Origin: Prauserella muralis
Lineage (GTDB): Bacteria; Actinomycetota; Actinomycetes; Mycobacteriales; Pseudonocardiaceae
NCBI RefSeq assembly: GCF_003202285.1
Contig: NZ_MASW01000002.1
Coordinates: 1 to 64,000, forward strand
DNA length: 64,000 nucleotides
Direction of reading: 5' to 3'
In this document: piece by piece, positions 1 through 64,000 of the stretch
Layout of the letters: the number at the start of each line of letters is the position of its first letter
Numbering within the stretch: position 1 is the stretch's first letter
The notes under the pieces: generated by a model
Told to the model about the DNA's origin: nothing
Seen by the model: only the letters and a program-made list of their open reading frames with translations
Database searches by the model: none
Position numbers and translations under genes: made by a program

Positions 1-676
1 CCGCAGCGACGATGTCGTCGCCGAAGACTTCGCCCCAGCGGCCGAAGGGTTTGTTGCTGGTGACGATGAGGCTGGCCCGTTCGTAGCGGCTGGAGACCAG
101 CTGGAAGAACAGGTTGGCGGCTTCGGCTTCGAAGGGGATGTAGCCGACCTCGTCGACCACGATCAGCGGGATGCGGCCTAGCTTGACGAGCTCGGACTGG
201 AGTCGGCCGGTGTGGTGGGCCTCGGCGAGGCGGGCGACCCACTCGGCGGCGGTGGCGAAGGCGACGCGGTGCCCGGCCTGGCAAGCCCGGATGGCCAGGC
301 CGATCGCGAGGTGGGTCTTGCCGGTGCCGGGCGGGCCGAGGAAGACCACGTTGTCCTTGGCGGTGACGAAGTCCAGGGTGCCGAGGTGGGCGATGGTGTC
401 GCGTTTGAGGCCTCGGGCGTGGTCGAAGTCGAACTCCTCCAGGCTCTTGCGGGCCGGGAAGCGGGCCGAGCGGATGCGGCCTTCCCCGCCGTGGGCTTCG
501 CGGGCGGAGACCTCCCGCTGCAGGCAGGCGACGAGGAACTCCTCGTGCGTCCAGGACTCCGTGCGGGCCCGCTCCGCCAGCCGGGGCACCGATTCGCGCA
601 GGGTGGGCGCCTTGAGTGCGCGGGTCAGGAACGCGACCTCGGCGGTCAGGTCCCGGCTGGTCTTGGTGGCGGGCAT
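1..676 (-). CDS. istB: IstB-like ATPase, IS21 transposition helper (partial at the window edge)
   Basis: AAA+ ATPase that helps the IstA transposase choose and engage target DNA. The reading frame is open from an ATG at 676 to the window edge, about 225 codons; the family is usually about 250-265 residues, so only the C-terminus is missing. Walker A (GPPGTGKTH) lies near residue 117 and Walker B (LIVVDEVGY) near residue 175, followed by an LIVTSNKPF sensor-like stretch. The start codon overlaps the istA stop as ATGA, so translation is probably coupled. The protein is cytoplasmic and no defect is visible. Confidence 0.9.
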   Translation of the reverse strand, partial: MPATKTSRDLTAEVAFLTRALKAPTLRESVPRLAERARTESWTHEEFLVACLQREVSAREAHGGEGRIRSARFPARKSLEEFDFDHARGLKRDTIAHLGTLDFVTAKDNVVFLGPPGTGKTHLAIGLAIRACQAGHRVAFATAAEWVARLAEAHHTGRLQSELVKLGRIPLIVVDEVGYIPFEAEAANLFFQLVSSRYERASLIVTSNKPFGRWGEVFGDDIVAA

Positions 677-1914
677 CAGGCCACCCCACCGTCGATGCCC
701 AGGACGAGGTCGTAGTCGACCAGCCGGCGCTGCTCCACCTCCGGCTCACCGGTGGGCGTGTGGATGAGCTCGAGCCGGTCCCGGCGCAGCGCCCGCGCCG
801 CCGCGAGGTGCTCGGCGCCGGTGAGGGTTTGGTGCTTGGCCCAGATCCGCTCATGGTCGGCCACCAGTTGGCCGGCGGCGAACACCCGGACCCGCTGCAA
901 GTCGGCCACGATCTCCACGCGGCGGCCGATCGCGGCCGGGTGCACCGAGTAGTCGTTGCCGTCCAGCCGCACGTAATGATCGCGCGGCAGCCGCACAGAG
1001 CGCCGCCACCCAAGGCTCGGCGCCACCGGCGGCAGCGACAGCATGGCCGCCCGGTCGGCCACGACCCGATCCGCCGGGGCGCAGCCCAGGGACCGATGGT
1101 GTCGGGTGTTGGCCCGTTCCAGCCACCCGGCCAGCTGGGTGGTGAAGTCGGCCGGTGAGTCGAACACCCGGCCGGGCAGGAACGAGCGCTCCAGGTAGTC
1201 GTGCAGCCGCTCGACCAGGCCCTTGGCCTCCGGATCCGCCGGGCGACACACGATGACCTTGGTGGCCAGGGTGCCCCGGAAGGCCTGGCAGTCCTGAGTG
1301 AGCTCGCTGCGGCGGCCGCGCCAGCGGCCGATCGCGCCCTCGCCGTCCCAGACCAGCACCCGCGGCACCGCGCCCAGCTGCTCGATCAGCCCCCACCACC
1401 CGGCGAAGAGGTCCTCAGCCTCCCGGGACGGGATCAGCAGCGCCGAGGCCCACCGCGAATACCCGCACACCATCGTCAACACCGGCAGCCGCTTGGCCGT
1501 GCGAGCCTGCCCGAACCCCACCGGCAGCGTGATCGGCGGGAACCAGAAATCGCACTGCGCGATCTCGCCGGCGACGTAGCTGGTGCGCGAGGCCGGGTCC
1601 GGCGGCAAATACACCGGCCGCAGCTCGGCCACCCGACCCGACAGCGTCCGAATCGAGTACGGCCAGCCGATCCGCTCGGCGATCACCGTCGACGGCATCG
1701 TCGGCACCGCCTGCAACAACTCCCGAATCCGCGGCTCGAACGCATCGACCACCGAGCCCATCGGCCGCCGCACATATCGCGGCGGACCATCACTGGCCAG
1801 CGCCGAACGCACCGTGTTCCTCGAGATCCCCAGCACCCGCGCGATCTCCGAGATCGCCACACCCTCCGCCCGGCGTAGCCGGCGGATCTCAGCCCAATCC
1901 TCCACGCCCAACAC
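676..1914 (-). CDS. istA: IS21-family transposase IstA
   Basis: DDE transposase of about 412 residues. An N-terminal helix-turn-helix (AISEIARVLGISRNTVRSAL) is followed by an integrase core with the expected acidic triad: Asp in QCDFWFPP, Asp in VLVWDGEGA and Glu in GLVERLHDYLE. The C-terminal part has the usual IstA beta-rich region (DGNDYSVHP). I choose the GTG at 1914 because GGAGGAAGCAG lies directly upstream; an in-frame TTG at 1965 would add 17 residues but has no ribosome-binding site. The stop overlaps the istB start. Confidence 0.9.
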   Translation of the reverse strand: MLGVEDWAEIRRLRRAEGVAISEIARVLGISRNTVRSALASDGPPRYVRRPMGSVVDAFEPRIRELLQAVPTMPSTVIAERIGWPYSIRTLSGRVAELRPVYLPPDPASRTSYVAGEIAQCDFWFPPITLPVGFGQARTAKRLPVLTMVCGYSRWASALLIPSREAEDLFAGWWGLIEQLGAVPRVLVWDGEGAIGRWRGRRSELTQDCQAFRGTLATKVIVCRPADPEAKGLVERLHDYLERSFLPGRVFDSPADFTTQLAGWLERANTRHHRSLGCAPADRVVADRAAMLSLPPVAPSLGWRRSVRLPRDHYVRLDGNDYSVHPAAIGRRVEIVADLQRVRVFAAGQLVADHERIWAKHQTLTGAEHLAAARALRRDRLELIHTPTGEPEVEQRRLVDYDLVLGIDGGVA

Positions 1915-1964
1915 CTGCTTCCTCCCTGGCTCGACTCCAGCCAGGGTCTCGGGGAAGCTGGTCA

Positions 1965-2009
1965 ATTTTCGGTTGCCGCGCCCTGCTCAGTATTCGGTTG
2001 CCGTCGACA
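1965..2009. repeat. IS21 terminal repeats
   Basis: Two copies of a repeat sharing TTCGGTTGCCG are at 1965-1978 and 1990-2003, and the element ends in TG at 2009 when read inward. Repeated transposase-binding units at the tips are a known trait of IS21 elements. The partner end is outside the window, so the inverted repeat and target duplication cannot be checked. Confidence 0.7.
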
Positions 2010-2183
2010 CGAAGCAATGCCGATCTGCTCAGACTGCATCCACGAGCTCAGATGCATCATGCGACGCTGATGGATTCGCACCACAGCAGGCGCATAACCC
2101 TTACGCACCAACCACTCGGTGAACCCCGCCTCATATGAGGCCAACGGCCCGGATATCTCCAGCCGTGCACGAGACCACGTCAC
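2010..2183 (-). pseudogene. Tyrosine recombinase/integrase, N-terminal fragment cut by IS21
   Basis: About 58 codons from a GTG at 2183 with a strong GGAGGAAATC ribosome-binding site. The text resembles the N-terminal core-binding (SAM-like) domain of XerD-type integrases: FTEWLVRKGYAPAVVRIHQR followed by MMHLSSWM. The frame then runs into the IS21 end and stops inside it, so the catalytic domain is absent here. This fragment, with the DUF2637 and HTH genes near 19-20 kb, suggests remains of an integrative element. The family call rests on a short domain and is moderately sure. Confidence 0.65.
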
Positions 2184-2339
2184 GATTTCCTCCTGTCCGG
2201 ATCTCGTACTGGCACTGATCCAGGCGGAGAACCCATCACCCGTGACGCGAAATTATGCCGACCTCACCCGAATAGCCGCGTCCCCGATCAGGCCCGTTAC
2301 AAGCAACATCGGCGGCTTCCCCCGCATGATTGTCCCGCG

Positions 2340-3331
2340 TCAAGAAATTGGCAGGTTTTTCGGCTCGGGAAAGTCGGGGAGGTCGGGTCGGGCGCGGCCG
2401 AGGTAGACGTCGATGGGCCGGTTCCACGAGAGGTGCTCGTGGGGTCGGACGTGGTTGAACTCGCGCCGGTAGTCGTGGGCGTGTTCGGCCAGCGCCGGCC
2501 CGTCGGTGATCTCTTCCCGGTAGAGGCGCTCGTACTTCAGCGACCCGTAGGCACGCTCGCGGACGCCGTTGGTGTGCGGTGCCCTGTTGCGGGTGCGCAC
2601 ATGCGCCAGCTCCGGGTGACGAGCCAGGAACCGGGCGAACTCGGCTCCCTTGAACGCAGGCCCGTTGTCGGTGGCCAGCCGCACCGGGATCAGCGCCCCT
2701 TGTCATCGCGGGGCAGCAGCTCGGCCAGCGAGTGCCCACTCAACGCGTGCACCTCGGCCAGGGCGAGCTCGACGGCGGCGATCGCGTCCCGACCTGCCTG
2801 GGTGGTAGCCAGGTGCCAGCCGAACTCGTACTTGGCGTAGTGATCGGCCACCCCGGCGATCCGCCAGGTCCCGCCATGCACGGTCTCGAACTCCGAGATG
2901 TCGAGCTGCCAGACCTGGTTCGGCCGCTCGGGTGGCTCGGTGAACGCCTGCCGCCGCGCGGCCGCCAACGCCCGACGTTCGGCGGTGTAGCTGCGCTCAA
3001 GCAGCAGCCCGCGGCGGCGCATGATCCGCTCCACGGTCGAGGCCGACACGTCATGGCCGTCGTAGCGCTATAGCGCCCAGACCTTGCGATGGCCCCACTC
3101 CGGGTGCGCCTCGGCGTGCTTGACCACGTACGGCTCGACCCGCTCGGTCACCGGCATCGGCCACGGTCCCGTGGTGGGCTCACCGGCCACCGTGCGGGCC
3201 TGCCATCGACGATAGGTTCGTTCGGGGATGCCGATGAGCTGGCAGAACCTCGACGTGGGCATCCCCGCCTGTACCCGGATCACCTCGAGGTCCTCAAAGG
3301 GCCCAGCCGATGCTCGGCCGACCGCTTCCAC
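2340..3331 (-). pseudogene. IS3-family transposase OrfB, broken twice
   Basis: Three pieces of one rve-type integrase. An in-frame TAG lies at 3068-3070, between GHRKVWAL and RYDGHDVS. A one-base loss in a G run near 2698 ends the frame after RDDKG; the correct text (ALIPVRLATDNGPAFKG) continues in another frame. The DDE residues are still readable: Asp in VWQLDISEFE, Asp in ATDNGPAFK and Glu in NGVRERAYGSL. OrfB would normally be made by a -1 frameshift from orfA, with which it overlaps by about 52 bases. It cannot give full-length transposase as it stands. Confidence 0.88.
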
Positions 3332-3600
3332 ACCCGCAGCTCGACCGCGGCCTCACCCAGCGCGGTCTTCAGCTCCTCGATCTCGGCCCGCAGTGCGTCC
3401 TCCGCGCTGCTCGAGCCGCCGGGGCCACCCGGCTCCAGGCCTGCCCGGCCAGCCTCCAGGAACCGCTGCTTCCACTTGCCGACCGATGTCTCGGACACCT
3501 TGTTCCGACGGGCGGCCTCAGCCACGCTCATCTCCCCGGACAAGATCGACAACACGATCCGCATCTTCTCTTCCACCGGCACCGCAGGCGGACGAGACAT
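3280..3600 (-). CDS. IS3-family transposase OrfA
   Basis: A 106-residue HTH_Tnp_1-type protein that would bind the IS ends. It starts at ATG 3600, preceded by AAGGAGTGTG. The helix-turn-helix lies around residues 25-50 (AEAARRNKVSETSVGKWKQR), and a leucine-rich coiled segment follows (ALRAEIEELKTALGEAAVEL) for dimerisation. The frame is intact, but the partner orfB is not, so the gene is probably without function. Confidence 0.85.
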   Translation of the reverse strand: MSRPPAVPVEEKMRIVLSILSGEMSVAEAARRNKVSETSVGKWKQRFLEAGRAGLEPGGPGGSSSAEDALRAEIEELKTALGEAAVELRVWKRSAEHRLGPLRTSR

Positions 3601-3626
3601 CACACACTCCTTCTGGTCTGAACCAA

Positions 3627-4019
3627 CTAATCGGTCCTGCCAGAAATCATGACGCACGACACCAGGAACCCGCCCCCGACCCCGAACAGGCCGGTCAGAA
3701 ACCCGACGACCGCGCCCACGCCCAACGCGCGAGGCAGACACGCCCGCCAGTTCACCCGTCCACCGGCCACCGTGCACGCCCCCGCACCCGCCGCGCCGAA
3801 CACTGCGGCGATCGGCCACCGCACCACGCCCTGGCGCAGCCGCGGGATGACCCCGCCCAGCGCCGACAGCCCCACCACCACCAACGACGCCGGGATCGCC
3901 TGGCGCACCGGCTCACCCACCCCGTAGACCAGGGCGGGCACCGCCAGAATCGACCCCCCGGCGCCGAGCAATCCCAGGGCCACGCCGATCAGGAGCCCGA
4001 AACCCGCCGCGAGGATCAT
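3627..4019 (-). pseudogene. TauE/SafE-family sulfite/sulfur-compound exporter, C-terminally truncated
   Basis: Membrane transporter family often found with rhodanese and persulfide dioxygenase genes. The first half is well kept: LGLLGAGGSILAVPALVYGV near residue 20, then hydrophobic segments, then the second repeat (FLTGLFGVGGGFL) near residue 115. After that the frame enters the IS3 end and stops within 12 codons. Normal length is about 250 residues; only about 119 are native here. The ATG at 4019 overlaps the stop of a 19-codon leader, and a TACCC-N4-GGGTA operator is 82 bases upstream. It is almost certainly non-functional. Confidence 0.82.
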
Positions 4020-4075
4020 TCAGGTTTCCCGGCGAGGGAAGCACCGGCTCCATCGGTTCCGGTCGCCGACTGCAT
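4016..4075 (-). CDS. 19-residue leader ORF coupled to tauE
   Basis: ATG at 4075 has a good ribosome-binding site (GAAGGGAGGG) and encodes MQSATGTDGAGASLAGKPE. Its stop overlaps the tauE start as ATGA, which suggests coupled translation of tauE. It may be a leader peptide or the remnant tail of a lost upstream gene. The peptide itself matches no family I recognise. Confidence 0.4.
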   Translation of the reverse strand: MQSATGTDGAGASLAGKPE

Positions 4076-4100
4076 CCAGACCCTCCCTTCGTTGGGCGAC

Positions 4101-4114
4101 TACCCAGCGGGGTA
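4101..4114. promoter_or_regulatory. CstR/CsoR-type operator upstream of tauE
   Basis: TACCCAGCGGGGTA is a perfect TACCC-N4-GGGTA palindrome on the tauE promoter side. CsoR-family repressors bind G-tract palindromes of this kind. The same pattern recurs at 4234, 17585, 18751 and 51082. Confidence 0.65.
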
Positions 4115-4233
4115 TTCCGCCAAACCCAGCTCGCCCGCTGCCGCGACGCGCACTCCCGCCATCGCCGTCTCGCAGCGTGGGCAGGTGTGTGGACAGCAGC
4201 GGCAGGTGCTCCCGGCCGTCGCCAGCACTACCG

Positions 4234-4247
4234 TACCCCGTAGGGTA
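4234..4247. promoter_or_regulatory. CstR/CsoR-type operator with a rightward promoter
   Basis: TACCCCGTAGGGTA is a perfect TACCC-N4-GGGTA palindrome. A possible -10 box (TATAGT) overlaps its right end, at 4246-4251. The sequence after it resembles the leader of the 54-residue Cys-rich gene at 18800. Confidence 0.6.
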
Positions 4248-4282
4248 TAGTGGCCGCGGTGATCGTCCGAGGGGATGTCCAC

Positions 4283-4400
4283 GTGCAGCAGAACCGGCAG
4301 GTTCCTCGCCTGCGTTGCGGCCAGGCAGGGTGGACTCGCGCCGGCCTTCCCGTCGTGAGCGGGCAGGTGCGGAGCGAGCGAGTGGCGCAGCGACCACGCG
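4283..4400 (+). pseudogene. Possible degenerate copy of the Cys-rich small protein at 18800
   Basis: The stretch from the operator to about 4310 parallels the 18765-18815 leader: ATCGTC, then GAGG, then a CACG and a start. Reading from GTG 4283 gives RLRCGQAGWTRAG, where the 18800 protein has CSTCGKATYTGCG; most cysteines are lost and the frame seems shifted. I see no other gene in 4250-4657. The homology was judged by eye on a short stretch. Confidence 0.3.
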
Positions 4401-4657
4401 CCACAAGCCCGTCACATCGGACTCGGCCAACTCGCCACGGACCCGAGCCGGCCTGCCCGGCCAGTCGGTCACCGTCTGCGCTGAGATGCGCGCTCCGTCA
4501 CCGTGGTCAGAGCTCTCAGCGCAGCAGACGGTTTTCCGGCGCCCGCGGTGGCAGCCCAGGCCGCCTCGCCTGACCCAGCGAGTCCGTCGCCCCGCTCCGG
4601 AGCGGCGGTCGTCGCACGCCCGAGCAAGCAGCCTTACCAGAATGTGGAGGAAACCGG

Positions 4658-6820
4658 ATGATCGGTGTAACCCGTACCGACAGCCACCCGCCCGATACCG
4701 CGACACGCTCTGTGCAGCGAAGCGGCCCGCTGGGCAGGCTGGGGACGCGCATGGCCGCCCGCGCGTGGTGGGTGGTCGCGGCCTGGGTGCTGGTCGTCGG
4801 CGCGCTGGGTTCGTTCGCTCCGACGGTGTTCACGTCGCTGGCCGGCGCCGGGTGGCAGGCCAACGGATCCGAGTCGGTGCAGGTCCGCGAACTCGCCCAG
4901 CAGCACTTCGGCGGCAACGCGTCCTCGGCCATCCAGGTCGTCGTGCAGTCCGACGACGCCGTGATCAGCGACCCGGCCGTGCAACGAGTCCTCGATCAGG
5001 CCACCGACGTGCTCACCCAGGACAGTCGGATCGGGCAGGTCGTGCCGCCGCAACCGGGGATGACGATCAGCCCGGACGGTCGCACCGGCATCCTGCTCGC
5101 CGGGGCCAACGCCGACACCAACGATATGGTCCGCGCGGTCGACGACCTCAAGGCCGACCTGACCGGGCTGTCCACCTCCTCGGTGCAGGTGTATCCCACC
5201 GGGGCATCCGCGTTGTGGAGCGACTTCAACAAGGCCAACCACGACGCCATGATCCAGGCCGAAATGGTGTCATGGCCGGTCACCCTGGCGATCATGGTGC
5301 TCGCCTTCGGCTCGCTCGTGGCCGCGGGGCTCCCGTTGCTGCTGACCCTCGCGGGCCTCGGTGCCTCCGCCGGTGCGCTGGTGCTGCTCAACGAGGTCAC
5401 CCCGATCTCGGTGTGGGCGATGAACTTCGCGATGATGTTCGCCCTCGCCCTGGGCATCGACTACGCGCTCTTCCTCGTCGTTCGCTTCCGCGACGCCCTG
5501 CGCAAGCTGGGTGACGCGCGGGCCGCGGTGGCCGAAACGATGGACACCGCCGGCAAGGCGGTCCTGTTGTCCGGCATCACCGTGCTGGTCAGCCTCTCCG
5601 CCGTGCTGCTCGTGCCCGCGCCGGCGGTGCGGACCATGGCCGTGGGCATCATGCTCGCCGTCGTCTTCGTGCTCGCCGCCACCCTCACCCTGCTCCCGGC
5701 CGTGCTGGGCAAGCTCGGCGCCCGGGTCAACGCCCTCGCCCTGCCCTGGGCCAAGCGCGCCGAGGCCTGCTCACCACGGTTCACACGATGGGGCGAGTTG
5801 CTGAGCCGCAAGCCATGGCCGTTCGCCCTCGGCGCAGTGCTGGTGCTGGTGGCCCTGTCTCTGCCGGTGTTCGGGCTCAAGGTCGCGATGCCCTCCATCC
5901 AGGTCGTTCCGGAGGACGCCCCGGTCCGGCAAGGCTATGAGGCCGTTCAGGACGGCTTCGGCGAGGGCGCTCCCGGCATGCTGCAGATCGTCACCCCCGC
6001 CACCGACGCCCAGGCCACCGCCGCCCAGGCCAAGGGCACCGACGGGATCGCGATGGTCACCCCACCGCAACCCGCCTCCGACGGCTCCGACTACACCCTG
6101 CTACAGGCCATGCCCACCGTCGACCCGTCCTCGCCGCAGCTGGCCGACACCCTCGACCGGCTTCGCGACACCCTGCCCAGCGGCGCGCTCGTCGGCGGCG
6201 CGCCGGCGGAGAATCTCGACCTGCAAGACGCCCTGAACGACTACCTGCCGCTGGTCGTCGGTGTGATCCTGGCGCTCGGGTTCCTCCTGCTCCTGGTCGC
6301 TCTGCAAGCCCCGGTCATCGCGCTGCTGGGCACCATCGTCAGCCTGCTCTCCACCGGCGCCGCGTTCGGCGTGGCGAAGCTGATCTTCCAGGACGGGCAT
6401 CTCTCCGGGCTGCTCGGCTTCACCCCCCAAGGGTTCCTCGACGGCTGGGGACCGGTGTTCTTCTTCGCGATGATCTTCGCTATCGCCATGGACTACACCG
6501 TGTTCCTGCTCGCCACTGCCAAGGAACACTACGAGCTCACCGGCGAACCCCGGCGAGCCAAGGTCGACGGCCTGGCCCACTGCGGACGCGTCATCTTCGC
6601 GGCCGCCGCCGTCATGGTCGCCGTGTTCTTCACCTTCGCCCTCGCCGACCCGCTGCCCCCCAAGGAGATGGGCATCATCCTCGGCATCGCAGTCCTGCTC
6701 GACGCCGCACTCATCCGGCTCGTGCTGCTGCCCGTACTGCTCCGGCTCACCGGGCACGGAGCCTGGTGGTCACCCCGCTGGCTGCGCAAGATGCTGCCCA
6801 CCATCCGCTTCTCCCACTGA
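4658..6820 (+). CDS. MMPL-family RND transporter
   Basis: A 720-residue inner-membrane exporter. ATG 4658 follows a GTGGAGGA ribosome-binding site. The layout is the classic double repeat: TM1 near residues 33-58, an extracytoplasmic loop of about 130 residues, five helices (about 200-350) with a DYALFLVVRFRD motif, TM7 near 390, a second large loop and five more helices (about 530-705) with the matching MDYTVFLLATAKEHY motif. The Asp in each DY motif is the expected proton-relay residue. MMPL proteins export lipids or hydrophobic compounds; substrate unknown here. The frame is intact although its neighbours are decayed, and a strong terminator follows. Confidence 0.92.
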   Translation: MIGVTRTDSHPPDTATRSVQRSGPLGRLGTRMAARAWWVVAAWVLVVGALGSFAPTVFTSLAGAGWQANGSESVQVRELAQQHFGGNASSAIQVVVQSDDAVISDPAVQRVLDQATDVLTQDSRIGQVVPPQPGMTISPDGRTGILLAGANADTNDMVRAVDDLKADLTGLSTSSVQVYPTGASALWSDFNKANHDAMIQAEMVSWPVTLAIMVLAFGSLVAAGLPLLLTLAGLGASAGALVLLNEVTPISVWAMNFAMMFALALGIDYALFLVVRFRDALRKLGDARAAVAETMDTAGKAVLLSGITVLVSLSAVLLVPAPAVRTMAVGIMLAVVFVLAATLTLLPAVLGKLGARVNALALPWAKRAEACSPRFTRWGELLSRKPWPFALGAVLVLVALSLPVFGLKVAMPSIQVVPEDAPVRQGYEAVQDGFGEGAPGMLQIVTPATDAQATAAQAKGTDGIAMVTPPQPASDGSDYTLLQAMPTVDPSSPQLADTLDRLRDTLPSGALVGGAPAENLDLQDALNDYLPLVVGVILALGFLLLLVALQAPVIALLGTIVSLLSTGAAFGVAKLIFQDGHLSGLLGFTPQGFLDGWGPVFFFAMIFAIAMDYTVFLLATAKEHYELTGEPRRAKVDGLAHCGRVIFAAAAVMVAVFFTFALADPLPPKEMGIILGIAVLLDAALIRLVLLPVLLRLTGHGAWWSPRWLRKMLPTIRFSH

Positions 6821-6825
6821 CCCGC

Positions 6826-6869
6826 CCGAGGGGTGGCCGCGGGGCACCGGCGTCCCGGCCACCCCTCGG
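6826..6869 (+). terminator. Hairpin terminator after the MMPL gene
   Basis: A perfect 13-bp stem (CCGAGGGGTGGCC at 6826-6838 with its complement at 6857-6869) begins 6 bases after the MMPL stop. It has no T tract, as is common for actinobacterial terminators. Confidence 0.75.
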
Positions 6870-6981
6870 CCCCGGACCGCACAGGCGGGTGATCAGGGCG
6901 ACGAGACGAACCCAACCATTCCGGCGCCAGCGTTGTTCCTGCCGACCCTGTCGTGGACCATGCAATGGAGGCGACCAAGCC

Positions 6982-7909
6982 ATGACCAAGCCCACAGTAG
7001 CCCGGGCGGGACCGGCCCCGGTGCCGCGGGCGTGGCGCTCGATCGGTGGCGTGGCCGGCTTCATCGTGGCTCTCAACGCACTCGGCTGGGGGATGCTGAC
7101 TTTCGTTGTCGCACCGCAGCACCATGCCCTGAACGGCTCAACCGTGTTCGGTTTCGGGCTCGGTGTCACCGCGTTTGCACTCGGCGCCCGCCACGCCTTC
7201 GACGCGGACCACATCGCCGCCATCGACAACACCACCCGCACCCTCCTGTCCCAGGGACAACGTCCGCTGTCAGTGGGTTTCTGGTTCTCGCTCGGCCACT
7301 CCACCATCGTGTTCGCGCTTTCGACAGCGCTGGCTATAGGGGTGCGAGGGCTGAGCGGCGCAGTCGGCGACGAGACATCCACCCTGCATCACACGACCAG
7401 CGTCCTCGGCTCGGCGGTGTCCGGTGTCTTCCTCTACGCCATCGCCATCACGAACCTTGTCACGCTGGTCGGGATACTCAGGGTGTACCGACGGATGTGC
7501 CACCAGGCGGCCGGAGCAGCGGATCTCGATCAACAACTCGACCACCGCCGGTTCCTCAATCGCCTCATCAAAGGCACCACCAAGACAGTTCGCAAACCGT
7601 GGCACATCTATCCAGCAGGCCTGCTCTTCGGCCTCGGATTCGACACCGCCACCGAGATCGGTCTGCTCGTGCTCGCCGGCGGGGCCGCCCTATCCCTACC
7701 GTGGTACGCCATCCTCGTACTACCGGCCGCTCTTCACAGCAGGTATGACCACGTTCGACACAGCCGAGGGTGTTCTCATGAACGTCGCCTACGAGTGGGC
7801 GCTCATCAAACCATTTCGCCGGGTGTTCTACAACATCATGATCACGGCGCTGTCCGTCGGCGGCGCGTTTCTCATTGGCACGGTGCAACTGGCGTCACTG
7901 CTCGCCTAA
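6982..7909 (+). pseudogene. NiCoT-family nickel/cobalt permease, frameshifted
   Basis: ATG 6982 opens a frame with the NiCoT signature RHAFDADHIAAIDN (HX4DH) near residue 70 and several membrane helices. Near 7729 an extra base after CTACCGGCC throws the frame off. The correct C-terminus (LFTAGMTTFDTAEGVLMNVAY and onward to VQLASLLA) continues one frame over to a TGA at 7909. Without that base the protein would be about 308 residues, a plausible full length. It may be a true +1 mutation or a sequencing error. An 11-bp hairpin and a DUF2892 gene follow. Confidence 0.82.
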
Positions 7910-7920
7910 ACCTGAAGGCG

Positions 7921-7945
7921 GAGATCGCACACGATGTGCGATCTC
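7921..7945 (+). terminator. Perfect 11-bp hairpin (terminator or operator)
   Basis: GAGATCGCACA, a 3-base loop, then the exact complement. It lies 11 bases after the permease stop and 22 bases before the next start. The position fits a terminator, but the perfect symmetry would also fit a repressor site or an RNA element covering the next gene's leader. Confidence 0.6.
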
Positions 7946-7966
7946 GATACGACGAAGGAGACTAGA

Positions 7967-8233
7967 TTGTCCGACTCCTCTTACGACGTTCCCGGAGCAA
8001 CTTCACCGGATGCCCGGGCGACGTCGCCAAAGTGGCAGCTCGAACGAGTTCTCTTCGCGCTGGCGGGAACCTTGAATCTGACCGGCCTGCTTCTTTCCGT
8101 CATCGTCAGTGAATGGTTTCTGGTTATTATTGCAATGGTTGGGGTCAACCAATTGTTGTTTTCCGCAACCGGGTTTTGCCCAGCCTCGTTGATCCTCCGC
8201 CGTATCGGCGTAAAAGGGTCATGTAAGTGGTGA
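7967..8233 (+). CDS. DUF2892 (YgaP-type transmembrane) protein
   Basis: An 88-residue protein. I choose TTG 7967 because GAAGGAG is 7 bases upstream; an in-frame ATG at 7934 lies inside the hairpin and is less likely. After a short polar N-terminus come two membrane helices (about residues 25-65) and the family-typical ending ATGFCPASLILRRIGVK. DUF2892 forms the membrane part of YgaP rhodaneses and often occurs with sulfur or thiol-stress genes. Cys in GFCP and GSCKW might be redox-active. Function is inferred from family only. Confidence 0.8.
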   Translation: MSDSSYDVPGATSPDARATSPKWQLERVLFALAGTLNLTGLLLSVIVSEWFLVIIAMVGVNQLLFSATGFCPASLILRRIGVKGSCKW

Positions 8234-8505
8234 GCCCGCCCGAGGCTGTTGCTGATAGTGCCGCGATCATAATCAATCCTGAAATGATAGCCGACGATGG
8301 ATTGCGGCAATCTCCGACGGTCCGGCAGCACTCGACGCACGAAATGCGGTAGAATACATACTTGGAGGGCTTATCGACTGCGGAGAATTGAATGGATCGC
8401 AGTTGGCCTGACAGGTGTCGTCCCAGTGAGCCGGTCGGCCGGTTGCGGAAGCTGGGGGCTCTGGGCCTCCACGCAGACGAAATTGGTTCCAATGGCAGGT
8501 AGCGG
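8234..8505. other. No gene seen; AT-richer spacer
   Basis: The 272 bases between the DUF2892 and GtrA genes have lower GC than the surroundings and frequent stops in all frames. A possible -10-like TAGAAT lies near 8351. I see no conserved ORF or RNA. Confidence 0.4.
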
Positions 8506-8916
8506 ATGGCACGTGCAGATTTTCTCCGGCAGGCTGGCTGGTACCTCTCCGCCGGTGCGGCAGCTACTCTGGTGCAGGGATTACTATTCATCGTTCTTCG
8601 CACGCCGTGCGATGCGTCGTGCAGCAATGTGCTCGCAACTGGATTGAGTACCGTAGCCAACACCGAGTTTCACCGCCGTGTCACCTTCGCGGGAGCGCCC
8701 GACAGAAAACTGCGTCGACACGCGCAAACGCTGGTTTCCGCAGTGTTCTACGTACTGCATGGATCCGCGGCACTCGCCATACTGGACGCCGTCACAGGTA
8801 CCTACAGTCTGCTTACCGAAGCACTGGTGGTCGTCACGGCCAGCGCATTTGCGGGAGCCACACGCTTCATCGTGTTGCGGCAATGGGTGTTCCCTTCCCA
8901 GAACAGACGCAGGTAG
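8506..8916 (+). CDS. GtrA-family membrane protein
   Basis: A 136-residue protein with four hydrophobic helices, starting at ATG 8506. It begins with the GtrA-like FLRQAGWYLSAGAAATLVQG; the mid-protein stretch LSTVANTEFHRRVTFAG matches the family's conserved N-x-x-x-x-R-x-x-TF segment. A second helix pair follows and the C-terminal RFIVLRQWVF is typical. GtrA proteins help flip undecaprenyl-linked sugars; the substrate here is unknown and no glycosyltransferase is adjacent. Only a weak GGTAGCGG precedes the start. Confidence 0.8.
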   Translation: MARADFLRQAGWYLSAGAAATLVQGLLFIVLRTPCDASCSNVLATGLSTVANTEFHRRVTFAGAPDRKLRRHAQTLVSAVFYVLHGSAALAILDAVTGTYSLLTEALVVVTASAFAGATRFIVLRQWVFPSQNRRR

Positions 8917-9201
8917 GCTGAATCTCCGGCCCCGAGCGGTACGGAGGCCGTATTGACAGCCGGATCGTGTGCTCGGCCGGTCTGGGAAAAGCAGCAAGCG
9001 ACTGTTCGACAACAATGACGTGCTACGTGTCAAATGTAACGCCTGCCACATTGATTGTGATGGCATATGCGTCTTTTCAACCGAGGTCGATCGTTCTGGT
9101 GGCTCGGGTGCCAGCGGAAGCCTCCAGTCACCGTGTGGCAATCTAGCGAGATCTGCGCCCGATCGGAGCGCTTGAGCTGTGGCCACGGGGCTGGACGACG
9201 C

Positions 9202-9476
9202 CGCCAAGAGGAAAGGACCGAGTTTCTCGCCGACTGGAGCAAGTTCGATACCGAGATCGGCAAGACAGGTTTACCGTTGCCAAACTGGAAAAAGAGGAGC
9301 AGAGTCTGGAGCGGCTGTGCCGTTGGCACGGCGGCCTGGAGATCCGCGACCTGTTCGGCGCACCTGCGGTGGCAGGGGCCGAACAGCGCGTGAGAGTCTG
9401 CGTCCTGCGGTTGCAGGACGACACGGAGCGGGCATTTCGCGCCGCGCACGGACTGGACGGCGAGGCGGGCGCTTGA
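9202..9476 (+). pseudogene. ChrB (chromate-resistance regulator/reductase) fragment, frameshifted
   Basis: The frame from 9202 reads RQEERTEFLADWSKFDTEIGK. A base is missing near 9267, after which a second frame reads FTVAKLEKEEQSLERLCRW, GGLEIRDLFGAPAVAGAEQR and then LQDDTERAF, to a TGA at 9474-9476. Together these match the middle part of ChrB-family proteins. I cannot find the N-terminal domain upstream. No ChrA transporter is present, so this is a relic of a chromate locus. Confidence 0.6.
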
Positions 9477-9710
9477 GACCCGGCTGGCTACAGACGCTGC
9501 ATCGCTGTCGGCGCGCTCGTCGCTTCCGGGCAGGTGTTCGGCCTGGACGCAGGGAATGTGGCCTTCTCCCCGGACGGGTAAGACTGGCTGGTGTCCCGGT
9601 TCCTGGGCCGAAAGTGCGCCTGACGTTGATCAGAAAGCTGATCCAGCAAGCGCTGCGCGGGTCCCTCCACTCATGCGAGAGGACGGTTGGCAGGCCAACC
9701 CGAGAGCGTC
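9477..9710. other. No intact gene; short unassigned coding-like scraps
   Basis: One frame reads VGALVASGQVFGLDAGNVAF then stops, which has a protein-like look but no family I recognise. The rest is the tail side of ccdA. This is probably debris between the chrB relic and the ccdA operon. Confidence 0.3.
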
Positions 9711-10574
9711 TCACTGGACGCCGCTGTCGTCGGGCTGCCTGGGCTGCTTGTGGCGCTGGTGCCGGGCGCGGGCGAGGCGCACGACGAGCACCGTCAGGGC
9801 CCCGGCGACGAGCGCCAGGATTACCGCTGCGTTGGAGACGTTCGAGGTGAGGTCCTGCAGCCAGGCCTGCAGCGTGAACTGGGTATCGACGCTAGTGAGT
9901 CCGCCGAGGTTTGCTGTGCCTTCGGTGAACAGGAAGAGCGCACCAATGGCGATGAACAACAGTCCGGAGATCAGGCTGGTGGTGTGGGTGCGCAGCGGCC
10001 CCATGGTGATGTCGCGGCCTCGCAACCAGGTTTTGCGCCCCAGGTTGAGGCGATCCCACAACAGTGCCAGCACGAACAGCGGAGCGGCCATGCCCAGCGC
10101 GTAGAGGGCCATCAGCACGCCACCGTAGGCTGGGTCGCCGCCTGCTGCCGATACGGTGAGAACGCTGCCCAGGAGTGGCCCCGAGCAGAACCCAGCGAGA
10201 GCGTAGACGGTGCCCAGCGCGAAGACCGACGCCCCCGAAGCGATCTTGATTCTCGCGGCGGCGCGTTGAGCTGTGCTGATGCCGAAGCCCCTGCCCACGA
10301 TCATAGCGATGCCGAACAGGATCAAGACGACACCGCCAACCGTGGTGGTGACACCGCGGTACTGCGTCAGCACGGCTCCGACCACGGCTACTCCCGCACC
10401 CAGCGGCACGAGCACGATCAGCAGCCCCGCGTAGAAGGCTGCGGTGCGGCGCGCGAGCGCACCGACGCGGTCGAAAGCGTAGGCGAAGAACGACGGCAGC
10501 AACAGCGCCGAGCACGGGCTGACCAGCGTTAACAGCCCGCCAAGGAAGGCGCCCAGTAATCCGATCTCGATCAT
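9711..10574 (-). CDS. ccdA: CcdA-family thiol-disulfide transmembrane protein
   Basis: An integral membrane protein of about 287 residues that carries reducing equivalents from cytoplasmic thioredoxin to outside thiol proteins. The two conserved cysteine helices are visible: LVSPCSALLLPSFF near residue 20 and AGFCSGPLLG near residue 130, within six or more helices. The ATG overlaps the stop of the upstream DsbA-like gene (ATGA), so they form an operon. The cysteine motifs are SPCS and FCSG rather than the commoner SPCVLP. The operon promoter region carries a BlaI-type palindrome. Confidence 0.88.
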   Translation of the reverse strand: MIEIGLLGAFLGGLLTLVSPCSALLLPSFFAYAFDRVGALARRTAAFYAGLLIVLVPLGAGVAVVGAVLTQYRGVTTTVGGVVLILFGIAMIVGRGFGISTAQRAAARIKIASGASVFALGTVYALAGFCSGPLLGSVLTVSAAGGDPAYGGVLMALYALGMAAPLFVLALLWDRLNLGRKTWLRGRDITMGPLRTHTTSLISGLLFIAIGALFLFTEGTANLGGLTSVDTQFTLQAWLQDLTSNVSNAAVILALVAGALTVLVVRLARARHQRHKQPRQPDDSGVQ

Positions 10575-11302
10575 GACTGCGCCGCCGCGCGGTCGATCGC
10601 GCTGACAAAGGTCTCCAGTGGTTGAGCACCCAGGATGGGCTCTCCGTTGATCACAAACGTCGGGGTGCTGGACACGCCAATCGAGGCGCCTTCGGTGAGA
10701 TCGTTCCGGATCGCCTCGTCGAAGCGCTGGTCGTCCATCGCGGCGGTGAACTTCGCCATATCCGGCATCCCCACCTCGCGGGCATAGCCACGCAGCTTCT
10801 CCTGCGTGAGGTCGGGGTGGCCGGTCGGTGGCGAGTCCCCGAAAACGGCGCGGTTGAACTCCCAGAACCTGCCCTGCTCGGCCGCTGCGCGGCCGGCCCT
10901 GGCTGCCTCCATCGACTGCGTGCCGAAGATCGGCAGATCCCGCCACTCGATGCGCAGGACACCGTCCCGGACATAACGTTCCACCAGGATCGGCTCGGTG
11001 TCGCGGCTGAACTTGGCGCAGAACGGGCAGCGGTAGTCGGAGTACATGACCATGGTCACCGGAGCGTCGACGTCGCCGATTGCTAGCGGGTCGCCCTGCT
11101 CCCGGCGGGCGAGGTTTGCCAATGGGTTCTCGCCCTGGGCAGCGGCTTGTTCTTGCGACGGGGGCTGCCCGGGTGGGGCCGCGGCGTCCTGCCCGGGGGG
11201 CTTGGCGAGCAGGTACGTGATCAGGCCTGCGGCGACGAGGACCAGCACGACGACCAGCACGGCATCGCGCTTCCACGTGTCCCGCCCCGAGGTTTTCGAC
11301 AT
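10571..11302 (-). CDS. Membrane-anchored DsbA-like thioredoxin-fold protein
   Basis: A 243-residue protein starting at ATG 11302 (GGAGTG upstream). An N-terminal anchor (VLVVVLVLVAAGLITYLLA, about residues 15-33) leads to a Pro/Gln-rich linker and a DsbA/DSBA-like thioredoxin domain. Its active site CPFC is in YSDYRCPFCAKF near residue 91, and the cis-Pro loop is in GVSSTPTFVINGEP near 214. It would act outside the membrane on disulfides. It is co-translated with ccdA, its likely electron partner. A longer in-frame ORF upstream is an artefact with no ribosome site. Confidence 0.88.
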   Translation of the reverse strand: MSKTSGRDTWKRDAVLVVVLVLVAAGLITYLLAKPPGQDAAAPPGQPPSQEQAAAQGENPLANLARREQGDPLAIGDVDAPVTMVMYSDYRCPFCAKFSRDTEPILVERYVRDGVLRIEWRDLPIFGTQSMEAARAGRAAAEQGRFWEFNRAVFGDSPPTGHPDLTQEKLRGYAREVGMPDMAKFTAAMDDQRFDEAIRNDLTEGASIGVSSTPTFVINGEPILGAQPLETFVSAIDRAAAQS

Positions 11303-11330
11303 CGACACTCCAATCCATCCCGGACCCCAA

Positions 11331-11349
11331 CTACTATGAATGATAGTAG
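11331..11349. promoter_or_regulatory. BlaI-type operator O1
   Basis: CTACTAT-N5-ATAGTAG, a 19-bp dyad. It is identical in both arms and spacing to the site at 14661-14679. It lies between the divergent dsbA-ccdA operon and the gene at 11381, so one repressor could control both sides. Confidence 0.7.
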
Positions 11350-11380
11350 CGATGTGTTCGAGAGGAACTGGAAGTGCCCC

Positions 11381-11863
11381 ATGGCGATCACGACGAGTTC
11401 GACAGACCGGTCCACCCCACGAACCCGCGGCAGGCTGCTGCGCGCCACTGTCATGAGCGGTCTCGCCCTGCTGGTAGTCGGGGTGCCCACCGACATCGTC
11501 GACACGCCGCTGTTCTCCCGGGGAATCCCGGTCCGCTGGTGGGAGTACCCGGTGCTGGTGGCCACCGTCGCGCTCACCGGGGCGTGGTTCGCCATCCAGG
11601 GGCCGACATCCTCCGACCGCGCTCGGCGCACCCCGCTCGGCGGGGTGTTGCTGTCGGTGTTCGCGGTGGGGTGCCCGGTGTGCAACAAGCTGGTGCTCAT
11701 CGCGCTCGGTACATCCGGCGCGTTGAGTATCTGGCAGCCGGTCCAACCGTTCCTGGCGCTGATCTCGCTGGGCCTGCTCGGTTTCGCCGTTACCCAACGC
11801 TGGCGGCGTCGCCACTGCGCGGATAACACGTGTCCCGCGCCAGGATCCACGACATCAGCCTGA
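11381..11863 (+). CDS. Small membrane protein with a CPVC motif
   Basis: A 160-residue protein with about four hydrophobic segments. CPVC sits at the start of the third (SVFAVGCPVCNKLVLIALG, about residues 95-113). I know no named family for it. Its position, divergent from dsbA-ccdA and sharing operator O1, suggests a membrane redox partner; this is inference. An in-frame ATG at 11336 lies inside the operator, so ATG 11381 is preferred. The C-terminus also has two cysteines (HCADNTC). Confidence 0.65.
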   Translation: MAITTSSTDRSTPRTRGRLLRATVMSGLALLVVGVPTDIVDTPLFSRGIPVRWWEYPVLVATVALTGAWFAIQGPTSSDRARRTPLGGVLLSVFAVGCPVCNKLVLIALGTSGALSIWQPVQPFLALISLGLLGFAVTQRWRRRHCADNTCPAPGSTTSA

Positions 11864-11975
11864 CGAAGACAGGCTGTGTTCCGCGGTCCCGCCGGGGTGT
11901 CACTCTCTGCGTCGGCATACCGCGCGCTTTGGGTCGGTGTCTTCTCCGCGGTTCGCCGGTTCGGGTGGCTGCTGG

Positions 11976-12941
11976 TTATCCCGTGACGCCGAGGCAGTAG
12001 AGCGCCACCAGTGTGGCGACCACGGCGAGGGAGGCCACTGTCGGTATGGCGGTCAGCGCGGCTCCCGCGACGTAGTCAAGCTGTACGGGGAGCCTCCGCA
12101 GCCCTGCCCGCTCCGTGGACAGCCACAGCAGTCGCGCCTCGACGGACTCGCGGGACATCTCCAGCGCGCCGCTGTGGGGACCGAGCGGCGTCGGCGCTGG
12201 GGTGCCACCCTGGCTCATGGCCAGTAACGCCGAACGTAGCGGTTCAGATCCATGGCTTCGTGCGGCCGAGGCGTCGGCAGCCAGTTCGGACAGGATCCGG
12301 ATGGCTCCTGGCGCCCGCCGAGCGAGCGGAACGAATGGCAACGCGGCCGAGAGGATGTCGGCGGCCAGTATCAGCAGGTGGTGTCTGCCACGCAGGTGGG
12401 CTCGTTCGTGCGCGAGCACCGCCGCGCACCGAAGGGCTCCCAGCCGTCGCACGCCAGTGGTGGCCACGATGGCGCCGCGGCGCCGCCCAGCCACGCTGTA
12501 GGCCACCGGTTTCGCCTCCTCAATCCAGAGGACGGACCGCTCGCCCTGGCACACGGACCGCAGCAACGTGAGGTGTGCACGCCGCCAGCACCGGTGCTGC
12601 CGCACCCGGCGGACGGCAATGACGGCCGACCGGGCGGCCAGCCCGATAATGACACCGGTGAGACCGAGCCGCACGATGTGCTCGGCCACGATCTCGCCGC
12701 CACGGATGATGTTCACGCAACTGTTGGCCATGCCGATCAGCCCGTCGACGTCCACCGAGCGAGGCAGCACCAGCAACACAGCCGCCCCGAGTGCAGCAAC
12801 CAGCATCATCGCGGTTGAGCTGACCCAGCCGGCGAGCGCGAGCCCCGGACGTAGGCTCGGCGTCGCGGCGGTACGCAGGTAGCTCGGCGCGGCCACGCCC
12901 ATCACGACAGCCGCCGCCAGCAGGCCCAGTGCGATCGTCAC
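11976..12941 (-). CDS. M56-family (BlaR1/MecR1-like) membrane metallopeptidase
   Basis: A 321-residue membrane protein with helices near residues 1-20, 35-60 and 85-105 and a zinc peptidase motif AVLAHERAHLRGRHH (HEXXH) near residue 192. A downstream SELAADASA could supply the third ligand, and a C-terminal helix is present. It lacks the penicillin-binding sensor domain of true BlaR1, as do most actinobacterial M56 proteins. It overlaps the BlaI gene by 4 bases and presumably triggers loss of that repressor. The signal sensed is unknown; the neighbours suggest envelope thiol or redox stress. Confidence 0.85.
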   Translation of the reverse strand: MTIALGLLAAAVVMGVAAPSYLRTAATPSLRPGLALAGWVSSTAMMLVAALGAAVLLVLPRSVDVDGLIGMANSCVNIIRGGEIVAEHIVRLGLTGVIIGLAARSAVIAVRRVRQHRCWRRAHLTLLRSVCQGERSVLWIEEAKPVAYSVAGRRRGAIVATTGVRRLGALRCAAVLAHERAHLRGRHHLLILAADILSAALPFVPLARRAPGAIRILSELAADASAARSHGSEPLRSALLAMSQGGTPAPTPLGPHSGALEMSRESVEARLLWLSTERAGLRRLPVQLDYVAGAALTAIPTVASLAVVATLVALYCLGVTG

Positions 12942-13297
12942 CGCTGCCCCTTCGATCGCAGTGCGCGCCGCAGAATGTCCGACTCCTCGGGGGTCATCGA
13001 TCGGGCAAAGTGCAGTAGGATGCGTTCGGAGTCGCCGCTGGTCTGCAGCACTTCCCGCAGCAGCTTCGCGCCGACCTCTTCGCGCGACTCGGCTGCCGTG
13101 TACTCGTAGGCGCGTCCTGCCCGAGCGCGCCGGGCGTAGCCCTTCCCGTGCAGCTTGTCCAGCACGGTCATCACGGTCGTGTAGGCGAGTGGCCGTGTGG
13201 TGTCGAGCCGTTCCAGCACGTCACGCACACGTAACGGGCGTGTCGCGGACCACAGCACGTCCATGACCCTGGCTTCCAGTTCCCCAAGACCTCGCAT
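12938..13297 (-). CDS. BlaI/MecI/CopY-family repressor
   Basis: A 119-residue winged-helix repressor. It opens with MRGLGELEARVMDVLW, the usual start of the family, and carries the recognition region YTTVMTVLDKLHGKGYARR near residue 40, then a dimerisation tail. It lies 39 bases after the lipoprotein gene and overlaps the M56 gene, so the three form one operon led by operator O2. It is the natural candidate to bind CTACTAT-N5-ATAGTAG and so to repress itself and the ccdA locus. Confidence 0.92.
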   Translation of the reverse strand: MRGLGELEARVMDVLWSATRPLRVRDVLERLDTTRPLAYTTVMTVLDKLHGKGYARRARAGRAYEYTAAESREEVGAKLLREVLQTSGDSERILLHFARSMTPEESDILRRALRSKGQR

Positions 13298-13336
13298 CCG
13301 ACCACCCTTTCGCCAACGTCGGCCTGTCGGTTCGAT

Positions 13337-14641
13337 TCACCGTGTCCGGTAGGCGACGAAGCCCGGACCTGCCCCAGCGAGACGGTCGTTCGGTTCGGCA
13401 GCCGGATCACGCGGCAGGGCGGTGAGGAGGGTGCCCTTGTTGGCTGCGACGGGGGCAGGCCAGTCGCCTTGCTCGAGGATCCGGCCGGTGGCCAACTGGA
13501 CTGCGACCGACTGTCCAGCCCGCGTACCGAAGCCCACTCCGCCGTCCGCGACCGTGATGTCCACCAGCCCAGCCCCGCCACCATTGATGGTCCAGTCCAG
13601 CTGTCCGGAGTCAAGGTCGTAGGCGCGTGTCTCGGTAAAGCCGTTGAGGCCAGCCACGATCGCCGCCTTACCCTGGTCGGCCACGACGGTCCGAACGTCG
13701 GTCTCGTTCCCGAGTGCTACCAGCAGGTTGCCGGTGCGCAGATCGTGCAGAGCGGTTCGCGGTGCGCTTGCCGCGCCGTCGCCGTCACTCCCGGACCAGC
13801 GCAGGGCCACCACCCCCGCCTTGGAGGCCTGCGTGCTGCTCAGCAGCTCGACAGAACGAGCCCGGCTCGGCCACTGCGGCGGCAGGTGGAGCTCGGTCGA
13901 GGTCCACAGCACCTCTCCCGTGCTGGTGTCGACGGCCGTGAGGGTGCCGTCCTTGCCGAAGAGCCCGAGGCCGTCGTGCTCGTAGAGCGGCACCGCATCC
14001 CTCGTGGGTGGCTCGACCGGTTCCCCTGTGTCGGTGTTGAGCATGACCCGCGGCCCGGTTTCACCACCCACCACCGAGGCGGTGACCTTTCCGAAAATCA
14101 GGCCTGGCCCCTGCAGCGGTCCGGGAACGCGCACCGGGCCCCACACTCGGTGTCCGTCCTGGGCGTCATACGCATTCGCGGTGGTCTCGGTGGCGACCTT
14201 GTCACCGCGGTTGTCGGCGTTGCTGGCCAGCACGACCGCGGCGGGTCGGTCGTTGACGCGGGTCACGCCATAACCGACGCAGGACGGATTCGTCCACACC
14301 CGCCACCGGGTCGCGCCGGAGAGATCGACACCCACAATGGACAGATCCGACTGAGTGTCGACGGGAAATACCACGCCAACCAGCGTGTCTCCCGCGGCGA
14401 GGGGCACGTCGTCGAACGGCGCCTTCCAGGCCGGCTGGGGACCCGATAGTGCGGGCGCCCGCCACTGCGCGACCTCGGGCGGTGGCACCGGTGGCTTGGT
14501 CGCGGTCACCAGTTCCGGCAGGGGCAGTGCGGCGCCAGTCGTTTCAGCGCTGCTGTTGCTGCCGTCGCTACTGCACGCCGACAGGGCAACCGCAGCCGCC
14601 ACGATGGTCACGGCCAGCCGTCTGGACGCGCGGTGCTGCAT
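13337..14641 (-). CDS. PQQ-like beta-propeller lipoprotein
   Basis: A 434-residue secreted protein starting at ATG 14641 with GGAGG five bases upstream. The lipoprotein signal ends in LSAC (Cys near residue 22). Repeated blades are recognisable: GVDLSGATRWRVW, AYDAQDGHRVWGPV, AVDTSTGEVLW and AYDLDSGQLDW resemble PQQ-propeller W motifs. No PQQ-enzyme catalytic residues are evident, so a binding or scaffold role is likelier than dehydrogenase activity. It is the first gene of the blaI-M56 operon, directly under operator O2. Confidence 0.8.
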   Translation of the reverse strand: MQHRASRRLAVTIVAAAVALSACSSDGSNSSAETTGAALPLPELVTATKPPVPPPEVAQWRAPALSGPQPAWKAPFDDVPLAAGDTLVGVVFPVDTQSDLSIVGVDLSGATRWRVWTNPSCVGYGVTRVNDRPAAVVLASNADNRGDKVATETTANAYDAQDGHRVWGPVRVPGPLQGPGLIFGKVTASVVGGETGPRVMLNTDTGEPVEPPTRDAVPLYEHDGLGLFGKDGTLTAVDTSTGEVLWTSTELHLPPQWPSRARSVELLSSTQASKAGVVALRWSGSDGDGAASAPRTALHDLRTGNLLVALGNETDVRTVVADQGKAAIVAGLNGFTETRAYDLDSGQLDWTINGGGAGLVDITVADGGVGFGTRAGQSVAVQLATGRILEQGDWPAPVAANKGTLLTALPRDPAAEPNDRLAGAGPGFVAYRTR

Positions 14642-14656
14642 CGATCCTCCGATCCC

Positions 14657-14683
14657 ATCACTACTATATGTCATAGTAGTGAT
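14657..14683. promoter_or_regulatory. BlaI-type operator O2
   Basis: Core CTACTAT-N5-ATAGTAG at 14661-14679, extended to 11-bp perfect arms (ATCACTACTAT and its complement). It lies 16 bases upstream of the lipoprotein start, in a position to block transcription of lipoprotein-blaI-M56. Confidence 0.75.
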
Positions 14684-14734
14684 GGGGTGCGGTGGGGATG
14701 ATCCCATGGCCCCATGCGGCGTCGAGTAGTCGAT

Positions 14735-14773
14735 CGCGGTGTCCACGGCGGGCTTGCCAGCGTGGACACCGCG
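14735..14773. terminator. 13-bp hairpin between the blaI operon and the csoR-like gene
   Basis: CGCGGTGTCCACG at 14735-14747 pairs perfectly with 14761-14773 across a 13-base loop. It lies 110 bases downstream of the minus-strand csoR-like stop and likely ends that transcript. Confidence 0.65.
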
Positions 14774-14882
14774 AGCAGATACCTATCACGGTCTAGTGGT
14801 CTCCTGTGCCAGCCGGGGCTGGAACGGGGTCAGGACACCGTCGTCTCGGCATGGCCGGCAGCGTCTGACGGGGCAGCCGGGC

Positions 14883-16640
<1,758 letters not shown>

Positions 16641-16659
16641 TCAGCGGCAGTGGGAGCCC

Positions 16660-17902
<1,243 letters not shown>

Positions 17903-17968
17903 TACGGGCGTGCGTCGGGAAGGGCCCCGGTGCGCATGTGACGGCATCCCGCGGGAGGTGAGGACCGG

Positions 17969-18529
17969 ATGCTCGATTCGACGTCGCCACCGCAGGTGAG
18001 CGAGTCACACTGTTTCCAGGCACGGCTGGCGCGGCTGGTGGCCGCGGCGGGCCCGCTGGCCACGGTCGAGGCGGAGATGACCGCACGACGCAGGTTACTG
18101 CGCTTGCTCGCCGACTTCGCGGTCGACACCGCGGCGCACACAGATATGCCTGCCTTTCTGCGTGAGGCGGATCCGGACGGTTCGTACGGGGTGCACTGTG
18201 TGCACGACGACCCGGCAGGGTGGTCACTGGCGGCCGTGGTGATGACCCCGGGCCAGCAAACCCCGCCGCATGACCACGACAGCTGGGGCGCGGCGGCGAC
18301 CGTCATGGGGGTAGAGAGTAACCGCCGCTACCGCGGCACTTGCCCGGATCAGCTGACCCTCTTCGACGAACAACTCGCCCCCGTCGGTGGCGGGTATCTC
18401 TTCGCGGCGGGAGACATTCACCAGGCCGCCTGCGCCGCGCCGAGTACCACGGTCTCGCTGCACCTGCTCGTCAAGGGCGGCCCACATGCCCATCAGCGCT
18501 GCAAGGAGTCGCCCCGAACGTCCGGCTGA
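17969..18529 (+). CDS. Cysteine dioxygenase-family cupin
   Basis: A 186-residue protein starting at ATG 17969 with GGGAGGTGAGGA upstream. The cupin metal motif is PPHDHDSWGAAATVMGVESN near residue 94 (His-X-His plus the conserved segment), with the third His in AAGDIHQA near 150. The family oxidises L-cysteine or related thiols to sulfinates using Fe(II) and O2. It follows the csoR-like repressor in the same direction, which supports a role in removing excess thiol or reactive sulfur. The exact substrate cannot be read from sequence. Confidence 0.85.
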   Translation: MLDSTSPPQVSESHCFQARLARLVAAAGPLATVEAEMTARRRLLRLLADFAVDTAAHTDMPAFLREADPDGSYGVHCVHDDPAGWSLAAVVMTPGQQTPPHDHDSWGAAATVMGVESNRRYRGTCPDQLTLFDEQLAPVGGGYLFAAGDIHQAACAAPSTTVSLHLLVKGGPHAHQRCKESPRTSG

Positions 18530-18747
18530 GGATACCCCGGAGCTCGGCCGCAGGTAGGCCGGTGATGTCGTGAGCGGGAAAGCGAGGCCATGTGGCCGTC
18601 ACCAGCACCGAGCGTTGCCTGTCCGAGCGGCCCGATGTCACACACGTCTGGCCGCGCAACCGGTTCGCGCTGGCCCCGTCGCTGTCCCTGCCGTGCACGG
18701 GCGATGTCCGGCGACGTGCGGAGGCAGTGCCCCACCAGCACACTCAG
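18530..18747. other. No gene seen
   Basis: The sequence after the dioxygenase stop has only overlapping open frames without ribosome sites or family likeness. It leads up to the operator at 18748. Confidence 0.35.
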
Positions 18748-18770
18748 ATATACCCTCGGGGGTATATGAT
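18748..18770 (+). promoter_or_regulatory. CstR/CsoR-type operator overlapping a promoter
   Basis: ATATACCCTCGGGGGTATAT is a near-perfect palindrome around TACCC-N4-GGGTA (18751-18764), the best copy in the window. TATGAT at 18765-18770 could be the -10 box, so a bound repressor would block it directly. The Cys-rich gene starts 30 bases later. Confidence 0.78.
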
Positions 18771-18799
18771 GGTGCTGTAATCGTCAGAGGAGGTTCACG

Positions 18800-18964
18800 A
18801 TGTGTCAGCGTGCTGTGTGTTCGACCTGCGGGAAGGCCACCTATACCGGATGTGGCCGCCACGTCGAGCAGGTGCTGGCCGGCGTGCCCGAGTCCCGACG
18901 GTGTCAGTGCCAGCCCGGGCGGCGCGGTTCCGAGCGGAAGTGGTGGAAGCTGTTCGGCCGCTGA
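18800..18964 (+). CDS. 54-residue cysteine-rich small protein
   Basis: ATG 18800 follows AGAGGAGG at the right distance. The protein starts MCQRAVCSTCGKATYTGCGR and ends with a basic, Trp-rich tail (RKWWKLFGR). Six cysteines are arranged C-X4-C-X2-C-X7-C in the first 18 residues plus CQC near 35, which suggests zinc or other metal binding, or sulfur loading. Proteins of this kind are common but unnamed in actinobacteria. Its own CstR-type operator ties it to the sulfur regulon. Function is unknown. Confidence 0.75.
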   Translation: MCQRAVCSTCGKATYTGCGRHVEQVLAGVPESRRCQCQPGRRGSERKWWKLFGR

Positions 18965-19068
18965 CCGCTACGGTCGCGGAAAGCCGGGCACTAGCTTGGG
19001 GGCTCGGCTCTCCACGGACCAGGGGCTGTGAACGGTATCAGTAGACGTCTGCGTCGGGGTCCCGGCGT

Positions 19069-19857
19069 TCAGTCCACTGCCGCCAGTGCTGCGGGTGATT
19101 GGTGCTGGTCGATGTGGCGGGTCAAGGCGCGGGCGCGGCGTGAGCCGATGCCGAGTTGTCGGCGGAGCGTGTCGGCTGAGATCGGACGCTGGTGGAGGTT
19201 CCAGTGCTCTGCGTCGAGTTGGTATGCCTGCGCGCGTAGCGGATCACCATCCTGGCTGGACAGCGTCTCCGTAGTTGCGTTGATTCTGTGACCAGGCATG
19301 GTTTTCGCAACCGTGCGCAGCGCTGGCGCATTCTCAGCGTCCGGCACCGACTTCGGTAATGGCTTCCGCTCGCCCGAATCCGCGGTGTGTGCAACCGATG
19401 TTGCGACGTCCTCGGACTTATGATCGCCTCCGGTCGTGGCCTCCGCGCGGTGTCGTTTCAGTGCTTGGTTGAGGAGTTCCACCGACAGCAAGAGTGCTAG
19501 CGGTGGGCAGGCGGCTACGGCGATGGCGAAGGTGTTCAGTTCGAGTGCGGAGGAGATGTTGGCGCATAGTGATAGTCCGATTCCGAGAGTGAACGATCCC
19601 CAGGCTTTCCACTGGCCGCTCGCGCGGTGGCGGTGGCCAGCTTGCCACAGCTCGATGGTGGCCATGGTCAGCAGGCCGTCGACAATCAGCGGCCACAGGG
19701 TGGCGGTGGTCTCGTCAGCGCCGAAACGCAGGGCGAACTCGCGGCCGTGTCGGTAAGAGACGTAGGCCGCTCCCACGGCCACCAGCAGCGTGCACCCGCA
19801 CTGCAGGCGCAGCGATCAGTTCGGGCCGGGACTGGACGTGGCTGGATGGGTGCTCAT
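19069..19857 (-). pseudogene. DUF2637 protein (mobile-element type) with an early nonsense codon
   Basis: ATG 19857, overlapping the upstream stop as ATGA, begins [13 protein letters not shown] and meets TGA at 19816-19818. The same frame continues SLRLQCGCTLLVAVGAAYVS and the rest of a DUF2637 protein: about four membrane helices, then a polar linker and a C-terminal helical domain (DTLRRQLGIGSRRARALTRH). The lost codon was probably TGG (Trp). A GTG at 19782 could still start a shortened protein. DUF2637 proteins are typical of actinomycete integrative elements, often with transfer genes. Confidence 0.75.
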
Positions 19858-20336
19858 CGGGCTTCACCTGCCCGAGGCCGGGGCCGTCCTTGGGGGTCGC
19901 GTATCTCGACTCCGCGCTCGAATAGGCGTTGACGCACGGTCCACTTGTCGACGTCCATGCGCGCGCTGATGCGGGCCAGCGACCACCCCTGGTTATAGAG
20001 CTGGACGGCTTTATCGATCTGGTCCTCGGACAGGCCGCGGCGGCGCATCGGCACGCCGTGTCGGTGGAGGATGTTGCTGACCGTGCGGCGTTCGATGCCG
20101 AACCGGTCACCCAACTCGTATACCGTCGCACCGGACTGGTAGTCGGCGATCAGCTGCACCACTTGCTCGGAGCCGAGTTGCCGGGCGCGGCGGGGGCGGT
20201 CGAGCTTGATCGACGGCGGCTCGGGGGTATCGAGGCTGGGAAGCCTCTCACGGAGCTCTTCCAGCGCTCTGAACTGGTCTTTTATGTTCGAGTAAGGTCC
20301 CCTAACCTCCACAGATGAACCCCAGCGCCACCCCAT
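19854..20336 (-). CDS. Helix-turn-helix protein of an integrative-element remnant
   Basis: About 160 residues from ATG 20336; the open frame extends to 20579 but the added N-terminus does not look like a domain, and a GTG near 20312 with the motif [17 protein letters not shown] just after it is an alternative. The C-terminal half holds two tandem HTH units like those at the end of serine recombinases: [20 protein letters not shown] then [20 protein letters not shown]. It has no catalytic domain. Its stop overlaps the DUF2637 start, so the two are an operon. Probably a DNA-binding regulator. Confidence 0.6.
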
Positions 20337-20579
20337 ATGGGTCACAAATCCACAGGTGAGCGACCTGTAGGGGGGTGGCAGCAGTGTCGGCTGTTTCGTC
20401 AGAAAATGTTCCCCAAGGTGTCGAATGCCAGGTCGGCAGCGGTAGACACCGGCGACGGTCATGAAGTCCTGGAAGAACCGATCCCGTCGTGCCGGACGGT
20501 GCCTACCGCAGGTGAGGTCGGTCTCGGCGTCGAGCGTGCGGGGTAGGGCTGCGACCACCCGGTCGAGCATCATGCCCAT

Positions 20580-20907
20580 TCGGCATGGAGTGAGCAGCGT
20601 TCCGGCGAGGCGGAATCGGCATGGTTCGCGGCGTCGAACGGCTGCGTCGCGGTGTTGAGCAGCCGGGCGTAGGCGCGTCTGTTTCTGTCGCGGCCGCTAT
20701 TCCTCGATGTCCCCTGCCTTGGCGGGATTCCAGCTCCGCTGGGACCGCGCGCTTGATCGGGAGGGGGGGTCACCTGCACGGTGTCGGGATTGGCTCGGCG
20801 TACGAGCCCGATGCGGGGCAGGCTTGACAGGACCATGGACTTGAGTTTTGGTCTGGACCAGCTCATCGGTCCTGCCAGAAGCCATGACGCACGACAACCA
20901 GGCCGGC
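20580..20907. other. No gene seen; contains an IS3 end relic
   Basis: Apart from the relic at 20849-20903 I see no ribosome site, RNA gene or protein-like frame. It marks the right edge of the accessory region. Confidence 0.45.
20849..20903. repeat. Solo end of the IS3-family element
   Basis: About 50 bases match the right end of the IS at 3614-3666 with few changes: TGGTCTG-ACCA, then TCGGTCCTGCCAGAA, then CATGACGCACGAC. No transposase remains. It is a footprint of a second insertion or of a recombination event, 5 bases from the end of the sugar dehydrogenase gene. Confidence 0.7.
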
Positions 20908-22116
20908 TCACGACGCGGGTTCGTTCACGTGGATTCGGAGGATGCGGTCGTCGCCGGGGCGCGGGTCGGTCCCGCCCCAGGTGGCGCGGTCGGTGTTGGA
21001 GGTGATGAGCCAGAGCGTTCCGTCGGGGGCGGCTTCGACGGTGCGGATGCGGCCGTAGGTGCCGACCAGGTGGTCGATTGGTTCGGCTGTGGCTGTGCGC
21101 CCCTCGACGGGGAGCTGCCAGAGTCGTTGCCCGCCCAGTGCCCCGATCCACAGCGAGCCTGCGGCGTAGGCCACGCCGGAGGGGCTGGCGTCGTCGGGGT
21201 GGATCGTCGCGATCGGTTCCACGCCCGTGTCGCCCGCGATGCCTTCGGTCTCGGGCCAGCCGTAGTCCTCACCGGGGCGGAGGACGTTGATCTCGTCCCA
21301 GGTGCGGTGTCCGAGCTCGGAGGCGTAGGCGGTGCCGTCGGGTCCGAAGGCGATGCCCTGGACGTTGCGGTGCCCGCTGGAGTAGATGGGCGAGTCGTCC
21401 GGGTTCCCCGCGGGGATGGAGCCGTCGGTGGTGATGCGCAGGATCTTGCCGTTGAGGGAGTCGTCATCGGCGGCGTTGTGGGGTTCGAAGGCGTCTCCGG
21501 TTCCGATCCACAGGTGCCCGTCAGGGCCGATGACGATGCGTCCACCATGGTGGCGATCGGCGGTCTGGATGCCGTCGAGCAGCACCCGGTCGACGGCGAG
21601 GGAGGAGAAGTCGTCGGCGATCGTGAGGGCGACGATCCGGTTCTCGTCGGTACCCGAGACGGACGCGTACACCGTGCGGTCCTCAACGAAGCCGGGAGAG
21701 GCGACGATGCCGAGCAACCCGCCTTCGGAGGAGACGTCGACGTCGGGCACGACGCCGACGGTCTGGGCATCTCCACCGTCGGCGGGCACGCGCAGGATGC
21801 GTCCGCTGATGCGCTCGGAGACGAGTGCGGTCCCGTCAGGCAGGAAGGTCAGTCCCCATGGCGCTTCGAGGCCGGTGGTCAGCTCTTCCGGTTCGCCCAG
21901 CGTCGCGACGGATCCGTGTCCGGGCGTCGAGTCGGCGGGGGCGGTGGTCGTGGTCTGTGGTTCGGGCTGGACGGGTGGTTCGGTTTCCGCGTTCGTACAG
22001 CCGGTCAGGGCGACACCGAGGAACAGGCAGCCGACGGTCACGGCCGCCGCTCGGCGGTACGACCGGGCGGCGGACCGTTGCCTCGGAGTGGGCGGGTGTT
22101 GACGAAGGACACGCAT
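20908..22116 (-). CDS. PQQ-dependent sugar dehydrogenase-like (glucose/sorbosone dehydrogenase) lipoprotein
   Basis: A 402-residue secreted protein starting at ATG 22116 after AAGGAGCACG. The lipobox is LTGC near residue 40, followed by a Thr/Pro-rich linker. The beta-propeller starts at [20 protein letters not shown] and includes [34 protein letters not shown] (with the likely catalytic His), [15 protein letters not shown] and [11 protein letters not shown], all typical of the GSDH family. It probably oxidises sugars outside the membrane with PQQ. No PQQ biosynthesis gene is nearby. It seems to be a single-gene unit. Confidence 0.88.
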
Positions 22117-22143
22117 CGTGCTCCTTGCGGGACGGGGCAGGCG

Positions 22144-22881
22144 CTATGCGGCGCCGCCGTTGACGAAGATGGTCTGGCCGTTGACCCAGCGGGCGGGGCC
22201 GGCCAGGAACGCCACCGTCTCGGCGATGTCCTCCGGGGTGCCCAGTCGCTGGAACGGGTTGTTGCCCGCGATCTGCTCGATGAGTTCCGGGCTCTTGCCG
22301 TCCAGGAACAGCGGGGTCGCGGTGGGACCGGGGGCGACGGTGTTGACGGTGATGTCCCGGCCACGCAGCTCGCGGGCCAGGATCAGCGAGATCGCCTCGA
22401 CCGCGCCCTTGGATGCCGCGTAGGCGCCGTATGCCGGGGTCTGCAAGCGGGTGATCGAGGTCGAGAAGTTGATGATCGCGCCACCCGGACGGATCCGCTG
22501 GGCGGCGAGCTTGTCGACGACGAAGGTGCCGCGCACGTTGACGCGCTGGACCCGGTCGAACACCTCGAGGTCCAGCTGCGCGATCGGGAACAGCGGCATG
22601 ATTCCCGCCGTGTGCACGAGCACGTCCACGCCGCCGAACTCTCGCTGGGCCACGTCGAACAGCGCCGTGGCGGTCTCCTCTTCCGCGATGTCGCCGCCGG
22701 CGGCCACCGCACGCCCTCCCGATCCGGTGATGGCCGCGACGGTCTCCTCGGCGCGCTCCTTGCCGCCGTTGTAGTGCACGAGAACCGCGATCCCGTCGGC
22801 GGCCAGGCGCAGGGCGCTGGCCCGGCCGATGCCGCCGGAGCCGCCGGTCACGATCGCGACGCGCTCGCCGGTGCTGGTCAT
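22144..22881 (-). CDS. SDR-family NAD(P)-dependent oxidoreductase
   Basis: A 245-residue classical short-chain dehydrogenase starting at ATG 22881 (GGAGG upstream). The cofactor motif is TGGSGGIG near residue 12, the catalytic Ser is in IINFSTSITR near 142, and Tyr-X3-Lys is in YGAYAASKGAV near 155. An NTVAPGPTATP segment and the C-terminal FVNGGAA are standard. Substrate unknown. It is divergent from a TetR gene, and the 20-bp arms of an inverted repeat lie between them, so it is very likely the TetR target. Confidence 0.92.
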   Translation of the reverse strand: MTSTGERVAIVTGGSGGIGRASALRLAADGIAVLVHYNGGKERAEETVAAITGSGGRAVAAGGDIAEEETATALFDVAQREFGGVDVLVHTAGIMPLFPIAQLDLEVFDRVQRVNVRGTFVVDKLAAQRIRPGGAIINFSTSITRLQTPAYGAYAASKGAVEAISLILARELRGRDITVNTVAPGPTATPLFLDGKSPELIEQIAGNNPFQRLGTPEDIAETVAFLAGPARWVNGQTIFVNGGAA

Positions 22882-22902
22882 GGGGGAGGCCTCCTCGCTA
22901 GG

Positions 22903-22957
22903 ATGTGAACAACAAGTACATTAATGCGAATCCCGGAAATGTACAAGTGGTTCACAT
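22903..22957. promoter_or_regulatory. Inverted repeat between SDR and tetR (probable TetR operator)
   Basis: Left arm ATGTGAACAACAAGTACATT (22903-22922) and the complement of the right arm (22938-22957) agree at 17 of 20 positions, with a 15-base spacer. It is AT-rich against a GC-rich background. Inference: TetR dimers bind each arm and silence both genes. Confidence 0.7.
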
Positions 22958-22981
22958 AATGCGAGCCGGGCTGGAGTATCG

Positions 22982-23587
22982 ATGGCCGAACAGCGCACGA
23001 CTCCCCGGCGCGGCCGGGGTCGCAGGCCGGCGGCGGAAGTCCGCGCGGACGTGCTCGCCGCGACCGGCCGCCTGCTGCTGCAGGAGGGGCTGCAGGCGGT
23101 GACCTTCGACCGCGTCGCCAGGGAAGCGGGATCGAGCAAGGTCACGCTCTACAAGTGGTGGCCCTCGCCAGGCGCTCTGGCCGCGGAGGCCTACTTCGCC
23201 CAGAGTGCGCCGGTCCTGGAGTTCCCCGACACCGGGGACATCCGGGCGGACCTCGTCTCGCAGTTGACGGCCTTCGTGCGCTGGCTGACCCGCGAGGGCG
23301 CCGCTACCCCCGTTGCCGAGCTGGTCGGCGCCGCGCAGGCAGACCCTGACGTCGCCAGGGCGTGGGCCGAAGAGTATGCGCGGCCGCGACGCGAACTGGC
23401 CCGAAAGCGACTGCAGGTCGCCCAGCAGGAGGGACAGCTACGCGAGGACGCCGACCTTGACGTGATCGTCGACCAGCTCTGGGGTGCCTGCTACCACCGG
23501 CTGCTCGTCCTCAAAGTGCCCTTCGACGAGACTCTCGTTCCCCGGCTGGTCGACCAGGCACTCTACGGTGCCGCCCGCCTGGAGTAA
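22982..23587 (+). CDS. TetR/AcrR-family regulator
   Basis: A 201-residue protein. The HTH spans about residues 22-66 (VTFDRVAREAGSSKVTLYKW with WWPSPGALAAEAY), after a basic N-terminus. The C-terminal part (about 85-200) resembles TetR_C domains with a WLTREGAATPVAELVG start. It is divergent from the SDR gene, sharing a 100-bp intergenic region with a large inverted repeat, so it is expected to repress the SDR until a ligand binds. Confidence 0.9.
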   Translation: MAEQRTTPRRGRGRRPAAEVRADVLAATGRLLLQEGLQAVTFDRVAREAGSSKVTLYKWWPSPGALAAEAYFAQSAPVLEFPDTGDIRADLVSQLTAFVRWLTREGAATPVAELVGAAQADPDVARAWAEEYARPRRELARKRLQVAQQEGQLREDADLDVIVDQLWGACYHRLLVLKVPFDETLVPRLVDQALYGAARLE

Positions 23588-23641
23588 CCATCGGCAGCCT
23601 CTCCACAATGGCGCATGGGCGAAGGCGTGCGTGTCGTCGAG

Positions 23642-24367
23642 TCAGTCGCGCGCGTCGGTGTCTGCGGTCAGCCGGTCGAGCCATTCACCGAGCAGGTGTT
23701 GCTCCCCGCTGCTGAGTGCTGTCTGCTCGGGCAGGGCGGCGCGCAGGGCCCGGGCCGCACCGGCGGGGCCCGGTTCGCGCACGGCAGGCTTGTCCAGAGT
23801 GACGGCGGAGACCATGGCCTCGCGCATGGCGGTCAGCAGGGCGGGGTCGCGCCGGTCGTCGGGCAGCGAGAGCCAGGTGAGTACGGCACCGCGCGCGGTC
23901 GCGTGGATGAGCGAGGCCGCGAGTTCCTCGTTGACGCGGAGCAAGCCGCTCGCGGCGAGGCGGTGGATGCGATGCAGCAGGATCCGCATGCCGGCGTGGA
24001 AGGCGGCCGAGTTCGTGCCGCGCCGGGGCTCGCCGTACATCAACGCGTACAGCTCGGGGTTGACGAGCCCGAACTCGACCGAGAGATCCCAGCCCGCGCG
24101 CAGGTCCGCGACGGGATCGCGGGGGCGGGTGTCGGCGTGTTTCACGGCGAGGAACGTGGCGTAGCCGTGTTCGGTCACGGCCTCCAGCAGCCCGTCCTTG
24201 TCGCCGAACAAGCGGTAGATCACCGGGGGCTGGACCCCGGCGGCAGCGGCGACCGCACGGGTGGTGACCGCGTCCCGTCCTTCGCGCGCGAGCAGATCCG
24301 CGGCCGCCTCGATCACCCGCTGCCGGGAGACGTCTCGCACGGCGACATCCCGGTCCACGCCCTCCAT
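23642..24367 (-). CDS. TetR/AcrR-family regulator
   Basis: A 241-residue protein starting at ATG 24367. The HTH (about residues 15-60) is VTTRAVAAAAGVQPPVIYRL followed by FGDKDGLLEAVTEHGY. The ligand-binding part contains PELYALMYGEPRRGTN. It is divergent from the amidohydrolase at 24452, separated by 84 bases of AT-richer sequence with inverted GATAAC/GTTATC elements, and is the probable repressor of that gene. Confidence 0.9.
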   Translation of the reverse strand: MEGVDRDVAVRDVSRQRVIEAAADLLAREGRDAVTTRAVAAAAGVQPPVIYRLFGDKDGLLEAVTEHGYATFLAVKHADTRPRDPVADLRAGWDLSVEFGLVNPELYALMYGEPRRGTNSAAFHAGMRILLHRIHRLAASGLLRVNEELAASLIHATARGAVLTWLSLPDDRRDPALLTAMREAMVSAVTLDKPAVREPGPAGAARALRAALPEQTALSSGEQHLLGEWLDRLTADTDARD

Positions 24368-24371
24368 ATAT

Positions 24372-24436
24372 CAACGATAACACTAACTTGTTTCCAGCGA
24401 TGTTTCCGGTGATATCGTCGAGTCGTTATCATCGAA
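24372..24436. promoter_or_regulatory. Probable TetR operator region
   Basis: TCAACGATAAC (24372-24382) and GTTATCATCGA (24426-24436) form an 9-of-11 inverted pair, and GATATCGTCGA lies between. The region separates the divergent tetR and amidohydrolase genes. The binding role is inferred from position and symmetry. Confidence 0.5.
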
Positions 24437-24451
24437 AACAGGAGCTGAGAC

Positions 24452-25531
24452 ATGAACGGCAAGCTGCACATCGTCGGCCTTGAGGAGCACGTCGTCCTGC
24501 CGATCCTGCTCGACGCGTGGGAGAGGGCCGGGGTTCAGCCGAACGTCTACGGCGACGACCACCCGGTCACCCGCCGGTTGCGCGACGTCGGCGAGGGACG
24601 CCTGGCCGACATGGACGACCAGGGCATCGACGTCGCGGTGTTGTCACTGGCCACCCCGGGTGTGCAGAATCTCCCGGCGGCCGATGCCGTGAGCGTCGCG
24701 CGTGAGGCCAACGATGCGCTCGCCGAAATCGTTGCTGCCCACCCGCAGCGCTTCCAGGCCTTCGCCGCCATCCCGACAGCCTCCGCCAAGGCTGCCGCGG
24801 CGGAGTTGGAGCGCGCGGTCACCCGGCTCGGTTTCCGCGGTGCGATGCTCTACGGCCGCACCGGCGAGACCCTCGCCGACGCACCCGAGTTCGACGACCT
24901 CTACGGAACGGCCGAACGGCTCCGCGTCCCGCTGCACTTCCACCCGCAGGCCCCGGTGCCCGCGGTGCAACAGGCCTACTACGCGGGACTGCCCCACGGA
25001 GTCGGCCCAGCGCTGGCGACCGCAGGGCTGGGCTGGTATTACGACCTCGGCGTGCAGTACCTCCGGATGATCTTCTCCGGGGTGTTCGACCGTCATCCCG
25101 GACTGCAGGTGATCGCCGGACACTGGGGCGAGGTCATCCTGTTCTACCTGGACCACATCGGCTTCCTGCAGGACATGGCCAAGCTGCCGCGACCGCTCGC
25201 CGACTACTTCCGGCAGAACTTCTGGGTGGCAGGCAGTGGCACGGTCAGCGAGCGCTACCTGCGGTGGACGGCCGAGATCGTCGGAACCGGCCGGATGCTC
25301 TACTCGACCGACTATCCGTACACCTTCGGCACGCGGCCCGGCGGCTTCCCCTACCTGGACACCAGCGGCGGCGTCGCCCGGTCCTTCCTCGAGAACGCTC
25401 CGTTCACCGACGAGGAGAAGGCCGCCATCGGGTCGGGCAACTGGGAGCGGCTGACCGGCCACGGGTGGCCGGCCACGCTGAGCGCAACGCCATCACGTCA
25501 GGGGCCGGACGCGGATCGCCGCGCGGGGTAG
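24452..25531 (+). CDS. Amidohydrolase-2 family metalloenzyme (resorcylate decarboxylase-like)
   Basis: A 359-residue TIM-barrel enzyme starting at ATG 24452 with AGGAGCTGAGAC upstream. The N-terminal GLEEHVVLP replaces the usual HxH pattern with a Glu-Glu-His motif as in gamma-resorcylate decarboxylases. Other ligands: LHFHPQAP near residue 166, AGHWGEVI near 224 and the catalytic Asp in YSTDYPYTF near 292. Such enzymes reversibly decarboxylate hydroxybenzoates, or hydrolyse related compounds. Control by the divergent TetR suggests an inducible catabolic step. The substrate is not determinable. Confidence 0.82.
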   Translation: MNGKLHIVGLEEHVVLPILLDAWERAGVQPNVYGDDHPVTRRLRDVGEGRLADMDDQGIDVAVLSLATPGVQNLPAADAVSVAREANDALAEIVAAHPQRFQAFAAIPTASAKAAAAELERAVTRLGFRGAMLYGRTGETLADAPEFDDLYGTAERLRVPLHFHPQAPVPAVQQAYYAGLPHGVGPALATAGLGWYYDLGVQYLRMIFSGVFDRHPGLQVIAGHWGEVILFYLDHIGFLQDMAKLPRPLADYFRQNFWVAGSGTVSERYLRWTAEIVGTGRMLYSTDYPYTFGTRPGGFPYLDTSGGVARSFLENAPFTDEEKAAIGSGNWERLTGHGWPATLSATPSRQGPDADRRAG

Positions 25532-25532
25532 G

Positions 25533-26348
25533 TCACCCCGCCAGCAGGCTCGGCTGGACGAGGAGGACGGCGGCCGCCACCGTCAGCAGCACACCCAGGA
25601 CCCGGCTGATCGCCTCCCCGCGCCGGCTCACCTTCTCCAGGGCGATGACGACGGCGAACGCGGCCATCCAGGCGAGGTTCATCATGCCGACGGCGAGCAG
25701 CAGCGCCATGAGCCCCCAGCAGCACCCCGCGCAGTAGCCGCCGTGCCCGATGCCTGCCCGCAGCGCACCCCACCGGCCGCGCGTGGCCGCCTCGCCATGC
25801 GCGAGAGCCAGCGCGGCCGGCGACCGGCAGTGGCGCAGGCAGACCCGCTTCAGCGGGGTGAACTGGTACAGCCCGGCGGCCAGCACGACCACGGCTCCCA
25901 CGCGGACGGCGGTGACGCCGGGGCTGACGAGGGCCTCCGCGACGCGCACGAGCCCGAAAGCCACGACGCCCACCCCGGTCCACACGAGAAAGTATCCGGC
26001 AAGCAGACCGTGAGTCGGCGCTCCGCGGGCGCGCAGCAGCCGCGTCAGGTACGCCGTGAACGGCACGATGCTGGGCAGCATCATCGCCGCCATCATGACG
26101 ACCCACACGCCGAGGAACAGCGCCGCCTCCGCGGGCCAGGGCCGCATGGCGCCGTCCATACCGTCCATGCCGGGCCCGCCGGTCAGGATGCCGACGCGCA
26201 TGTCAGGCATGGCGAGCCGGCTCGTGAGCAGCCACGCCACACCGGCCGATCCGGCAAGGACCGCCGCGAGGAGCAGCTCGGCACGCGACCAGCGGCGCAG
26301 CCGCCACAGCCCCGGCGCCGGGCCGTGCCTGGCCGGTGGCGAGGTCAT
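25533..26348 (-). CDS. DUF2182 membrane protein
   Basis: A 271-residue polytopic protein. ATG 26348 overlaps the DUF1326 stop as ATGA and is preferred over a longer open frame. The family signature is FLGVWVVMMAAMMLPSIVPF near residue 80, followed by a Cys/His-bearing stretch (LKRVCLRHCRSP, then GHGGYCAGCCWGLMALLLAV). A Met/Asp-rich loop (GPGMDGMDGAM) near 60 could bind metal. DUF2182 proteins occur with DUF1326 partners; a metal-related role has been suggested for the family but is not established by this sequence. Confidence 0.88.
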   Translation of the reverse strand: MTSPPARHGPAPGLWRLRRWSRAELLLAAVLAGSAGVAWLLTSRLAMPDMRVGILTGGPGMDGMDGAMRPWPAEAALFLGVWVVMMAAMMLPSIVPFTAYLTRLLRARGAPTHGLLAGYFLVWTGVGVVAFGLVRVAEALVSPGVTAVRVGAVVVLAAGLYQFTPLKRVCLRHCRSPAALALAHGEAATRGRWGALRAGIGHGGYCAGCCWGLMALLLAVGMMNLAWMAAFAVVIALEKVSRRGEAISRVLGVLLTVAAAVLLVQPSLLAG

Positions 26349-27001
26349 GACTCGTCCGGGCCGGTCCAGTCGAACGGGATGAGCTTGCTGGAGTTGCCGC
26401 TGCGCTGCCAGGTGAACCCGTACGCGTCCGCCTGCTCGTCGGTGACCCGGCCCCAGACGGCAGGCGGCTGCCCCGGACCGACCTCGGCGCCCGGCAGGTT
26501 GTGCACCTCCACCCGGGCGCCCTCCGCCGCGGTCGGCCCGCTCAGCGCCTCGACCGTGGCCCTCGCCTTGCCCGGGATGTCGACGCTCCAGGTGGCGTGG
26601 TCGTCCGCGATCGTCGCGTGAATGGGAACGACCTCCATGCCACGGATCTCCGCACCGAACATGGCGCCGAACTCGGCGGGCCAGCCGCCCGCCTGCCCGC
26701 CGAAGATCGTCTGCAGGGCCTCGCGTTGCCTGTCGTCGGCGGCCTCGTCGAGGAACACGGCGGCGAAGGCATCGCTGTGCTCGGCCCACACGTTGCCGAC
26801 GAACGAGCCCAGCATCACGACGTTCAGTCCGTCGAGCCGGACGTCGCCGTAGTTGCCCTCCCGGATGTGCCACACCAGCACGCCGTCGCAGTCACCGTAG
26901 GTCGGTGGCTGCGCGAAGGAGCACGGGCACGGAATCGCGCATTTGCACGCGTCGAACCATTCGCCTTTCAGGTGCCATTGCTGAACCGCCGGAGTGCCCA
27001 T
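26345..27001 (-). CDS. DUF1326 protein
   Basis: A 218-residue soluble protein starting at ATG 27001 with GGGAGGACGG upstream. The N-terminal GEWFDACKCAIPCPCSF holds four closely spaced cysteines, a pattern fit for metal or thiol chemistry. The rest is beta-rich, with FTWQRSGNSSKLIPFDW at the C-terminus as in the family. It forms an operon with the DUF2182 gene (4-base overlap). Function is unknown; the Cys cluster and membrane partner suggest metal delivery or sensing. Confidence 0.88.
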   Translation of the reverse strand: MGTPAVQQWHLKGEWFDACKCAIPCPCSFAQPPTYGDCDGVLVWHIREGNYGDVRLDGLNVVMLGSFVGNVWAEHSDAFAAVFLDEAADDRQREALQTIFGGQAGGWPAEFGAMFGAEIRGMEVVPIHATIADDHATWSVDIPGKARATVEALSGPTAAEGARVEVHNLPGAEVGPGQPPAVWGRVTDEQADAYGFTWQRSGNSSKLIPFDWTGPDES

Positions 27002-27119
27002 CGCACCGTCCTCCCTTCGAGCCGCCCGGAGTGGGTCTGACCAGGGTCGATCCTCATTCTGCGCTCCCGGGCGGCCACAGCGAAGCCAGCAGGCGGTACG
27101 AGAATTTCACTTCGTGACC

Positions 27120-27172
27120 GAGCCGAAGGTGCCCGCGGGTACACGGGACGTACCCAGGGGCACCTTCGGCTC
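27120..27172. repeat. 53-bp palindromic repeat, copy A
   Basis: GAGCCGAAGGTGCCC at 27120-27134 pairs with GGGCACCTTCGGCTC at 27158-27172, with GGGTAC/GTACCC inside. Copies B and C near 41.6 kb have the same length and outer arms. It lies between the divergent DUF1326 and ABC transporter genes, so it is not a simple terminator. Confidence 0.75.
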
Positions 27173-27299
27173 GCCCGCGCTGGCGGCCACGCTCGCCGGG
27201 GGCGGCCTGACATCCGCCGCCACGCGCTGACGCGGTGCGCCAGGGCCGTGTCAGCGCCGTGGCGGGGGCGTGTCAGGGCGGGCCGCGATGGTGGTCCGC

Positions 27300-28244
27300 A
27301 TGACGAACTCAGCGATAACGGCCTCGGGGCTGCGCAAGGCCTTCGGGGACAAGGTCGTCCTCGACGGCATCGACCTGGAGGTCGGCGAGGGCTCGATCTT
27401 CTCCCTGCTCGGGCCGAACGGATCGGGCAAGACGACGACGGTGAACGTGCTCAGCACGCTGACGAAGGCCGACGGCGGGACGGTGCGGGTCGCCGGGCAC
27501 GACGTCGCGACCGACGCCAGGGCGGTGCGCGCGGCGATCGGCGTGACCGGGCAGTTCGCGGCCGTGGACGAGCTGCTGACGGGGCGGGAGAACCTGCAGC
27601 TGATGGTGGATCTGAACCGGCGGATCCACGCGGGCGACGGCAAGCGGATCGTCACGGAGCTGCTGGAGCGCTTCGACCTGGTCGAGTCGGCCGGCAAGCC
27701 CGCGTCGACCTACTCCGGGGGCATGCGCCGGAAGCTGGACCTCGCGATGACGCTCGTCGGCGACCCGCGGATCATCTTCCTGGACGAGCCGACGACGGGG
27801 CTGGACCCGCGCAGCCGCCGCACCATGTGGTCGATTATCCGCGACCTGGTGGCCGGCGGCGTGACCGTCTTCCTCACCACCCAGTACCTCGAGGAGGCCG
27901 ACCAGCTCGCCGACCGCGTCGCGGTGCTCGATCAGGGCCACCTGGTCGCCCAGGGCACCCCGGACGAGCTCAAACGCCAGATCGCCGGCACCCACGTCCG
28001 GCTCCGGTTCACCACCGCCGCCGAGCTCGACGCCGCCGCGCGGCTGTTCCCCGAGTCCACGCGGGACGACGAGGCCCTGACCCTGCGGGTGCCCAGCGAC
28101 GGCGGGACGGCGTCGCTGCGCGCCGTGCTGGACCGGCTCGACGAGTACTCACTCGGCGCGGAGGAGTTCTCCGTGCACCGGCCCGACCTTGATGACGTCT
28201 TTCTCGCCCTGACGGGCCGTACCACGGAGGTTGCCGCGAAATGA
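27300..28244 (+). CDS. DrrA-type ABC transporter ATPase
   Basis: About 314 residues from ATG 27300; upstream in-frame starts at 27270 and 27288 lack better ribosome sites. Walker A LLGPNGSGKTTTVN lies near residue 37, signature YSGGMRRKLDLAM near 136, Walker B PRIIFLDEPTTGLDPRSR near 156 and the switch His is replaced in LTTQYLEEAD by Gln, as in DrrA proteins. The C-terminal domain (HRPDLDDVFLALTG) is typical for the daunorubicin-resistance subfamily. It powers drug or lipid export with the permease encoded next, with which it overlaps by 4 bases. Confidence 0.92.
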   Translation: MTNSAITASGLRKAFGDKVVLDGIDLEVGEGSIFSLLGPNGSGKTTTVNVLSTLTKADGGTVRVAGHDVATDARAVRAAIGVTGQFAAVDELLTGRENLQLMVDLNRRIHAGDGKRIVTELLERFDLVESAGKPASTYSGGMRRKLDLAMTLVGDPRIIFLDEPTTGLDPRSRRTMWSIIRDLVAGGVTVFLTTQYLEEADQLADRVAVLDQGHLVAQGTPDELKRQIAGTHVRLRFTTAAELDAAARLFPESTRDDEALTLRVPSDGGTASLRAVLDRLDEYSLGAEEFSVHRPDLDDVFLALTGRTTEVAAK

Positions 28245-28984
28245 AGGCCCACTCGATGGTGATGTTGCGCCGCAACTTCAAGCACATCGCCCGGAATCCG
28301 ACCACGGTGTTCAACGCGGTCCTGATGCCGGTCGTGATGCTGTTCATGTTCGTGTACATGTTCGGCGACGCGTTCAGCGTCGGTGTCGACTACGTCGACT
28401 ACGCGACGCCGGGCCTGATCCTGCTGGCCGTGTGCTACGGCCTTGGCTCCGTTGCGACGTCGGTGAACTCCGACATGACCAAGGGCGTCATCAACCGGTT
28501 CAAGGTCATGGACATCTCCCGTGGCGCGGTGCTGACCGGTCACGTCATCGCCAGCGTGCTGACCAACCTGCTCGCCATCGCGGCGCTCGTCGGGGTGGCA
28601 CTGCTGCTGGGCTTCGACCCGTCGGCGAGCGTCCTGGACTGGCTCGGCCTGCTGGGCATCGTCGCCCTGCTCGGTGTCGCGCTGGCCTGGTTCACCGTCG
28701 CGCTGGGGCTGGCGGCGAAAACCCCGGAGACCGCGGGCATGGCCGCGGTGCCGCTGGTGATGCTGCCGTTCTTCAGCAGCGCGATCGTGCCGGCCGAGAC
28801 GATGGGGCCGGGGCTCCGGGAGTTCGCGCAGTACCAGCCCTTCACGCCGATCATCGAAACGCTGCGCGGGTTGCTGGGCGGCTCACCGGCGGGCAGCGAC
28901 GTGATCGTGGCCATCGCCTGGTGCGCCGGGATCGCCGTCCTCGGTTACGTGTGGGCGTCCGCCACCTTCACCAAGCGAGCGTGA
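28241..28984 (+). CDS. DrrB-type ABC-2 permease
   Basis: A 247-residue membrane protein with six helices. It opens with the ABC-2 style MLRRNFKHIARNPTTVFNAV, then helices near residues 22-45, 60-75, 105-130, 140-165, 170-190 and 225-242. A central loop PFFSSAIVPAETM and the segment FTPIIETLRGLLGG match the family. It pairs with the ATPase upstream through an ATGA overlap. Its 3' end overlaps the end of the convergent SARP gene by 17 bases. Confidence 0.9.
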   Translation: MKAHSMVMLRRNFKHIARNPTTVFNAVLMPVVMLFMFVYMFGDAFSVGVDYVDYATPGLILLAVCYGLGSVATSVNSDMTKGVINRFKVMDISRGAVLTGHVIASVLTNLLAIAALVGVALLLGFDPSASVLDWLGLLGIVALLGVALAWFTVALGLAAKTPETAGMAAVPLVMLPFFSSAIVPAETMGPGLREFAQYQPFTPIIETLRGLLGGSPAGSDVIVAIAWCAGIAVLGYVWASATFTKRA

Positions 28985-31900
28985 CCTCGACGAGCTGCTC
29001 CCAGCTCGTCTCCGTTCCCTCCCGAGCCGCCTCGGCGAACCCCGCGTCGCCGAGGCGGTCTCGCGCTGCCTGCTCGATCCGGTCCGTGTCCGGGATGCAC
29101 CGATCCGGTTGCCCGGCCACGGCCGTGCTCGCCGCGAGCAGCCGCGCGGCCTGCTCGTACTGGCCGCGGCGCAGGGCCAGGTCCGCGACGCCGACGAGGA
29201 CCCGCGCGGTCCCCGGTGGGTATCCGACCTCGGCGGCCGCCCGGCAGGCCGCCCTGCGGTGCTCGCGAACCTCGTCGAGATCGTCGGCGAGGTAGCCCAG
29301 CTGGTCGTGCAGCAGCACCTGGATGTTCGGCCGCTGCGCCTTGTCCCCCAGCATGGTCGTCGCGACGTCGAGCTGCCGGCGAGCCTCGCCGGCGTCGCCG
29401 GCCCAGCGGGCGATCTCCGCCTTCGCGAGCGCCAGTTCCACCAGCGCGTCCGGCCAGGTGACCCGCTCCGCGTGCCGGTCTGCCTCGGCGAGCGCGGCCG
29501 CACAGGCCTGCTCGTCACCCAGCAGCCAGTACAGCGGCGCCTGCCCCGACCGCAACCGGATGGTGTCCTCGAGGGAGCCTGCCTCCTGCACGACCGTGAT
29601 CGCCTGCTCGTAGTACTCGCAGGCGGCGGCGAACTCGCCGCGCATGGCCCTGCTGCCCGCCAGTTCGGTGAGGGCGAACGAGATCCCGAAACGTTCGCCG
29701 AGCGCCCGGAACTCGGCGAGTGCCTGCTCAAGGCAGGCGTCGGCCTCCGGCCCGGACTGTCCAAAGAGAATTCGTGACCTGCCGAGATGCAACCTGGCCA
29801 GTGCGCGTGCCCAGGGGTGCTCGTTGTCCAGCACCGGCTCCCACGCGCGCACGGGGTCCGATCCCCGCAGCATGTGTTCCAGCGGTCCGATCAACCCGAG
29901 CATCGGGTCGGGGGCCTGGATGCTCGTCGCCAGCTCGTAGGTCCGGTGAATCAGGTCCGCGGCCTGGCGTTCGTCGGAGCCCCGCCCCGCGGTCAGGAAC
30001 CCCACGACGAGCAGGTACACCATGGCCCGGATGTGGTCGGGCACCTCGCCGGGCGTCTCGGTGGCCGCGATCATCAGCTCGCTGCCCTCGGCCTTGTGCC
30101 CGCTGAGCCACCAGTACCAGCCCGCGGCCGCCGCGAGGCGCATCGCGCCGTGCGCGTCGCCTGCCGCGAGCGCGCCCCGCATCGCGGCGCTGATGTTGTC
30201 GTGCTCGGACGTGAGCGTGGTGAGCCACGCCAGTTGCTCGGCGCGGCGGAGATGCGGTTCCGCGGTCTCGGCGAGTTCGGTGATGTAGGCCAGATGTGCC
30301 TGGCGCGCCGATTCACCTTCCCCCGCCTCCGCGAGGCGCTGTGCGGCGTACTCGGCGATCGTGCCGAGCATCCGGTACCGCGGGGCGCCCTCGCCGGCCA
30401 CGACCAGCAGCGACTTCTCGGCCAGCGTGGTCAGCAGTTCGAGCACCTGGCCCGGCTCGACGGTGTCGCCCGCGCAGACACGTTCCGCCGCCTCCAGGCT
30501 CGCGCCGCCGGAGAACACCGAGAGCCTGCGCAGGACCGTGCGTTCGGCGTCGGTGAGCAGCTCCCAGCTCCAGTCGACCATGGCACGCAGGGTCTTGTGC
30601 CGGGGCAACGCGGTCCGGCTGCCTCCGGTCAGCAGGCGGAACCGGTCGTCGAGCCGGTCGGCGAGCTGGCCGACGGACATGGTGCGCAGCCTGGCCGCGG
30701 CCAGTTCGATCGCCAGCGGCATCCCGTCGAGTGCCCGGCAGATGTGCACCATCGTCCGCACCGTGCCGGCGTCGACCGCGAAATCCTTGCGTACCGCGCT
30801 CGCGCGGTCGCGCAGCAGCCGCAGGGCGGGAACGGACTCGACGTCGCCGGGGCCGGCGTCGCCGTCCGGCAGGGCCAGCGGCACCACCGGCCACAACGTC
30901 TCGCCGGTGATGCCGAGTGGTTCCCTGCTCGTCGCCAGTATCCGCAGCCGCCGGCATTCGCCGAGCACCCGGTGGGCGAACGCCGCCGCCGACTCGATCA
31001 CGTGCTCGCAGTTGTCCAGGATGAGCAGCGCCTCCCGCTCGCCGATCGCGGCGACGAGCCGGTCCGCCGGCTCCGCGCTCGGCGCGTCGCCGAGCAGGGT
31101 GTCGCGCAGGCCGAGCGCGGTGAGCGTCGGCTGCGCCACGTCGCCGTCCGGCCCGATGGGGGCGAGCTCCACCAGCCACGCCCCGTCCGGCACGTCGTCG
31201 AGCAGGGTGCGCGCGGTTTCCACGGCCAGCCTGGTCTTGCCCGAGCCGCCCGGCCCGATCAGCGTCGTCAGCCGGTTCTGCGTGATGAGCCGCCGGACCT
31301 CGGCCACGTCGGCGTCCCTGCCGACGAAGCTGGACAGCTCGGCGCGCAGGTTGGTCTTGCGGGCCCGCTCCCGGCGTCCCACTTCCCCTCGCAGGAGCGC
31401 GACGTGCAGTGCCGACAGCTCCGGTGAGGGGTCGGCGCCCAGCGCGTCGGCCAGGGCCTCGCGGGTGCGCTCGTAGACGAGCAGCGCCTCATTGTCGCGG
31501 CCTGCCTCGGCCAGTGCCCGCATCAACGCGGCGCAGAGCCGTTCGCGCACCGGATGGGCGGCCACCAGATCGGTCAGTTCGGGAATCAGCTCGGCACCGT
31601 GGCCGAGGGCGATCTCGGCGTCGAACCGATCCTCCAGCGCGGTCAGCCGCAGCCGCTCGAGCCGGGTGACCGCCGCGTCGAAGGCGGCGCTGTCCTGCAG
31701 GCCGACGTCCTGCATGGCCGCGCCGCGCCACAGCGTGAGGGCCTCGCGCAGCGTCCGCACGCGCCGCGGACCGTCGTCGCGCCGCGCCTGGCCGACGAGG
31801 TGCTCGAACCGCACCGCGTCGACGGCGCCGGGGTCCACCCGCAACCGGTAGCCCTCCGGGTGGCCCTCGACGAGCCCGTCCGGCAGTGCCTTTCGTAGCC

Positions 31901-32135
31901 GGGAAACCAAGCGCTGCAAGGCATTCGCGGCGTCGGCGGGCGGGTGCCCGCCCCAGATCCAGTCGATGAGCGCCGACTTCGGAACAACGTGGCCGGGGTC
32001 GAGAGCGAGGGCGGCCAGCAGTGCGCGCAACCGGGCGCCCGGCACGTCGGCGATGCCGCCGTCGTCGGTACGGACCTCGAACGGCCCGAGCATCCCGATC
32101 AGCACCCGGCTGATTTTGCCACGGGTGATCGGCAT
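28968..32135 (-). CDS. AfsR/SARP-type regulator with NB-ARC ATPase and TPR-like region
   Basis: About 1,055 residues from ATG 32135. A SARP winged helix occupies about residues 12-95 (MLGPFEVRTDDG at its start, LQRLVSRLRKALPDG later), followed by a BTAD domain (about 100-250), an NB-ARC/STAND NTPase with P-loop TLIGPGGSGKTRLAVETA near 295, Walker-B-like LLILDNCEHV near 370, and a long helical TPR-like C-terminus. A later in-frame ATG (MLGPFE) is an alternative start because GGGAGG is only one base from the chosen ATG. Such proteins activate specialised-metabolism or transporter genes; the convergent DrrAB pair is a candidate target. Confidence 0.9.
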   Translation of the reverse strand: MPITRGKISRVLIGMLGPFEVRTDDGGIADVPGARLRALLAALALDPGHVVPKSALIDWIWGGHPPADAANALQRLVSRLRKALPDGLVEGHPEGYRLRVDPGAVDAVRFEHLVGQARRDDGPRRVRTLREALTLWRGAAMQDVGLQDSAAFDAAVTRLERLRLTALEDRFDAEIALGHGAELIPELTDLVAAHPVRERLCAALMRALAEAGRDNEALLVYERTREALADALGADPSPELSALHVALLRGEVGRRERARKTNLRAELSSFVGRDADVAEVRRLITQNRLTTLIGPGGSGKTRLAVETARTLLDDVPDGAWLVELAPIGPDGDVAQPTLTALGLRDTLLGDAPSAEPADRLVAAIGEREALLILDNCEHVIESAAAFAHRVLGECRRLRILATSREPLGITGETLWPVVPLALPDGDAGPGDVESVPALRLLRDRASAVRKDFAVDAGTVRTMVHICRALDGMPLAIELAAARLRTMSVGQLADRLDDRFRLLTGGSRTALPRHKTLRAMVDWSWELLTDAERTVLRRLSVFSGGASLEAAERVCAGDTVEPGQVLELLTTLAEKSLLVVAGEGAPRYRMLGTIAEYAAQRLAEAGEGESARQAHLAYITELAETAEPHLRRAEQLAWLTTLTSEHDNISAAMRGALAAGDAHGAMRLAAAAGWYWWLSGHKAEGSELMIAATETPGEVPDHIRAMVYLLVVGFLTAGRGSDERQAADLIHRTYELATSIQAPDPMLGLIGPLEHMLRGSDPVRAWEPVLDNEHPWARALARLHLGRSRILFGQSGPEADACLEQALAEFRALGERFGISFALTELAGSRAMRGEFAAACEYYEQAITVVQEAGSLEDTIRLRSGQAPLYWLLGDEQACAAALAEADRHAERVTWPDALVELALAKAEIARWAGDAGEARRQLDVATTMLGDKAQRPNIQVLLHDQLGYLADDLDEVREHRRAACRAAAEVGYPPGTARVLVGVADLALRRGQYEQAARLLAASTAVAGQPDRCIPDTDRIEQAARDRLGDAGFAEAAREGTETSWEQLVEVTLAW

Positions 32136-32224
32136 GCCTCCCGCTGAGCAGCACGAGTGACCGGGTTCGATGCCGGTTACCGGGCCGGGCACGCGGCGAA
32201 GGGACGCCTCCGCGTGGCCGGCGC

Positions 32225-32698
32225 TCAGGTTCCGGGTTTGGGTTTCTTCGCGGCTTCGGAGGAGGCGCCCGCCACGATCAGCACCACGCCGACCGGGATG
32301 AACACCCACCAGACGCCCGCGACGACCGTCAGCAGGATCGCCGCCGGGATGCCGAGAAACAGGCTCAGCGCGGCGACGAAACCGAGCGCCGCGCTGGCCG
32401 GGGTCGCCACGAGCTCGTCGGAGCCCCTGCGCGCGTTCGCGTCGCGCACGCGCCTGCCCGCGCTGCGCACCAGCTGCGCGGGCCTGGTGGCCGAGCGGAG
32501 GTCCGGATGCGGCGCGGGCAGGTCGCCGAACAGCTGCTCCAGCTCGCCACGGGTCCGCGCGGCGAGGGCCCGCGAACAGCGGTCCTCGTACTCGGCCAGG
32601 GTGAGCCTGCCGGTGGACATGTGGGCTCCCAGCGCGGTGACGGCCTCATCTCGCTCGGCGTCGCTGATGCGGATCTCGCCGTCGTCCGCATTTTCCAT
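32225..32698 (-). CDS. DUF1707 (SHOCT-like) membrane protein
   Basis: A 157-residue protein. The N-terminal DUF1707 domain (about residues 8-60) reads IRISDAERDEAVTALGAHMS then GRLTLAEYEDRCSRALAAR. A linker leads to two membrane helices (about 103-145). DUF1707 proteins are widespread in actinobacteria with no proven function; the N-terminal domain may mediate protein or membrane association. It stands alone, before a monooxygenase gene on the same strand. Confidence 0.85.
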   Translation of the reverse strand: MENADDGEIRISDAERDEAVTALGAHMSTGRLTLAEYEDRCSRALAARTRGELEQLFGDLPAPHPDLRSATRPAQLVRSAGRRVRDANARRGSDELVATPASAALGFVAALSLFLGIPAAILLTVVAGVWWVFIPVGVVLIVAGASSEAAKKPKPGT

Positions 32699-32707
32699 GC
32701 CGGAATT

Positions 32708-33901
32708 CTAGGGCGCTTGCGCGCGCTCGATCGAGCGCCGGATCAGCCCGCGCACGCCCGGAAGCCGGATCGCCCTGATCGTCAGCTCCTGGGCCCACAC
32801 GTGTGCTCTGGTGGGCGGTGCGAACCGGGCGATTCCCCTGCGTGCCATGGCCTGGCGTTGGCGAACCTCGGCGCGCAGGCCGTTCTCCCAGGCGGTGAGT
32901 GCGGCCGGGAGGTCGGCGCCGTGTTCCTCCAGCGCGGTGCCGAGCCGGTCGGCACCGGTCAGCGCGAGTGCCGCACCGTAGCCCGCGAACAGGCTGACGC
33001 ACCAGGCCGCGTCGCCGAGCAGCACGACCCGGCCGCGGCTCCAGCCGTCCAGCACGATCTGGCTCACCGAGTCGAAGTAGGGGCCGCCCGGGTCACGGCC
33101 GAGCTGGGCGAGCGCGTCGGCCGCCCCGCCACCGAGATCCCCGAACGCCGCCGCCAGCGCCCGCGCCGGGCCGCGTTCCAGCTCGGCAGCCGGGTCGGCG
33201 CTGTGGTAGGTGAAGAACGCCGACGACCGGCCCGGCCCGAGGTTCATCACCGCCGCGGTGCGGTGGGGGCCGATGAACGTGGTGCCCGTGCCCTCGGGCA
33301 CCTGGTCCGGCACACGGTCCAGGACGAACGCGCCCACGACGTGCCGCAGATCCACCCGGTGGTCCGCCTCCGGGCCGAACACCCGCTCGCGCACCGTCGA
33401 GTGCACCCCGTCCGCGCCGACGAGCAGGTCGGCGTCCACGGTCGTGCCGTCGCTCAGCGCGACCCGGACACCGTCCCGCTCCTGCGTGACCGCCTCGACG
33501 GTGGTGCCGAAGCGGAGCACGGCGTGCCCGCGCACCGCCTCGTACAGGGCGGTTTCCAGGTCTCCGCGGAACACGGAGAGCGCTCGGTCGCCGAGGGCGC
33601 CCTGCGCGATCGCGGCCGGAACCGTGAACTTCGCCCGCCCGTCGGCCCTGACGAGGATCGTGGTGAACACACCGAGGTCCCTGCCCTCCAGCGCGGGCAG
33701 CAGTCCCAGCCGTTCCGCCGCCGTGTAGCCGTGCCCGAGCAGGTTCACCAGGTAACCGCTGCTGCGGCGGACGGGGGCCCGTTCGACCACCAGCACCTCC
33801 CACCCGGCCCGGCACAGCCGCAGCGCGGTCGCCAGTCCGGCGATCCCCGCTCCCACCACCACCGCCCGGTTCCGCCGCCCGCCGCTCTTGCTCGCCGTCA
33901 T
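32708..33901 (-). CDS. FAD-dependent monooxygenase (PHBH fold)
   Basis: A 397-residue group-A flavoprotein from ATG 33901 with GGGAG upstream (a GTG at 33904 is also possible). The FAD motif VVVGAGIAGLATALRL lies near residue 15, the DG motif LLVGADGVHSTVRERVF near 160 and the GD motif VVLLGDAAWCVSLFAGYG near 292. It would hydroxylate an aromatic or polyketide-like substrate using NAD(P)H and O2. It is divergent from a TetR gene, with two palindromes directly before its start, so it is probably repressed by that TetR. Confidence 0.9.
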   Translation of the reverse strand: MTASKSGGRRNRAVVVGAGIAGLATALRLCRAGWEVLVVERAPVRRSSGYLVNLLGHGYTAAERLGLLPALEGRDLGVFTTILVRADGRAKFTVPAAIAQGALGDRALSVFRGDLETALYEAVRGHAVLRFGTTVEAVTQERDGVRVALSDGTTVDADLLVGADGVHSTVRERVFGPEADHRVDLRHVVGAFVLDRVPDQVPEGTGTTFIGPHRTAAVMNLGPGRSSAFFTYHSADPAAELERGPARALAAAFGDLGGGAADALAQLGRDPGGPYFDSVSQIVLDGWSRGRVVLLGDAAWCVSLFAGYGAALALTGADRLGTALEEHGADLPAALTAWENGLRAEVRQRQAMARRGIARFAPPTRAHVWAQELTIRAIRLPGVRGLIRRSIERAQAP

Positions 33902-33926
33902 CACCGCTCCCGTCTCCCGCGAAGTA

Positions 33927-33964
33927 TGAGCACGTGCTCAAACCTCAGTATGAACACGTGCTCA
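33927..33964. promoter_or_regulatory. Twin TetR-type palindromes
   Basis: TGAGCACGTGCTCA (33927-33940, perfect) and TGAACACGTGCTCA (33951-33964, one mismatch) both follow AGTA and are spaced 24 bases apart, between the divergent monooxygenase and tetR genes. Confidence 0.78.
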
Positions 33965-33998
33965 TCACGGCGGCCGGGCGGGTCCTAGACTGAGCGGC

Positions 33999-34637
33999 GT
34001 GCCCCGAGGCGTCGCCATTCCGGAGATCCGGCAGCACCTGTTCGCCGCCGCCGAGCAGGTGATCGTCCGCGACGGGCCCGCCAAGCTCAGCGGCCGTGCC
34101 GTGACCGGGCAGGCCGGGGTCGCCTCGGGGCTGCTCTACGCGCACTTCGCCGACCTCGACGAGTTCCTGGCCGCCTACGCCGTCGACCGGGGCTTCCTGG
34201 TGTCGGCCGAGGCGGCGAACCTGCCGCGCCGCGCGGGCTCGGGCAGCGTCGCCGGGAACCTGTGCGACGCCGTGCTCGCGACGCCGCCGGTGACCCTGCC
34301 TGCGCTGACCCGGCTGCTGGTCTCGCGGCCGGAGCTGACCGGGCGCGTCCGTGCCGTGCTGGGGGAGCGGACCGCGGGCCTCGACGCGATCGAGGGCGCC
34401 GCCGCGACGTACCTTCGCCGCGAGCAACGGCTCGGCCGCGTCGTCGAGGCGGCCGACCCGGGTGCCCTCGCGCTGACCCTGGTCGGCGTGGTCCACCACG
34501 TCATGCTCACGGCCCCCGGCGAGGCCGATGCCCGCACCCGAATCCGCGACGTGGTCACCGCGCTGGTCACCGGCCTCAGCTCCGGCGATGCCCCGCAGCT
34601 GAGGCCGGTCACCCGTCGCGGTGGGCGTTCGTGCTGA
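33999..34637 (+). CDS. TetR/AcrR-family regulator
   Basis: A 212-residue protein from GTG 33999. The HTH (about residues 10-55) is less usual: AKLSGRAVTGQAGVASGLLY then AHFADLDEFLAAY. The C-terminal domain is Ala/Leu-rich. It is divergent from the flavin monooxygenase, with two 14-bp palindromes in the 97-base gap, and is the likely repressor there. Its 3' end overlaps the end of the next, convergent gene by 29 bases. Confidence 0.88.
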   Translation: MPRGVAIPEIRQHLFAAAEQVIVRDGPAKLSGRAVTGQAGVASGLLYAHFADLDEFLAAYAVDRGFLVSAEAANLPRRAGSGSVAGNLCDAVLATPPVTLPALTRLLVSRPELTGRVRAVLGERTAGLDAIEGAAATYLRREQRLGRVVEAADPGALALTLVGVVHHVMLTAPGEADARTRIRDVVTALVTGLSSGDAPQLRPVTRRGGRSC

Positions 34638-35031
34638 CCGGGACGGCCTCCTGGCCCGGGCTGTGCCGCTCGGCCTTGAGCCGCGCCTCGTGCAGGTGCC
34701 GGTGCCCGCCGGTGAGCTCCCGCGCCTCGCGCGCGAAGGCCTGGAACACCCGGTAGTAGGTGTCCTCGTACTCCTCGATCACCTGGTAGGTCCAGCGGCC
34801 CGGCAGGACGTTGCGGCCCAGCAGCTCCGCGTCGAGCCGGTCGGCCAGTGCGGTGTGGCCCGCCTGCCTCAGCAGGGCGATCGCGTCCCCGAGCGCGAAG
34901 TCGGCGCTGCCGGTCAGCTGGTGGAACGCGTACAGGTGGCCGCGCGCCACCTCGACCGTCTCCAGCGCCTCGGTGAGCTTGCCGACGGCGTCCACCGTCT
35001 CGGTCTGTGCGGTGTCCGGCGTGTGGTTCAT
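34609..35031 (-). CDS. Conserved hypothetical helical protein
   Basis: A 140-residue soluble protein starting at ATG 35031. It is mostly helical, with VARGHLYAFHQLTGSADFAL near residue 30 and YEDTYYRVFQAFAREARELT near 85. There are no signal peptide or membrane segments. Short proteins of this look are frequent in Pseudonocardiaceae but I know no assigned role. Several His residues (HRHLHEARLKAERH) near the end might bind metal. It is convergent with the tetR gene. Confidence 0.65.
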   Translation of the reverse strand: MNHTPDTAQTETVDAVGKLTEALETVEVARGHLYAFHQLTGSADFALGDAIALLRQAGHTALADRLDAELLGRNVLPGRWTYQVIEEYEDTYYRVFQAFAREARELTGGHRHLHEARLKAERHSPGQEAVPVSTNAHRDG

Positions 35032-35101
35032 GCCCGGCCGGGTACCCCCGGGCTCACGAAACGATGCACGACCGTTGCAACGGTGGTGGGAGGGCGCGGA
35101 C

Positions 35102-35551
35102 ATGAGAGTCAGTCGCGAGGTGGCGTGCGATCCCGGCGCGGTGTATCGGGTGCTGGCCGACGGCTGGACCTACGGGTCGTGGGTGGTGGGCAACTCCCGC
35201 ATCCGCAGGGTGGACGCGTGCTGGCCCGAGCGGGGGACCAAGATCCTGCACAGCGCGGGCGTGTGGCCATTGCGAATCAACGACGTCACGGTGGTCACCG
35301 ATGTCGAGCCGGGCCGCTACCTGCGGCTGAGGGCCGAATTGTGGTTGCTCGGGACGGCCGACATTCGAATCGCCCTCGAACCGGTCGGTCACGCGCGCAC
35401 ACGCGTGACGATGGAGGAAGTGCTCATCGCGGGGCCCGCGAAGCTCGTGCCGGGGGTCCTGGCCGGGCTGTTGCTCTGGCCGCGTAACGCCGAGTCCCTG
35501 CGCAGGCTTGGCGACTTGGCCGTCGGGCGCGAGTCTCAGTCCTGCGACTGA
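35102..35551 (+). CDS. SRPBCC-family (START-like) protein
   Basis: A 149-residue protein from ATG 35102 with GGGAGG upstream. Features of the polyketide-cyclase/SRPBCC fold: an N-terminal strand (VSREVACDPGAVYRVLADGW), a WPERGTKILHSAGVWPLRI turn and a long C-terminal helix (PGVLAGLLLWPRNAESLRRL). It probably binds a hydrophobic ligand. The gene is convergent with the epimerase at 35536, overlapping 16 bases, and just precedes the FAD-desaturase region; a link to that pathway is possible but unproven. Confidence 0.8.
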   Translation: MRVSREVACDPGAVYRVLADGWTYGSWVVGNSRIRRVDACWPERGTKILHSAGVWPLRINDVTVVTDVEPGRYLRLRAELWLLGTADIRIALEPVGHARTRVTMEEVLIAGPAKLVPGVLAGLLLWPRNAESLRRLGDLAVGRESQSCD

Positions 35552-36597
35552 TGGCTGGGCCTGCCGGGCGGGGTCGCCGCGAGCCGCTGCCACACGCCGC
35601 GTGCCCGGGGCGCAAGTGCCTCGCTCGCCGTGCCAGCCCTGCCGCGCAGCCCACCGGCAAACGCCGTGAGTACCTCCCGCGTGTCATGCGCGGGCTGCCA
35701 GCCGAGGGTTTCCCGTGCCCGGGTTGTGTCCACCAGCGGTGCTTGGTCGGCCAGCTCCAGCCAGCCGGGATGCAGGGGGTGGACACCGATGCGCCACAGG
35801 GCTCGCGTGACGCCCGAAAGCACCTGCCGGGGCGCTGGCACGTGAGTGGCGCCGAACAGCTGCGCCAGGTCGTCAGGCCGCAGCACCGGCTCGGCAGCGA
35901 GATTGACCGGCCCGTCGAACTCGGTGAGCAAAGCCAGCCGGATCGCCTCTGCTACGTCGTCGGCGTGCACCAGCTGCAGGCGCAGCTCCCGCCACAGCGG
36001 CAGCGGGAACCGGGGCATACTGAGCATCTCGGCCGGAATCAGCGGGCTGAGCAGCCAGCGTCCGATCTGGCCGGCTGCATCGCGCTGCAGGATGCCGCAC
36101 GGCCGCAGCCGCGTCACCCGCACCTGCGGATAATGCTCGGCGAACGCGTCAAGAGTGCGCTCCAGCTCGGCCTTACCCCTGCTGTACGCGCTGCCCCGCA
36201 CCCCGTCGACCGGCCAGGTCTCGCTCACTCGCTGCCAGCGCGGTGCCGGCCGGTACGCCGCGATCGACGACCCGCACACCAGCCGGGGCACACCGGCCCT
36301 GACCACCGCGTCGAGAACCCGGCGGGTGCCGCCGACGTTGGTCGCCTCCATCGGCGGATCGGCCGAGCTGGGGTTGATCGCCCACGCCAGGTGCACCACG
36401 GCGTCGGCGTCGCGCAACACCTCGTCCGGAGGTGCCGCGGAGCTGAGATCACAGGCCACCCACTCGGCCGCCGCGTAGGCACCCCGGGGAGGCGGCACCC
36501 GACGCGCCAGACCCGTGACGTGCCAGTCCGGGCCCCGCAGCAGCCGCAGCAGGGCCGTTCCCACGTTCCCGGTCGCACCGGTAACGACGACGCGCAT
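35536..36597 (-). CDS. NAD-dependent epimerase/dehydratase (extended SDR)
   Basis: A 353-residue protein from ATG 36597. The Rossmann motif VVVTGATGNVGTALLRLL is at the N-terminus. The catalytic region carries RLVCGSSIAAYRPAP, and SAYSRGKAELE holds Tyr-X3-Lys near residue 141. A C-terminal substrate domain includes LQLVHADDVAEAIRLAL. Such proteins act on nucleotide sugars or on sterol- or flavonoid-like alcohols. It shares its upstream region with the divergent phytoene-desaturase-like gene, so the two may be co-regulated. Confidence 0.88.
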   Translation of the reverse strand: MRVVVTGATGNVGTALLRLLRGPDWHVTGLARRVPPPRGAYAAAEWVACDLSSAAPPDEVLRDADAVVHLAWAINPSSADPPMEATNVGGTRRVLDAVVRAGVPRLVCGSSIAAYRPAPRWQRVSETWPVDGVRGSAYSRGKAELERTLDAFAEHYPQVRVTRLRPCGILQRDAAGQIGRWLLSPLIPAEMLSMPRFPLPLWRELRLQLVHADDVAEAIRLALLTEFDGPVNLAAEPVLRPDDLAQLFGATHVPAPRQVLSGVTRALWRIGVHPLHPGWLELADQAPLVDTTRARETLGWQPAHDTREVLTAFAGGLRGRAGTASEALAPRARGVWQRLAATPPGRPSHQSQD

Positions 36598-36656
36598 TGC
36601 TACTGGATCCCCCCGGAGCGGGTGACCGAAACGGATCAAAAGGGAGCGCAGCGGGT

Positions 36657-38267
36657 ATGGCCAATGCCATGAACGCCAAGGCCGAGACGGTGGACGCGGT
36701 GGTCGTGGGCGCGGGGCCGAACGGGCTCGTCGCCGCCAACCTGCTCGCCGACGCCGGGTGGGACGTGCTCGTCCTGGAAGAGCAGGACACCCCGGGCGGC
36801 GCCGTTCGCACGGCCGAGCTCACCGCGCCGGGCTACCGCAACGACGTTTGCAGCGCCTTCTACCCGCTCGCCGCCGCCTCCCCGGTCGTCTCCGGGCTGA
36901 ACCTCGGCGCGCACGGCCTGCGCTGGCTGCACGCTCCGCTGGCACTGGCGCACGTGCTGCCCGACGACCGCAGCGCCGTGATCTCGCGCGACCTCGACCG
37001 CACCGCGGAGTCGGTGAGCGCGTTCGCCCCCGCCGACGGCGACGCCTGGCACGCGGAGTTCGCCTCGTGGCAGCGGCTGCGCGCACCCCTGCTCGACGCC
37101 CTGTTCCGTCCCTTCCCTCCCGTACGCGCCGGACTGCGGCTGGCCCGCACGCTCGGCGCCGCGGAGAGCCTGCGGCTCGCCCGGCTGCTCACGATGCCCG
37201 TGCGGGCGCTGGTCCACGAGCGTTTCCAGGGCGAGGGCGCCAGGGTGCTGTTCGCGGGCAACGCCCAGCACAGCGACCTCGGACCCGGGCACGCGGGAAG
37301 TGCCGTGTTCGGCTGGCTGCTCACGATGCTCGCCCAGGACGTCGGCTTCCCGGTGCCGGAGGGCGGCGCGGGGCGGCTCACCGACGCGCTCGTGGACCGG
37401 CTCACCTCCGCGGGTGGCCGCGTCGCGTGCGGCCGCCCGGTCACGCGCGTCCACACCGCCGCGGGCGAGGCGGTCGGGGTCTCCGACGCCACCGGGCGGA
37501 TGACGAGGGCCCGCAAGGCCGTGCTGGCCACCGTGCCCGCACCGACCCTCTACCGCGACCTGCTCGCCGAGGGCACGCTGCCGCCCCGGCTGCTGCGCGA
37601 CCTGCGCGGCTTCCACTGGGACGACGCGACGGTGAAGGTCGACTGGGCGCTGTCCGGGCCGATTCCGTGGAGCAACGCCGACGTGCGCGGCGCGGGCACC
37701 GTGCACCTGGAGGCCGACCTCACCGGCCTCGCCGACTACCACGCCGACCTGTCGACGGGCCGCATCCCGGACCCGCCGTTCCTGCTGCTCGGGCAGATGA
37801 GCACCGCCGATCCGAGCCGGTCGCCGGAGGGAACCGAGTCGGCCTGGGTCTACACCCACGTGCCGCAGCGGCTGAGCTGGGACCGCGATGCGCTGCGCCG
37901 GTTCGCCGATCGGCTGGAATCGATCGTGGAACGGCACGCGCCCGGCTTCACCTCCCGGATCGAGGCGCGCCATGTGCAGGGGCCCGACGACCTGCACCAC
38001 GTGGACGGCAACCTGGTGGGTGGCGCGATCAACGGCGGAACGGCAGCCGTGCACCAGCAGCTGTTCCTGCGGCCGGTGCCGGGGCTGGGCCGGGCCGACA
38101 CTCCGGTCGATCGCCTGTATCTGGCCGGGGCGTCCGCACATCCGGGCGGGGCCGTGCACGGTGGGCCCGGCGCCAACGCCGCCCGCGCCGCGCTGCGCAG
38201 GGCAGGCCGGGGCGGGGCGGCCTATCGCGAGGTGATCCAACGGCTCCACGGCGCCATCTACCGCTGA
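36657..38267 (+). CDS. Phytoene desaturase-like FAD oxidoreductase (CrtI family)
   Basis: A 536-residue protein from ATG 36657 with AAAGGGAG upstream. The dinucleotide fold VVVGAGPNGLVAANLLADAG lies near residue 15 and GGAVRTAELTAPGYRNDVC near 44. The C-terminal FAD motif is LYLAGASAHPGGAVHGGPGA near 500, characteristic of the CrtI/carotenoid isomerase-like group. It may desaturate or oxidise an isoprenoid. No crtB or crtE lies in the window, so a complete carotenoid path is not supported. The next gene is a CarH/LitR-like regulator, which makes a pigment role plausible. Confidence 0.85.
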   Translation: MANAMNAKAETVDAVVVGAGPNGLVAANLLADAGWDVLVLEEQDTPGGAVRTAELTAPGYRNDVCSAFYPLAAASPVVSGLNLGAHGLRWLHAPLALAHVLPDDRSAVISRDLDRTAESVSAFAPADGDAWHAEFASWQRLRAPLLDALFRPFPPVRAGLRLARTLGAAESLRLARLLTMPVRALVHERFQGEGARVLFAGNAQHSDLGPGHAGSAVFGWLLTMLAQDVGFPVPEGGAGRLTDALVDRLTSAGGRVACGRPVTRVHTAAGEAVGVSDATGRMTRARKAVLATVPAPTLYRDLLAEGTLPPRLLRDLRGFHWDDATVKVDWALSGPIPWSNADVRGAGTVHLEADLTGLADYHADLSTGRIPDPPFLLLGQMSTADPSRSPEGTESAWVYTHVPQRLSWDRDALRRFADRLESIVERHAPGFTSRIEARHVQGPDDLHHVDGNLVGGAINGGTAAVHQQLFLRPVPGLGRADTPVDRLYLAGASAHPGGAVHGGPGANAARAALRRAGRGGAAYREVIQRLHGAIYR

Positions 38268-39120
38268 CCGGTCAACAGCTCCAGCGCGCCACCGAGGCTC
38301 GTGACGTGGGCGTCACCCTGGCGGGGCCCGCCGGGCCAGCCCGGCCCTGCCGTGATCCGCCGTGCCCGCGCGGAGCCCAGTTCCCGCAGCGCGGCGTCCT
38401 CGGCGGTCGCCGCTGTCTGCGACCACAGCACCACCGACTCCGCACGGGTGGCGGCGACGGCGCGGACGAGACCGCGGGCCGGGGTGGCGGCTCCGAGCAT
38501 CCGGGCCGGGCAGCCGCGTTCGGCGAGCGCGGCCGCCAGCGCCTCCAACGGCAGCGCGTGCAGCTCCGGTTCCGTGCACGCCAGCAGCACCGACGGCGGC
38601 CCCGCCTCGCCGCCGCGCGGGGCCCGGTGCAGGGCCACGGAGACCGACCAGGACAGGGCGTGCTCGATGTCGACGCGATCCGGGTCGGTGCGCTGGTCGG
38701 CGTCCACGGTGCGCAGGGCCGGCCTGCGCAGCCGGTCCCACGTCCAGACCACGCCGTGCTCGGCGACCGACCGGCCGAGCACGGCACAGCAGCGCCCGGA
38801 GTCCAGCGCCCGTGCCGCCGCGACCACCTCGGCGACGAGTTCGCTGGGCGCGTCCTGGCGACCGGAAGCCAGCGTCAGCGCCGCGTCGGATGGCAGCACG
38901 CCGGAGGCGATCAGGTCCCGCATCCGGCGCAGCGCGCGCACGTCCTCGGCGTGTAGCGGCGGTAGCGCCCGGGGCGCGGGTTGTGCGGGCCGACGCCGTA
39001 GCGGTGATGCCAGGCCCGCAGCGTGGACTCGGCGATGCCGAGCTCGCGGGCCACCCGCCCCGCCGTCCAGACGGCGCCGGGTCCCGGTTCGGCGTGATCA
39101 GCCTGCGGCACGCGCACCAT
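38258..39120 (-). pseudogene. MerR-type regulator with cobalamin-binding-like domain (CarH/LitR-like), frameshifted
   Basis: From ATG 39120 the frame gives a MerR HTH (WTAGRVARELGIAESTLRAW, then HHRYGVGPHNP) and is lost after GRYRRYT near 38951. One base seems missing; the correct text EDVRALRRMRDLIASGVLPS continues one frame over to a stop at 38258. The C-terminal part has a helical region and a Rossmann-like B12 domain with ELHALPLEALAAAL near the place of the cobalamin His loop, and LVRAVAATRAESVVLWSQ. Corrected length is about 287 residues. It ends 10 bases inside the end of the desaturase gene. A sequencing error is possible. Confidence 0.78.
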
Positions 39121-39160
39121 CGTCACATCCGCTCGTCCGGCGCACCGGCCGGCGTGGTGG

Positions 39161-40051
39161 TCAGTCGAGACCGTGGCCGTCGTCGACCACGCGCCTGGCC
39201 ACGTCCCCGAGCAGCGCGCCCTCGGCGAAGGCCCGTGCCCGCAGTAACGCGAACGCGTCGTCGGCGCCGCACCCGAACCGCACGGTCACCATGCCGATGG
39301 CCTGGTGCACGACGTCCTCGAAGTGGGTGTCCTCGAACAGCCACAGGGGATCGTCGCCGTCCGGCCGGTGGGGCGGCTGCAACACGGCACGGGCCAGCGC
39401 GTCGGCCACCACGTCGGAGGCGGCCACCAGGTCCCCGCCGACGGCGGGTGCGGCCCCGAGCACACACAGCGCTCCCGCGCAGTCGCCCTCCCGCGGCCGC
39501 AGCGGCACGGCGAGCACGGAGTGCACTCCCGCCTCACGCATGGCCGCCCCGTAGTGGGGCCAGCGCCGTGGTAACGCCTGCCGCCCCGCGACGACGAGGG
39601 CCCCGCTGCTGACGGCGGTGGTGGACGGGCCCTCGCCGAGCACGGTCTCGGCATCGTGCGCCGCGCGGGCCGTCCTGTCCGACGCCGCGGCCACACCCAC
39701 ACCGGCGCGGGTGCCGTGCAGGGTGATGAGGACGCTCGGCACGCCCAGCGCGGCGCCGACGGCGGCGACGAAAGCGGGCCGCGCCGCGCGGGGGTCCGTG
39801 CCGTCGAGCCAGGCCTGCAGCCGGATGGCGTGCAGAGCCTGCAGCCGCGCCGAGGTCAGGTGGCGCTCTCCCGTCCGCCGGTGCAGTGCGGCCATCCGCA
39901 GCCGGGTGTCGCGCAGCCGGGCGGGCGCACCGGCGGCGCCGGCCTCGCAGCGCGCGGCGATCGCGGCGGCCCGGTCTGCTCGCTGCCGTTCAAGCGCGAC
40001 TCTGTGCCATAGCCCCGCGATGGTCGCGCGGGTAGCATCGCCGTCGGACAC
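39161..40051 (-). CDS. GAF-ANTAR regulator
   Basis: About 296 residues from GTG 40051; the longer open frame upstream overlaps the divergent gene and is rejected. A helical N-terminus (about 1-80) is followed by a GAF domain (about 85-230, with GEGPSTTAVSSGALVVAG and VHSVLAVPLRPREGDCAGAL) and a C-terminal ANTAR RNA-binding domain (DVVHQAIGMVTVRFGCGADD then AFALLRARAFAEGALL). ANTAR proteins act as antiterminators on nascent RNA. It is divergent from a second GAF-ANTAR gene 56 bases away. Confidence 0.88.
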   Translation of the reverse strand: MSDGDATRATIAGLWHRVALERQRADRAAAIAARCEAGAAGAPARLRDTRLRMAALHRRTGERHLTSARLQALHAIRLQAWLDGTDPRAARPAFVAAVGAALGVPSVLITLHGTRAGVGVAAASDRTARAAHDAETVLGEGPSTTAVSSGALVVAGRQALPRRWPHYGAAMREAGVHSVLAVPLRPREGDCAGALCVLGAAPAVGGDLVAASDVVADALARAVLQPPHRPDGDDPLWLFEDTHFEDVVHQAIGMVTVRFGCGADDAFALLRARAFAEGALLGDVARRVVDDGHGLD

Positions 40052-40107
40052 CTGCTCAATCTTGCCGCCCGGAGACCGGTCAGCAGCGGTCGCGAGAGGC
40101 AGTATCC

Positions 40108-40851
40108 GTGGACAAGCGAGAGCACTGGTTGAACGAGACGCTTGCCGAACTGGCGGACTGTCTTGACGCGGACGCCGACGAGCGCGACATCGCGGGCACG
40201 GTGACCGGCGCGCTGGCGGCACTGCTGGCTCCCGCCGACGTGGGTCTGCGGTTCTTCGGCGACGAAGGCGCGGCAGCCCCAGCGCCGGCCGCGTCGAGCA
40301 GCCCCCGCGTCGCCGGACTGTTCGACCTGGAGACCGAGACCGGTGAGGGGCCCACGCTGTGGAGCTTCCGGGGTGGGCTGGCGGCCGTGGACGAGCGCCT
40401 GACCGAGCTGGCCGGCCGGTGGCCACGGTTCGCTCCGGCCGCGCGCGAGCGCGGGTACGCACGGGTCACCGCGATTCCCCTGCAGGGGCCGGGCGGCCGG
40501 CTCGGCGCCGCGGGCGTCCTCGCTCCCTCGGGGGCACCGACGGGTGAGGCCGAGCTGCGGTGTGCCCGGACGGTGCTGCGGGTGACCGCCGGTGACGTGC
40601 TGCGCCGCCGGGAGTTGGACGCCAGCCACCGGGTGACGAGCCAGCTTCAGCAGGCGCTCGACAGCAGGGTGGTGATCGAGCAGGCCAAGGGCGTGCTGTC
40701 CGCGCGGCTGGGGGTGTCGCCCGCAGCGGCGTTCGAGAGGCTTCGCGGGTACGCGCGCAGGCACGGCCTGCCGTTGGCCGAGGCCGCCGGCGCCGCCGTC
40801 GACGGGGCACTTCCGGTCAGCGCGCTGGTCACCGAGCGCCGTCCCGGATGA
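40108..40851 (+). CDS. GAF-ANTAR regulator (divergent partner)
   Basis: A 247-residue protein from GTG 40108. A degenerate GAF domain (about residues 10-170) holds the pocket segment LETETGEGPTLWSFRGG, and the C-terminal ANTAR domain (about 180-240) reads ALDSRVVIEQAKGVLSARLG then VSPAAAFERLRGYARRHG. It likely senses a small molecule or redox state and binds RNA hairpins. The tight divergent pairing with 39161 suggests joint control. Confidence 0.88.
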   Translation: MDKREHWLNETLAELADCLDADADERDIAGTVTGALAALLAPADVGLRFFGDEGAAAPAPAASSSPRVAGLFDLETETGEGPTLWSFRGGLAAVDERLTELAGRWPRFAPAARERGYARVTAIPLQGPGGRLGAAGVLAPSGAPTGEAELRCARTVLRVTAGDVLRRRELDASHRVTSQLQQALDSRVVIEQAKGVLSARLGVSPAAAFERLRGYARRHGLPLAEAAGAAVDGALPVSALVTERRPG

Positions 40852-40863
40852 GCCGGGGCCGGG

Positions 40864-41460
40864 TCACGGCGTCCTGGCGGTGACGAGCTCACCGATCGCC
40901 GGGGCGATGTCCTCCAGCGGCAGCACCAGCTCGGCGCCGGAGGCCACGGCGGCCGTCGGCATGGAGGGGTACTCGGCGGTGTCCGGATCCTGCGCCATCG
41001 TGACGCCGCCTCGGGCCTTGACCGCCGCGATGCCCTCGGCGCCGTCGACGCCCGTGCCGGTGAGCACGCAGGCGACGACGCGGGAGCCGTAGGCCTGTGC
41101 GGCGGCCTCGAACAGCACGTCCGCCGACGGCCGCACGAAGTGGACGAGACCCGTGTGCGAGAGCGTGAGCCGCCCGCCCGGCCCGATGAGCAGGTGATGG
41201 TCGGGCCGGGCCAGGTAGGCGACGTCCGGCCTGGCGAGCTCGCCGTCCTCGGCCAGTTTCACGGGCACCGCCGACACCCGGGCCAGCACCTGTGCCAGCA
41301 GGGTCGGGTGCCTGCGGTCGAGATGCTGCACGATGATCACCGGCACTCCGAGCTCGGCGGGCAGCGCGCCCAACAGCCTGCTCAGCGCGCTCACCCCGCC
41401 CGCCGACGAACCGACGACGACGACCGACGGCGCAGCGGGAGTGGAGCCGGTCGCGGCCAT
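40864..41460 (-). CDS. Stand-alone CheB-type methylesterase domain
   Basis: A 198-residue protein from ATG 41460. The catalytic set of CheB is visible: Ser in VVVGSSAGGVSALSRLL near residue 18, His in IIVQHLDRRHPTLLAQVL near 46 and Asp in CVLTGTGVDGAEGIAAVKA near 140. It has no receiver domain and there are no chemotaxis genes nearby, so it probably acts in a signalling pathway other than chemotaxis, as do many actinobacterial copies. The target is unknown. Confidence 0.88.
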   Translation of the reverse strand: MAATGSTPAAPSVVVVGSSAGGVSALSRLLGALPAELGVPVIIVQHLDRRHPTLLAQVLARVSAVPVKLAEDGELARPDVAYLARPDHHLLIGPGGRLTLSHTGLVHFVRPSADVLFEAAAQAYGSRVVACVLTGTGVDGAEGIAAVKARGGVTMAQDPDTAEYPSMPTAAVASGAELVLPLEDIAPAIGELVTARTP

Positions 41461-41552
41461 CAGCCGGAGCCGGAACGCACCTGGGCGGGCATGGGTCTCA
41501 GCCTACGTCCTCGCCGGCTGGGAACGAGCGGCTCGGCTGGTCGCCAGGCGCC

Positions 41553-41605
41553 GAGCCGAAGGTGCCCTTGGGTACACGGTAGGCACCCAAGGTGCCCTTC
41601 GGCTC
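41553..41605. repeat. 53-bp palindromic repeat, copy B
   Basis: GAGCCGAAGGTGCCCTTGGG, then TACACGGTAGGC, then the mirror ACCCAAGGTGCCCTTCGGCTC minus its first base. The outer ten and inner six bases of the arms pair. It is followed by GCGGTGGGGC, as is copy C. Confidence 0.78.
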
Positions 41606-41652
41606 GCGGTGGGGCTGGTCGGGCCGGGCGTTCGCCGCTGTCGGCGGGTGGC

Positions 41653-41673
41653 GAGCCGAAGGTGCCCTTGGGT
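41653..41673. repeat. 53-bp palindromic repeat, copy C, left part
   Basis: The first 21 bases of the repeat, ending in CCCTTGGGT (41665-41673), which is the left target duplication of the IS4-family element. The right part resumes at 43181. Confidence 0.8.
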
Positions 41674-43180
41674 CAATGCCGGGTAGTTAGGGGCGTGGGT
41701 GTGGTGTCAACCCTGGTGGAGTAGGACAACGGAGCTTCCGCTAGAACATTGTCGACCAAGATCAACGTTCGGCGGGAGCTCCGTTGTCTGCGCAGTCTGT
41801 CATATCCCGGATGGTTGGTGTGTTCGCGCCGGGTCACCTTGGTGAGCTGACCCAGGTCGTGCCCTTCGAGATGGTCGATGCGGTGCTGGCCGAGGCGCCC
41901 GCGGCGACGCAGCGGCGGGTGCGGTTGTTGCCGGCCCGGGTGACGGTGTACTTCCTGCTGGCGATGGGCCTGTTCCCCGAGCGTGGCTATCGCGGGGTGT
42001 TTGCGTCGCTGACCGCCGGTCTGGGTGCGCTGCGGCCGGCGACGCCGACGGCGTCGGCATTGCGGCAAGCCCGGTCCCGCCTCGGGCCGGGCCCGCTGGC
42101 CGCGTTGTTCACTCTGCTGGCCGGGCCGGTGGCCCGGCCCCGCACCCCCGGCGCCTGCTGGCGGGGCCTGCGACTGGTCGCGATCGACGGAACGCAGGTC
42201 GCCATCCCCGACAGCGAACCCCACCGGGCCTGGACCCAGATGAGCCGCACCGCCTCCCATCCCTCGGCCGGGTATCCGCTGCTGCGGCTGGTCACGCTGG
42301 TCGAGTGCGGCACCCGCGCGCTGATCGCGGCGGTGTTCGGCAGCCCCGCCGACGGAGAACTGGCCTACGCGGCCACCCTGCTGAACCGGCTGCGTCCGGG
42401 GATGGTGCTGCTCGCCGACCGCAATTTCGACGCCGCGACCTTCCTCGCCGGCACCGCCAGCACCGGCGCGGACCTGCTGATCCGGCTCAAAGGCAACCGA
42501 CGCCCACCACTGCTGGGCCGCCACACCGACGGGTCGATCCGCTCGATCATCGGCGGCGTCGAAGTCCGGGTCATCGAAGCCCTGGTCACCGTCACCACAG
42601 CCGACGGGTCCCACCGCAGCGAGCACTACCGGCTGGTCACCACCCTGCTCGACCCCCAGCGTTATCCGGCCACCGACCTGATCGAGCTCTACCACCAGCG
42701 CTGGGAGATCGAAACCGCCTACCTCGCCCTCAAACACACCCTCACCCGCGGGCGGGTCCTGCGTTCGCAGACCCCGACCGGAGCCCAGCAGGAACTCTGG
42801 GCACTGCTGGCGACCTATCAAATCCTGCGCATCGCGATGACCGACGCCACCAATTCCCGCCCCGGCCTCACCCCCGACCGGGCCGGGTTCAGCGTCGCGC
42901 TACACGCCGCCCGCGACCAGGTCATCACCGCCCAGTCGATCATCGCCGGCACCCACATCGACCTCATCGGCACCATCGGCACCCACATCCTGGCCAGCCT
43001 GCTCCCAGCCCGCCGAGCACGCACCTGCCCCCGAACCGTCAAACGACCACTATCCAAATACGCCTACAACAAACCCCACCAACCCCCCACCTGCCACACC
43101 ATCACCATCGAAATAACCATCACCAACGCCGCAACAAGCCCGTTGACACGCACCACCCCGCCCTAACTACCCGGCCTTGG
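41674..43180 (+). mobile_element. IS4-family insertion sequence, apparently complete
   Basis: 1,507 bp with one transposase gene. Terminal inverted repeats include a perfect GCCGGGTAGTTAGGG (41678-41692 and its complement at 43160-43174). A 9-bp target duplication, CCCTTGGGT, flanks it at 41665-41673 and 43181-43189. The target is a palindromic repeat; removing the element and one duplication restores a full 53-bp unit like copy B. The clean boundaries suggest a recent insertion. Confidence 0.92.
41784..43166 (+). CDS. IS4-family DDE transposase
   Basis: A 460-residue protein from the start at 41784. The N-terminal IS4 domain is seen in GHLGELTQVVPFEMVDAVLA then YFLLAMGLFPERGYRG. In the catalytic core the first Asp is in LVAIDGTQVAIPD near residue 138, the second in VLLADRNFDAATF near 214 and the Y-x2-R-x3-E-x6-K signature in YHQRWEIETAYLALK near 306. 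It has no frame damage and is likely active. Its GC is like that of its neighbours. Confidence 0.92.
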   Translation: MSAQSVISRMVGVFAPGHLGELTQVVPFEMVDAVLAEAPAATQRRVRLLPARVTVYFLLAMGLFPERGYRGVFASLTAGLGALRPATPTASALRQARSRLGPGPLAALFTLLAGPVARPRTPGACWRGLRLVAIDGTQVAIPDSEPHRAWTQMSRTASHPSAGYPLLRLVTLVECGTRALIAAVFGSPADGELAYAATLLNRLRPGMVLLADRNFDAATFLAGTASTGADLLIRLKGNRRPPLLGRHTDGSIRSIIGGVEVRVIEALVTVTTADGSHRSEHYRLVTTLLDPQRYPATDLIELYHQRWEIETAYLALKHTLTRGRVLRSQTPTGAQQELWALLATYQILRIAMTDATNSRPGLTPDRAGFSVALHAARDQVITAQSIIAGTHIDLIGTIGTHILASLLPARRARTCPRTVKRPLSKYAYNKPHQPPTCHTITIEITITNAATSPLTRTTPP

Positions 43181-43221
43181 CCCTTGGGTACACGGTAGGC
43201 ACCCAAGGTGCCCTTCGGCTC
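43181..43221. repeat. 53-bp palindromic repeat, copy C, right part
   Basis: It starts with the duplicated CCCTTGGGT and completes the unit through TTCGGCTC, followed by GCGGTGGGGC as after copy B. Confidence 0.8.
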
Positions 43222-43274
43222 GCGGTGGGGCACGTCGGTCGGCTCGCCGGGGCCGGCTCCGTGCCTGAAGGGTG

Positions 43275-44858
43275 CTACACGCGGTGGGCTCCCGGGCGGC
43301 CGTCCTCCACCACGAACGAGGCGAACGTCGACTCCGGGGCATCGCGGGTGCTCACCGTGCTCACCACCTTGAGGTCCGCCCGCAGCTCCCGCCTGCCGAC
43401 CCGGCAGCGCACGTATCCGCGCCGGTCGCCGTCGAAGAACCGGATGTGCGGATTGTGCTTGATCATCGGCCCGTAGTACGGCCCGTACACCTCACCGTCC
43501 CCATTGGACGAGATGGACGTCCCGACGATCTCGGTGCCCACCACCGGCGAGTCCGGGCGGTCGAAGTCGGCGTGGATGTCGTTGACGAACGTGGAGTGCC
43601 AGTCACCGGTCACCACCACCGGGTTGGCCACACCGTGGCGCATCCACGTGTCGGTGAGCCGCTTGCGGGCGGCGGGGAAGCCGTCCCACGCGTCGTGCCA
43701 CAGCCTGCTGCCGTCCGGGCCGTCGTGGTCGAGCCTGGCGAGCATCACGTTGTTGCCGAGGATGTTCCACCGCGCCCGCGAGGCGGCGAGGCCCCCGTAA
43801 AGCCAGCGCTCCTGCTCGAAGCCGAGCATGGTCACGTCCGGCTCGTACGCGGCGGGGCACGCGTCGGCCTCCCCCCAGCCGCACGGCGGCACGCTGCGGT
43901 ACTGCCTGCCGTCGAGCAGGTTCAGCTGTGCCAGCCTGCCCCACTCCAGCCGCCGGTGGATGCGCGGACCTCCCGCGACGTCCGGGCGCGACGGCGGCCG
44001 CACCGGCTGATGCTCGTACCAGGCCTGGTAGGCGGCGGCCCGCAGAGCGCTGATGTCTCCTGCGTGTTCCTGGCGGGTGTTCGCGTAGTCGTTCTTGACC
44101 TCGTGGTCGTCCCACGTCACCAGCCACGGGAAGCGCGCGTGCGCGGCCTGCAGCTCGGGGTCGCTCTTGTAGAGCGCGTACTGCATGCGCCAGCGTTCGA
44201 GGTCCTGCGGGGCCGAGCGCAGCGTGTCGGGCGTGGCGACCCGGCGGTAGCCGCCGTCGGCCGGGATGGCGCCCTCGTAGACGTAGTCGCCGAGGTGCAG
44301 CACCAGGTCCAGGTCGTCGCCCGCCAGGTGCCGGTAGGAGGGGTAGTAGCCGTCGGTCCAGTTCTGGCACGAGACGAATGCGAACGCCAGCGCCCCCGCC
44401 GGGGCCCACGGCGCGGGAGCGGTGCGGGTGCGCCCGGTCGGCGAGGTCTCGGTCCGGTAGCGGAAGCGGTAGAACCATTCCCGGTCCGGGGCGAGGCCGT
44501 GCACCTCGACGTGCACCGAGTGCGCCAGCTCCGGCAGTGCCCACGCCGAGCCCGCGCGGACCACGTGCCGGAACCGCGCGTCCCGCGCCACCTGCCACTG
44601 CACCGGCACCCGGGTGGGCGGCATCCCGCCACCGGGTGCGAACGGTTCGGGCGCCAGCCGGGTCCACAGCACCACCCCGGACGACGCGGGCTCACCGCTG
44701 GCCACGCCGAGACGGAACGGGTAGCCGCCGCCGGCGGGCTTGGGCGTCGCGGCGGCGGGGCCGACGGGCAGCTGGGCGAGCGCGGCGGCGCCCGCGACGG
44801 CGGAGACGGACGCGAGGAAGCGGCGCCTGCCGAGGCCGCCGGGGTTCGGTGGGGTCAT
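43275..44858 (-). CDS. phoD: PhoD-family alkaline phosphatase/phosphodiesterase, Tat-exported
   Basis: A 527-residue secreted protein from ATG 44858. The twin-arginine signal is GRRRFLASVSAVAGAAAL at residues 9-26. An N-terminal Fn3-like domain (FRLGVASGEPASSGVVLWTR) precedes the metallophosphatase core: VSCQNWTDGYYPSYRH, DLVLHLGDYVYEGAI, VTWDDHEVKNDYAN and VVTGDWHSTFVND. These are the PhoD motifs binding Fe and Ca ions. It would release phosphate from phosphodiesters or teichoic acids outside the cell. No Pho box was sought beyond eye inspection and none was obvious. Confidence 0.92.
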   Translation of the reverse strand: MTPPNPGGLGRRRFLASVSAVAGAAALAQLPVGPAAATPKPAGGGYPFRLGVASGEPASSGVVLWTRLAPEPFAPGGGMPPTRVPVQWQVARDARFRHVVRAGSAWALPELAHSVHVEVHGLAPDREWFYRFRYRTETSPTGRTRTAPAPWAPAGALAFAFVSCQNWTDGYYPSYRHLAGDDLDLVLHLGDYVYEGAIPADGGYRRVATPDTLRSAPQDLERWRMQYALYKSDPELQAAHARFPWLVTWDDHEVKNDYANTRQEHAGDISALRAAAYQAWYEHQPVRPPSRPDVAGGPRIHRRLEWGRLAQLNLLDGRQYRSVPPCGWGEADACPAAYEPDVTMLGFEQERWLYGGLAASRARWNILGNNVMLARLDHDGPDGSRLWHDAWDGFPAARKRLTDTWMRHGVANPVVVTGDWHSTFVNDIHADFDRPDSPVVGTEIVGTSISSNGDGEVYGPYYGPMIKHNPHIRFFDGDRRGYVRCRVGRRELRADLKVVSTVSTRDAPESTFASFVVEDGRPGAHRV

Positions 44859-44931
44859 GTGAGCCTGTCTAGCCGCCGTGGATGGCCCGCAGGCCAGCCG
44901 GGGATGAACTGGCGGTGAGGTCTCGGGGGAC

Positions 44932-46758
44932 TCAACCGGCGACGGCGCTGCGGAAGAACTCGGACTTGCCCAGCGAGCCCTTCCAGTCCTGTGGGCTGGA
45001 GACGTCGTTGCTGCCGGTGACGATCCGCCCGGCGGCCACGTCCTTGGTGACGGTCGCGCCCGCGCAGATGTAGGCGCCCTCGCCGATCGTGATGCCCCCG
45101 ACCACGGTGGCGCCCCAGCCGACGAACACGCCGTCCTCGAGGATCGGCGAGCTCTCCTCCGCCTCGGGCGCGTCCCACGGCCTGGTCGGGTCGAGCTGCC
45201 GGTGCACGAGGTCGCCGAACACGCGGCAGCGGTTGCCGATCCTGCTCCGCTCGCACACCAGCGAGCAGCCGATGACGCTGTCGTGGCCGACGACGGCCCT
45301 GGCCCCGACCGAGGCGCGATGGGTGACGATGACCCGCTCGCCCAGTGTGGCGCCCCCTTCGACGAGGCAGTAGGTGTCGAGGATCGTGCCCGCGCCGAGC
45401 TGGGCCTCCTCGCCGACGACGCAGAAGTGCCCGATGTCGCAGCCCTCGCCGATGACGGTGGGCCGGTGCAGGCGGTCCCACTCGCCTTCCTGGAGCAGGC
45501 GGTACGGGGCGCCCAGCTGTGCGGTCGGGGCGACGCGCGCGGTGGCCGCGCAGTCGACGGTGCCGGGGATCATGGTCGTTCCTTTCCGGGTCCGTCCGTC
45601 CAGCCGCGGCGACATCGCGTCTCCGGCGAGGCCGAGCAGCTCCAGGGCGGAGCGGAGTGAGCTGGTGCGGGGCAGGTCGCGTGTGCGGGACGCCCAGGCA
45701 CGGGTGTCGGCGTCCCAGGTACGCAGGTAGGCGGCACAGGAGGCGGGCGTGATGGCGGCCCGCCGGTCCTCGGCCGCGTGCAGGGCCGTCAGGGCCTGCG
45801 CGCGCAGCGGGGACGCGGGCAGGTCGGTGATCCGGCCCGCGATCTGCGCGATGAACTCCCGGCGGCGAGCCAGGAAGCGGTGCCAGTAGCCGGGGTCGTC
45901 GGCCACGGCGCGGGGGAGCCGCAGGTGTGCCAGCTCCATCAGTCCTTCGGCGAGCACGTCGCCGAACTCCTCGCCCACGGCCCGCTCCGGGTTGCGGAAC
46001 GGTTCGTAGGGCAGCTGGCCCACCTCTCCGGTGCGGCCCACCAAGCGCAGGCAGGCCGCGTCGAAGAGGAACAGCCAGTCCTCGTTGTAGACGTCGGGGA
46101 AGAACGACTCGGCCTGGCCGACGTCCACGAGCAGCGCCGAGCCGCTGACGAACGTGTCCTGCCTGCCACCCGCGAGGCGGTGCGCGTGGCAGACCACGGA
46201 GTTGTCGGGAAAGTCGGCGACCTCCAGGCCCACCATGGCCAGCTCGCCGAGCGAGGCGGTGGCGTGCCGGACGTCGTCGGCGTCCAGGTCCGTGATGTCC
46301 TCGTCGAGGAACAGCGCCGACTCCCAGCCGAGCAGCGTCGCGAGTGTGAGCCCGAGGTTGCGCTTGAGGCTCAGGTCGCCGAGCCGCTCCACTTTGGCCT
46401 CGCTCGCCCGCGAGGTGGCGAAGCCGAACAGCGGGTGCTGGTAGCCGTCGGGCACGTCGACGGCGAGCCAGTCCAACCGGTCCGGTTCACACCCATCGTC
46501 CATTGTGGAAAGACGGTCCGCGAGCGTGGCCACGTCGGAGGCCGTGGCTTCGCGGCTGCACAACGCCACCAGTGTGGCGCCCAGCTCGCGGGCGAGTGCG
46601 GCGGCGCCGCCGAGGGCGTCGACCGACCAGGTGGTGGCCACGACGACGGCGTCCAGCGTCCGGGCGGAGCGTCCGGACGGGATCCGCAACAGCCGGCGGT
46701 GGGTGCCTCGGCAGGCCGGGGCCGAGAGCGAGGGCGCGGTCACAGCAGTTCGGGCCAT
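44932..46758 (-). CDS. Fusion of a GT-A-like domain with a left-handed beta-helix acyltransferase-like domain
   Basis: A 608-residue protein from ATG 46758; GTG 46743, overlapping the upstream stop as GTGA, is an equally good start. The N-terminal half (about 30-390) looks like a nucleotide-sugar transferase fold: LDAVVVATTWSVDALGGAAA, LFLDEDITDLDADDVRHATA with an acidic D-x-D-like cluster, and VYNEDWLFLFDA. The C-terminal part (about 400-600) has hexapeptide repeats (TVIGEGCDIGHFCVVGEEAQ, VFVGWGATVVGGITIGEGAY, ICAGATVTKDVAAG). Within the frame an ATG at 45573 has a fine ribosome site (AAAGGAAC), so the beta-helix domain may also be made alone (213 residues). It is coupled to an XRE regulator. 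No named family for the fusion. Confidence 0.72.
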   Translation of the reverse strand: MARTAVTAPSLSAPACRGTHRRLLRIPSGRSARTLDAVVVATTWSVDALGGAAALARELGATLVALCSREATASDVATLADRLSTMDDGCEPDRLDWLAVDVPDGYQHPLFGFATSRASEAKVERLGDLSLKRNLGLTLATLLGWESALFLDEDITDLDADDVRHATASLGELAMVGLEVADFPDNSVVCHAHRLAGGRQDTFVSGSALLVDVGQAESFFPDVYNEDWLFLFDAACLRLVGRTGEVGQLPYEPFRNPERAVGEEFGDVLAEGLMELAHLRLPRAVADDPGYWHRFLARRREFIAQIAGRITDLPASPLRAQALTALHAAEDRRAAITPASCAAYLRTWDADTRAWASRTRDLPRTSSLRSALELLGLAGDAMSPRLDGRTRKGTTMIPGTVDCAATARVAPTAQLGAPYRLLQEGEWDRLHRPTVIGEGCDIGHFCVVGEEAQLGAGTILDTYCLVEGGATLGERVIVTHRASVGARAVVGHDSVIGCSLVCERSRIGNRCRVFGDLVHRQLDPTRPWDAPEAEESSPILEDGVFVGWGATVVGGITIGEGAYICAGATVTKDVAAGRIVTGSNDVSSPQDWKGSLGKSEFFRSAVAG

Positions 46759-47765
46759 TCCTGGAGGCGGGTGTGGGGGCTGCGCAGGTCGGGAGTCGGG
46801 GTGGCGTGGTCGAGCACGGGGACCCGGATGAGGAGCCCGAAGTTGGTGGTGGAGGCGAAATGTGCCTGCACGTACTCGAAGTTGTGCCCGCGGGCGTTGT
46901 CGTCGGTGAGCGTACGTACGGCGCCGTACACCCCGCGGGTGAACACGCCGCTGCAGATGGTCAGTGTCCTGCTGACGTTGTGCGGGTTCGGCACGCGGGC
47001 GAGCAGGCCGACGTCCTCGAGCAGGCGCCCGTCGGCGCCGAACTGCGGCCGGAACCGCCGCCTCGCGTCGCCGGTGAGCTCGAAGACCTCGCCGTCACCG
47101 ACGTCCGGGTCCTCGACCTGCCGCACGGGCAGCTCCAGCTGCTGCGCGAGCAGCCACACCGACTGGTTGATCGCCGCGCTGCCGAGCACCACGAGGTGGG
47201 CCTGCAGGTCGTCGGACTCCAGCCGGGGCGCCAGCTCGTAGCCGACGTCCGCACCCGGGTTGGCGGCCCGGACGTGGCCGAACAACTCCACCATCGAGTC
47301 GAGGTCGGCGTAGGCGGACAGCGCCATGTAGTTGTGGTTGGTGCCCGAGGCGAACGGTGCCCGGTCGTCGCGGGGCAGCTTGCCGCACAGGATGCGCACC
47401 GGTCCGTCGTCCGGGAAATGCCAGAAGCCGCTCTGGGGTTCACCCGCGCCGGTGCCCTGAACCCCGTGCAGCCGCTCCAGCTCGTTCTTGAGCCGGTGGT
47501 ACTCCAGGCGCTCGTCCTCGGTGAGGTCCGCGACGCCGATAAGCCGTGCGGTCCCGGCGGTACGCGGGGTGGCGAAGAAGGCCGCGTAGTCGGCCAGCCG
47601 GGCGGGCGGCGGGACCTTGGCCCCGTTCTCCCACGACGAGACGCTGGACACGGCGACGCCGAGCGCACCGGCCAGCGCGGGCTGCGTCAGGCGTCTGTCC
47701 AGCCGCAGCTGTCGCAGCCTGCGCGACAGCTCGTCCGGCTCGCCCTGCCGCCTCGGTCGCCCCAT
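46740..47765 (-). CDS. XRE-family regulator with a large uncharacterised C-terminal domain
   Basis: A 341-residue protein starting at ATG 47765. The HTH lies at about residues 12-55 (LRQLRLDRRLTQPALAGALG, VAVSSVSSWENGAKVPPPAR). After a linker comes a domain of about 230 residues: PVRILCGKLPRDDRAPFASG, YADLDSMVELFGHVRAANPG, HLVVLGSAAINQSVWLLAQQ and TICSGVFTRGVYGAVRTLTD. Its alternating beta-alpha look suggests a Rossmann-like ligand or nucleotide domain, but I do not recognise it. It overlaps the GT/beta-helix gene by 19 bases, forming an operon. Confidence 0.75.
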   Translation of the reverse strand: MGRPRRQGEPDELSRRLRQLRLDRRLTQPALAGALGVAVSSVSSWENGAKVPPPARLADYAAFFATPRTAGTARLIGVADLTEDERLEYHRLKNELERLHGVQGTGAGEPQSGFWHFPDDGPVRILCGKLPRDDRAPFASGTNHNYMALSAYADLDSMVELFGHVRAANPGADVGYELAPRLESDDLQAHLVVLGSAAINQSVWLLAQQLELPVRQVEDPDVGDGEVFELTGDARRRFRPQFGADGRLLEDVGLLARVPNPHNVSRTLTICSGVFTRGVYGAVRTLTDDNARGHNFEYVQAHFASTTNFGLLIRVPVLDHATPTPDLRSPHTRLQEWPELL

Positions 47766-47806
47766 GCGTCGGGTTCCCTTCCCGGTGGATCGACGACTTC
47801 ACCGAA

Positions 47807-47960
47807 CTTCACCGCACCACTGAAGACCAGCGAATCCTGCCACTTCGTCATTTCTAGAGCAAGACGAAACACTCCACAGCGTTGACCCTGGTTCGTGTGG
47901 CGTCGTAATCTGAGGACGCCGCGTTACACCGCCTGGGCAAACTTCACTGAAGTGGTGAAG
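47807..47960. promoter_or_regulatory. Repeated CTTCAC/GTGAAG sites upstream of the XRE gene
   Basis: CTTCACCGCACCACTGAAG (47807-47825) and CTTCACTGAAGTGGTGAAG (47942-47960) are imperfect and perfect 19-bp dyads, and further CTTCACC half-sites lie near 47797. They flank a 364-base intergenic region between the leftward XRE gene and the rightward small membrane gene. They are likely binding sites for the XRE protein. Confidence 0.5.
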
Positions 47961-48032
47961 CAAGCCGGTGGGGAGGTGGTACTGGGAGTCTTCTCGACTG
48001 AGGCCGGCCTTGTGCTTCGGCCTGCACTGACG

Positions 48033-48075
48033 GCAACACCCCCGGACATCGTGTGGTCGCGACCGGGGGTGCTGC
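48033..48075 (+). promoter_or_regulatory. Strong hairpin in the leader of the 84-residue membrane protein
   Basis: CACCCCCGG (48037-48045) pairs with CCGGGGGTG (48063-48071); the stem extends to 12 of 13 pairs. It lies 54 bases before the start at 48130 and has no T tract. It could be a terminator of a short leader transcript (attenuator) or a structural element. Confidence 0.5.
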
Positions 48076-48129
48076 GCGAGTCACGAACCCCGTTCCCGGG
48101 TCTGCCGTTCCCAAGACGAGGAGTTCGCC

Positions 48130-48384
48130 GTGTCCACGATACCTCTGGCCGTGGCAGCCGTAAACGAGCTGCCACCTGCGGCCGCGCCGGTGTCCACTGT
48201 GGCGCCGAGCCTGTTGTTCATCGCCGTGTTCGCCCTGATCGCAGCCGTGTCCGTGCTCCTGCGCGCGGTGCAGGGGCTCATCACCGTCGCCAAGACGGTG
48301 GTCGCCCCGCTCTTCGCCGCGTTCGCGGTGCTGGTGGTGGTGACGCTGGTCGTCGCCGCCGGAATGTCCTGGCTGCAACTGTGA
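48130..48384 (+). CDS. Small two-helix membrane protein
   Basis: An 84-residue protein from GTG 48130 with ACGAGGAG upstream. Two hydrophobic helices, LLFIAVFALIAAVSVLLRAV (about 28-47) and LFAAFAVLVVVTLVVAAGM (about 61-79), are separated by a short amphipathic stretch (QGLITVAKTVVAP). I know no family. It is divergent from the XRE-GT operon with putative XRE sites between, and a terminator follows, so it may belong to the same system. Confidence 0.6.
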   Translation: MSTIPLAVAAVNELPPAAAPVSTVAPSLLFIAVFALIAAVSVLLRAVQGLITVAKTVVAPLFAAFAVLVVVTLVVAAGMSWLQL

Positions 48385-48385
48385 A

Positions 48386-48423
48386 CCCGCTGGGCGTCGG
48401 CAGCGTCGCCGGCGCCCAGCGGG
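48386..48423. terminator. Bidirectional hairpin terminator
   Basis: CCCGCTGGGCGTCGG (48386-48400) pairs with 48409-48423 at 14 of 15 positions across an 8-base loop. It sits exactly between the convergent stops of the 84-residue membrane protein and the 48425 gene. Confidence 0.8.
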
Positions 48424-48424
48424 C

Positions 48425-49396
48425 TCACCCCGCCGGACGGAGCAGTTCCGCGACCTCGTGGATGGTTCCGTAGCCCGCGTGCGGGCCGGACAGCAGCGGG
48501 GTCAGCAGCTCGCCCGTCAGCGCGCGCACGCCGCCCCCGGCGTAGATCCCGTTGCCCGCGCACCCCGAGTACCGCACCAGCACCTCGCGGTCACCCTCGT
48601 GGCCCGAGAACCGCAGCACGACCACGTCGTCACCGTGCCGCAGCCGCGGCACGCACCCTCGGGCCCGGTCGGGCCCGCCACCCTCCGGCGCCGCCCCGAC
48701 CGCCCTGGCCAGCTCGTCGGCCGCGGCGCCGGTCAGCAGCCTGCTCGACAGGATCGGCGGACGCTCCGGCGAGCTGTCCCCCAGGGTGTACTGGCACACC
48801 GAGACCGAGTCGACGCCCGCCGGGGTGGGAAGCGCGGCGTTCCCGCCGGGCCGGTACTCCGGGTCCGTGGCCGGATGCTCGACGGGGCAGCCGTGGACGT
48901 TGTTGCCGGTCACCGTGTGCAGGGAGTCCAGGATGCGCGTACGCAGCGCGTCGTCGTCGGAGAACACGGTGACGAACACCTGCCCTGCCTGCCGGGTCTC
49001 CTCGGTCCACCCCGCGTCGGCTGGCCGCACGCCCGCAGTGCCACTGTCGCCGAACGTCAGCCACTGCTCGCGCTCGTCGGGCGGCGGGTACTTCGTGGGA
49101 CAGCGAACCGAGTGCGTTCCCCCCGGCCTGCCGACGGCGCCGTCGCGCGGTGGATCCGAGTCCGTGGCGCACCAGTCGGTCACCGCCACCCCGTGGCCCC
49201 ACGTCGCGGGCACGCGGACCTCCACGCCGCGGTAGGACTCCCACCGCCAGCCGGGGTGGTGCTCCAGCTCCGGCGCCGCCGACGTGCTGGCCAACCGGAC
49301 CGCCAGGTAGGCCGTCAGCGGGATGGCCACGACGATGACGGTCACGGCGAACACGGCGCAGCCGCGTCTTCGGGGTCCTCGGCTCGGCTCGGTCAC
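48425..49396 (-). CDS. Membrane-anchored hypothetical protein
   Basis: A 323-residue protein from ATG 49396. A basic N-terminus (SRGPRRRGC) precedes one membrane helix (AVFAVTVIVVAIPLTAYLAV, about 14-33), leaving an extracytoplasmic domain of about 285 residues. That domain has a regular scatter of cysteines (DWCATD, VRCPTK, HGCPVEH, VCQYTL, RGCVPR, SGCAGN) suited to disulfides. It looks like actinobacterial exported proteins of unknown function, with no catalytic motif seen. Confidence 0.7.
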   Translation of the reverse strand: MTEPSRGPRRRGCAVFAVTVIVVAIPLTAYLAVRLASTSAAPELEHHPGWRWESYRGVEVRVPATWGHGVAVTDWCATDSDPPRDGAVGRPGGTHSVRCPTKYPPPDEREQWLTFGDSGTAGVRPADAGWTEETRQAGQVFVTVFSDDDALRTRILDSLHTVTGNNVHGCPVEHPATDPEYRPGGNAALPTPAGVDSVSVCQYTLGDSSPERPPILSSRLLTGAAADELARAVGAAPEGGGPDRARGCVPRLRHGDDVVVLRFSGHEGDREVLVRYSGCAGNGIYAGGGVRALTGELLTPLLSGPHAGYGTIHEVAELLRPAG

Positions 49397-49470
49397 GGCG
49401 GCGCCCCCTTCGGCTCCTCCGGCGCTGGCGGCCGTGGTAGCCGACGATACGCCGTCAGGTGCCCGGCGGC

Positions 49471-49638
49471 CTACCGCTCGCCGGAGTTCTCGTCCTCGGG
49501 AGCGGGCTCGTTCGGGTCGGGCTCGTGGCCTTCCGCTCCGTACCCGGGCGCGGTCTCGGGCGCGCCGCGGCCCGGGTCGGCAGCGGGAATGCCGTCACTC
49601 TCGGCTTCCGGCGCGGGTTCGAAAGGACTGGTCGTCAT
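49471..49638 (-). CDS. Small acidic, disordered hypothetical protein
   Basis: About 55 residues from ATG 49638, rich in Pro, Glu, Asp and Gly (PGYGAEGHEPDPNEPAPEDE). No structure or family is apparent. Similar short acidic proteins are common in actinobacterial annotations. No ribosome-binding site is clear, so coding status is uncertain. Confidence 0.4.
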   Translation of the reverse strand: MTTSPFEPAPEAESDGIPAADPGRGAPETAPGYGAEGHEPDPNEPAPEDENSGER

Positions 49639-49709
49639 ACCCGGCGGGTACCCGCTTCGCGTGGGCTCACCCCCCGCCGTGCGCCGGACTCCGACCGCGC
49701 CGGTGCCGC

Positions 49710-51047
49710 TCACAACCCGGCAGCGGAGGCCTCGTCGAACTCGTCATCGACGGCCACCACGCGATGACCGGCCGCGTCCAGCAGCGAGGCGGCGATCGAA
49801 GCGCGGTAGCCCGACTTGCAGTGCACCCACACCTCGCCGCCGGGCACCTCGTCCATGCGATCGAGCAGCTCGTGCAGCGGGATGTGCACGGCACCGTCGA
49901 GATGGCCCGCCTGCCACTCCTGCTCCCTGCGCACGTCGAGCACGCTGACCGGCCGGTGGTGCCGGACCTGCGCGAGTTCGGCGAACCCGGCGGTGGGGTA
50001 GGAGCGCAGCTCGCCCTCACCCGGCAGCTCGCGCACGTCGCCGGTGGCGGCCGCCTCCAGCCGGTCGATCCCGATGCGCACCAGTTCCCGCTGAGCCTGG
50101 GCCACCTGCTGTCCGGTGTCGCCGATCAGCGTCAGTGGCGTGCCCCACGGCAGCAGCCAGCCGAGGTAGGTGGCGAACCCGCCGTCGATGCCGAAGTTCA
50201 GCGTCCCGGCGACGTGGCCTGCCGCGAACGCCGTGCGGGTGCGCAGATCCACCACCCACTCGCCGGACTCGGCGCGCTTGCGCAGCTCCCCGGGTTCGGC
50301 CTGCCGGGGCGGGGTCAGGTCGGGGGCGCCGGGCCCGGCGAGGTTGGCAGGCCCCATGTGCGCGTAGTAGGCCGGGTAGTCGTCCAGCCCCGCCAGCAGG
50401 CTGTCCACATAGGACCTCTCGTCGGCGGTCAGCGCCGGGTTCACCCGCTTCTCCCTGCCGATCGTCGACTCGTCGCCGGAGGTGGGCGTGGCCGAGCAGA
50501 AGCTGCCGAACCCGTGTGTCGGGAACACCCTGGTCTCGTCGGGCAGCTCCTCGGCGAGCCTGCGGGCCGAGCCGTACTGCGCCCGCACCAGCCGGCCGGT
50601 GTGCTGCGGGCCGAGCAGGTCGGGCCTGCCGGTGGAGCCGAACAGCAGCGACCCGCCGGTGAACACGGCCGGGGTCTCGCCGGGCGCCTCCACCGCGTAG
50701 GACAGGTGGGTGAACGTGTGCCCCGGCGTGGCGAGTGCGCGCACGCGCACCTCGCCGACCTCGACGACGTCGCCGTCGCGGATGGGGCTGCGGGCGAACG
50801 TGACCGGGTCGTCGGCGCTGACGTGGTACGTGGCGCCGGTCAGCTCGGCCAGCGCGAGACCACCGGTCACGTAGTCGTTGTGAATGTGGGTCTCGAACAC
50901 GTGCAGCAGGCGCACGCCGTGGTCCTCCAGCAGCGCCAGCAGCCGGTCGATGTCGCGCTGCGGGTCCACCGCGAACGCCACCCCGGCGTGGTGCACCAGG
51001 TAGCTGCGGTCGCCCAGCGACGGGGTGTCGATCGACAGGATCTCCAT
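49710..51047 (-). CDS. Persulfide dioxygenase-rhodanese fusion (MBL fold plus two rhodanese domains)
   Basis: A 445-residue protein from ATG 51047. An ETHE1-like metallo-beta-lactamase domain (about 1-235) holds HVFETHIHNDYVTGGLALAE, the ligand stretch LATPGHTFTHLSYAVE and TGGSLLFGSTGRPDLLG. A first, inactive rhodanese domain (about 265-340) lacks a catalytic Cys; the second (about 355-440) has the active loop CKSGYRASIA near 418. The enzyme would oxidise glutathione- or mycothiol-like persulfides to sulfite and move sulfane sulfur. A TACCC-N4-GGGTA-like operator lies 35 bases upstream, linking it to the CstR-like repressors near 15-18 kb. Confidence 0.9.
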   Translation of the reverse strand: MEILSIDTPSLGDRSYLVHHAGVAFAVDPQRDIDRLLALLEDHGVRLLHVFETHIHNDYVTGGLALAELTGATYHVSADDPVTFARSPIRDGDVVEVGEVRVRALATPGHTFTHLSYAVEAPGETPAVFTGGSLLFGSTGRPDLLGPQHTGRLVRAQYGSARRLAEELPDETRVFPTHGFGSFCSATPTSGDESTIGREKRVNPALTADERSYVDSLLAGLDDYPAYYAHMGPANLAGPGAPDLTPPRQAEPGELRKRAESGEWVVDLRTRTAFAAGHVAGTLNFGIDGGFATYLGWLLPWGTPLTLIGDTGQQVAQAQRELVRIGIDRLEAAATGDVRELPGEGELRSYPTAGFAELAQVRHHRPVSVLDVRREQEWQAGHLDGAVHIPLHELLDRMDEVPGGEVWVHCKSGYRASIAASLLDAAGHRVVAVDDEFDEASAAGL

Positions 51048-51081
51048 CGGTTTCGCTCCCTCTCTACGGTGCAGCCATTAT

Positions 51082-51095
51082 TACCACCGGGGGTA
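51082..51095. promoter_or_regulatory. CstR/CsoR-type operator at the persulfide dioxygenase gene
   Basis: TACCACCGGGGGTA matches TACCC-N4-GGGTA with one change. It lies in the 92-base gap between the divergent dioxygenase and EamA-like genes. Confidence 0.65.
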
Positions 51096-51139
51096 TCGAA
51101 CGTTTCCCCCTCGTTCGAATCGGGTACCGGGAACCGGTG

Positions 51140-52042
51140 ATGCACGTGGTGCTGAGCGTGGTGTTCGCGGTGCTGGCGGCCCTGGCGAACGCCACCTCGT
51201 CGGTCCTGCAGCGCAAGGGAGCGCGGCGGCAGTCCGAGGATCGCTCGATGTCGCTGCGGATGCTGTGGGACCTGGCCCACGAGCCCCCGTGGCTGGCGGG
51301 TGTCGTGGCCATCCTCACCGGGTTCGTGCTGCAGGCGGCGGCGCTGGCCACCGGGCCGATCACGCTGATCCAGCCGCTCCTGGTGACCGAGCTCGGCTTC
51401 ACGCTCGTGCTGTCCCGGCTGCTGTTGCGGGCCGGGGTGCACGCCAGGGAGTGGAGCGCGGCGGCGGGGATGACAGCCGGCATCGCGCTGCTGCTCGTGT
51501 CCCTGCGGCCGCGAAGCGGCGACGTGCGGGCTGTGCCACTGCTGGAGTGGGGCCTGGCGGGCGGGGTGACGCTCGCCCTGATCGGCGCCCTGATCGTCGT
51601 CGCCTTCCGCAAGCACTACGCGCACAGGGCCGCCTATCTCGGCATCGCGAGCGGCATGTACTTCGGGTTCCTCGCCGCGCTGGTCAGCGGCATGACGGCG
51701 GCGTTCGCCGGAGGTATCGGCGCGGTGTTCGGTGCCTGGCAGACGTACGCGGTGCTCGTCGTCGGCCCGCTCGGGTTCGTCCTGCTGCAGAACACGTTGC
51801 GCGCGGGCAGCCTCGTCGCCTCCCAGCCGGGCCTGACGCTGGCCAACCCGCTGGTGTCGATCGGCTGGGGCGTGGTGGTGTTCGGCGAGCAGGTGCGGGG
51901 CGGCGGCTGGATCGCGGGCCAGGTGATCGGAGCCGCCCTCATCGCCGCCTGCACGATCCTGCTCGCCCGCTCGCCCGTCCTCCAGGGCAGCGAGGGCGCC
52001 ACCGAGGAGGACGAACCGAGCGAGGAGCAGGCGCCGAGGTGA
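51140..52042 (+). CDS. EamA/DMT-like transporter
   Basis: About 300 residues from ATG 51140 (a GTG at 51137 is adjacent). Nine to ten helices make two five-helix halves; the protein opens with VVFAVLAALANATSSVLQRK and contains GPITLIQPLLVTELGFTLVL near residue 70, typical of the DMT group that includes NIPA-like magnesium transporter relatives. The C-terminus is acidic and soluble. It is divergent from the persulfide dioxygenase; a shared operator hints at sulfur export, but this is weak. Confidence 0.82.
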   Translation: MHVVLSVVFAVLAALANATSSVLQRKGARRQSEDRSMSLRMLWDLAHEPPWLAGVVAILTGFVLQAAALATGPITLIQPLLVTELGFTLVLSRLLLRAGVHAREWSAAAGMTAGIALLLVSLRPRSGDVRAVPLLEWGLAGGVTLALIGALIVVAFRKHYAHRAAYLGIASGMYFGFLAALVSGMTAAFAGGIGAVFGAWQTYAVLVVGPLGFVLLQNTLRAGSLVASQPGLTLANPLVSIGWGVVVFGEQVRGGGWIAGQVIGAALIAACTILLARSPVLQGSEGATEEDEPSEEQAPR

Positions 52043-52056
52043 GTGAGCGTGGCCGG

Positions 52057-52791
52057 TCAGCTCGCCGACTTGCGGGCCACGCAGAGCACCGACTGGCCGA
52101 ACGGCACGCGCACGCGCTGCTCGATGGCCTTGGTGACCGGCACGACGAACCGGTCGTAGGCCGCGACCAGCCTGGGGTTCGGCGCACCGACGCCGCCCTT
52201 GCGCACGGCGGCCCACCAGGCGAACGCACCGAGGAAGTTCACCGGCCTTGCCACCTCGACGGTGAGCCCGGCCTCACGCGCGGCGGCGCTGACGGTGGCG
52301 GGGGTGTAGCGGCGGTAGTGCCCGACCTTGCGGTCGAAGTCGCCGTAGAGCTGCTGGTAACCCGGGACGAACAGCACGATGGAGCCCCCCGCGGTGACCG
52401 ACTTGGCGAGGCTGCGCAGCGCGTCGACGTCGTCGGCGATGTGCTCCAGCACGTTGATGGCGATGAGCGTCTCCACCGGGTCGGCGAGCGCACTCTGCCC
52501 GTCGACGTCGAACTGCTGTGCCTCCACCTCGGCGCGATGCGCGAACCGGTTCTTCAGCTGTTGCACGGCATCCGGGTCGACGTCGGTGACGACGTAGCGG
52601 TCGAGCCCGGTGAACCCCTCGGCGAACTCGCCGAGACCCGCGCCCACCTCCAGCGCCGAGCGCCCGCAGTGCGGGCGGATCAGCTCACGCTGGTAGGCGA
52701 GGTAGCGGGGTTTGCCGTTGTCGCTTTCGAGTGACCGGCCGGTCGCCGCGTTGAATGCGCCCTGGCCCTGGCCTTGCTCGTCCTTGGTCAC
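52057..52791 (-). CDS. Class I SAM-dependent methyltransferase
   Basis: About 244 residues from GTG 52791 with GGGAGGTGGC upstream; the longer open frame upstream is rejected. SAM motif I is SALEVGAGLGEFAEGFTGLD near residue 45, the acidic residue for ribose is in YVVTDVDPDAV near 68, and a post-motif is LIAINVLEHIADDVDALRSL near 110. It resembles lipid/quinone or small-molecule methyltransferases associated with glycosyltransferases. The substrate is unknown. Confidence 0.88.
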   Translation of the reverse strand: MTKDEQGQGQGAFNAATGRSLESDNGKPRYLAYQRELIRPHCGRSALEVGAGLGEFAEGFTGLDRYVVTDVDPDAVQQLKNRFAHRAEVEAQQFDVDGQSALADPVETLIAINVLEHIADDVDALRSLAKSVTAGGSIVLFVPGYQQLYGDFDRKVGHYRRYTPATVSAAAREAGLTVEVARPVNFLGAFAWWAAVRKGGVGAPNPRLVAAYDRFVVPVTKAIEQRVRVPFGQSVLCVARKSAS

Positions 52792-53184
52792 GCCACCTCC
52801 CGTGGTGAGACGCCCTCGCGGCGGCGGGGGCCGGGTGGCGGACACCACGCCGGAGCGGCAGCGACCAGCCCCGGCTCGCAGGGCGATATACGCGAATTGA
52901 TGCAATTGTCGCTTCAGCGAGATCGTAACGTGACCGTGACGGAGAAGGAAATCCGGGCTCACTGGGCGCGTCGAGGACCCTACCCAGTGAACCCGGGAAC
53001 GAAGTCAGGGGCCGATACGCACGTATCGCCTCTCGGCGAAGGGCACGACGCGGCTCCAGCCAGACGGTATTCCGCGAAGGCATACAGGGGTGAGGCCCGG
53101 GGGACACGGTGCGTATCGGCCGGTCTGTTCAACACCGGCGGCGCTGCCGATGTTCCCGGCTCCCGGCGAGCCGGGTCAGGCGGT
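52792..53184. other. Intergenic region with a palindrome
   Basis: No gene is seen in 393 bases upstream of the methyltransferase. CGATACG-CA-CGTATCG (53013-53028) is a perfect dyad and GTGCGTATCGGCC near 53108 repeats one half. An AT-richer stretch near 52895-52930 may hold the methyltransferase promoter. Confidence 0.45.
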
Positions 53185-53448
53185 TCAGGCAGCCTTCGGC
53201 TGCCCGCGGTTGCGACGCTGCCGCACGAGGTCACGGCGCTCGCCCTCGGTGGCACCACCGAAGACCCCGTAGTCGAGCCCGGCGTCCAGCGCGTACTCCA
53301 GGCACTGCGCCCGCACCGGACAGCGCGCGCAGACCGCCTTGGCCCGCGCGGTCTGCTGTGCACCCGGACCGATCTCGGTCACGGGGAAGAACAGCTCGGG
53401 ATCCTCGTCACGGCAGGCGGCACGGTGCCGCCAGTCGATCTTTTCCAT
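53185..53448 (-). CDS. WhiB-family Fe-S transcription factor
   Basis: An 87-residue protein from ATG 53448 with AAGGAGG upstream. The four cluster-ligand cysteines are in HRAACRDEDPELFFP and VCARCPVRAQCLEYAL. The turn is GVFGGATEGERR, where most members have GVWGG. A basic C-terminus (RRDLVRQRRNRGQPK) binds DNA. Wbl proteins respond to redox or NO and act with sigma factors. Which Wbl class this is cannot be settled by eye. Confidence 0.93.
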   Translation of the reverse strand: MEKIDWRHRAACRDEDPELFFPVTEIGPGAQQTARAKAVCARCPVRAQCLEYALDAGLDYGVFGGATEGERRDLVRQRRNRGQPKAA

Positions 53449-53530
53449 GGCGTGCCGCCTCCTTCCTGGCAGGGATTCGCTCGCCCGGACACAGTGGGCA
53501 AGCCCTGTTCCAACGCGACCCCGGGCGGTG

Positions 53531-54466
53531 CTATTCCGGGTCGACCGCCGCGCTGCCGCCGGGCCGCCCGCGTCGCGGCACGGCGACCCGCGCCAGGTCC
53601 TCCGCCACCACGATCTCGCCCCCGAATACCTCCGCGGCCTCGTCGTGAAACCGCCGCGGCTCGGGGTAGCGCTGGGAGAAATGCGTGAGAACCAGCCTTC
53701 CGACGCCGCTCTCCTCGGCGATCCTGCCCGCCTGCGCCGCCGTCAGGTGCCCGTACTCCCGGGCGAGCGTGGCGTCCTCTGCCAGGAACGTGGACTCGAT
53801 CACCAGCAGGTCCGCGCCGTCCGCGAGGGCGAACGCGTTGTCGCACAACCGCGTGTCCATCACGAACGCGAACCGCTGGCCCGGCCGGACCACGCTCACG
53901 TCCTCCAGCCGGACGCCCCGCAGCGAACCGTGCCTGCGCAGGTGTCCGACCTCGGGACCGTGGACACCGGCCCTGGCCAGCAGATCGGGCAGCATCGTGC
54001 GGTCGTCCGGCTCGACGAGCCGGTAGCCGAAGGCCTCGACGGGGTGGTCGAGGCGCAGGGCACACAGCCGGCCGAACGGGCCTTCGGCGACGACGCCGTC
54101 GCCATCGACCGGCTCCTCCACCACGTCCGCCCGCTCGTGGAAGACGCTGGCGTAGCGCAGTCGGGCGAAGAAGTGCCGGCCCGACGCGGGGTAGTGGGCC
54201 CGCACGGGCCGGCTCACGCCGTCCAGCGAAAGGCGCTGGACGATGCCCGGCACTCCCAGGCAGTGATCGCCGTGGAAGTGCGTCAGGCAGATGCGGCTGA
54301 TCGCACTGGCGGGCACGCCCGCGAACAACAGCTGCCGCTGGGTGCCTTCCCCGGGGTCGAAGAGGAGCCCCTCGGCATCCCAGCGGAGCAGGTAGCCGTT
54401 GTGGTTGCGGGTGCGCGAAGGCGCCTGGCTTCCGCTGCCAAGCACCACCAGTTCCCGGGCCGACAC
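53531..54466 (-). CDS. rnz: Ribonuclease Z
   Basis: A 311-residue metallo-beta-lactamase-fold nuclease from ATG 54466. It opens with [20 protein letters not shown], has the zinc motif [20 protein letters not shown] near residue 62, a flexible-arm region and the C-terminal motif [14 protein letters not shown] near 262. RNase Z trims the 3' ends of tRNA precursors. Length and motif order are normal. Confidence 0.9.
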
Positions 54467-54504
54467 GGAAGCGACCCTAGAACCTCACCGCCTGGCCGTG
54501 CCGA

Positions 54505-54924
54505 TCAGGCGTTGCCCGCGGCGGCGCTGATGGCGCCCAGCGCGGAGCGCGGGTCCCGCTCCATCGCGGCGTCGCCGATCGAGAGCATCCCGATCGACCT
54601 GCCGTCCTCGACCACGGGGATCCGGCGCACGGCGTGCTCCCGCATCCGTGCGATCGCGTTGTCGGCCTCCTCGTTCGGCGCCGCTGTCACCAGCCGCTCG
54701 CTGCACACGTCGCCGATCCTCCAGTCGGCGAGATCGCCGCTCTCGGCCACGGCGCGGATCACCACGTCACGGTCGGTGACGATGCCCCGCACCTGATCGC
54801 CGTCGGCCACCAGCACGTTGCCGATGTCCTGGTCTCGCATGCGGCGAGCCGCCTCCCGCAGCGGCGTGTCGGAAGCGAGGGTGACGGGGCTTTCGGTCAT
54901 CAGCTCGCGAACCAGCTGAGCCAT
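54505..54924 (-). CDS. Tandem CBS-domain protein
   Basis: A 139-residue protein from ATG 54924 (GGAAGGAGG upstream). Two CBS motifs: VRELMTESPVTLASDTPLRE with DQDIGNVLVADGDQVRGIVT, and WRIGDVCSERLVTAAPNEEA with HAVRRIPVVEDGRSIGMLSI. They usually form a Bateman module binding adenosine nucleotides. The stand-alone form is common in actinobacteria under stress; the partner is unknown. Confidence 0.9.
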   Translation of the reverse strand: MAQLVRELMTESPVTLASDTPLREAARRMRDQDIGNVLVADGDQVRGIVTDRDVVIRAVAESGDLADWRIGDVCSERLVTAAPNEEADNAIARMREHAVRRIPVVEDGRSIGMLSIGDAAMERDPRSALGAISAAAGNA

Positions 54925-54993
54925 GATGAGCCTCCTTCCTGTGGTCGTCCTGCCTCCACGGCCCGCCTACCCACCGGCGCGGGGAGCCTATTC

Positions 54994-55025
54994 ATCCGTC
55001 TCATCGGTTTTATCCGTGTCATCGG
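54994..55025. repeat. Two direct repeats upstream of dinB
   Basis: ATCCGT-C/G-TCATCGG occurs at 54994-55007 and 55012-55025, a period of 18 bases. It is AT-richer than its surroundings and lies 46 bases before dinB, so a regulatory site or promoter element is possible. Confidence 0.5.
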
Positions 55026-55071
55026 TAGCCGTCCGCTGGGCAGACGGCGGGGGAGGGCACATACTGGATCC

Positions 55072-56103
55072 ATGTCCACAAGGGACTGGGTCCTGCACGT
55101 CGATCTCGACCAGTTCATCGCCGCGGTCGAGATCGCGCGACACCCCGAGCTGCGCGGCAAGCCGGTGGTCGTCGGAGGCCAGGGCGACCCGACCCAGCGC
55201 GCGGTGGTGGCCACCGCCTCCTACGAGGCGCGCGAGTTCGGCGTGCACTCGGGAATGCCGTTGCGGACGGCGGCCAAGCGCTGCCCGGACGCGGTGTTCC
55301 TGCCCTCCGACCCGCCCGCCTACGAGGCCGTGTCGGAGCGGGTCATGGCCACGTTGCGAGAGCTCGGCCTCGTCGTCGAGGTGATGGGCTGGGACGAGGC
55401 GTTCGTCGCGGCGCCGGTGGCCGACCCGGAGGCGCTCGCCGCCGACATCCAGCGCGCGGTGACCGCCGAGACCGGCCTGTCCTGCTCGGTGGGCATCGGC
55501 GACAACAAGGCCCGCGCCAAGATCGCCACCGGGTTCGCCAAACCGGCCGGGATCTACCGGCTCACCAGCCGGAACTGGACCGAGGTGATGGCCCACCGGC
55601 CACCGGACGCCCTGTGGGGCATCGGTGCGAAGACCACCAGGAAGCTCGCCGAGGCGGGGATCACCACCGTCGCTGGGCTGGCCGCCGCCGATCCGGCCGA
55701 CCTCGCCGCGCGGTTCGGCCCGACGATGGGCCCCTACTTCCGCATCCTGGCCCACGGCGCGGGGGACAGGGAGGTCACCGCGACGCCGTACGTGCCGCGC
55801 TCGCGCAGCAGGGAGACGACGTTCCAGCGCAACCTCACCGACGCGGCCGCGCTCGCCGAGCAGGTCACGCTGCTGGCCCGGCGTGTGGCCGACGACGTGG
55901 TCGCCGAGGGAAGGCCTGCGGTGCGGGTCGGGGTCAAGGTGCGGTTCGCGCCGTTTCTGACGCAGACGCGAAGCATTACCCTGGAGAGTCCGACCAGCGA
56001 GGCGGCCGCCCTCGAGCGGGCGGCACTGACCGTGCTCGGGAAGTTCGAGCTCGGCAGGCCCGTCCGGCTGCTCGGCGTCAAGGCCGAGTTCGAGCGCACG
56101 TGA
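55072..56103 (+). CDS. dinB: Y-family DNA polymerase IV
   Basis: A 343-residue protein from ATG 55072. Motifs: VLHVDLDQFIAAVEIARHPE with the first metal-binding Asp and a Phe steric gate, SYEAREFGVHSGMPLRTAAK, VEVMGWDEAFVAAP with the catalytic Asp-Glu, CSVGIGDNKARAKIATGFAK, and a helix-hairpin-helix in LWGIGAKTTRKLAEAGITTV. The little-finger domain ends the protein (VKVRFAPFLTQTRSITLESP). It bypasses damaged bases. No clear C-terminal clamp peptide is visible. The start is supported by AUG spacing, though the ribosome site is weak. Confidence 0.9.
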   Translation: MSTRDWVLHVDLDQFIAAVEIARHPELRGKPVVVGGQGDPTQRAVVATASYEAREFGVHSGMPLRTAAKRCPDAVFLPSDPPAYEAVSERVMATLRELGLVVEVMGWDEAFVAAPVADPEALAADIQRAVTAETGLSCSVGIGDNKARAKIATGFAKPAGIYRLTSRNWTEVMAHRPPDALWGIGAKTTRKLAEAGITTVAGLAAADPADLAARFGPTMGPYFRILAHGAGDREVTATPYVPRSRSRETTFQRNLTDAAALAEQVTLLARRVADDVVAEGRPAVRVGVKVRFAPFLTQTRSITLESPTSEAAALERAALTVLGKFELGRPVRLLGVKAEFERT

Positions 56104-56293
56104 CCGGGGTCACAGTCGCGACCGATTCGTGACCCGCCGCGCGCGACGCGGGTGGTGAAGCACGCGACGAAATGTCGTGCGCGCCGGATACTCTGCACTA
56201 CGGTGGTGCGCTGGCCGGACGGCGGGACATCCCGCGCCCCGCACCCCGCGACGATCACGATCTGGCGACCTGGATCTGGGAGAGAGCGACCCT

Positions 56294-58351
56294 GTGACTG
56301 CTTCTGCTGAGACCCTCTACGGGGCTGACGACCTGACCCACCTCGAGGGTCTGGAAGCGGTCCGGAAGCGGCCCGGCATGTACATCGGGTCCACGGACAG
56401 CCGCGGCGTCAACCACCTCTTCACCGAGATCGTCGACAACTCGACGGACGAGGGCGTCGCGGGCCATGCGAGCCGGGTCGTGGTCACCCTGCACGCCGAC
56501 GGCAGCGTGGAGGTCGAGGACGACGGGCGCGGCATCCCCACCGGCGTGCACGCCAAGTCCGGCCTCTCCGGCGTCGAACTGGTGCTGACCAGGCTGCACG
56601 CGGGCGGCAAGTTCGGCGGCTCCGGATACAAGGCCTCCGGTGGTCTGCACGGCGTGGGCGCCTCGGCGGTCAACGCGCTGTCGCTGCGGCTCGACGTCAC
56701 CGTCAAGCGCGCGGGCAAGGTGCACGAGATGTCCTTCGCCCGCGGGGTGCCCGGCGTGTTCGACGGCCCGGGACCGAAGGCCAGGTTCACGCGGCAGTCC
56801 GGGCTCCGCGTCGTCCGCAAGATGAAGCGCGGGGAGTCCACGGGCACCACCATCCGGTACTGGCACGACGCCCGCTACTTCGAGAAGGGCGCGGAGCTGG
56901 GCATCGAGGCGGTGCGGGAGAAGCTGCGCAACACCGCGTTCCTCGTGCCCGGTGTCACCTACGTGCTGCGCGCCGCCACCGAAGGCGCCATCAACGAGGA
57001 GACGTTCCACTATCCCAACGGGCTCGTCGACATGGTCGACTTCCTCGCCCCCGCGGGCGACCGCGCCGTGTGCGACACGCTCGTCATCACCGGCGAGGGC
57101 ACCTACAAGGAGAACGCCGCGGACGAGAACGGCGTCATGCAGTCCAATGTGGAGCGCAAGGCCGAGGTCGAGGTGGCGCTGCGGTGGGGCACCGGGTACG
57201 AGCGCACCGTCGAGTGCTTCACCAACACCATCCGCAACGTGCACGGCGGCACGCACCGCAGGGGATTCGACCGCGCGCTGCTGCGGTCGCTGCAGGACGC
57301 GATCTCCAAGACACGCGGCCTGCTCAAGCCCAAGGAGGACCTGCCCACTGTGGACGATGTCCAGGAGGGCATGACCGCGGTCATCCACGTGCGGATCCCC
57401 GAGCCGCAGTTCACCTCGCAGACCAAGGACGAGCTGTCCACGGCGGGCATCACCAAGGTCATCCAGGGAATCGTCGAGAAGCAGGTCAAGGCCTGGACCG
57501 AGCACCGCAAGACCAAGGCGCAGGCCAAGACCGTGCTGCAGAAGGTGGTCGACGCCTCCCGCGTGCGGATCGCACAGAAGCAGCAGAAGGACGCGGCTCG
57601 GCGCAAGACGGCGCTGGAGGGCGCCGCGATGCCCGCGAAGCTCGTGGACTGCCGCACCACCGGGGTGTCGCGCAGCGAGCTGTTCCTCGTGGAGGGCGAC
57701 AGCGCGCTCGGCTCCGCGCGCCAGGCGCGGGTGTCGGAGTACCAGGCGCTGCTGCCGCTGCGCGGCAAGATCCTCAACGTGCAGAAGGCGGGCCTCGGTG
57801 ACGCGCTGAAGAACGCCGAGATCGCCTCGATCGTGCAGGTGCTCGGCGCGGGCACGGGGCGCACGTTCGACATCTCCGCCATGCGCTACGGCCGCGTGAT
57901 CCTCATGGCCGACGCCGACGTCGACGGCTCGCACATCCGCACGCTGCTCATCACGCTGTTCGCGCGCTACATGCGCCCGGTGATCGAGGACGGCAGGCTC
58001 TACGCCGCCATGCCACCGCTGCACAAGGTCGTCACCAAGGGGCGCAAAGAGGAGACGCACTACACGTTCACCGAGCGGGAGATGCAGGCCAAGGTCGCCG
58101 AACTGGAGAAGGCGGGCAAGACGATCAAGAAGCCCGTGCCCCGGTTCAAGGGCCTCGGCGAGATGAACGCCGACGAGCTGTGGGAGACCACGATGAACCC
58201 GGCGACCCGCGCGGTGCGCCGCATCACCCTCGACGACGTCGACGCCGCGGAGGCCGCTCTCGAGCTGCTGATGGGCGAGAAGGTCGAACCGCGCCGGAAC
58301 TGGCTGGTCTCCTCCGCCGCACGGGTGGACGAGGCCGCGATCGACATCTAG
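56294..58351 (+). CDS. parE: DNA topoisomerase IV/gyrase subunit B
   Basis: A 685-residue protein from GTG 56294 (GGGAGAGAG upstream). The GHKL ATPase begins with LEGLEAVRKRPGMYIGSTDS and has FTEIVDNSTDEG, VEDDGRGIPTGVH and SGGLHGVGASAVNALS. The transducer follows, then the TOPRIM domain with ELFLVEGDSALGSARQARVS near residue 460 and VILMADADVDGSHIRTLLI near 535. With the subunit A gene 16 bases downstream it forms a second type II topoisomerase. Annotation as gyrB2 or parE cannot be settled by sequence alone. Confidence 0.93.
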   Translation: MTASAETLYGADDLTHLEGLEAVRKRPGMYIGSTDSRGVNHLFTEIVDNSTDEGVAGHASRVVVTLHADGSVEVEDDGRGIPTGVHAKSGLSGVELVLTRLHAGGKFGGSGYKASGGLHGVGASAVNALSLRLDVTVKRAGKVHEMSFARGVPGVFDGPGPKARFTRQSGLRVVRKMKRGESTGTTIRYWHDARYFEKGAELGIEAVREKLRNTAFLVPGVTYVLRAATEGAINEETFHYPNGLVDMVDFLAPAGDRAVCDTLVITGEGTYKENAADENGVMQSNVERKAEVEVALRWGTGYERTVECFTNTIRNVHGGTHRRGFDRALLRSLQDAISKTRGLLKPKEDLPTVDDVQEGMTAVIHVRIPEPQFTSQTKDELSTAGITKVIQGIVEKQVKAWTEHRKTKAQAKTVLQKVVDASRVRIAQKQQKDAARRKTALEGAAMPAKLVDCRTTGVSRSELFLVEGDSALGSARQARVSEYQALLPLRGKILNVQKAGLGDALKNAEIASIVQVLGAGTGRTFDISAMRYGRVILMADADVDGSHIRTLLITLFARYMRPVIEDGRLYAAMPPLHKVVTKGRKEETHYTFTEREMQAKVAELEKAGKTIKKPVPRFKGLGEMNADELWETTMNPATRAVRRITLDDVDAAEAALELLMGEKVEPRRNWLVSSAARVDEAAIDI

Positions 58352-58367
58352 GAGCTAGCGACAAGCC

Positions 58368-61300
58368 ATGGCACGCCGCAAGAACACTGTCACGCGGGTC
58401 GATCCGGCCGCCTTCGACCAGGCCGGTGCCCAGGTCTTCGACAACTCGCTGAAGACCGAGATCGAGGACTCCTACCTGGAGTACGCCTACTCGGTCATCC
58501 ACTCGCGCGCCCTGCCCGACGCCCGCGACGGGCTCAAGCCCGTGCATCGCAGGATCCTGTTCTCGATGAACGAGAACGGCTACCGGCCCACGCACGCCTA
58601 CGTGAAGTCGTCGCGTGTGGTCGGTGACGTGATGGGCCGCTACCACCCGCACGGCGACACGGCGATCTACGATGCGATGGTCCGCCTGGCGCAGGACTTC
58701 TCGATGAACGTGCCGCTGGTGGACGGGCACGGAAACTTCGGAAGTCCCGACGATGGCCCGGCAGCGAGCCGGTACTGCGTTGTCGGGGACACCCGGATCC
58801 GCCTTGCCGACGGCTCCAGCCCCCGGATCGCCGATGTGGTCGACCTGCCGCCGGACTCCGAAGCCGATGCGGACTTCGAGGTACTGGACAAGGACGGCAA
58901 GGCCGTCCGGGTCGACAAGGTCTTCAACTCCGGCGTCCATCCCACGCTGCGGATCACGACGGAGTCCGGCTTCTCCCTGCGCGGTAGCGAGAACCACCTG
59001 GTGCTGTGTCTCGAGGCGCCCATGGGTGTGCCACTGTTCCAGTGGCGGAGGCTGGACGAGGTCAAGCCGGGCACGGTGGTGTGTGTGGCCCGCAATGCCT
59101 GGCTGCAGGTGGAGCCCACCGCGCGGGAGTACATGCTCGGCGTGCTGGCCGGAGCGTGGGTCACCGGAGGCTTCGCCAGCGAATCACGCGCAGGCTTCAC
59201 CAACACCGACGAGCACTTCTTCAACGAGGTGGTGCACGCGTACGACCAGATCGTCGGTGGCAAGCGATCTGTGTCGCGGCGGCACACCCGCCGGGACCAC
59301 AAGCTGGTCCACGAACTCGACATCCAGGACTGCGCCGGCGGGATGGACGCGCTCCGGGCGAGCCCTCTTGGCGAGTGCATCGGCTACTCCTCGGCCGAGA
59401 CGGTCGTTCCCGAGTTCGTGTGGGCGGGTGACACCGGCGTCAAGCGAGCGTTCCTGATGGCGGCGTTCGAGGGCGACGGCGGTTGCCGCGCAGCCGACGG
59501 TTCCGTCACCGTGCAGTACAGCACGTACAGCGAACGCCTGGCGGGGGAGATCCAGGAACTGCTCGCCGAGTTCGGTGTGATCGCGCGCCGCTGTCGCAAC
59601 CGGCGGCCGAGCGGTTCCGCGGAGTACCGGCTCGTCGTCTCGGGCCTGCGCAACGTCAAGGCCTTCGCCGAGCGCGTCGGTTTCCTGAAGACCAAGCAGG
59701 CGCATCTGCGCGAGCTGCTCAGCCGCTCGCCGCTGCGCGCGCCCCGGCTCAGCCAGGATCGCGTCCCCTTCGTCGCGGACTACGTCCGGAGCGCGCTGGA
59801 CTTCGACCGGTCCGGCAGCGGGCGAAAGTGGCTGACCACGCACAACGTCGACCGCGTCGAGCGCTGGGAGACGGAGCGACTGCACATCATCGACCACATC
59901 GCCGACTCCGAAGTCCTCGCCACGATCCTGCCGATCATGGACTCGGGCTACCGGTTCGAGGAGATCACGGAGGTCGAGGCGGCCGAACCCGCCGAGGTGT
60001 ACTCGGTGCGCGTGGACTCCGGCGACCACTCGTTCCTTGCCGGTGGATTCGTCAACCACAACACCGAGGCACGCATGTCGCCGGAGGCGATGCTGCTCGT
60101 CGGTGAGCTGGGCGAGGACACCGTCGACTTCCGGCCCAACTACGACGGCGAGCTGCTCGAACCCACCGTGCTCCCGGCGGCGTTTCCGAACCTGCTGGTC
60201 AACGGCACGTCCGGGATCGCCGTGGGCATGGCGACGAACATGATCCCGCACAACATGGGCGAGGTCATCGCCGCCGCGCGCTGGCTCATCAACCACCCGA
60301 ACGCCTCGCTCGACAAGCTCATGGAGTTCGTGCCGGGGCCGGACCTGCCCACCGGCGGGCAACTGCTCGGCCTGGACGAGGTGCGCAAGGCCTACGAGAC
60401 CGGGCGCGGCGTGGTGCGCATGCGCGCCACGGTCGAGACGGGTCCGATCGAGGGCAGCAGGCGGCAGGGCATCACGGTCACCGAGCTGCCGTACGGCGTC
60501 GGGCCCGAGAAGGTGATCGAGCGGATCACCGACGAGGTGAACAAGTCCAAGCGGCTCACCGGCATCGCCGACGTGAAGGACCTGACCGACCGGGAGAACG
60601 GCACCCGGCTCGTCATCGAGTGCAAGGTCGGCGTCAACCCGCAGGCCCTGCTCGCCGACCTCTACCGGCTGACGCCGCTGGAGCAGTCGTTCGGCATCAA
60701 CAACCTCGTGCTCGTGGACGGGCAGCCGCAGACGCTGGGGCTCAAGCAGCTGCTCGACGTCTTTCTCGCCCACCGCTACGAGGTCGTCACCCGCCGGACC
60801 CGGTACCGGCGGCGCAAGCGCGAGGAGCGCCTGCACCTGGTGGAGGGCCTGCTGAAGGCGCTGCTGGACATCGACAAGGTGATCCGGCTCATCCGGCAGA
60901 GCGAGAACGCGCAGGCCGCCAAGGACGGCCTGATGACGCGGTTCAAGCTCTCCGACATCCAGGCCACCTACATCCTTGACACGCCACTGCGCAGGCTCAC
61001 CAAGTACGACCGCATCGAGCTGGAGGCCGAGCAGGACCGGCTGCGCGAGGAGATCGCGGAGCTGTCCAGGATCCTCGACGACGAGCGCGAGCTGAAGAAG
61101 GTCGTCTCGCAGGAACTGGCCAAGATCGCCAAGGACTTCCCGACCGAGCGCCGCACCGCGCTGATCGACGGCGACCTCAAGGAGGTGCTGGCCGCCTCGA
61201 AGCCCGCGGGGCCGCTGGAGGTCGCCGACGACCCGTGCCAGGTGATCCTGTCGGCCACCGGACTCGTCGCCAGGACCGCCGCCGAGTCGGAGGAGGTCAC

Positions 61301-62138
61301 CGAAGGCAGACGGCGCAGCGGGCGGGCCAAGCACGACGCGGTCTCCGCGATGGTGCACACCACCGCGCGAGGGCAGATCCTGCTGGTCACGAACACCGGT
61401 CGGGCGTTCAAGGTCGATGTGCTGCCACTGCCCGTGCTGCCCGACCGGGTGGGCACCGTGTCGCTGCGCGGCGGCATGGCCGCCCGGGAACTCGTGCCGC
61501 TGGACAAGGGCGAGCGGGTGGTCGGCATCGCTCCGCTCGGTGAGCAGGCCGAGGGCTCGCCAGGGCTCGCCCTGGGCACCCGGCGGGGCGTGGTGAAGGT
61601 GTGCTCGCCGGACTGGCCGGTGCGCTCCGACGAGTTCGACGTCATCTCCCTCAAGGACGGCGACGAGGTGGTCGGCGCCACGTGGCTGACCGACGGCGAG
61701 GAGACGCTGGCGTTCGTGTCCTCGCAGGCGGCGCTGCTGCGGTACCCGGCGTCGCTGGTGCGGCCGCAGGGCCTCAAGGGCGGCGGCATGGCGGGCATCA
61801 ACCTGCCCTCGGATGCGGAGGTGGTGTTCTTCGGCGCGGTGCGCACCGACGACGAGGAGCACGGCGAGCCGATGGTCGTCACCGCCACCGGCGCCAGCGT
61901 CAAGATGACGCCGTTCGCCGAGTACCCGGCGAAGGGCAGGGCGACGGCAGGTGTGCGCGCGCAGCGCTTCCTCAAGGGGGAGACGGCCTTGCGGGTGGCG
62001 TGGATCGGCCCGCGCCCGGCCGGGGCGACGAAGAACGGCGACGCCGTCGAACTGCCGGAGCCGGATCCGCGTCGTGACGGCTCCGGAGCCGCGCACCCCG
62101 GACCGGACGTCATCGGGCACCTGATCGAACGCGGCTGA
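58368..62138 (+). CDS. parC: DNA topoisomerase IV/gyrase subunit A, intein-containing precursor
   Basis: A 1,256-residue precursor from ATG 58368 (GGAGCTAGC upstream). N-extein residues 1-136 hold SVIHSRALPDARDGLKPVHR and end at AASRY, whose Tyr136 is the DNA-cleaving tyrosine. Residues 137-565 are an intein. The C-extein resumes TEARMSPEAMLLVGELGEDT and runs through the breakage-reunion domain, a coiled coil and a beta-pinwheel with ARGQILLVTNTGRAFKV. After splicing the enzyme has 827 residues, normal for the family. Without splicing the active site is interrupted, so activity depends on intein removal. It is operonic with the B subunit. Confidence 0.93.
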   Translation: MARRKNTVTRVDPAAFDQAGAQVFDNSLKTEIEDSYLEYAYSVIHSRALPDARDGLKPVHRRILFSMNENGYRPTHAYVKSSRVVGDVMGRYHPHGDTAIYDAMVRLAQDFSMNVPLVDGHGNFGSPDDGPAASRYCVVGDTRIRLADGSSPRIADVVDLPPDSEADADFEVLDKDGKAVRVDKVFNSGVHPTLRITTESGFSLRGSENHLVLCLEAPMGVPLFQWRRLDEVKPGTVVCVARNAWLQVEPTAREYMLGVLAGAWVTGGFASESRAGFTNTDEHFFNEVVHAYDQIVGGKRSVSRRHTRRDHKLVHELDIQDCAGGMDALRASPLGECIGYSSAETVVPEFVWAGDTGVKRAFLMAAFEGDGGCRAADGSVTVQYSTYSERLAGEIQELLAEFGVIARRCRNRRPSGSAEYRLVVSGLRNVKAFAERVGFLKTKQAHLRELLSRSPLRAPRLSQDRVPFVADYVRSALDFDRSGSGRKWLTTHNVDRVERWETERLHIIDHIADSEVLATILPIMDSGYRFEEITEVEAAEPAEVYSVRVDSGDHSFLAGGFVNHNTEARMSPEAMLLVGELGEDTVDFRPNYDGELLEPTVLPAAFPNLLVNGTSGIAVGMATNMIPHNMGEVIAAARWLINHPNASLDKLMEFVPGPDLPTGGQLLGLDEVRKAYETGRGVVRMRATVETGPIEGSRRQGITVTELPYGVGPEKVIERITDEVNKSKRLTGIADVKDLTDRENGTRLVIECKVGVNPQALLADLYRLTPLEQSFGINNLVLVDGQPQTLGLKQLLDVFLAHRYEVVTRRTRYRRRKREERLHLVEGLLKALLDIDKVIRLIRQSENAQAAKDGLMTRFKLSDIQATYILDTPLRRLTKYDRIELEAEQDRLREEIAELSRILDDERELKKVVSQELAKIAKDFPTERRTALIDGDLKEVLAASKPAGPLEVADDPCQVILSATGLVARTAAESEEVTEGRRRSGRAKHDAVSAMVHTTARGQILLVTNTGRAFKVDVLPLPVLPDRVGTVSLRGGMAARELVPLDKGERVVGIAPLGEQAEGSPGLALGTRRGVVKVCSPDWPVRSDEFDVISLKDGDEVVGATWLTDGEETLAFVSSQAALLRYPASLVRPQGLKGGGMAGINLPSDAEVVFFGAVRTDDEEHGEPMVVTATGASVKMTPFAEYPAKGRATAGVRAQRFLKGETALRVAWIGPRPAGATKNGDAVELPEPDPRRDGSGAAHPGPDVIGHLIERG
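58776..60062 (+). other. Intein with degenerate LAGLIDADG endonuclease
   Basis: 429 residues. Block A is CVVGDTRIRLADGSSPRIAD; block B is RGSENHLVLCLE, with Ser in place of the usual Thr of TxxH; blocks F and G are VYSVRVDSGDHSFLAGGFVN then HN, followed by Thr as +1 nucleophile. All splicing residues (Cys1, His-Asn end, Thr+1) are present. The homing part has VLAGAWVTGGFAS, where the acidic residue of LAGLIDADG is missing, and LMAAFEGDGGCRA, which retains it. Splicing is probably active and homing probably lost. The site equals that of the mycobacterial GyrA inteins. Confidence 0.92.
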
Positions 62139-62140
62139 CC

Positions 62141-62203
62141 CGCGAGTCCTGCGCTCAGGCCCGCGAGTTCTGCGCTCAGGCCCGCGAGTTCTGCGTTCGG
62201 GCA
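62141..62203. repeat. Three tandem 21-bp repeats after the topoisomerase gene
   Basis: Units at 62141-62161, 62162-62182 and 62183-62203. The first two differ at one base (CGCGAGT-C/T-CTGCGCTCAGGCC); the third has four changes. They fill the short gap between the convergent parC and YHS-gene ends. Confidence 0.85.
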
Positions 62204-62207
62204 GCCC

Positions 62208-62819
62208 TCAGGCGGCGTGTTCCTCGGTGAACACCTCGTGGCAGCCGTTGCTGCAGAAGGCGTAGGTGGTGCCGCCGTGCTCGGCGACGGCGGCCGCGTG
62301 CTGGTAGGGCACCCGCATGCCGCACACGGGGTCGTAGCCGGTGCCCGGCGGCAGGTCCGCGGGGACGGGCGCCCCGCGGACCGGCTCGGTGATGAGGCGG
62401 ACGAGATCGTTCGCCGTCATCGCCTTGCCGAACAGGCCCACCCCGCCGTCCGGGACACCGGTCACGTGGATCATCGCGCGCGGCGCGTCGTAGATCCCGG
62501 GGTCGCCGAGGACGTCGGCCAGCGTGGCGGTGAACGCTGTGACGACGTAGCCGCTCATCTCCTCACGCCAGCCCTCGGGCACGGCCACGCGGACGATGAC
62601 CTGGGCGCAGCCCTGCTCGGCGCGGCGCCCGGCGACGTACCAGTCGTCGGCCTCCCGGAACACGACGTGGTACAGCGCGCGGGCGGCCTCCAGCACCTCG
62701 GCGGGCGCGGCCGCGTCCTCGCCGGTGCCGGTCAGGTCGGCGACGAACCGGTGCCCGATGCGGTCCCGCTGCTCTCTGGTGAGCAGACCGCGGGGCGTGA
62801 GCACTTCGGCGAACAGCAT
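62208..62819 (-). CDS. Tautomerase-like protein with C-terminal YHS domain
   Basis: A 203-residue protein from ATG 62819. The N-terminal part (about 1-155) resembles the tautomerase/MIF-like proteins common in actinobacteria (AQVIVRVAVPEGWREEMSGY, IYDAPRAMIHVTGVPDGGVG). The C-terminus (about 160-203) is a YHS domain: YDPVCGMRVPYQHAAAVAEH then YAFCSNGCHEVF, with three metal-binding cysteines. YHS modules bind transition metals. The fusion suggests a metal-sensing or heme-linked role, not established. Confidence 0.78.
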   Translation of the reverse strand: MLFAEVLTPRGLLTREQRDRIGHRFVADLTGTGEDAAAPAEVLEAARALYHVVFREADDWYVAGRRAEQGCAQVIVRVAVPEGWREEMSGYVVTAFTATLADVLGDPGIYDAPRAMIHVTGVPDGGVGLFGKAMTANDLVRLITEPVRGAPVPADLPPGTGYDPVCGMRVPYQHAAAVAEHGGTTYAFCSNGCHEVFTEEHAA

Positions 62820-62997
62820 GTGAGCCTCCCTCTCGTCGGTTGACCCCGTCCAGCGTGCTCGCCGCGCCGCCCGGCGTCGTCGCACGCGGGAAGGCGTTGC
62901 CGCTGCTCCACTCGAGGCGGGTGCGGCGGGCACTACTTCGTGGGGAGTACGCCGGATGGGGAACGAAATCGGTGCGGTCCTGCTCTAGGGTGCGCTC

Positions 62998-64000
62998 ATG
63001 GCAACGGATCGCGGGCGTCGCGCGGCGCTGCTCGACGCCGCGCTCGCCGCAGGCGTGACCGGGCTGGCGCTCGCCGATGCCGTGCTCGGCTCCTCGGAAG
63101 CCGGTGTGCTGGGCTACGTGCTGCTGCTTGCCGGAACGCTCGCACTGGCCGCCCGCAGCCGCGCGCCGCGCGTGGTGCTCGCGGTGACGCTGCTGGCGGG
63201 ACTGGCCTACACCGCGCGGGTCGAGCCCGGTCCGATCGCGACGGTGCCGGTGCTGGTCGCCGTCTACACGGTGGTCAGCCTCGGACACCGCGCGCTCGGG
63301 CTCGGCGTGGCCGCGCCGCTGCTGGTGTTCGCCGTGGCGAGCAACCTCGCCGCCACCGAGGACGCGACGCCCGCTGGGCAGGCGATCCAGGAGGCGATCC
63401 TGCCGGTCGGCTGGTTCGTCGCGGGGTACGTCCTCGGAGAGGTGGCGCGGCACCGCAGGGCCTACGTCCGCCAGGCGGAGGAGCGGGCCGCGGAGGCCGA
63501 GCGCACGCGCGAGGAGGTCGCCCTGCGCAGGGCGAGCGAGGAGCGGCTGCGGATCGCCCGCGAACTGCACGACTCGCTCACCCACCAGATCTCGATCATC
63601 AAGGTGCAGGCGGGTGTCGCCGTGCACCTGGCCCGCAAACGCGGCGAGGACGTGTCGGAGGCACTGCTGGCCGTGCAGGAGGCCAGCCGCGAGGCCACCA
63701 GGGAGCTGCGGGCGACGCTGGAGGTGCTGCGCGACAGCGACGGGGAGGGGCCCGGCCACGGTCTCGCCCGGCTCGATGACCTGGTGGAGCGCGCGGGGGT
63801 GCCCGCGACCGTGACGGTCGACGGCCCCGAACGCACACTGCCCGCCGACGTCGACCGCGCGGCCTACCGGATCGTGCAGGAGGCACTCACCAACGTGGTC
63901 AGGCACGCGGGCGCCGCCACGGCATCGGTGCGCCTCGCCTACGGCGCCGACGCGCTGACGATCGTCGTCGAGGACGACGGCAGCGCCGCGCCGGGCAACG
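62998..64000 (+). CDS. Sensor histidine kinase (HisKA_3 type), cut by the window edge
   Basis: At least 334 residues from ATG 62998. Four to five membrane helices (about 10-140) make the sensor part, then a coiled segment (RQAEERAAEAERTREEVALR). The phospho-acceptor His is in RIARELHDSLTHQISIIKVQ near residue 190 and the ATPase N box in YRIVQEALTNVVRHAG near 295, with VVEDDGS following. This is the NarL/LuxR two-component type. The response regulator is expected beyond the window. Confidence 0.9.
   Translation, partial: MATDRGRRAALLDAALAAGVTGLALADAVLGSSEAGVLGYVLLLAGTLALAARSRAPRVVLAVTLLAGLAYTARVEPGPIATVPVLVAVYTVVSLGHRALGLGVAAPLLVFAVASNLAATEDATPAGQAIQEAILPVGWFVAGYVLGEVARHRRAYVRQAEERAAEAERTREEVALRRASEERLRIARELHDSLTHQISIIKVQAGVAVHLARKRGEDVSEALLAVQEASREATRELRATLEVLRDSDGEGPGHGLARLDDLVERAGVPATVTVDGPERTLPADVDRAAYRIVQEALTNVVRHAGAATASVRLAYGADALTIVVEDDGSAAPGN

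Follow-up and report, generated by a model that had tools for sequence, protein, structure and literature searches.

A BlaI/M56 regulon of thiol, copper and envelope genes with a conserved operator in Prauserella muralis and related actinobacteria

What does a BlaI-type repressor control, and what would relieve its repression, when the BlaR1-like protease encoded beside it lacks a penicillin-binding sensor domain and the neighboring genes encode thiol-disulfide proteins? The question arises from a 64,000-nt stretch of the Prauserella muralis genome (contig NZ_MASW01000002.1, positions 1 to 64,000, forward strand; here referred to as the window), in which an earlier note had recognized lipoprotein, blaI and M56 protease genes next to divergent dsbA-ccdA and CPVC-protein genes. 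We followed the operators and the gene set through the genome and through related loci and considered which part of the system might receive a signal.

The window module and its operators

The genes are laid out as the earlier note described, with the following features:

9711..10574, minus strand: ccdA-like membrane thiol:disulfide transporter (PF02683 DsbD_TM, E 9e-13, over the cut-off)
10571..11302, minus strand: dsbA-like extracytoplasmic thioredoxin-fold protein with a CPFC active site (PF13462 Thioredoxin_4, E 1e-30; PF01323 DSBA, E 1e-19; over the cut-off)
11331..11349, no strand: operator 1, CTACTAT-GAATG-ATAGTAG, exact, between the divergent dsbA and CPVC genes
11381..11863, plus strand: CPVC membrane protein, weakly MerT-like (PF02411, E 1.6e-4, below the cut-off; alternative start 11336)
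11976..12941, minus strand: M56 (BlaR1-fold) protease without sensor domain (HExxH at residues 178-182, E219, outer-face C75 and C316)
12938..13297, minus strand: BlaI-type repressor (PF03965 Penicillinase_R, E 4e-24, 85.7 bits against a cut-off of 22.6)
13337..14641, minus strand: beta-propeller-like lipoprotein (PQQ_2, E 3.5e-5, weak, below the cut-off)
14661..14679, no strand: operator 2, CTACTAT-ATGTC-ATAGTAG, exact, 19 bp upstream of the lipoprotein gene

The lipoprotein gene comes first, followed after 39 bp by blaI and then, with a 4-base overlap, by the M56 gene; because the gaps are so short, the three very likely form one operon. The dsbA and ccdA reading frames also overlap by 4 bases, and their products combine a CxxC thioredoxin fold (CPFC) with a CcdA/DsbD_TM partner, as in a DsbA-CcdA pathway. 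Operator 1 lies 28 bp from the dsbA start and 31 bp from the CPVC ATG. The two operators are the only exact matches to CTACTAT-N5-ATAGTAG in the window, against 0.00 expected from 100 dinucleotide shuffles, and with up to three mismatches allowed the count remains 2, against 0.04 expected; the same operator thus precedes lipoprotein-blaI-M56 and separates dsbA-ccdA from the CPVC gene, as had been claimed. These results support one operator class common to blaI-M56 and dsbA-ccdA, the sites being predicted to bind BlaI. Each half-site includes TACTAT, a −10-like hexamer, and assignment of promoters with −35 boxes by eye gave no convincing result.

The window encodes a single BlaI and a single M56 protein belonging to this family. 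The earlier description of the only BlaI-like repressor is accurate at that scale and fails for the genome, which has seven BlaI matches and, with up to two mismatches, 20 operator-like sites beyond the two in the window.

The regulon in the genome, in relatives and on plasmids

Pattern searches of the 7.47-Mb P. muralis genome, with the reversed pattern as control, returned 22 operator-like sites with up to two mismatches, where the control gave 6, and 10 with up to one, where it gave 0. The 22 are confined to the window, the end of contig C3 (positions 1678432 to 1735120) and the start of contig C4 (3540 to 27833), and the 20 outside the window all fall, at this threshold, within a copper/cytochrome/cell-envelope island. 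Pfam assigns the genes beside the C3 and C4 sites to, among others, heavy-metal ATPase, DUF302, cytochrome oxidase subunit I (two genes), Lgt (two genes), thioredoxin, CcdA, sortase and M23. One exact island site lies upstream of a gene that looks Lnt-like on inspection of its sequence, without a profile, and a Big_10/YkuD L,D-transpeptidase gene in the island has a weaker site with three mismatches. The island also contains cytochrome c maturation genes and further BlaI genes, and several BlaI paralogues may share operator sites. For some of the sites, genomic as well as plasmid-borne, no target gene is evident.

Hence, the regulon is not confined to disulfide chemistry, as first proposed: copper, cytochrome oxidase, lipoprotein-processing and peptidoglycan genes likewise have the operator upstream. 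Given these island sites, the disulfide regulon of the window is a small, self-contained form of a larger regulon class. The proposal that thiol-disulfide genes rather than a beta-lactamase are the targets agrees with the genome, in which a search for class A beta-lactamases found none under the operator; both clear ones are located on contigs C6 and C7, without a nearby site.

The earlier note had named lack of joint conservation in relatives as a refutation, and the outcome was the opposite: blaI-M56-dsbA-ccdA is present in several genera. A scan of named genomes for M56 relatives retained 80 loci, which together contain 138 CTACTA/TAGTAG sites, the reversed control giving 4. Both DsbA and CcdA are encoded within 3.5 kb of 20 of 97 M56 genes; 10 of these 20, including that of the window, form one clade (support 97/98) with members in Saccharomonospora, Tamaricihabitans, Saccharopolyspora, Crossiella, Pseudonocardia and Prescottella, the Pseudonocardia version of blaI-M56-dsbA-ccdA being found also on plasmid pPA12743CP. 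The remaining carriers are mycobacterial and Nocardiopsis/Saccharopolyspora, and the dsbA-ccdA label requires five changes on the M56 tree. The full window layout recurs, with its two operators correspondingly placed, in Saccharomonospora piscinae (locus L034) and Saccharomonospora iraqiensis (L039). All 11 loci of the window's group have a CTACTA/TAGTAG site directly before dsbA, a count that includes L039, whose M56 was absent from the tree. The Pseudonocardia sites before dsbA have a spacer of 6. Four mycobacterial loci have a palindrome of different sequence before dsbA, perfect in L104-L106 (TACGTAGCTACGGCGTAGCTACGTA) and imperfect in L089.

The plasmid form is represented by eight annotated stretches from Pseudonocardia, Rhodococcus, Mycolicibacterium and Gordonia, most of which carry blaI-M56 amid copper, TlpA/CcdA/ResB, Lnt, Lgt, L,D-transpeptidase and NlpC/P60 genes. 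Islands of the copper/cytochrome/envelope kind are found on the Rhodococcus, Mycolicibacterium and Gordonia plasmids. No operator site found in the eight stretches lies inside a listed gene; the genes downstream include lgt, lnt, ripA, M23, NlpC/P60, rhodanese, ctaD and dsbA. Certain sites lack a gene within 450 bp. We conclude that the BlaI/M56 regulon is real and conserved and that the window module is its simplest form.

Repressor, protease and the outer-face cysteine pair

The closest solved structure to the window BlaI is 2g9w, which we take to be Rv1846c. His96-Phe97 of the window protein occupies the position at which S. aureus BlaI is cleaved (Asn101-Phe102), and Phe97 is retained in 97 of 101 relatives, with His, Arg or another residue at P1. 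Retention of Phe at this position is consistent with a predicted release of BlaI by proteolysis. The repressor might instead sense copper by itself, as CopY does, with M56 merely a turnover protease. In favor of this, copper genes are present in the islands, and the best NCBIfam model for BlaI is CopY_TcrY, though far below threshold. The CopY copper-binding motif is absent, however: the window BlaI and 96 of 101 relatives have no cysteine at all, and CxC occurs in 0 of 101 relatives in the aligned part. M56 is, moreover, a neighbor of BlaI at almost every locus, in a set of loci that was itself collected via M56. We regard copper sensing by BlaI as highly improbable; without a cysteine in BlaI, CopY-style metal sensing is impossible, and the signal therefore most likely enters through M56.

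The lipoprotein offers another entry point, as a ligand-binding sensor subunit gating M56, and the earlier note had suggested a beta-propeller ligand for the protease. It is the first operon gene in the window and in two Saccharomonospora, and it lies near blaI-M56 in Nocardiopsis too, there without the operator. Yet it is encoded at just 5 of the 87 loci with the Cys-type protease described below and is missing from most blaI-M56-dsbA-ccdA loci. Because it is optional and usually missing, the lipoprotein is unlikely to be the ligand, and a sensor role seems very doubtful.

The M56 protein scores below the Pfam PF05569 cut-off (15.4 bits against 31). The five best solved-structure matches of its model (pLDDT 87.7) are all BlaR1 (Z 9.9 to 12.1, residues 4 to 265), which confirms it as BlaR1-like at the level of the modeled fold. 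Its zinc-metalloprotease residues H178, E179, H182 and E219 are conserved, and the C-terminal penicillin-binding sensor domain is absent, the chain ending in the last helix, 5 residues past C316. These M56 proteins have four membrane helices, and from the charges of their loops the protease and the TM1-TM2 loop are assigned to the inner side of the membrane and the C-terminus and the TM2-TM3 loop to the outer side, as in BlaR1. C75 lies in the outer loop and C316 at the outer end of the last helix.

In an alignment of 98 M56 proteins, C75 is present in 90 and C316 in 85. In a sample from the same order, all 13 accessory M56 proteins have both, and the pair occurs in 0 of 17 chromosomal ones, four of which have a cysteine elsewhere near the C-terminus; we take this chromosomal type, judging by the C-terminus, to be the Rv1845c type. 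Neighborhoods were compared between 87 Cys-pair loci, a few of which have an M56 without one of the two cysteines, and 22 Cys-less loci. Metal, thiol and envelope genes occur at Cys-pair loci and are rare at loci without the pair: CcdA (29/87 versus 0/22, p 7e-4) and DUF305 (35/87 versus 0/22, p 7e-5), with p-values that assume independence of the loci and draw on related genomes, as well as heavy-metal ATPase (32/87 versus 1/22), TlpA (26/87 versus 0/22), NlpC/P60 (25/87 versus 0/22) and multicopper oxidase (20/87 versus 0/22), all scored alike in both groups with a reference library that was built from the plasmid islands and the window and favors their families. M23 did not differ between the 87 and the 22 loci, and relatives of the CPVC protein were found at 18 of the 87. 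CTACTA-type operators number 128 at Cys-pair and 2 at Cys-less loci (3 and 0 for the reversed pattern), and the chromosomal BlaI type has its own operator, TTCTAC-N5-GTAGAA (10 versus 1 sites).

A further explanation would have the genes answer to beta-lactams or cell-wall damage, like the staphylococcal and M. tuberculosis regulons: M56 would sense wall stress and the targets would mend the wall. The repressor belongs to the BlaI family, genes for L,D-transpeptidase, NlpC/P60, M23 and sortase are among the island targets, and the M. tuberculosis BlaR likewise lacks a sensor domain (PMC9834060). However, the window M56 has no such domain, no class A beta-lactamase is among the targets, the clear ones on C6 and C7 having no operator, the chromosomal BlaI type uses the different operator TTCTAC-N5-GTAGAA, and a wall-only signal is a poor match to copper ATPase, cytochrome oxidase and DsbA-CcdA. 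A wall-damage regulon is, in our judgment, improbable.

Signaling in BlaR1 has been assigned to the outer loop and to the sensor domain beyond the last helix, and signal detection by the sensor-less M. tuberculosis homologue is stated to be unclear (PMC9834060). A cysteine bridge between these two signaling places would be a simple substitute for the sensor, and an extracytoplasmic redox or thiol sensor fits both the outer-face pair and the neighboring genes. Loss of C75 and C316 is correlated (Fisher p 3e-4), a signal that is not significant after tree correction, with about three independent events; we accordingly dropped it as proof of coupling. Since joint gain and loss rests on so few events, C75-C316 is possibly an ordinary structural disulfide, formed constitutively, with the true signal being another, such as a DsbA/CcdA client, heme or cytochrome c maturation. 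Conservation of the cysteines whatever the target set, the cytochrome c maturation genes of the island and the small number of independent changes all speak for this, but the pair also divides two functional classes that differ in operators and neighbors, and we consider a purely structural role rather unlikely.

Proposed switch and comparison with known systems

Drawing on the operators, gene set, conservation, fold, charge topology, cysteine conservation and neighborhood enrichment, we infer a sensor-less BlaI/BlaR1-type switch gated by the extracytoplasmic thiol state or by thiophilic metals, a reading that we hold to be reasonably probable. A BlaI dimer on CTACTAT-N5-ATAGTAG would repress its own lipoprotein-blaI-M56 operon and the divergent dsbA-ccdA and CPVC promoters. 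The M56 protease would sit in the membrane with its zinc site facing the cytoplasm and would be switched on by oxidation or reduction of C75-C316 or by capture of copper or mercury there. It could then cut BlaI at the conserved Phe97, releasing the DsbA-CcdA thiol-repair pair from repression, while at other sites of the genome, and in other genera on plasmids, the same operator would extend control to a larger set of copper, cytochrome and cell-envelope genes.

More tentatively, this may be a BlaR1-like family in which an outer-face cysteine pair replaces the penicillin sensor, and its mobile regulons may swap in spare envelope cysteine enzymes together with DsbA-CcdA and copper defense. The enzymes meant are L,D-transpeptidase, NlpC/P60, sortase and Lnt, which have a catalytic cysteine; Lgt and M23, also targets, do not. 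Envelope enzymes of this kind would be natural victims of thiophilic metals, and copper is reported to inhibit L,D-transpeptidases (Peters 2018, cited in PMC12729407). If the broader reading is true, copper and redox stress would be tied to cell-wall and lipoprotein enzymes by one operator that is mobile on actinobacterial plasmids. For this sensor-less branch, C75 and C316, at the two signaling places of BlaR1, are a directly testable signal candidate.

Searches of open-licence papers found no description of this gene set, of BlaI with copper islands or of BlaI with CcdA/DsbA, which we take as a weak sign of novelty. CopY belongs to the same repressor family as the window BlaI, which lacks its metal-binding cysteines. 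ScsB-ScsC of enterobacteria and Caulobacter also joins a copper-linked DsbA-like protein to a DsbD/CcdA-like partner (PMC5524982, PMC8900818), and in enterobacteria ScsC and its partner ScsB serve copper resistance (PMC5524982); their architecture is different and without BlaI-M56 control, so that the analogy is functional only. The Rv1846c-Rv1845c (BlaI-BlaR) pair of M. tuberculosis shares the closest solved repressor (2g9w) and a sensor-less protease (PMC9834060), whereas the chromosomal type lacks the cysteine pair, often has TTCTAC-N5-GTAGAA and has almost none of the metal, thiol and envelope neighbors. BlaR1-BlaI and MecR1-MecI of staphylococci likewise consist of a BlaR1-fold membrane zinc protease adjoining a BlaI-type winged-helix repressor, with a palindromic operator and Phe at the cleavage position; the window type differs in having an outer-face cysteine pair and no penicillin-binding sensor, and in targets that are thiol, copper and envelope genes instead of a beta-lactamase.

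Operator sites and the copper/envelope island

The majority of operator sites in the Prauserella muralis genome lie within an island of copper, cytochrome c and envelope genes that occupies two contig ends (C3:1678432-1738757 and C4:1-28000; L005-L010), which may be contiguous with each other. Its content includes two lgt genes, an lnt-like gene, a sortase gene, an L,D-transpeptidase gene and several BlaI-M56 genes. A further BlaI-like gene, without an M56 partner, adjoins a ctaD operator:

C3:1730325-1730522 (L017), partial BlaI-like gene

Other features of the window

Fragments resembling transposase occur close to the contig start (676-3331) and suggest that the first kilobases are mobile. 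The gene for a HoxN/NixA-type nickel/cobalt transporter (6976-7965) looks frameshifted near 7745, past which coding runs on to 7909 in a different frame.

Palindromes at related loci

Crossiella dsbA (L057) is preceded by two overlapping operators (L057:10906-10932). Upstream of mycobacterial dsbA-ccdA-blaI-M56 lies a palindrome with two 12-nt arms of 100% complementarity:

L104:7504-7528, TACGTAGCTACGGCGTAGCTACGTA

This is a second operator-like element for that gene set. TTCTAC-N5-GTAGAA, present at chromosomal BlaI loci L148, L149, L154, L155, L158, L159 and L161, is likely the operator of the chromosomal BlaI type, whose M56 proteins lack the C75/C316 cysteine pair.

Follow-up and report, generated by a model that had tools for sequence, protein, structure and literature searches.

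The locus described here (44932..48384) lies in a window of 64,000 nucleotides of Prauserella muralis DNA, which is the whole stretch that was analysed. On the minus strand the gene at 46740..47765 encodes an XRE regulator of 341 aa, composed of an HTH domain (residues 12-68), a long helix and a C-terminal alpha/beta domain (approx. residues 108-341). It is followed by the gene of a 608 aa fusion protein, P0002 (44932..46758, minus strand), in which a GT-A domain (approx. residues 20-380; 45619..46701, minus strand) is joined to an LbH acyltransferase domain (approx. residues 432-595; 44974..45465, minus strand). The former was assigned from its MtdL-like model and a profile match to MtdL, the latter by Pfam Hexapep and by alignment with separate LbH proteins. 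The ATG of the fusion gene at 46758 lies 19 nt within the XRE gene according to the ORF coordinates, and with an alternative in-frame GTG start at 46743 the genes would overlap by 4 nt (GTGA). Since the fusion ORF begins before the XRE gene has ended, the two genes are probably translationally coupled, as the first-pass annotation of this DNA had proposed.

The XRE start (47765) is separated by 364 bp from the divergent start (48130) of a small membrane protein gene (48130..48384, plus strand), which encodes 84 aa with two hydrophobic stretches, predicted to be helices; both the distance and the two-helix character agree with the earlier description. The gap holds two predicted operator dyads, one on the XRE side (CTTCACCGAACTTCACCGCACCACTGAAG, 47796..47825, unstranded) and one on the side of the small protein (ACTTCACTGAAGTGGTGAAG, 47941..47960, unstranded). 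It also contains a putative XRE promoter, TTGCTC-17-CAGGAT (47834..47862, minus strand), a putative small-protein promoter, TTGACC-18-TAATCT (47882..47911, plus strand), and a leader hairpin (48037..48071, plus strand) in what is presumably the 5' UTR of the small-protein gene. Since a consensus scan of the gap for promoters and terminators returned none, both promoters were assigned by eye from their conserved columns.

Operator dyads and the XRE regulator

The window contains 24 CTTCAC hexamers, compared with 20.2 in shuffled sequence; four exact CTTCAC/GTGAAG hexamers fall in the 364-bp gap, where approx. 0.11 would be expected from the window-wide rate. They make up two dyads, spanning 47797-47825 and 47942-47960. 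The first-pass annotation had spoken of dyads filling the gap, and it was right about their presence, while "filling" slightly overstates their extent. In the upstream regions of 34 homologous loci the top enriched 6-mers and 7-mers were all parts of one motif, AACTTCA/CTGAAG. The exact TTCANTGAA occurred in 16 of the 34 promoters, where dinucleotide shuffles predict 0.06; when one mismatch was allowed, 23 were found and 2.9 expected. These regions are related, so that the counts overstate their independence, and much of the flanking sequence has diverged. The position and the sequence of the XRE-side dyad are kept in relatives. The 19-bp dyad on the small-protein side is exact in the genome G055 and has one mismatch in its arms in Saccharopolyspora soli. 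Its 13-bp palindrome, ACTTCANTGAAGT, has one exact occurrence in the 7.47-Mb home genome, at the gap, and the looser CTTCAC-N7-GTGAAG has one other exact match there.

These comparisons support the view that the dyads belong to a predicted family-wide operator. One of them lies just past the putative XRE promoter and the other just past the putative small-protein promoter, a placement that would fit repression of both divergent promoters; the conserved dyads also agree with an XRE protein that would bind palindromic operators of its own promoter. The first-pass annotation had made its proposal depend on two points, and on both the outcome was in its favour: the dyads are conserved in relatives, and the gene order is found in other genomes and is not specific to this strain.

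Residues 12-68 of the regulator match HTH_31 (Pfam, E 9.7e-12), and both HTH_31 and HTH_3 exceed their cut-offs, which means that a Cro/C1-type HTH domain is present. The C-terminal two thirds gave no significant match in Pfam and correspond to the large unknown domain noticed at first reading. In the structure model of the protein (pLDDT 83.9) residues 108-341 resemble BcsB (Z 10.2 over 165 residues), as well as the N-terminal domains of GH67, GH84 and GH115 and an archaeal S-layer anchoring domain. Since the Foldseek E-values of this domain are just above 0.001 (the matched fold is a common type), the modelled likeness to the BcsB/GH67 type is regarded as a fold-level lead. Ligand control of the regulator is plausible, because it has a large conserved C-terminal domain.

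Distant homologues of the C-terminal domain, carrying a different N-terminal domain, were detected in 15 of 294 family genomes. Seven of these loci were examined. In six of them the genes of the regulator, a GT25 glycosyltransferase (assigned by Pfam), an LbH protein and an alpha/beta hydrolase are direct neighbours, with the LbH and hydrolase genes read from the opposite strand; in the seventh no GT25 match was found. This type of C-terminal domain thus recurs next to a glycosyltransferase and an LbH acyltransferase that are built differently.

The XRE-GT pair and its partners

The GT domain was found in 58 of 297 family genomes, and in all 58 an XRE match lies directly upstream of it on the same strand, usually overlapping it or at a distance of at most approx. 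110 bp, the adjacency having been judged by eye from the listed coordinates. More such pairs occur in Nonomuraea, Kribbella, Asanoa, Actinoplanes and others. The pairwise distances of the XRE and GT proteins of 30 loci correlate with r = 0.91, a value which none of 2000 permutations reached and which includes the contribution of shared species history, and the two trees contain the same main groups. The correlated distances and the agreement of the trees point to a pair that is inherited together in several orders of actinomycetes. When the GT profile was run across the phylum, the home genome alone was returned among 396; four candidates per genome were scored, and the result is not usable as a distribution. 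Plasmid carriage was considered and rejected, the plasmid matches being generic LbH ones with no XRE or GT match. A phage or defence origin was likewise rejected: no relatives were found in phage records or viral contigs, and the PADLOC match covered the HTH only.

Hexapep matches the fusion protein above the cut-off (Pfam, E 4.1e-13) with repeats at approx. residues 430-595, and in the alignment with separate LbH proteins H519 is the only invariant His of the domain. Together with the confident GT-A model of approx. residues 20-380, this bears out the earlier reading of the protein as a GT-A-like domain joined to a hexapeptide one. The LbH domain also matches Vat and CatB models, and these matches are generic. 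Fused GT-LbH proteins are present in the window genome, in G055 and in S. soli, the latter two being 67-68% identical to the window protein, and in Amycolatopsis xylanica the GT and LbH parts are separate overlapping ORFs; in both the XRE and the GT trees these four group together as a single supported clade. At 14 other tree loci the pair is adjoined by members of one GNAT family, and in Nonomuraea endophytica a member of that family is fused to a GT copy. Other GNATs stand at six more tree loci, and at the remaining six an acyltransferase neighbour was not found. The LbH and GNAT partners have unrelated acyltransferase folds. Since LbH occurs in one clade and GNAT elsewhere, and either can be fused, the acyltransferase step appears to matter while its fold seems replaceable; the LbH domain is a lineage-specific partner of a GT that is otherwise paired with GNAT acetyltransferases.

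Orthologues of the small membrane protein, 84-85 aa long, were found in nine genomes, and all nine start with (M/V)xTI, which supports the GTG start at 48130. The leader hairpin precedes the gene in all nine genomes, and always this gene. It is laid out as CRCCCCCGG, a 3-nt bulge, UCGU, the loop, RCGA and CCGGGGGYG, and shows one double A-U to G-C change. No known RNA family was found for it. The whole leader folds just slightly better than its shuffles (z -1.5), so the case for the hairpin rests on its conservation. Two further matches to the hairpin pattern in the family search, with three mismatches, appear to be fortuitous.

Six of the nine genomes have no GT beside the small-protein gene; tandem XRE genes are present in the three of these loci that were read, and two adjacent XRE matches in the other three. 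At other loci the divergent position is often taken by a class III nucleotidyl cyclase-like protein (best PDB profile match Ma1120, E 0.063, which is weak) or by a different small hydrophobic protein. The small protein thus accompanies the regulator in this clade and is no fixed component of the GT module. Of the three-part system originally put forward, the XRE-GT pair thus stands as an inherited unit; the LbH domain is lineage-specific, and the clear orthologues of the small protein come from nine genomes. The switch, the GT/acyltransferase and the small membrane protein make up a real, conserved and apparently undescribed actinomycete unit.

The GT-A domain and MtdL

The fusion protein was modelled by AlphaFold2 with 17 sequences; residues 20-380 were obtained with confidence and the LbH part with low confidence. 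The structures closest to the GT-A model were six MtdL entries (Z 18.4-18.7, approx. 263 residues), followed by mannosyl-3-phosphoglycerate synthase (Z 15.5) and rice UAM2 (Z 15.4), and many GT-A enzymes scored Z 12-15. In the PDB, MtdL was also the top match of a profile of 34 relatives (E 0.0015), over the first part of the enzyme only, in a region ending at the DXD motif. This motif is D152-E153-D154, of which D152 and D154 are invariant in the 34 relatives, as are KRN (132-134) and YNED (224-227). As modelled, the fusion protein has the GT-A fold and carries a DXD motif.

MtdL is a GT75 GDP-pyranose/furanose mutase, the essential residues of which include D87, D109, R159, D195, R257 and D260; D111 and H287 bind the metal and R159 is the autoglycosylated arginine (PMC9937993). 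When the residues were mapped by hand, the DXD motif and the Asp preceding KRN aligned with essential MtdL residues and seem to be kept. The same hand alignment gave no clear counterpart for R159, R257 or H287; an invariant P253 lies near the position of H287, and there is no conserved Arg between D154 and D185, R194 being nearly invariant (at least 90% of the relatives). The distance from DXD to the second acidic motif is 72 residues in the GT-A domain versus 149 in MtdL. A direct profile alignment of MtdL 182-318 with the GT family was not obtained; the MtdL stretch was retrieved with a plant RGP sequence as the query, and the returned database rows alone were used. Since R159, R257 and H287 lack a clear counterpart in the mapping by hand and the core is much shorter, a transferase is favoured over a mutase. 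A GDP-sugar is proposed as the donor, because MtdL and several of the next-best enzymes use GDP-sugars.

Proposed function and known systems

The conserved control sites and the matched evolution of the proteins suggest that the module serves to produce or modify an acylated sugar compound when it is needed. We give a probability of roughly one half to its being a self-repressed, ligand-controlled glycosyltransfer-plus-acylation module that yields an acylated sugar product. We infer that the XRE protein would bind the TTCAC/TTCANTGAA dyads just downstream of the two divergent promoters and would repress both its own operon (XRE and GT/acyltransferase) and the small-protein gene. This repression would change when the carbohydrate-enzyme-like C-terminal domain senses its ligand, which is probably a sugar or a sugar nucleotide. 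The GT-A domain would glycosylate an acceptor, with a GDP-sugar as the most likely donor, the fused LbH domain (GNAT in most relatives) would acylate the product, and the small two-helix protein may tether or aid this product at the membrane. None of the findings places the product at the cell surface, the site that the first-pass annotation had considered possible. Several observations count against this explanation: the Foldseek E-values of the C-terminal domain exceed 0.001 for a fold of a common type, the nearest GT relative is a mutase, the LbH model is of low confidence, some loci have no acyltransferase neighbour and many pair loci have no small protein. We also suggest, tentatively, that the C-terminal domain is possibly an unrecognised sugar or sugar-nucleotide sensor of BcsB/GH67-N-type descent, present in at least two actinomycete DNA-binding families, each of which would govern its own glycosyltransferase-acyltransferase module for an undescribed acylated glycoside.

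The single-locus operator, the scattered distribution with changing neighbours and the two-enzyme chemistry would also suit the inactivation of a drug or toxin, with the XRE protein sensing a harmful small molecule and inducing its glycosylation and acylation. Xenobiotic acetyltransferases occur in both the LbH and the GNAT folds, which counts for this view. However, no resistance family was matched above the cut-off, the XRE and GT parts were absent from plasmids and a carbohydrate-enzyme-like fold is atypical for drug sensors; we consider this function rather unlikely. Another explanation, which we hold to be unlikely, starts from the leading place of MtdL both by model (Z 18.7) and by sequence profile (E 0.0015): the GT-A domain would be a GT75-like NDP-pyranose/furanose mutase, and the module would supply an acylated furanosyl donor to other transferases. 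The alignment of the DXD motif and of the Asp preceding KRN with essential MtdL residues agrees with this, and R194 could still serve, but the missing counterparts of R159, R257 and H287 in the hand mapping and the DXD-to-acidic stretch of about half length argue against it.

We regard as quite improbable a third alternative, in which the GT gene would be a passenger in this lineage and the XRE gene would make up, with that of the small membrane protein, a unit of toxin-antitoxin-like or membrane-stress type. The six genomes that keep two XRE genes, the small protein and the hairpin with no adjacent GT would agree with such a unit, small proteins with two helices also stand beside other XRE relatives, and the leader hairpin suggests tight control. 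However, the constant partner of the XRE protein is the GT (58 of 58 GT-bearing genomes), many loci either lack the small protein or have a cyclase-homology protein in its place, and the PADLOC similarity is to a generic HTH only.

The regulator, its operator, the glycosyltransferase and the acyltransferase define an inherited unit in which two unrelated acyltransferase folds substitute for each other, and the partner domain of the regulator reappears with a different glycosyltransferase. If the glycosyltransfer-plus-acylation module is real, it would bring to carbohydrate biology a type of regulator, together with a GT-A subfamily close to GT75, and would open a way to an acylated sugar product. 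The regulatory claim is directly testable, because the operator is confined to a single locus.

In agreement with the first-pass annotation, no characterised system of this kind was found in Pfam, NCBIfam, PADLOC or a limited literature search, and the search for the combination of parts returned nothing relevant. The closest enzymes are MtdL and Hyg20, the GT75 NDP-pyranose mutases of A201A and hygromycin biosynthesis (PMC9937993), which act on GDP-sugars. They share with the GT-A domain the best fold and profile match, the RN-G and DXD region and an actinomycete origin, but the GT-A domain has a fused acyltransferase, its own XRE regulator and a shorter core, with no clear counterpart of R159, R257 and H287 by hand mapping. 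Mannosyl-3-phosphoglycerate synthase (GT55), the second-best fold match (Z 15.5), is also a GT-A enzyme with a GDP-sugar donor; however, it has no acyltransferase or regulator, and no sequence match to it was found. For the DNA-glycosylating phage TET-associated glycosyltransferases (TAGT, PF20691) all matches stayed below the threshold: 4 of 17 members had weak ones (best E 0.015), and neither the home genome nor any of 61 genomes of the order gave a PF20691 match. GlmU likewise joins a GT-A-like N-terminal domain to an LbH acetyltransferase, but its N-terminal domain belongs to another family and it is a housekeeping enzyme; identity with GlmU was rejected, the best score being 43.5 bits versus a cut-off of 725, with matches confined to the LbH part. 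The C-terminal fold of the regulator is like BcsB and the N-terminal domains of GH67, GH84 and GH115 (Z approx. 9-10 over 125-166 residues), whereas those domains are extracytoplasmic or accessory to hydrolases, lie outside transcription factors and are approx. 10-14% identical to it. The regulator-GT25-LbH-hydrolase loci of the same family (L104-L108 and L110), for which we know of no published name, differ in their other N-terminal domain, their GT25, their separate genes and the added alpha/beta hydrolase, and they share with the present locus the C-terminal domain (24-28% identity) and the LbH domain (33-36% identity).

Leader hairpin and surroundings of the module

A conserved hairpin (48037-48071, +) was found in the leader 5' of the gene for the small membrane protein; it was detected in nine genomes, solely at this locus type, and has no family in Rfam. 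A transposase-like open reading frame, judged by eye, lies near the module (41784-43166, +).

Relatives of the XRE regulator with other partners

In three loci from other genomes (L102, L111 and L112) XRE genes stand in tandem. The gene for the small membrane protein, preceded by the leader hairpin, accompanies them, and no GT gene adjoins them. More distant XRE relatives (approx. 30% identity) were observed in L115, L116 and L117, where a hydrophobic protein of 60-66 amino acids adjoins the regulator and a protein of 967-974 amino acids is encoded nearby, the latter having AMP-binding and hydrolase domains according to Pfam in the case of L117. The record named Streptomyces sp. SID13031 (L078, L080) clusters with Kribbella in both the XRE-protein and the GT trees, thus its name may be wrong.

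Fusions, gene groups and a cyclase-like neighbour

In Nonomuraea endophytica (L071:4938-6641) a single protein joins the GT domain with a GNAT acetyltransferase, and a second, unfused GT copy adjoins it. An undescribed gene group is present in L104, L105, L106, L107, L108 and L110, consisting of a GT25 glycosyltransferase, an LbH acyltransferase, an alpha/beta hydrolase and a regulator which shares the type of C-terminal domain with the XRE regulator of the module and differs in its N-terminal domain. In L086, L088-L092, L096, L098, L099 and L103 the divergent gene 5' of the XRE gene encodes a protein without any Pfam match, which carries the motifs VDIEGST and GDG and resembles the class III nucleotidyl cyclases.
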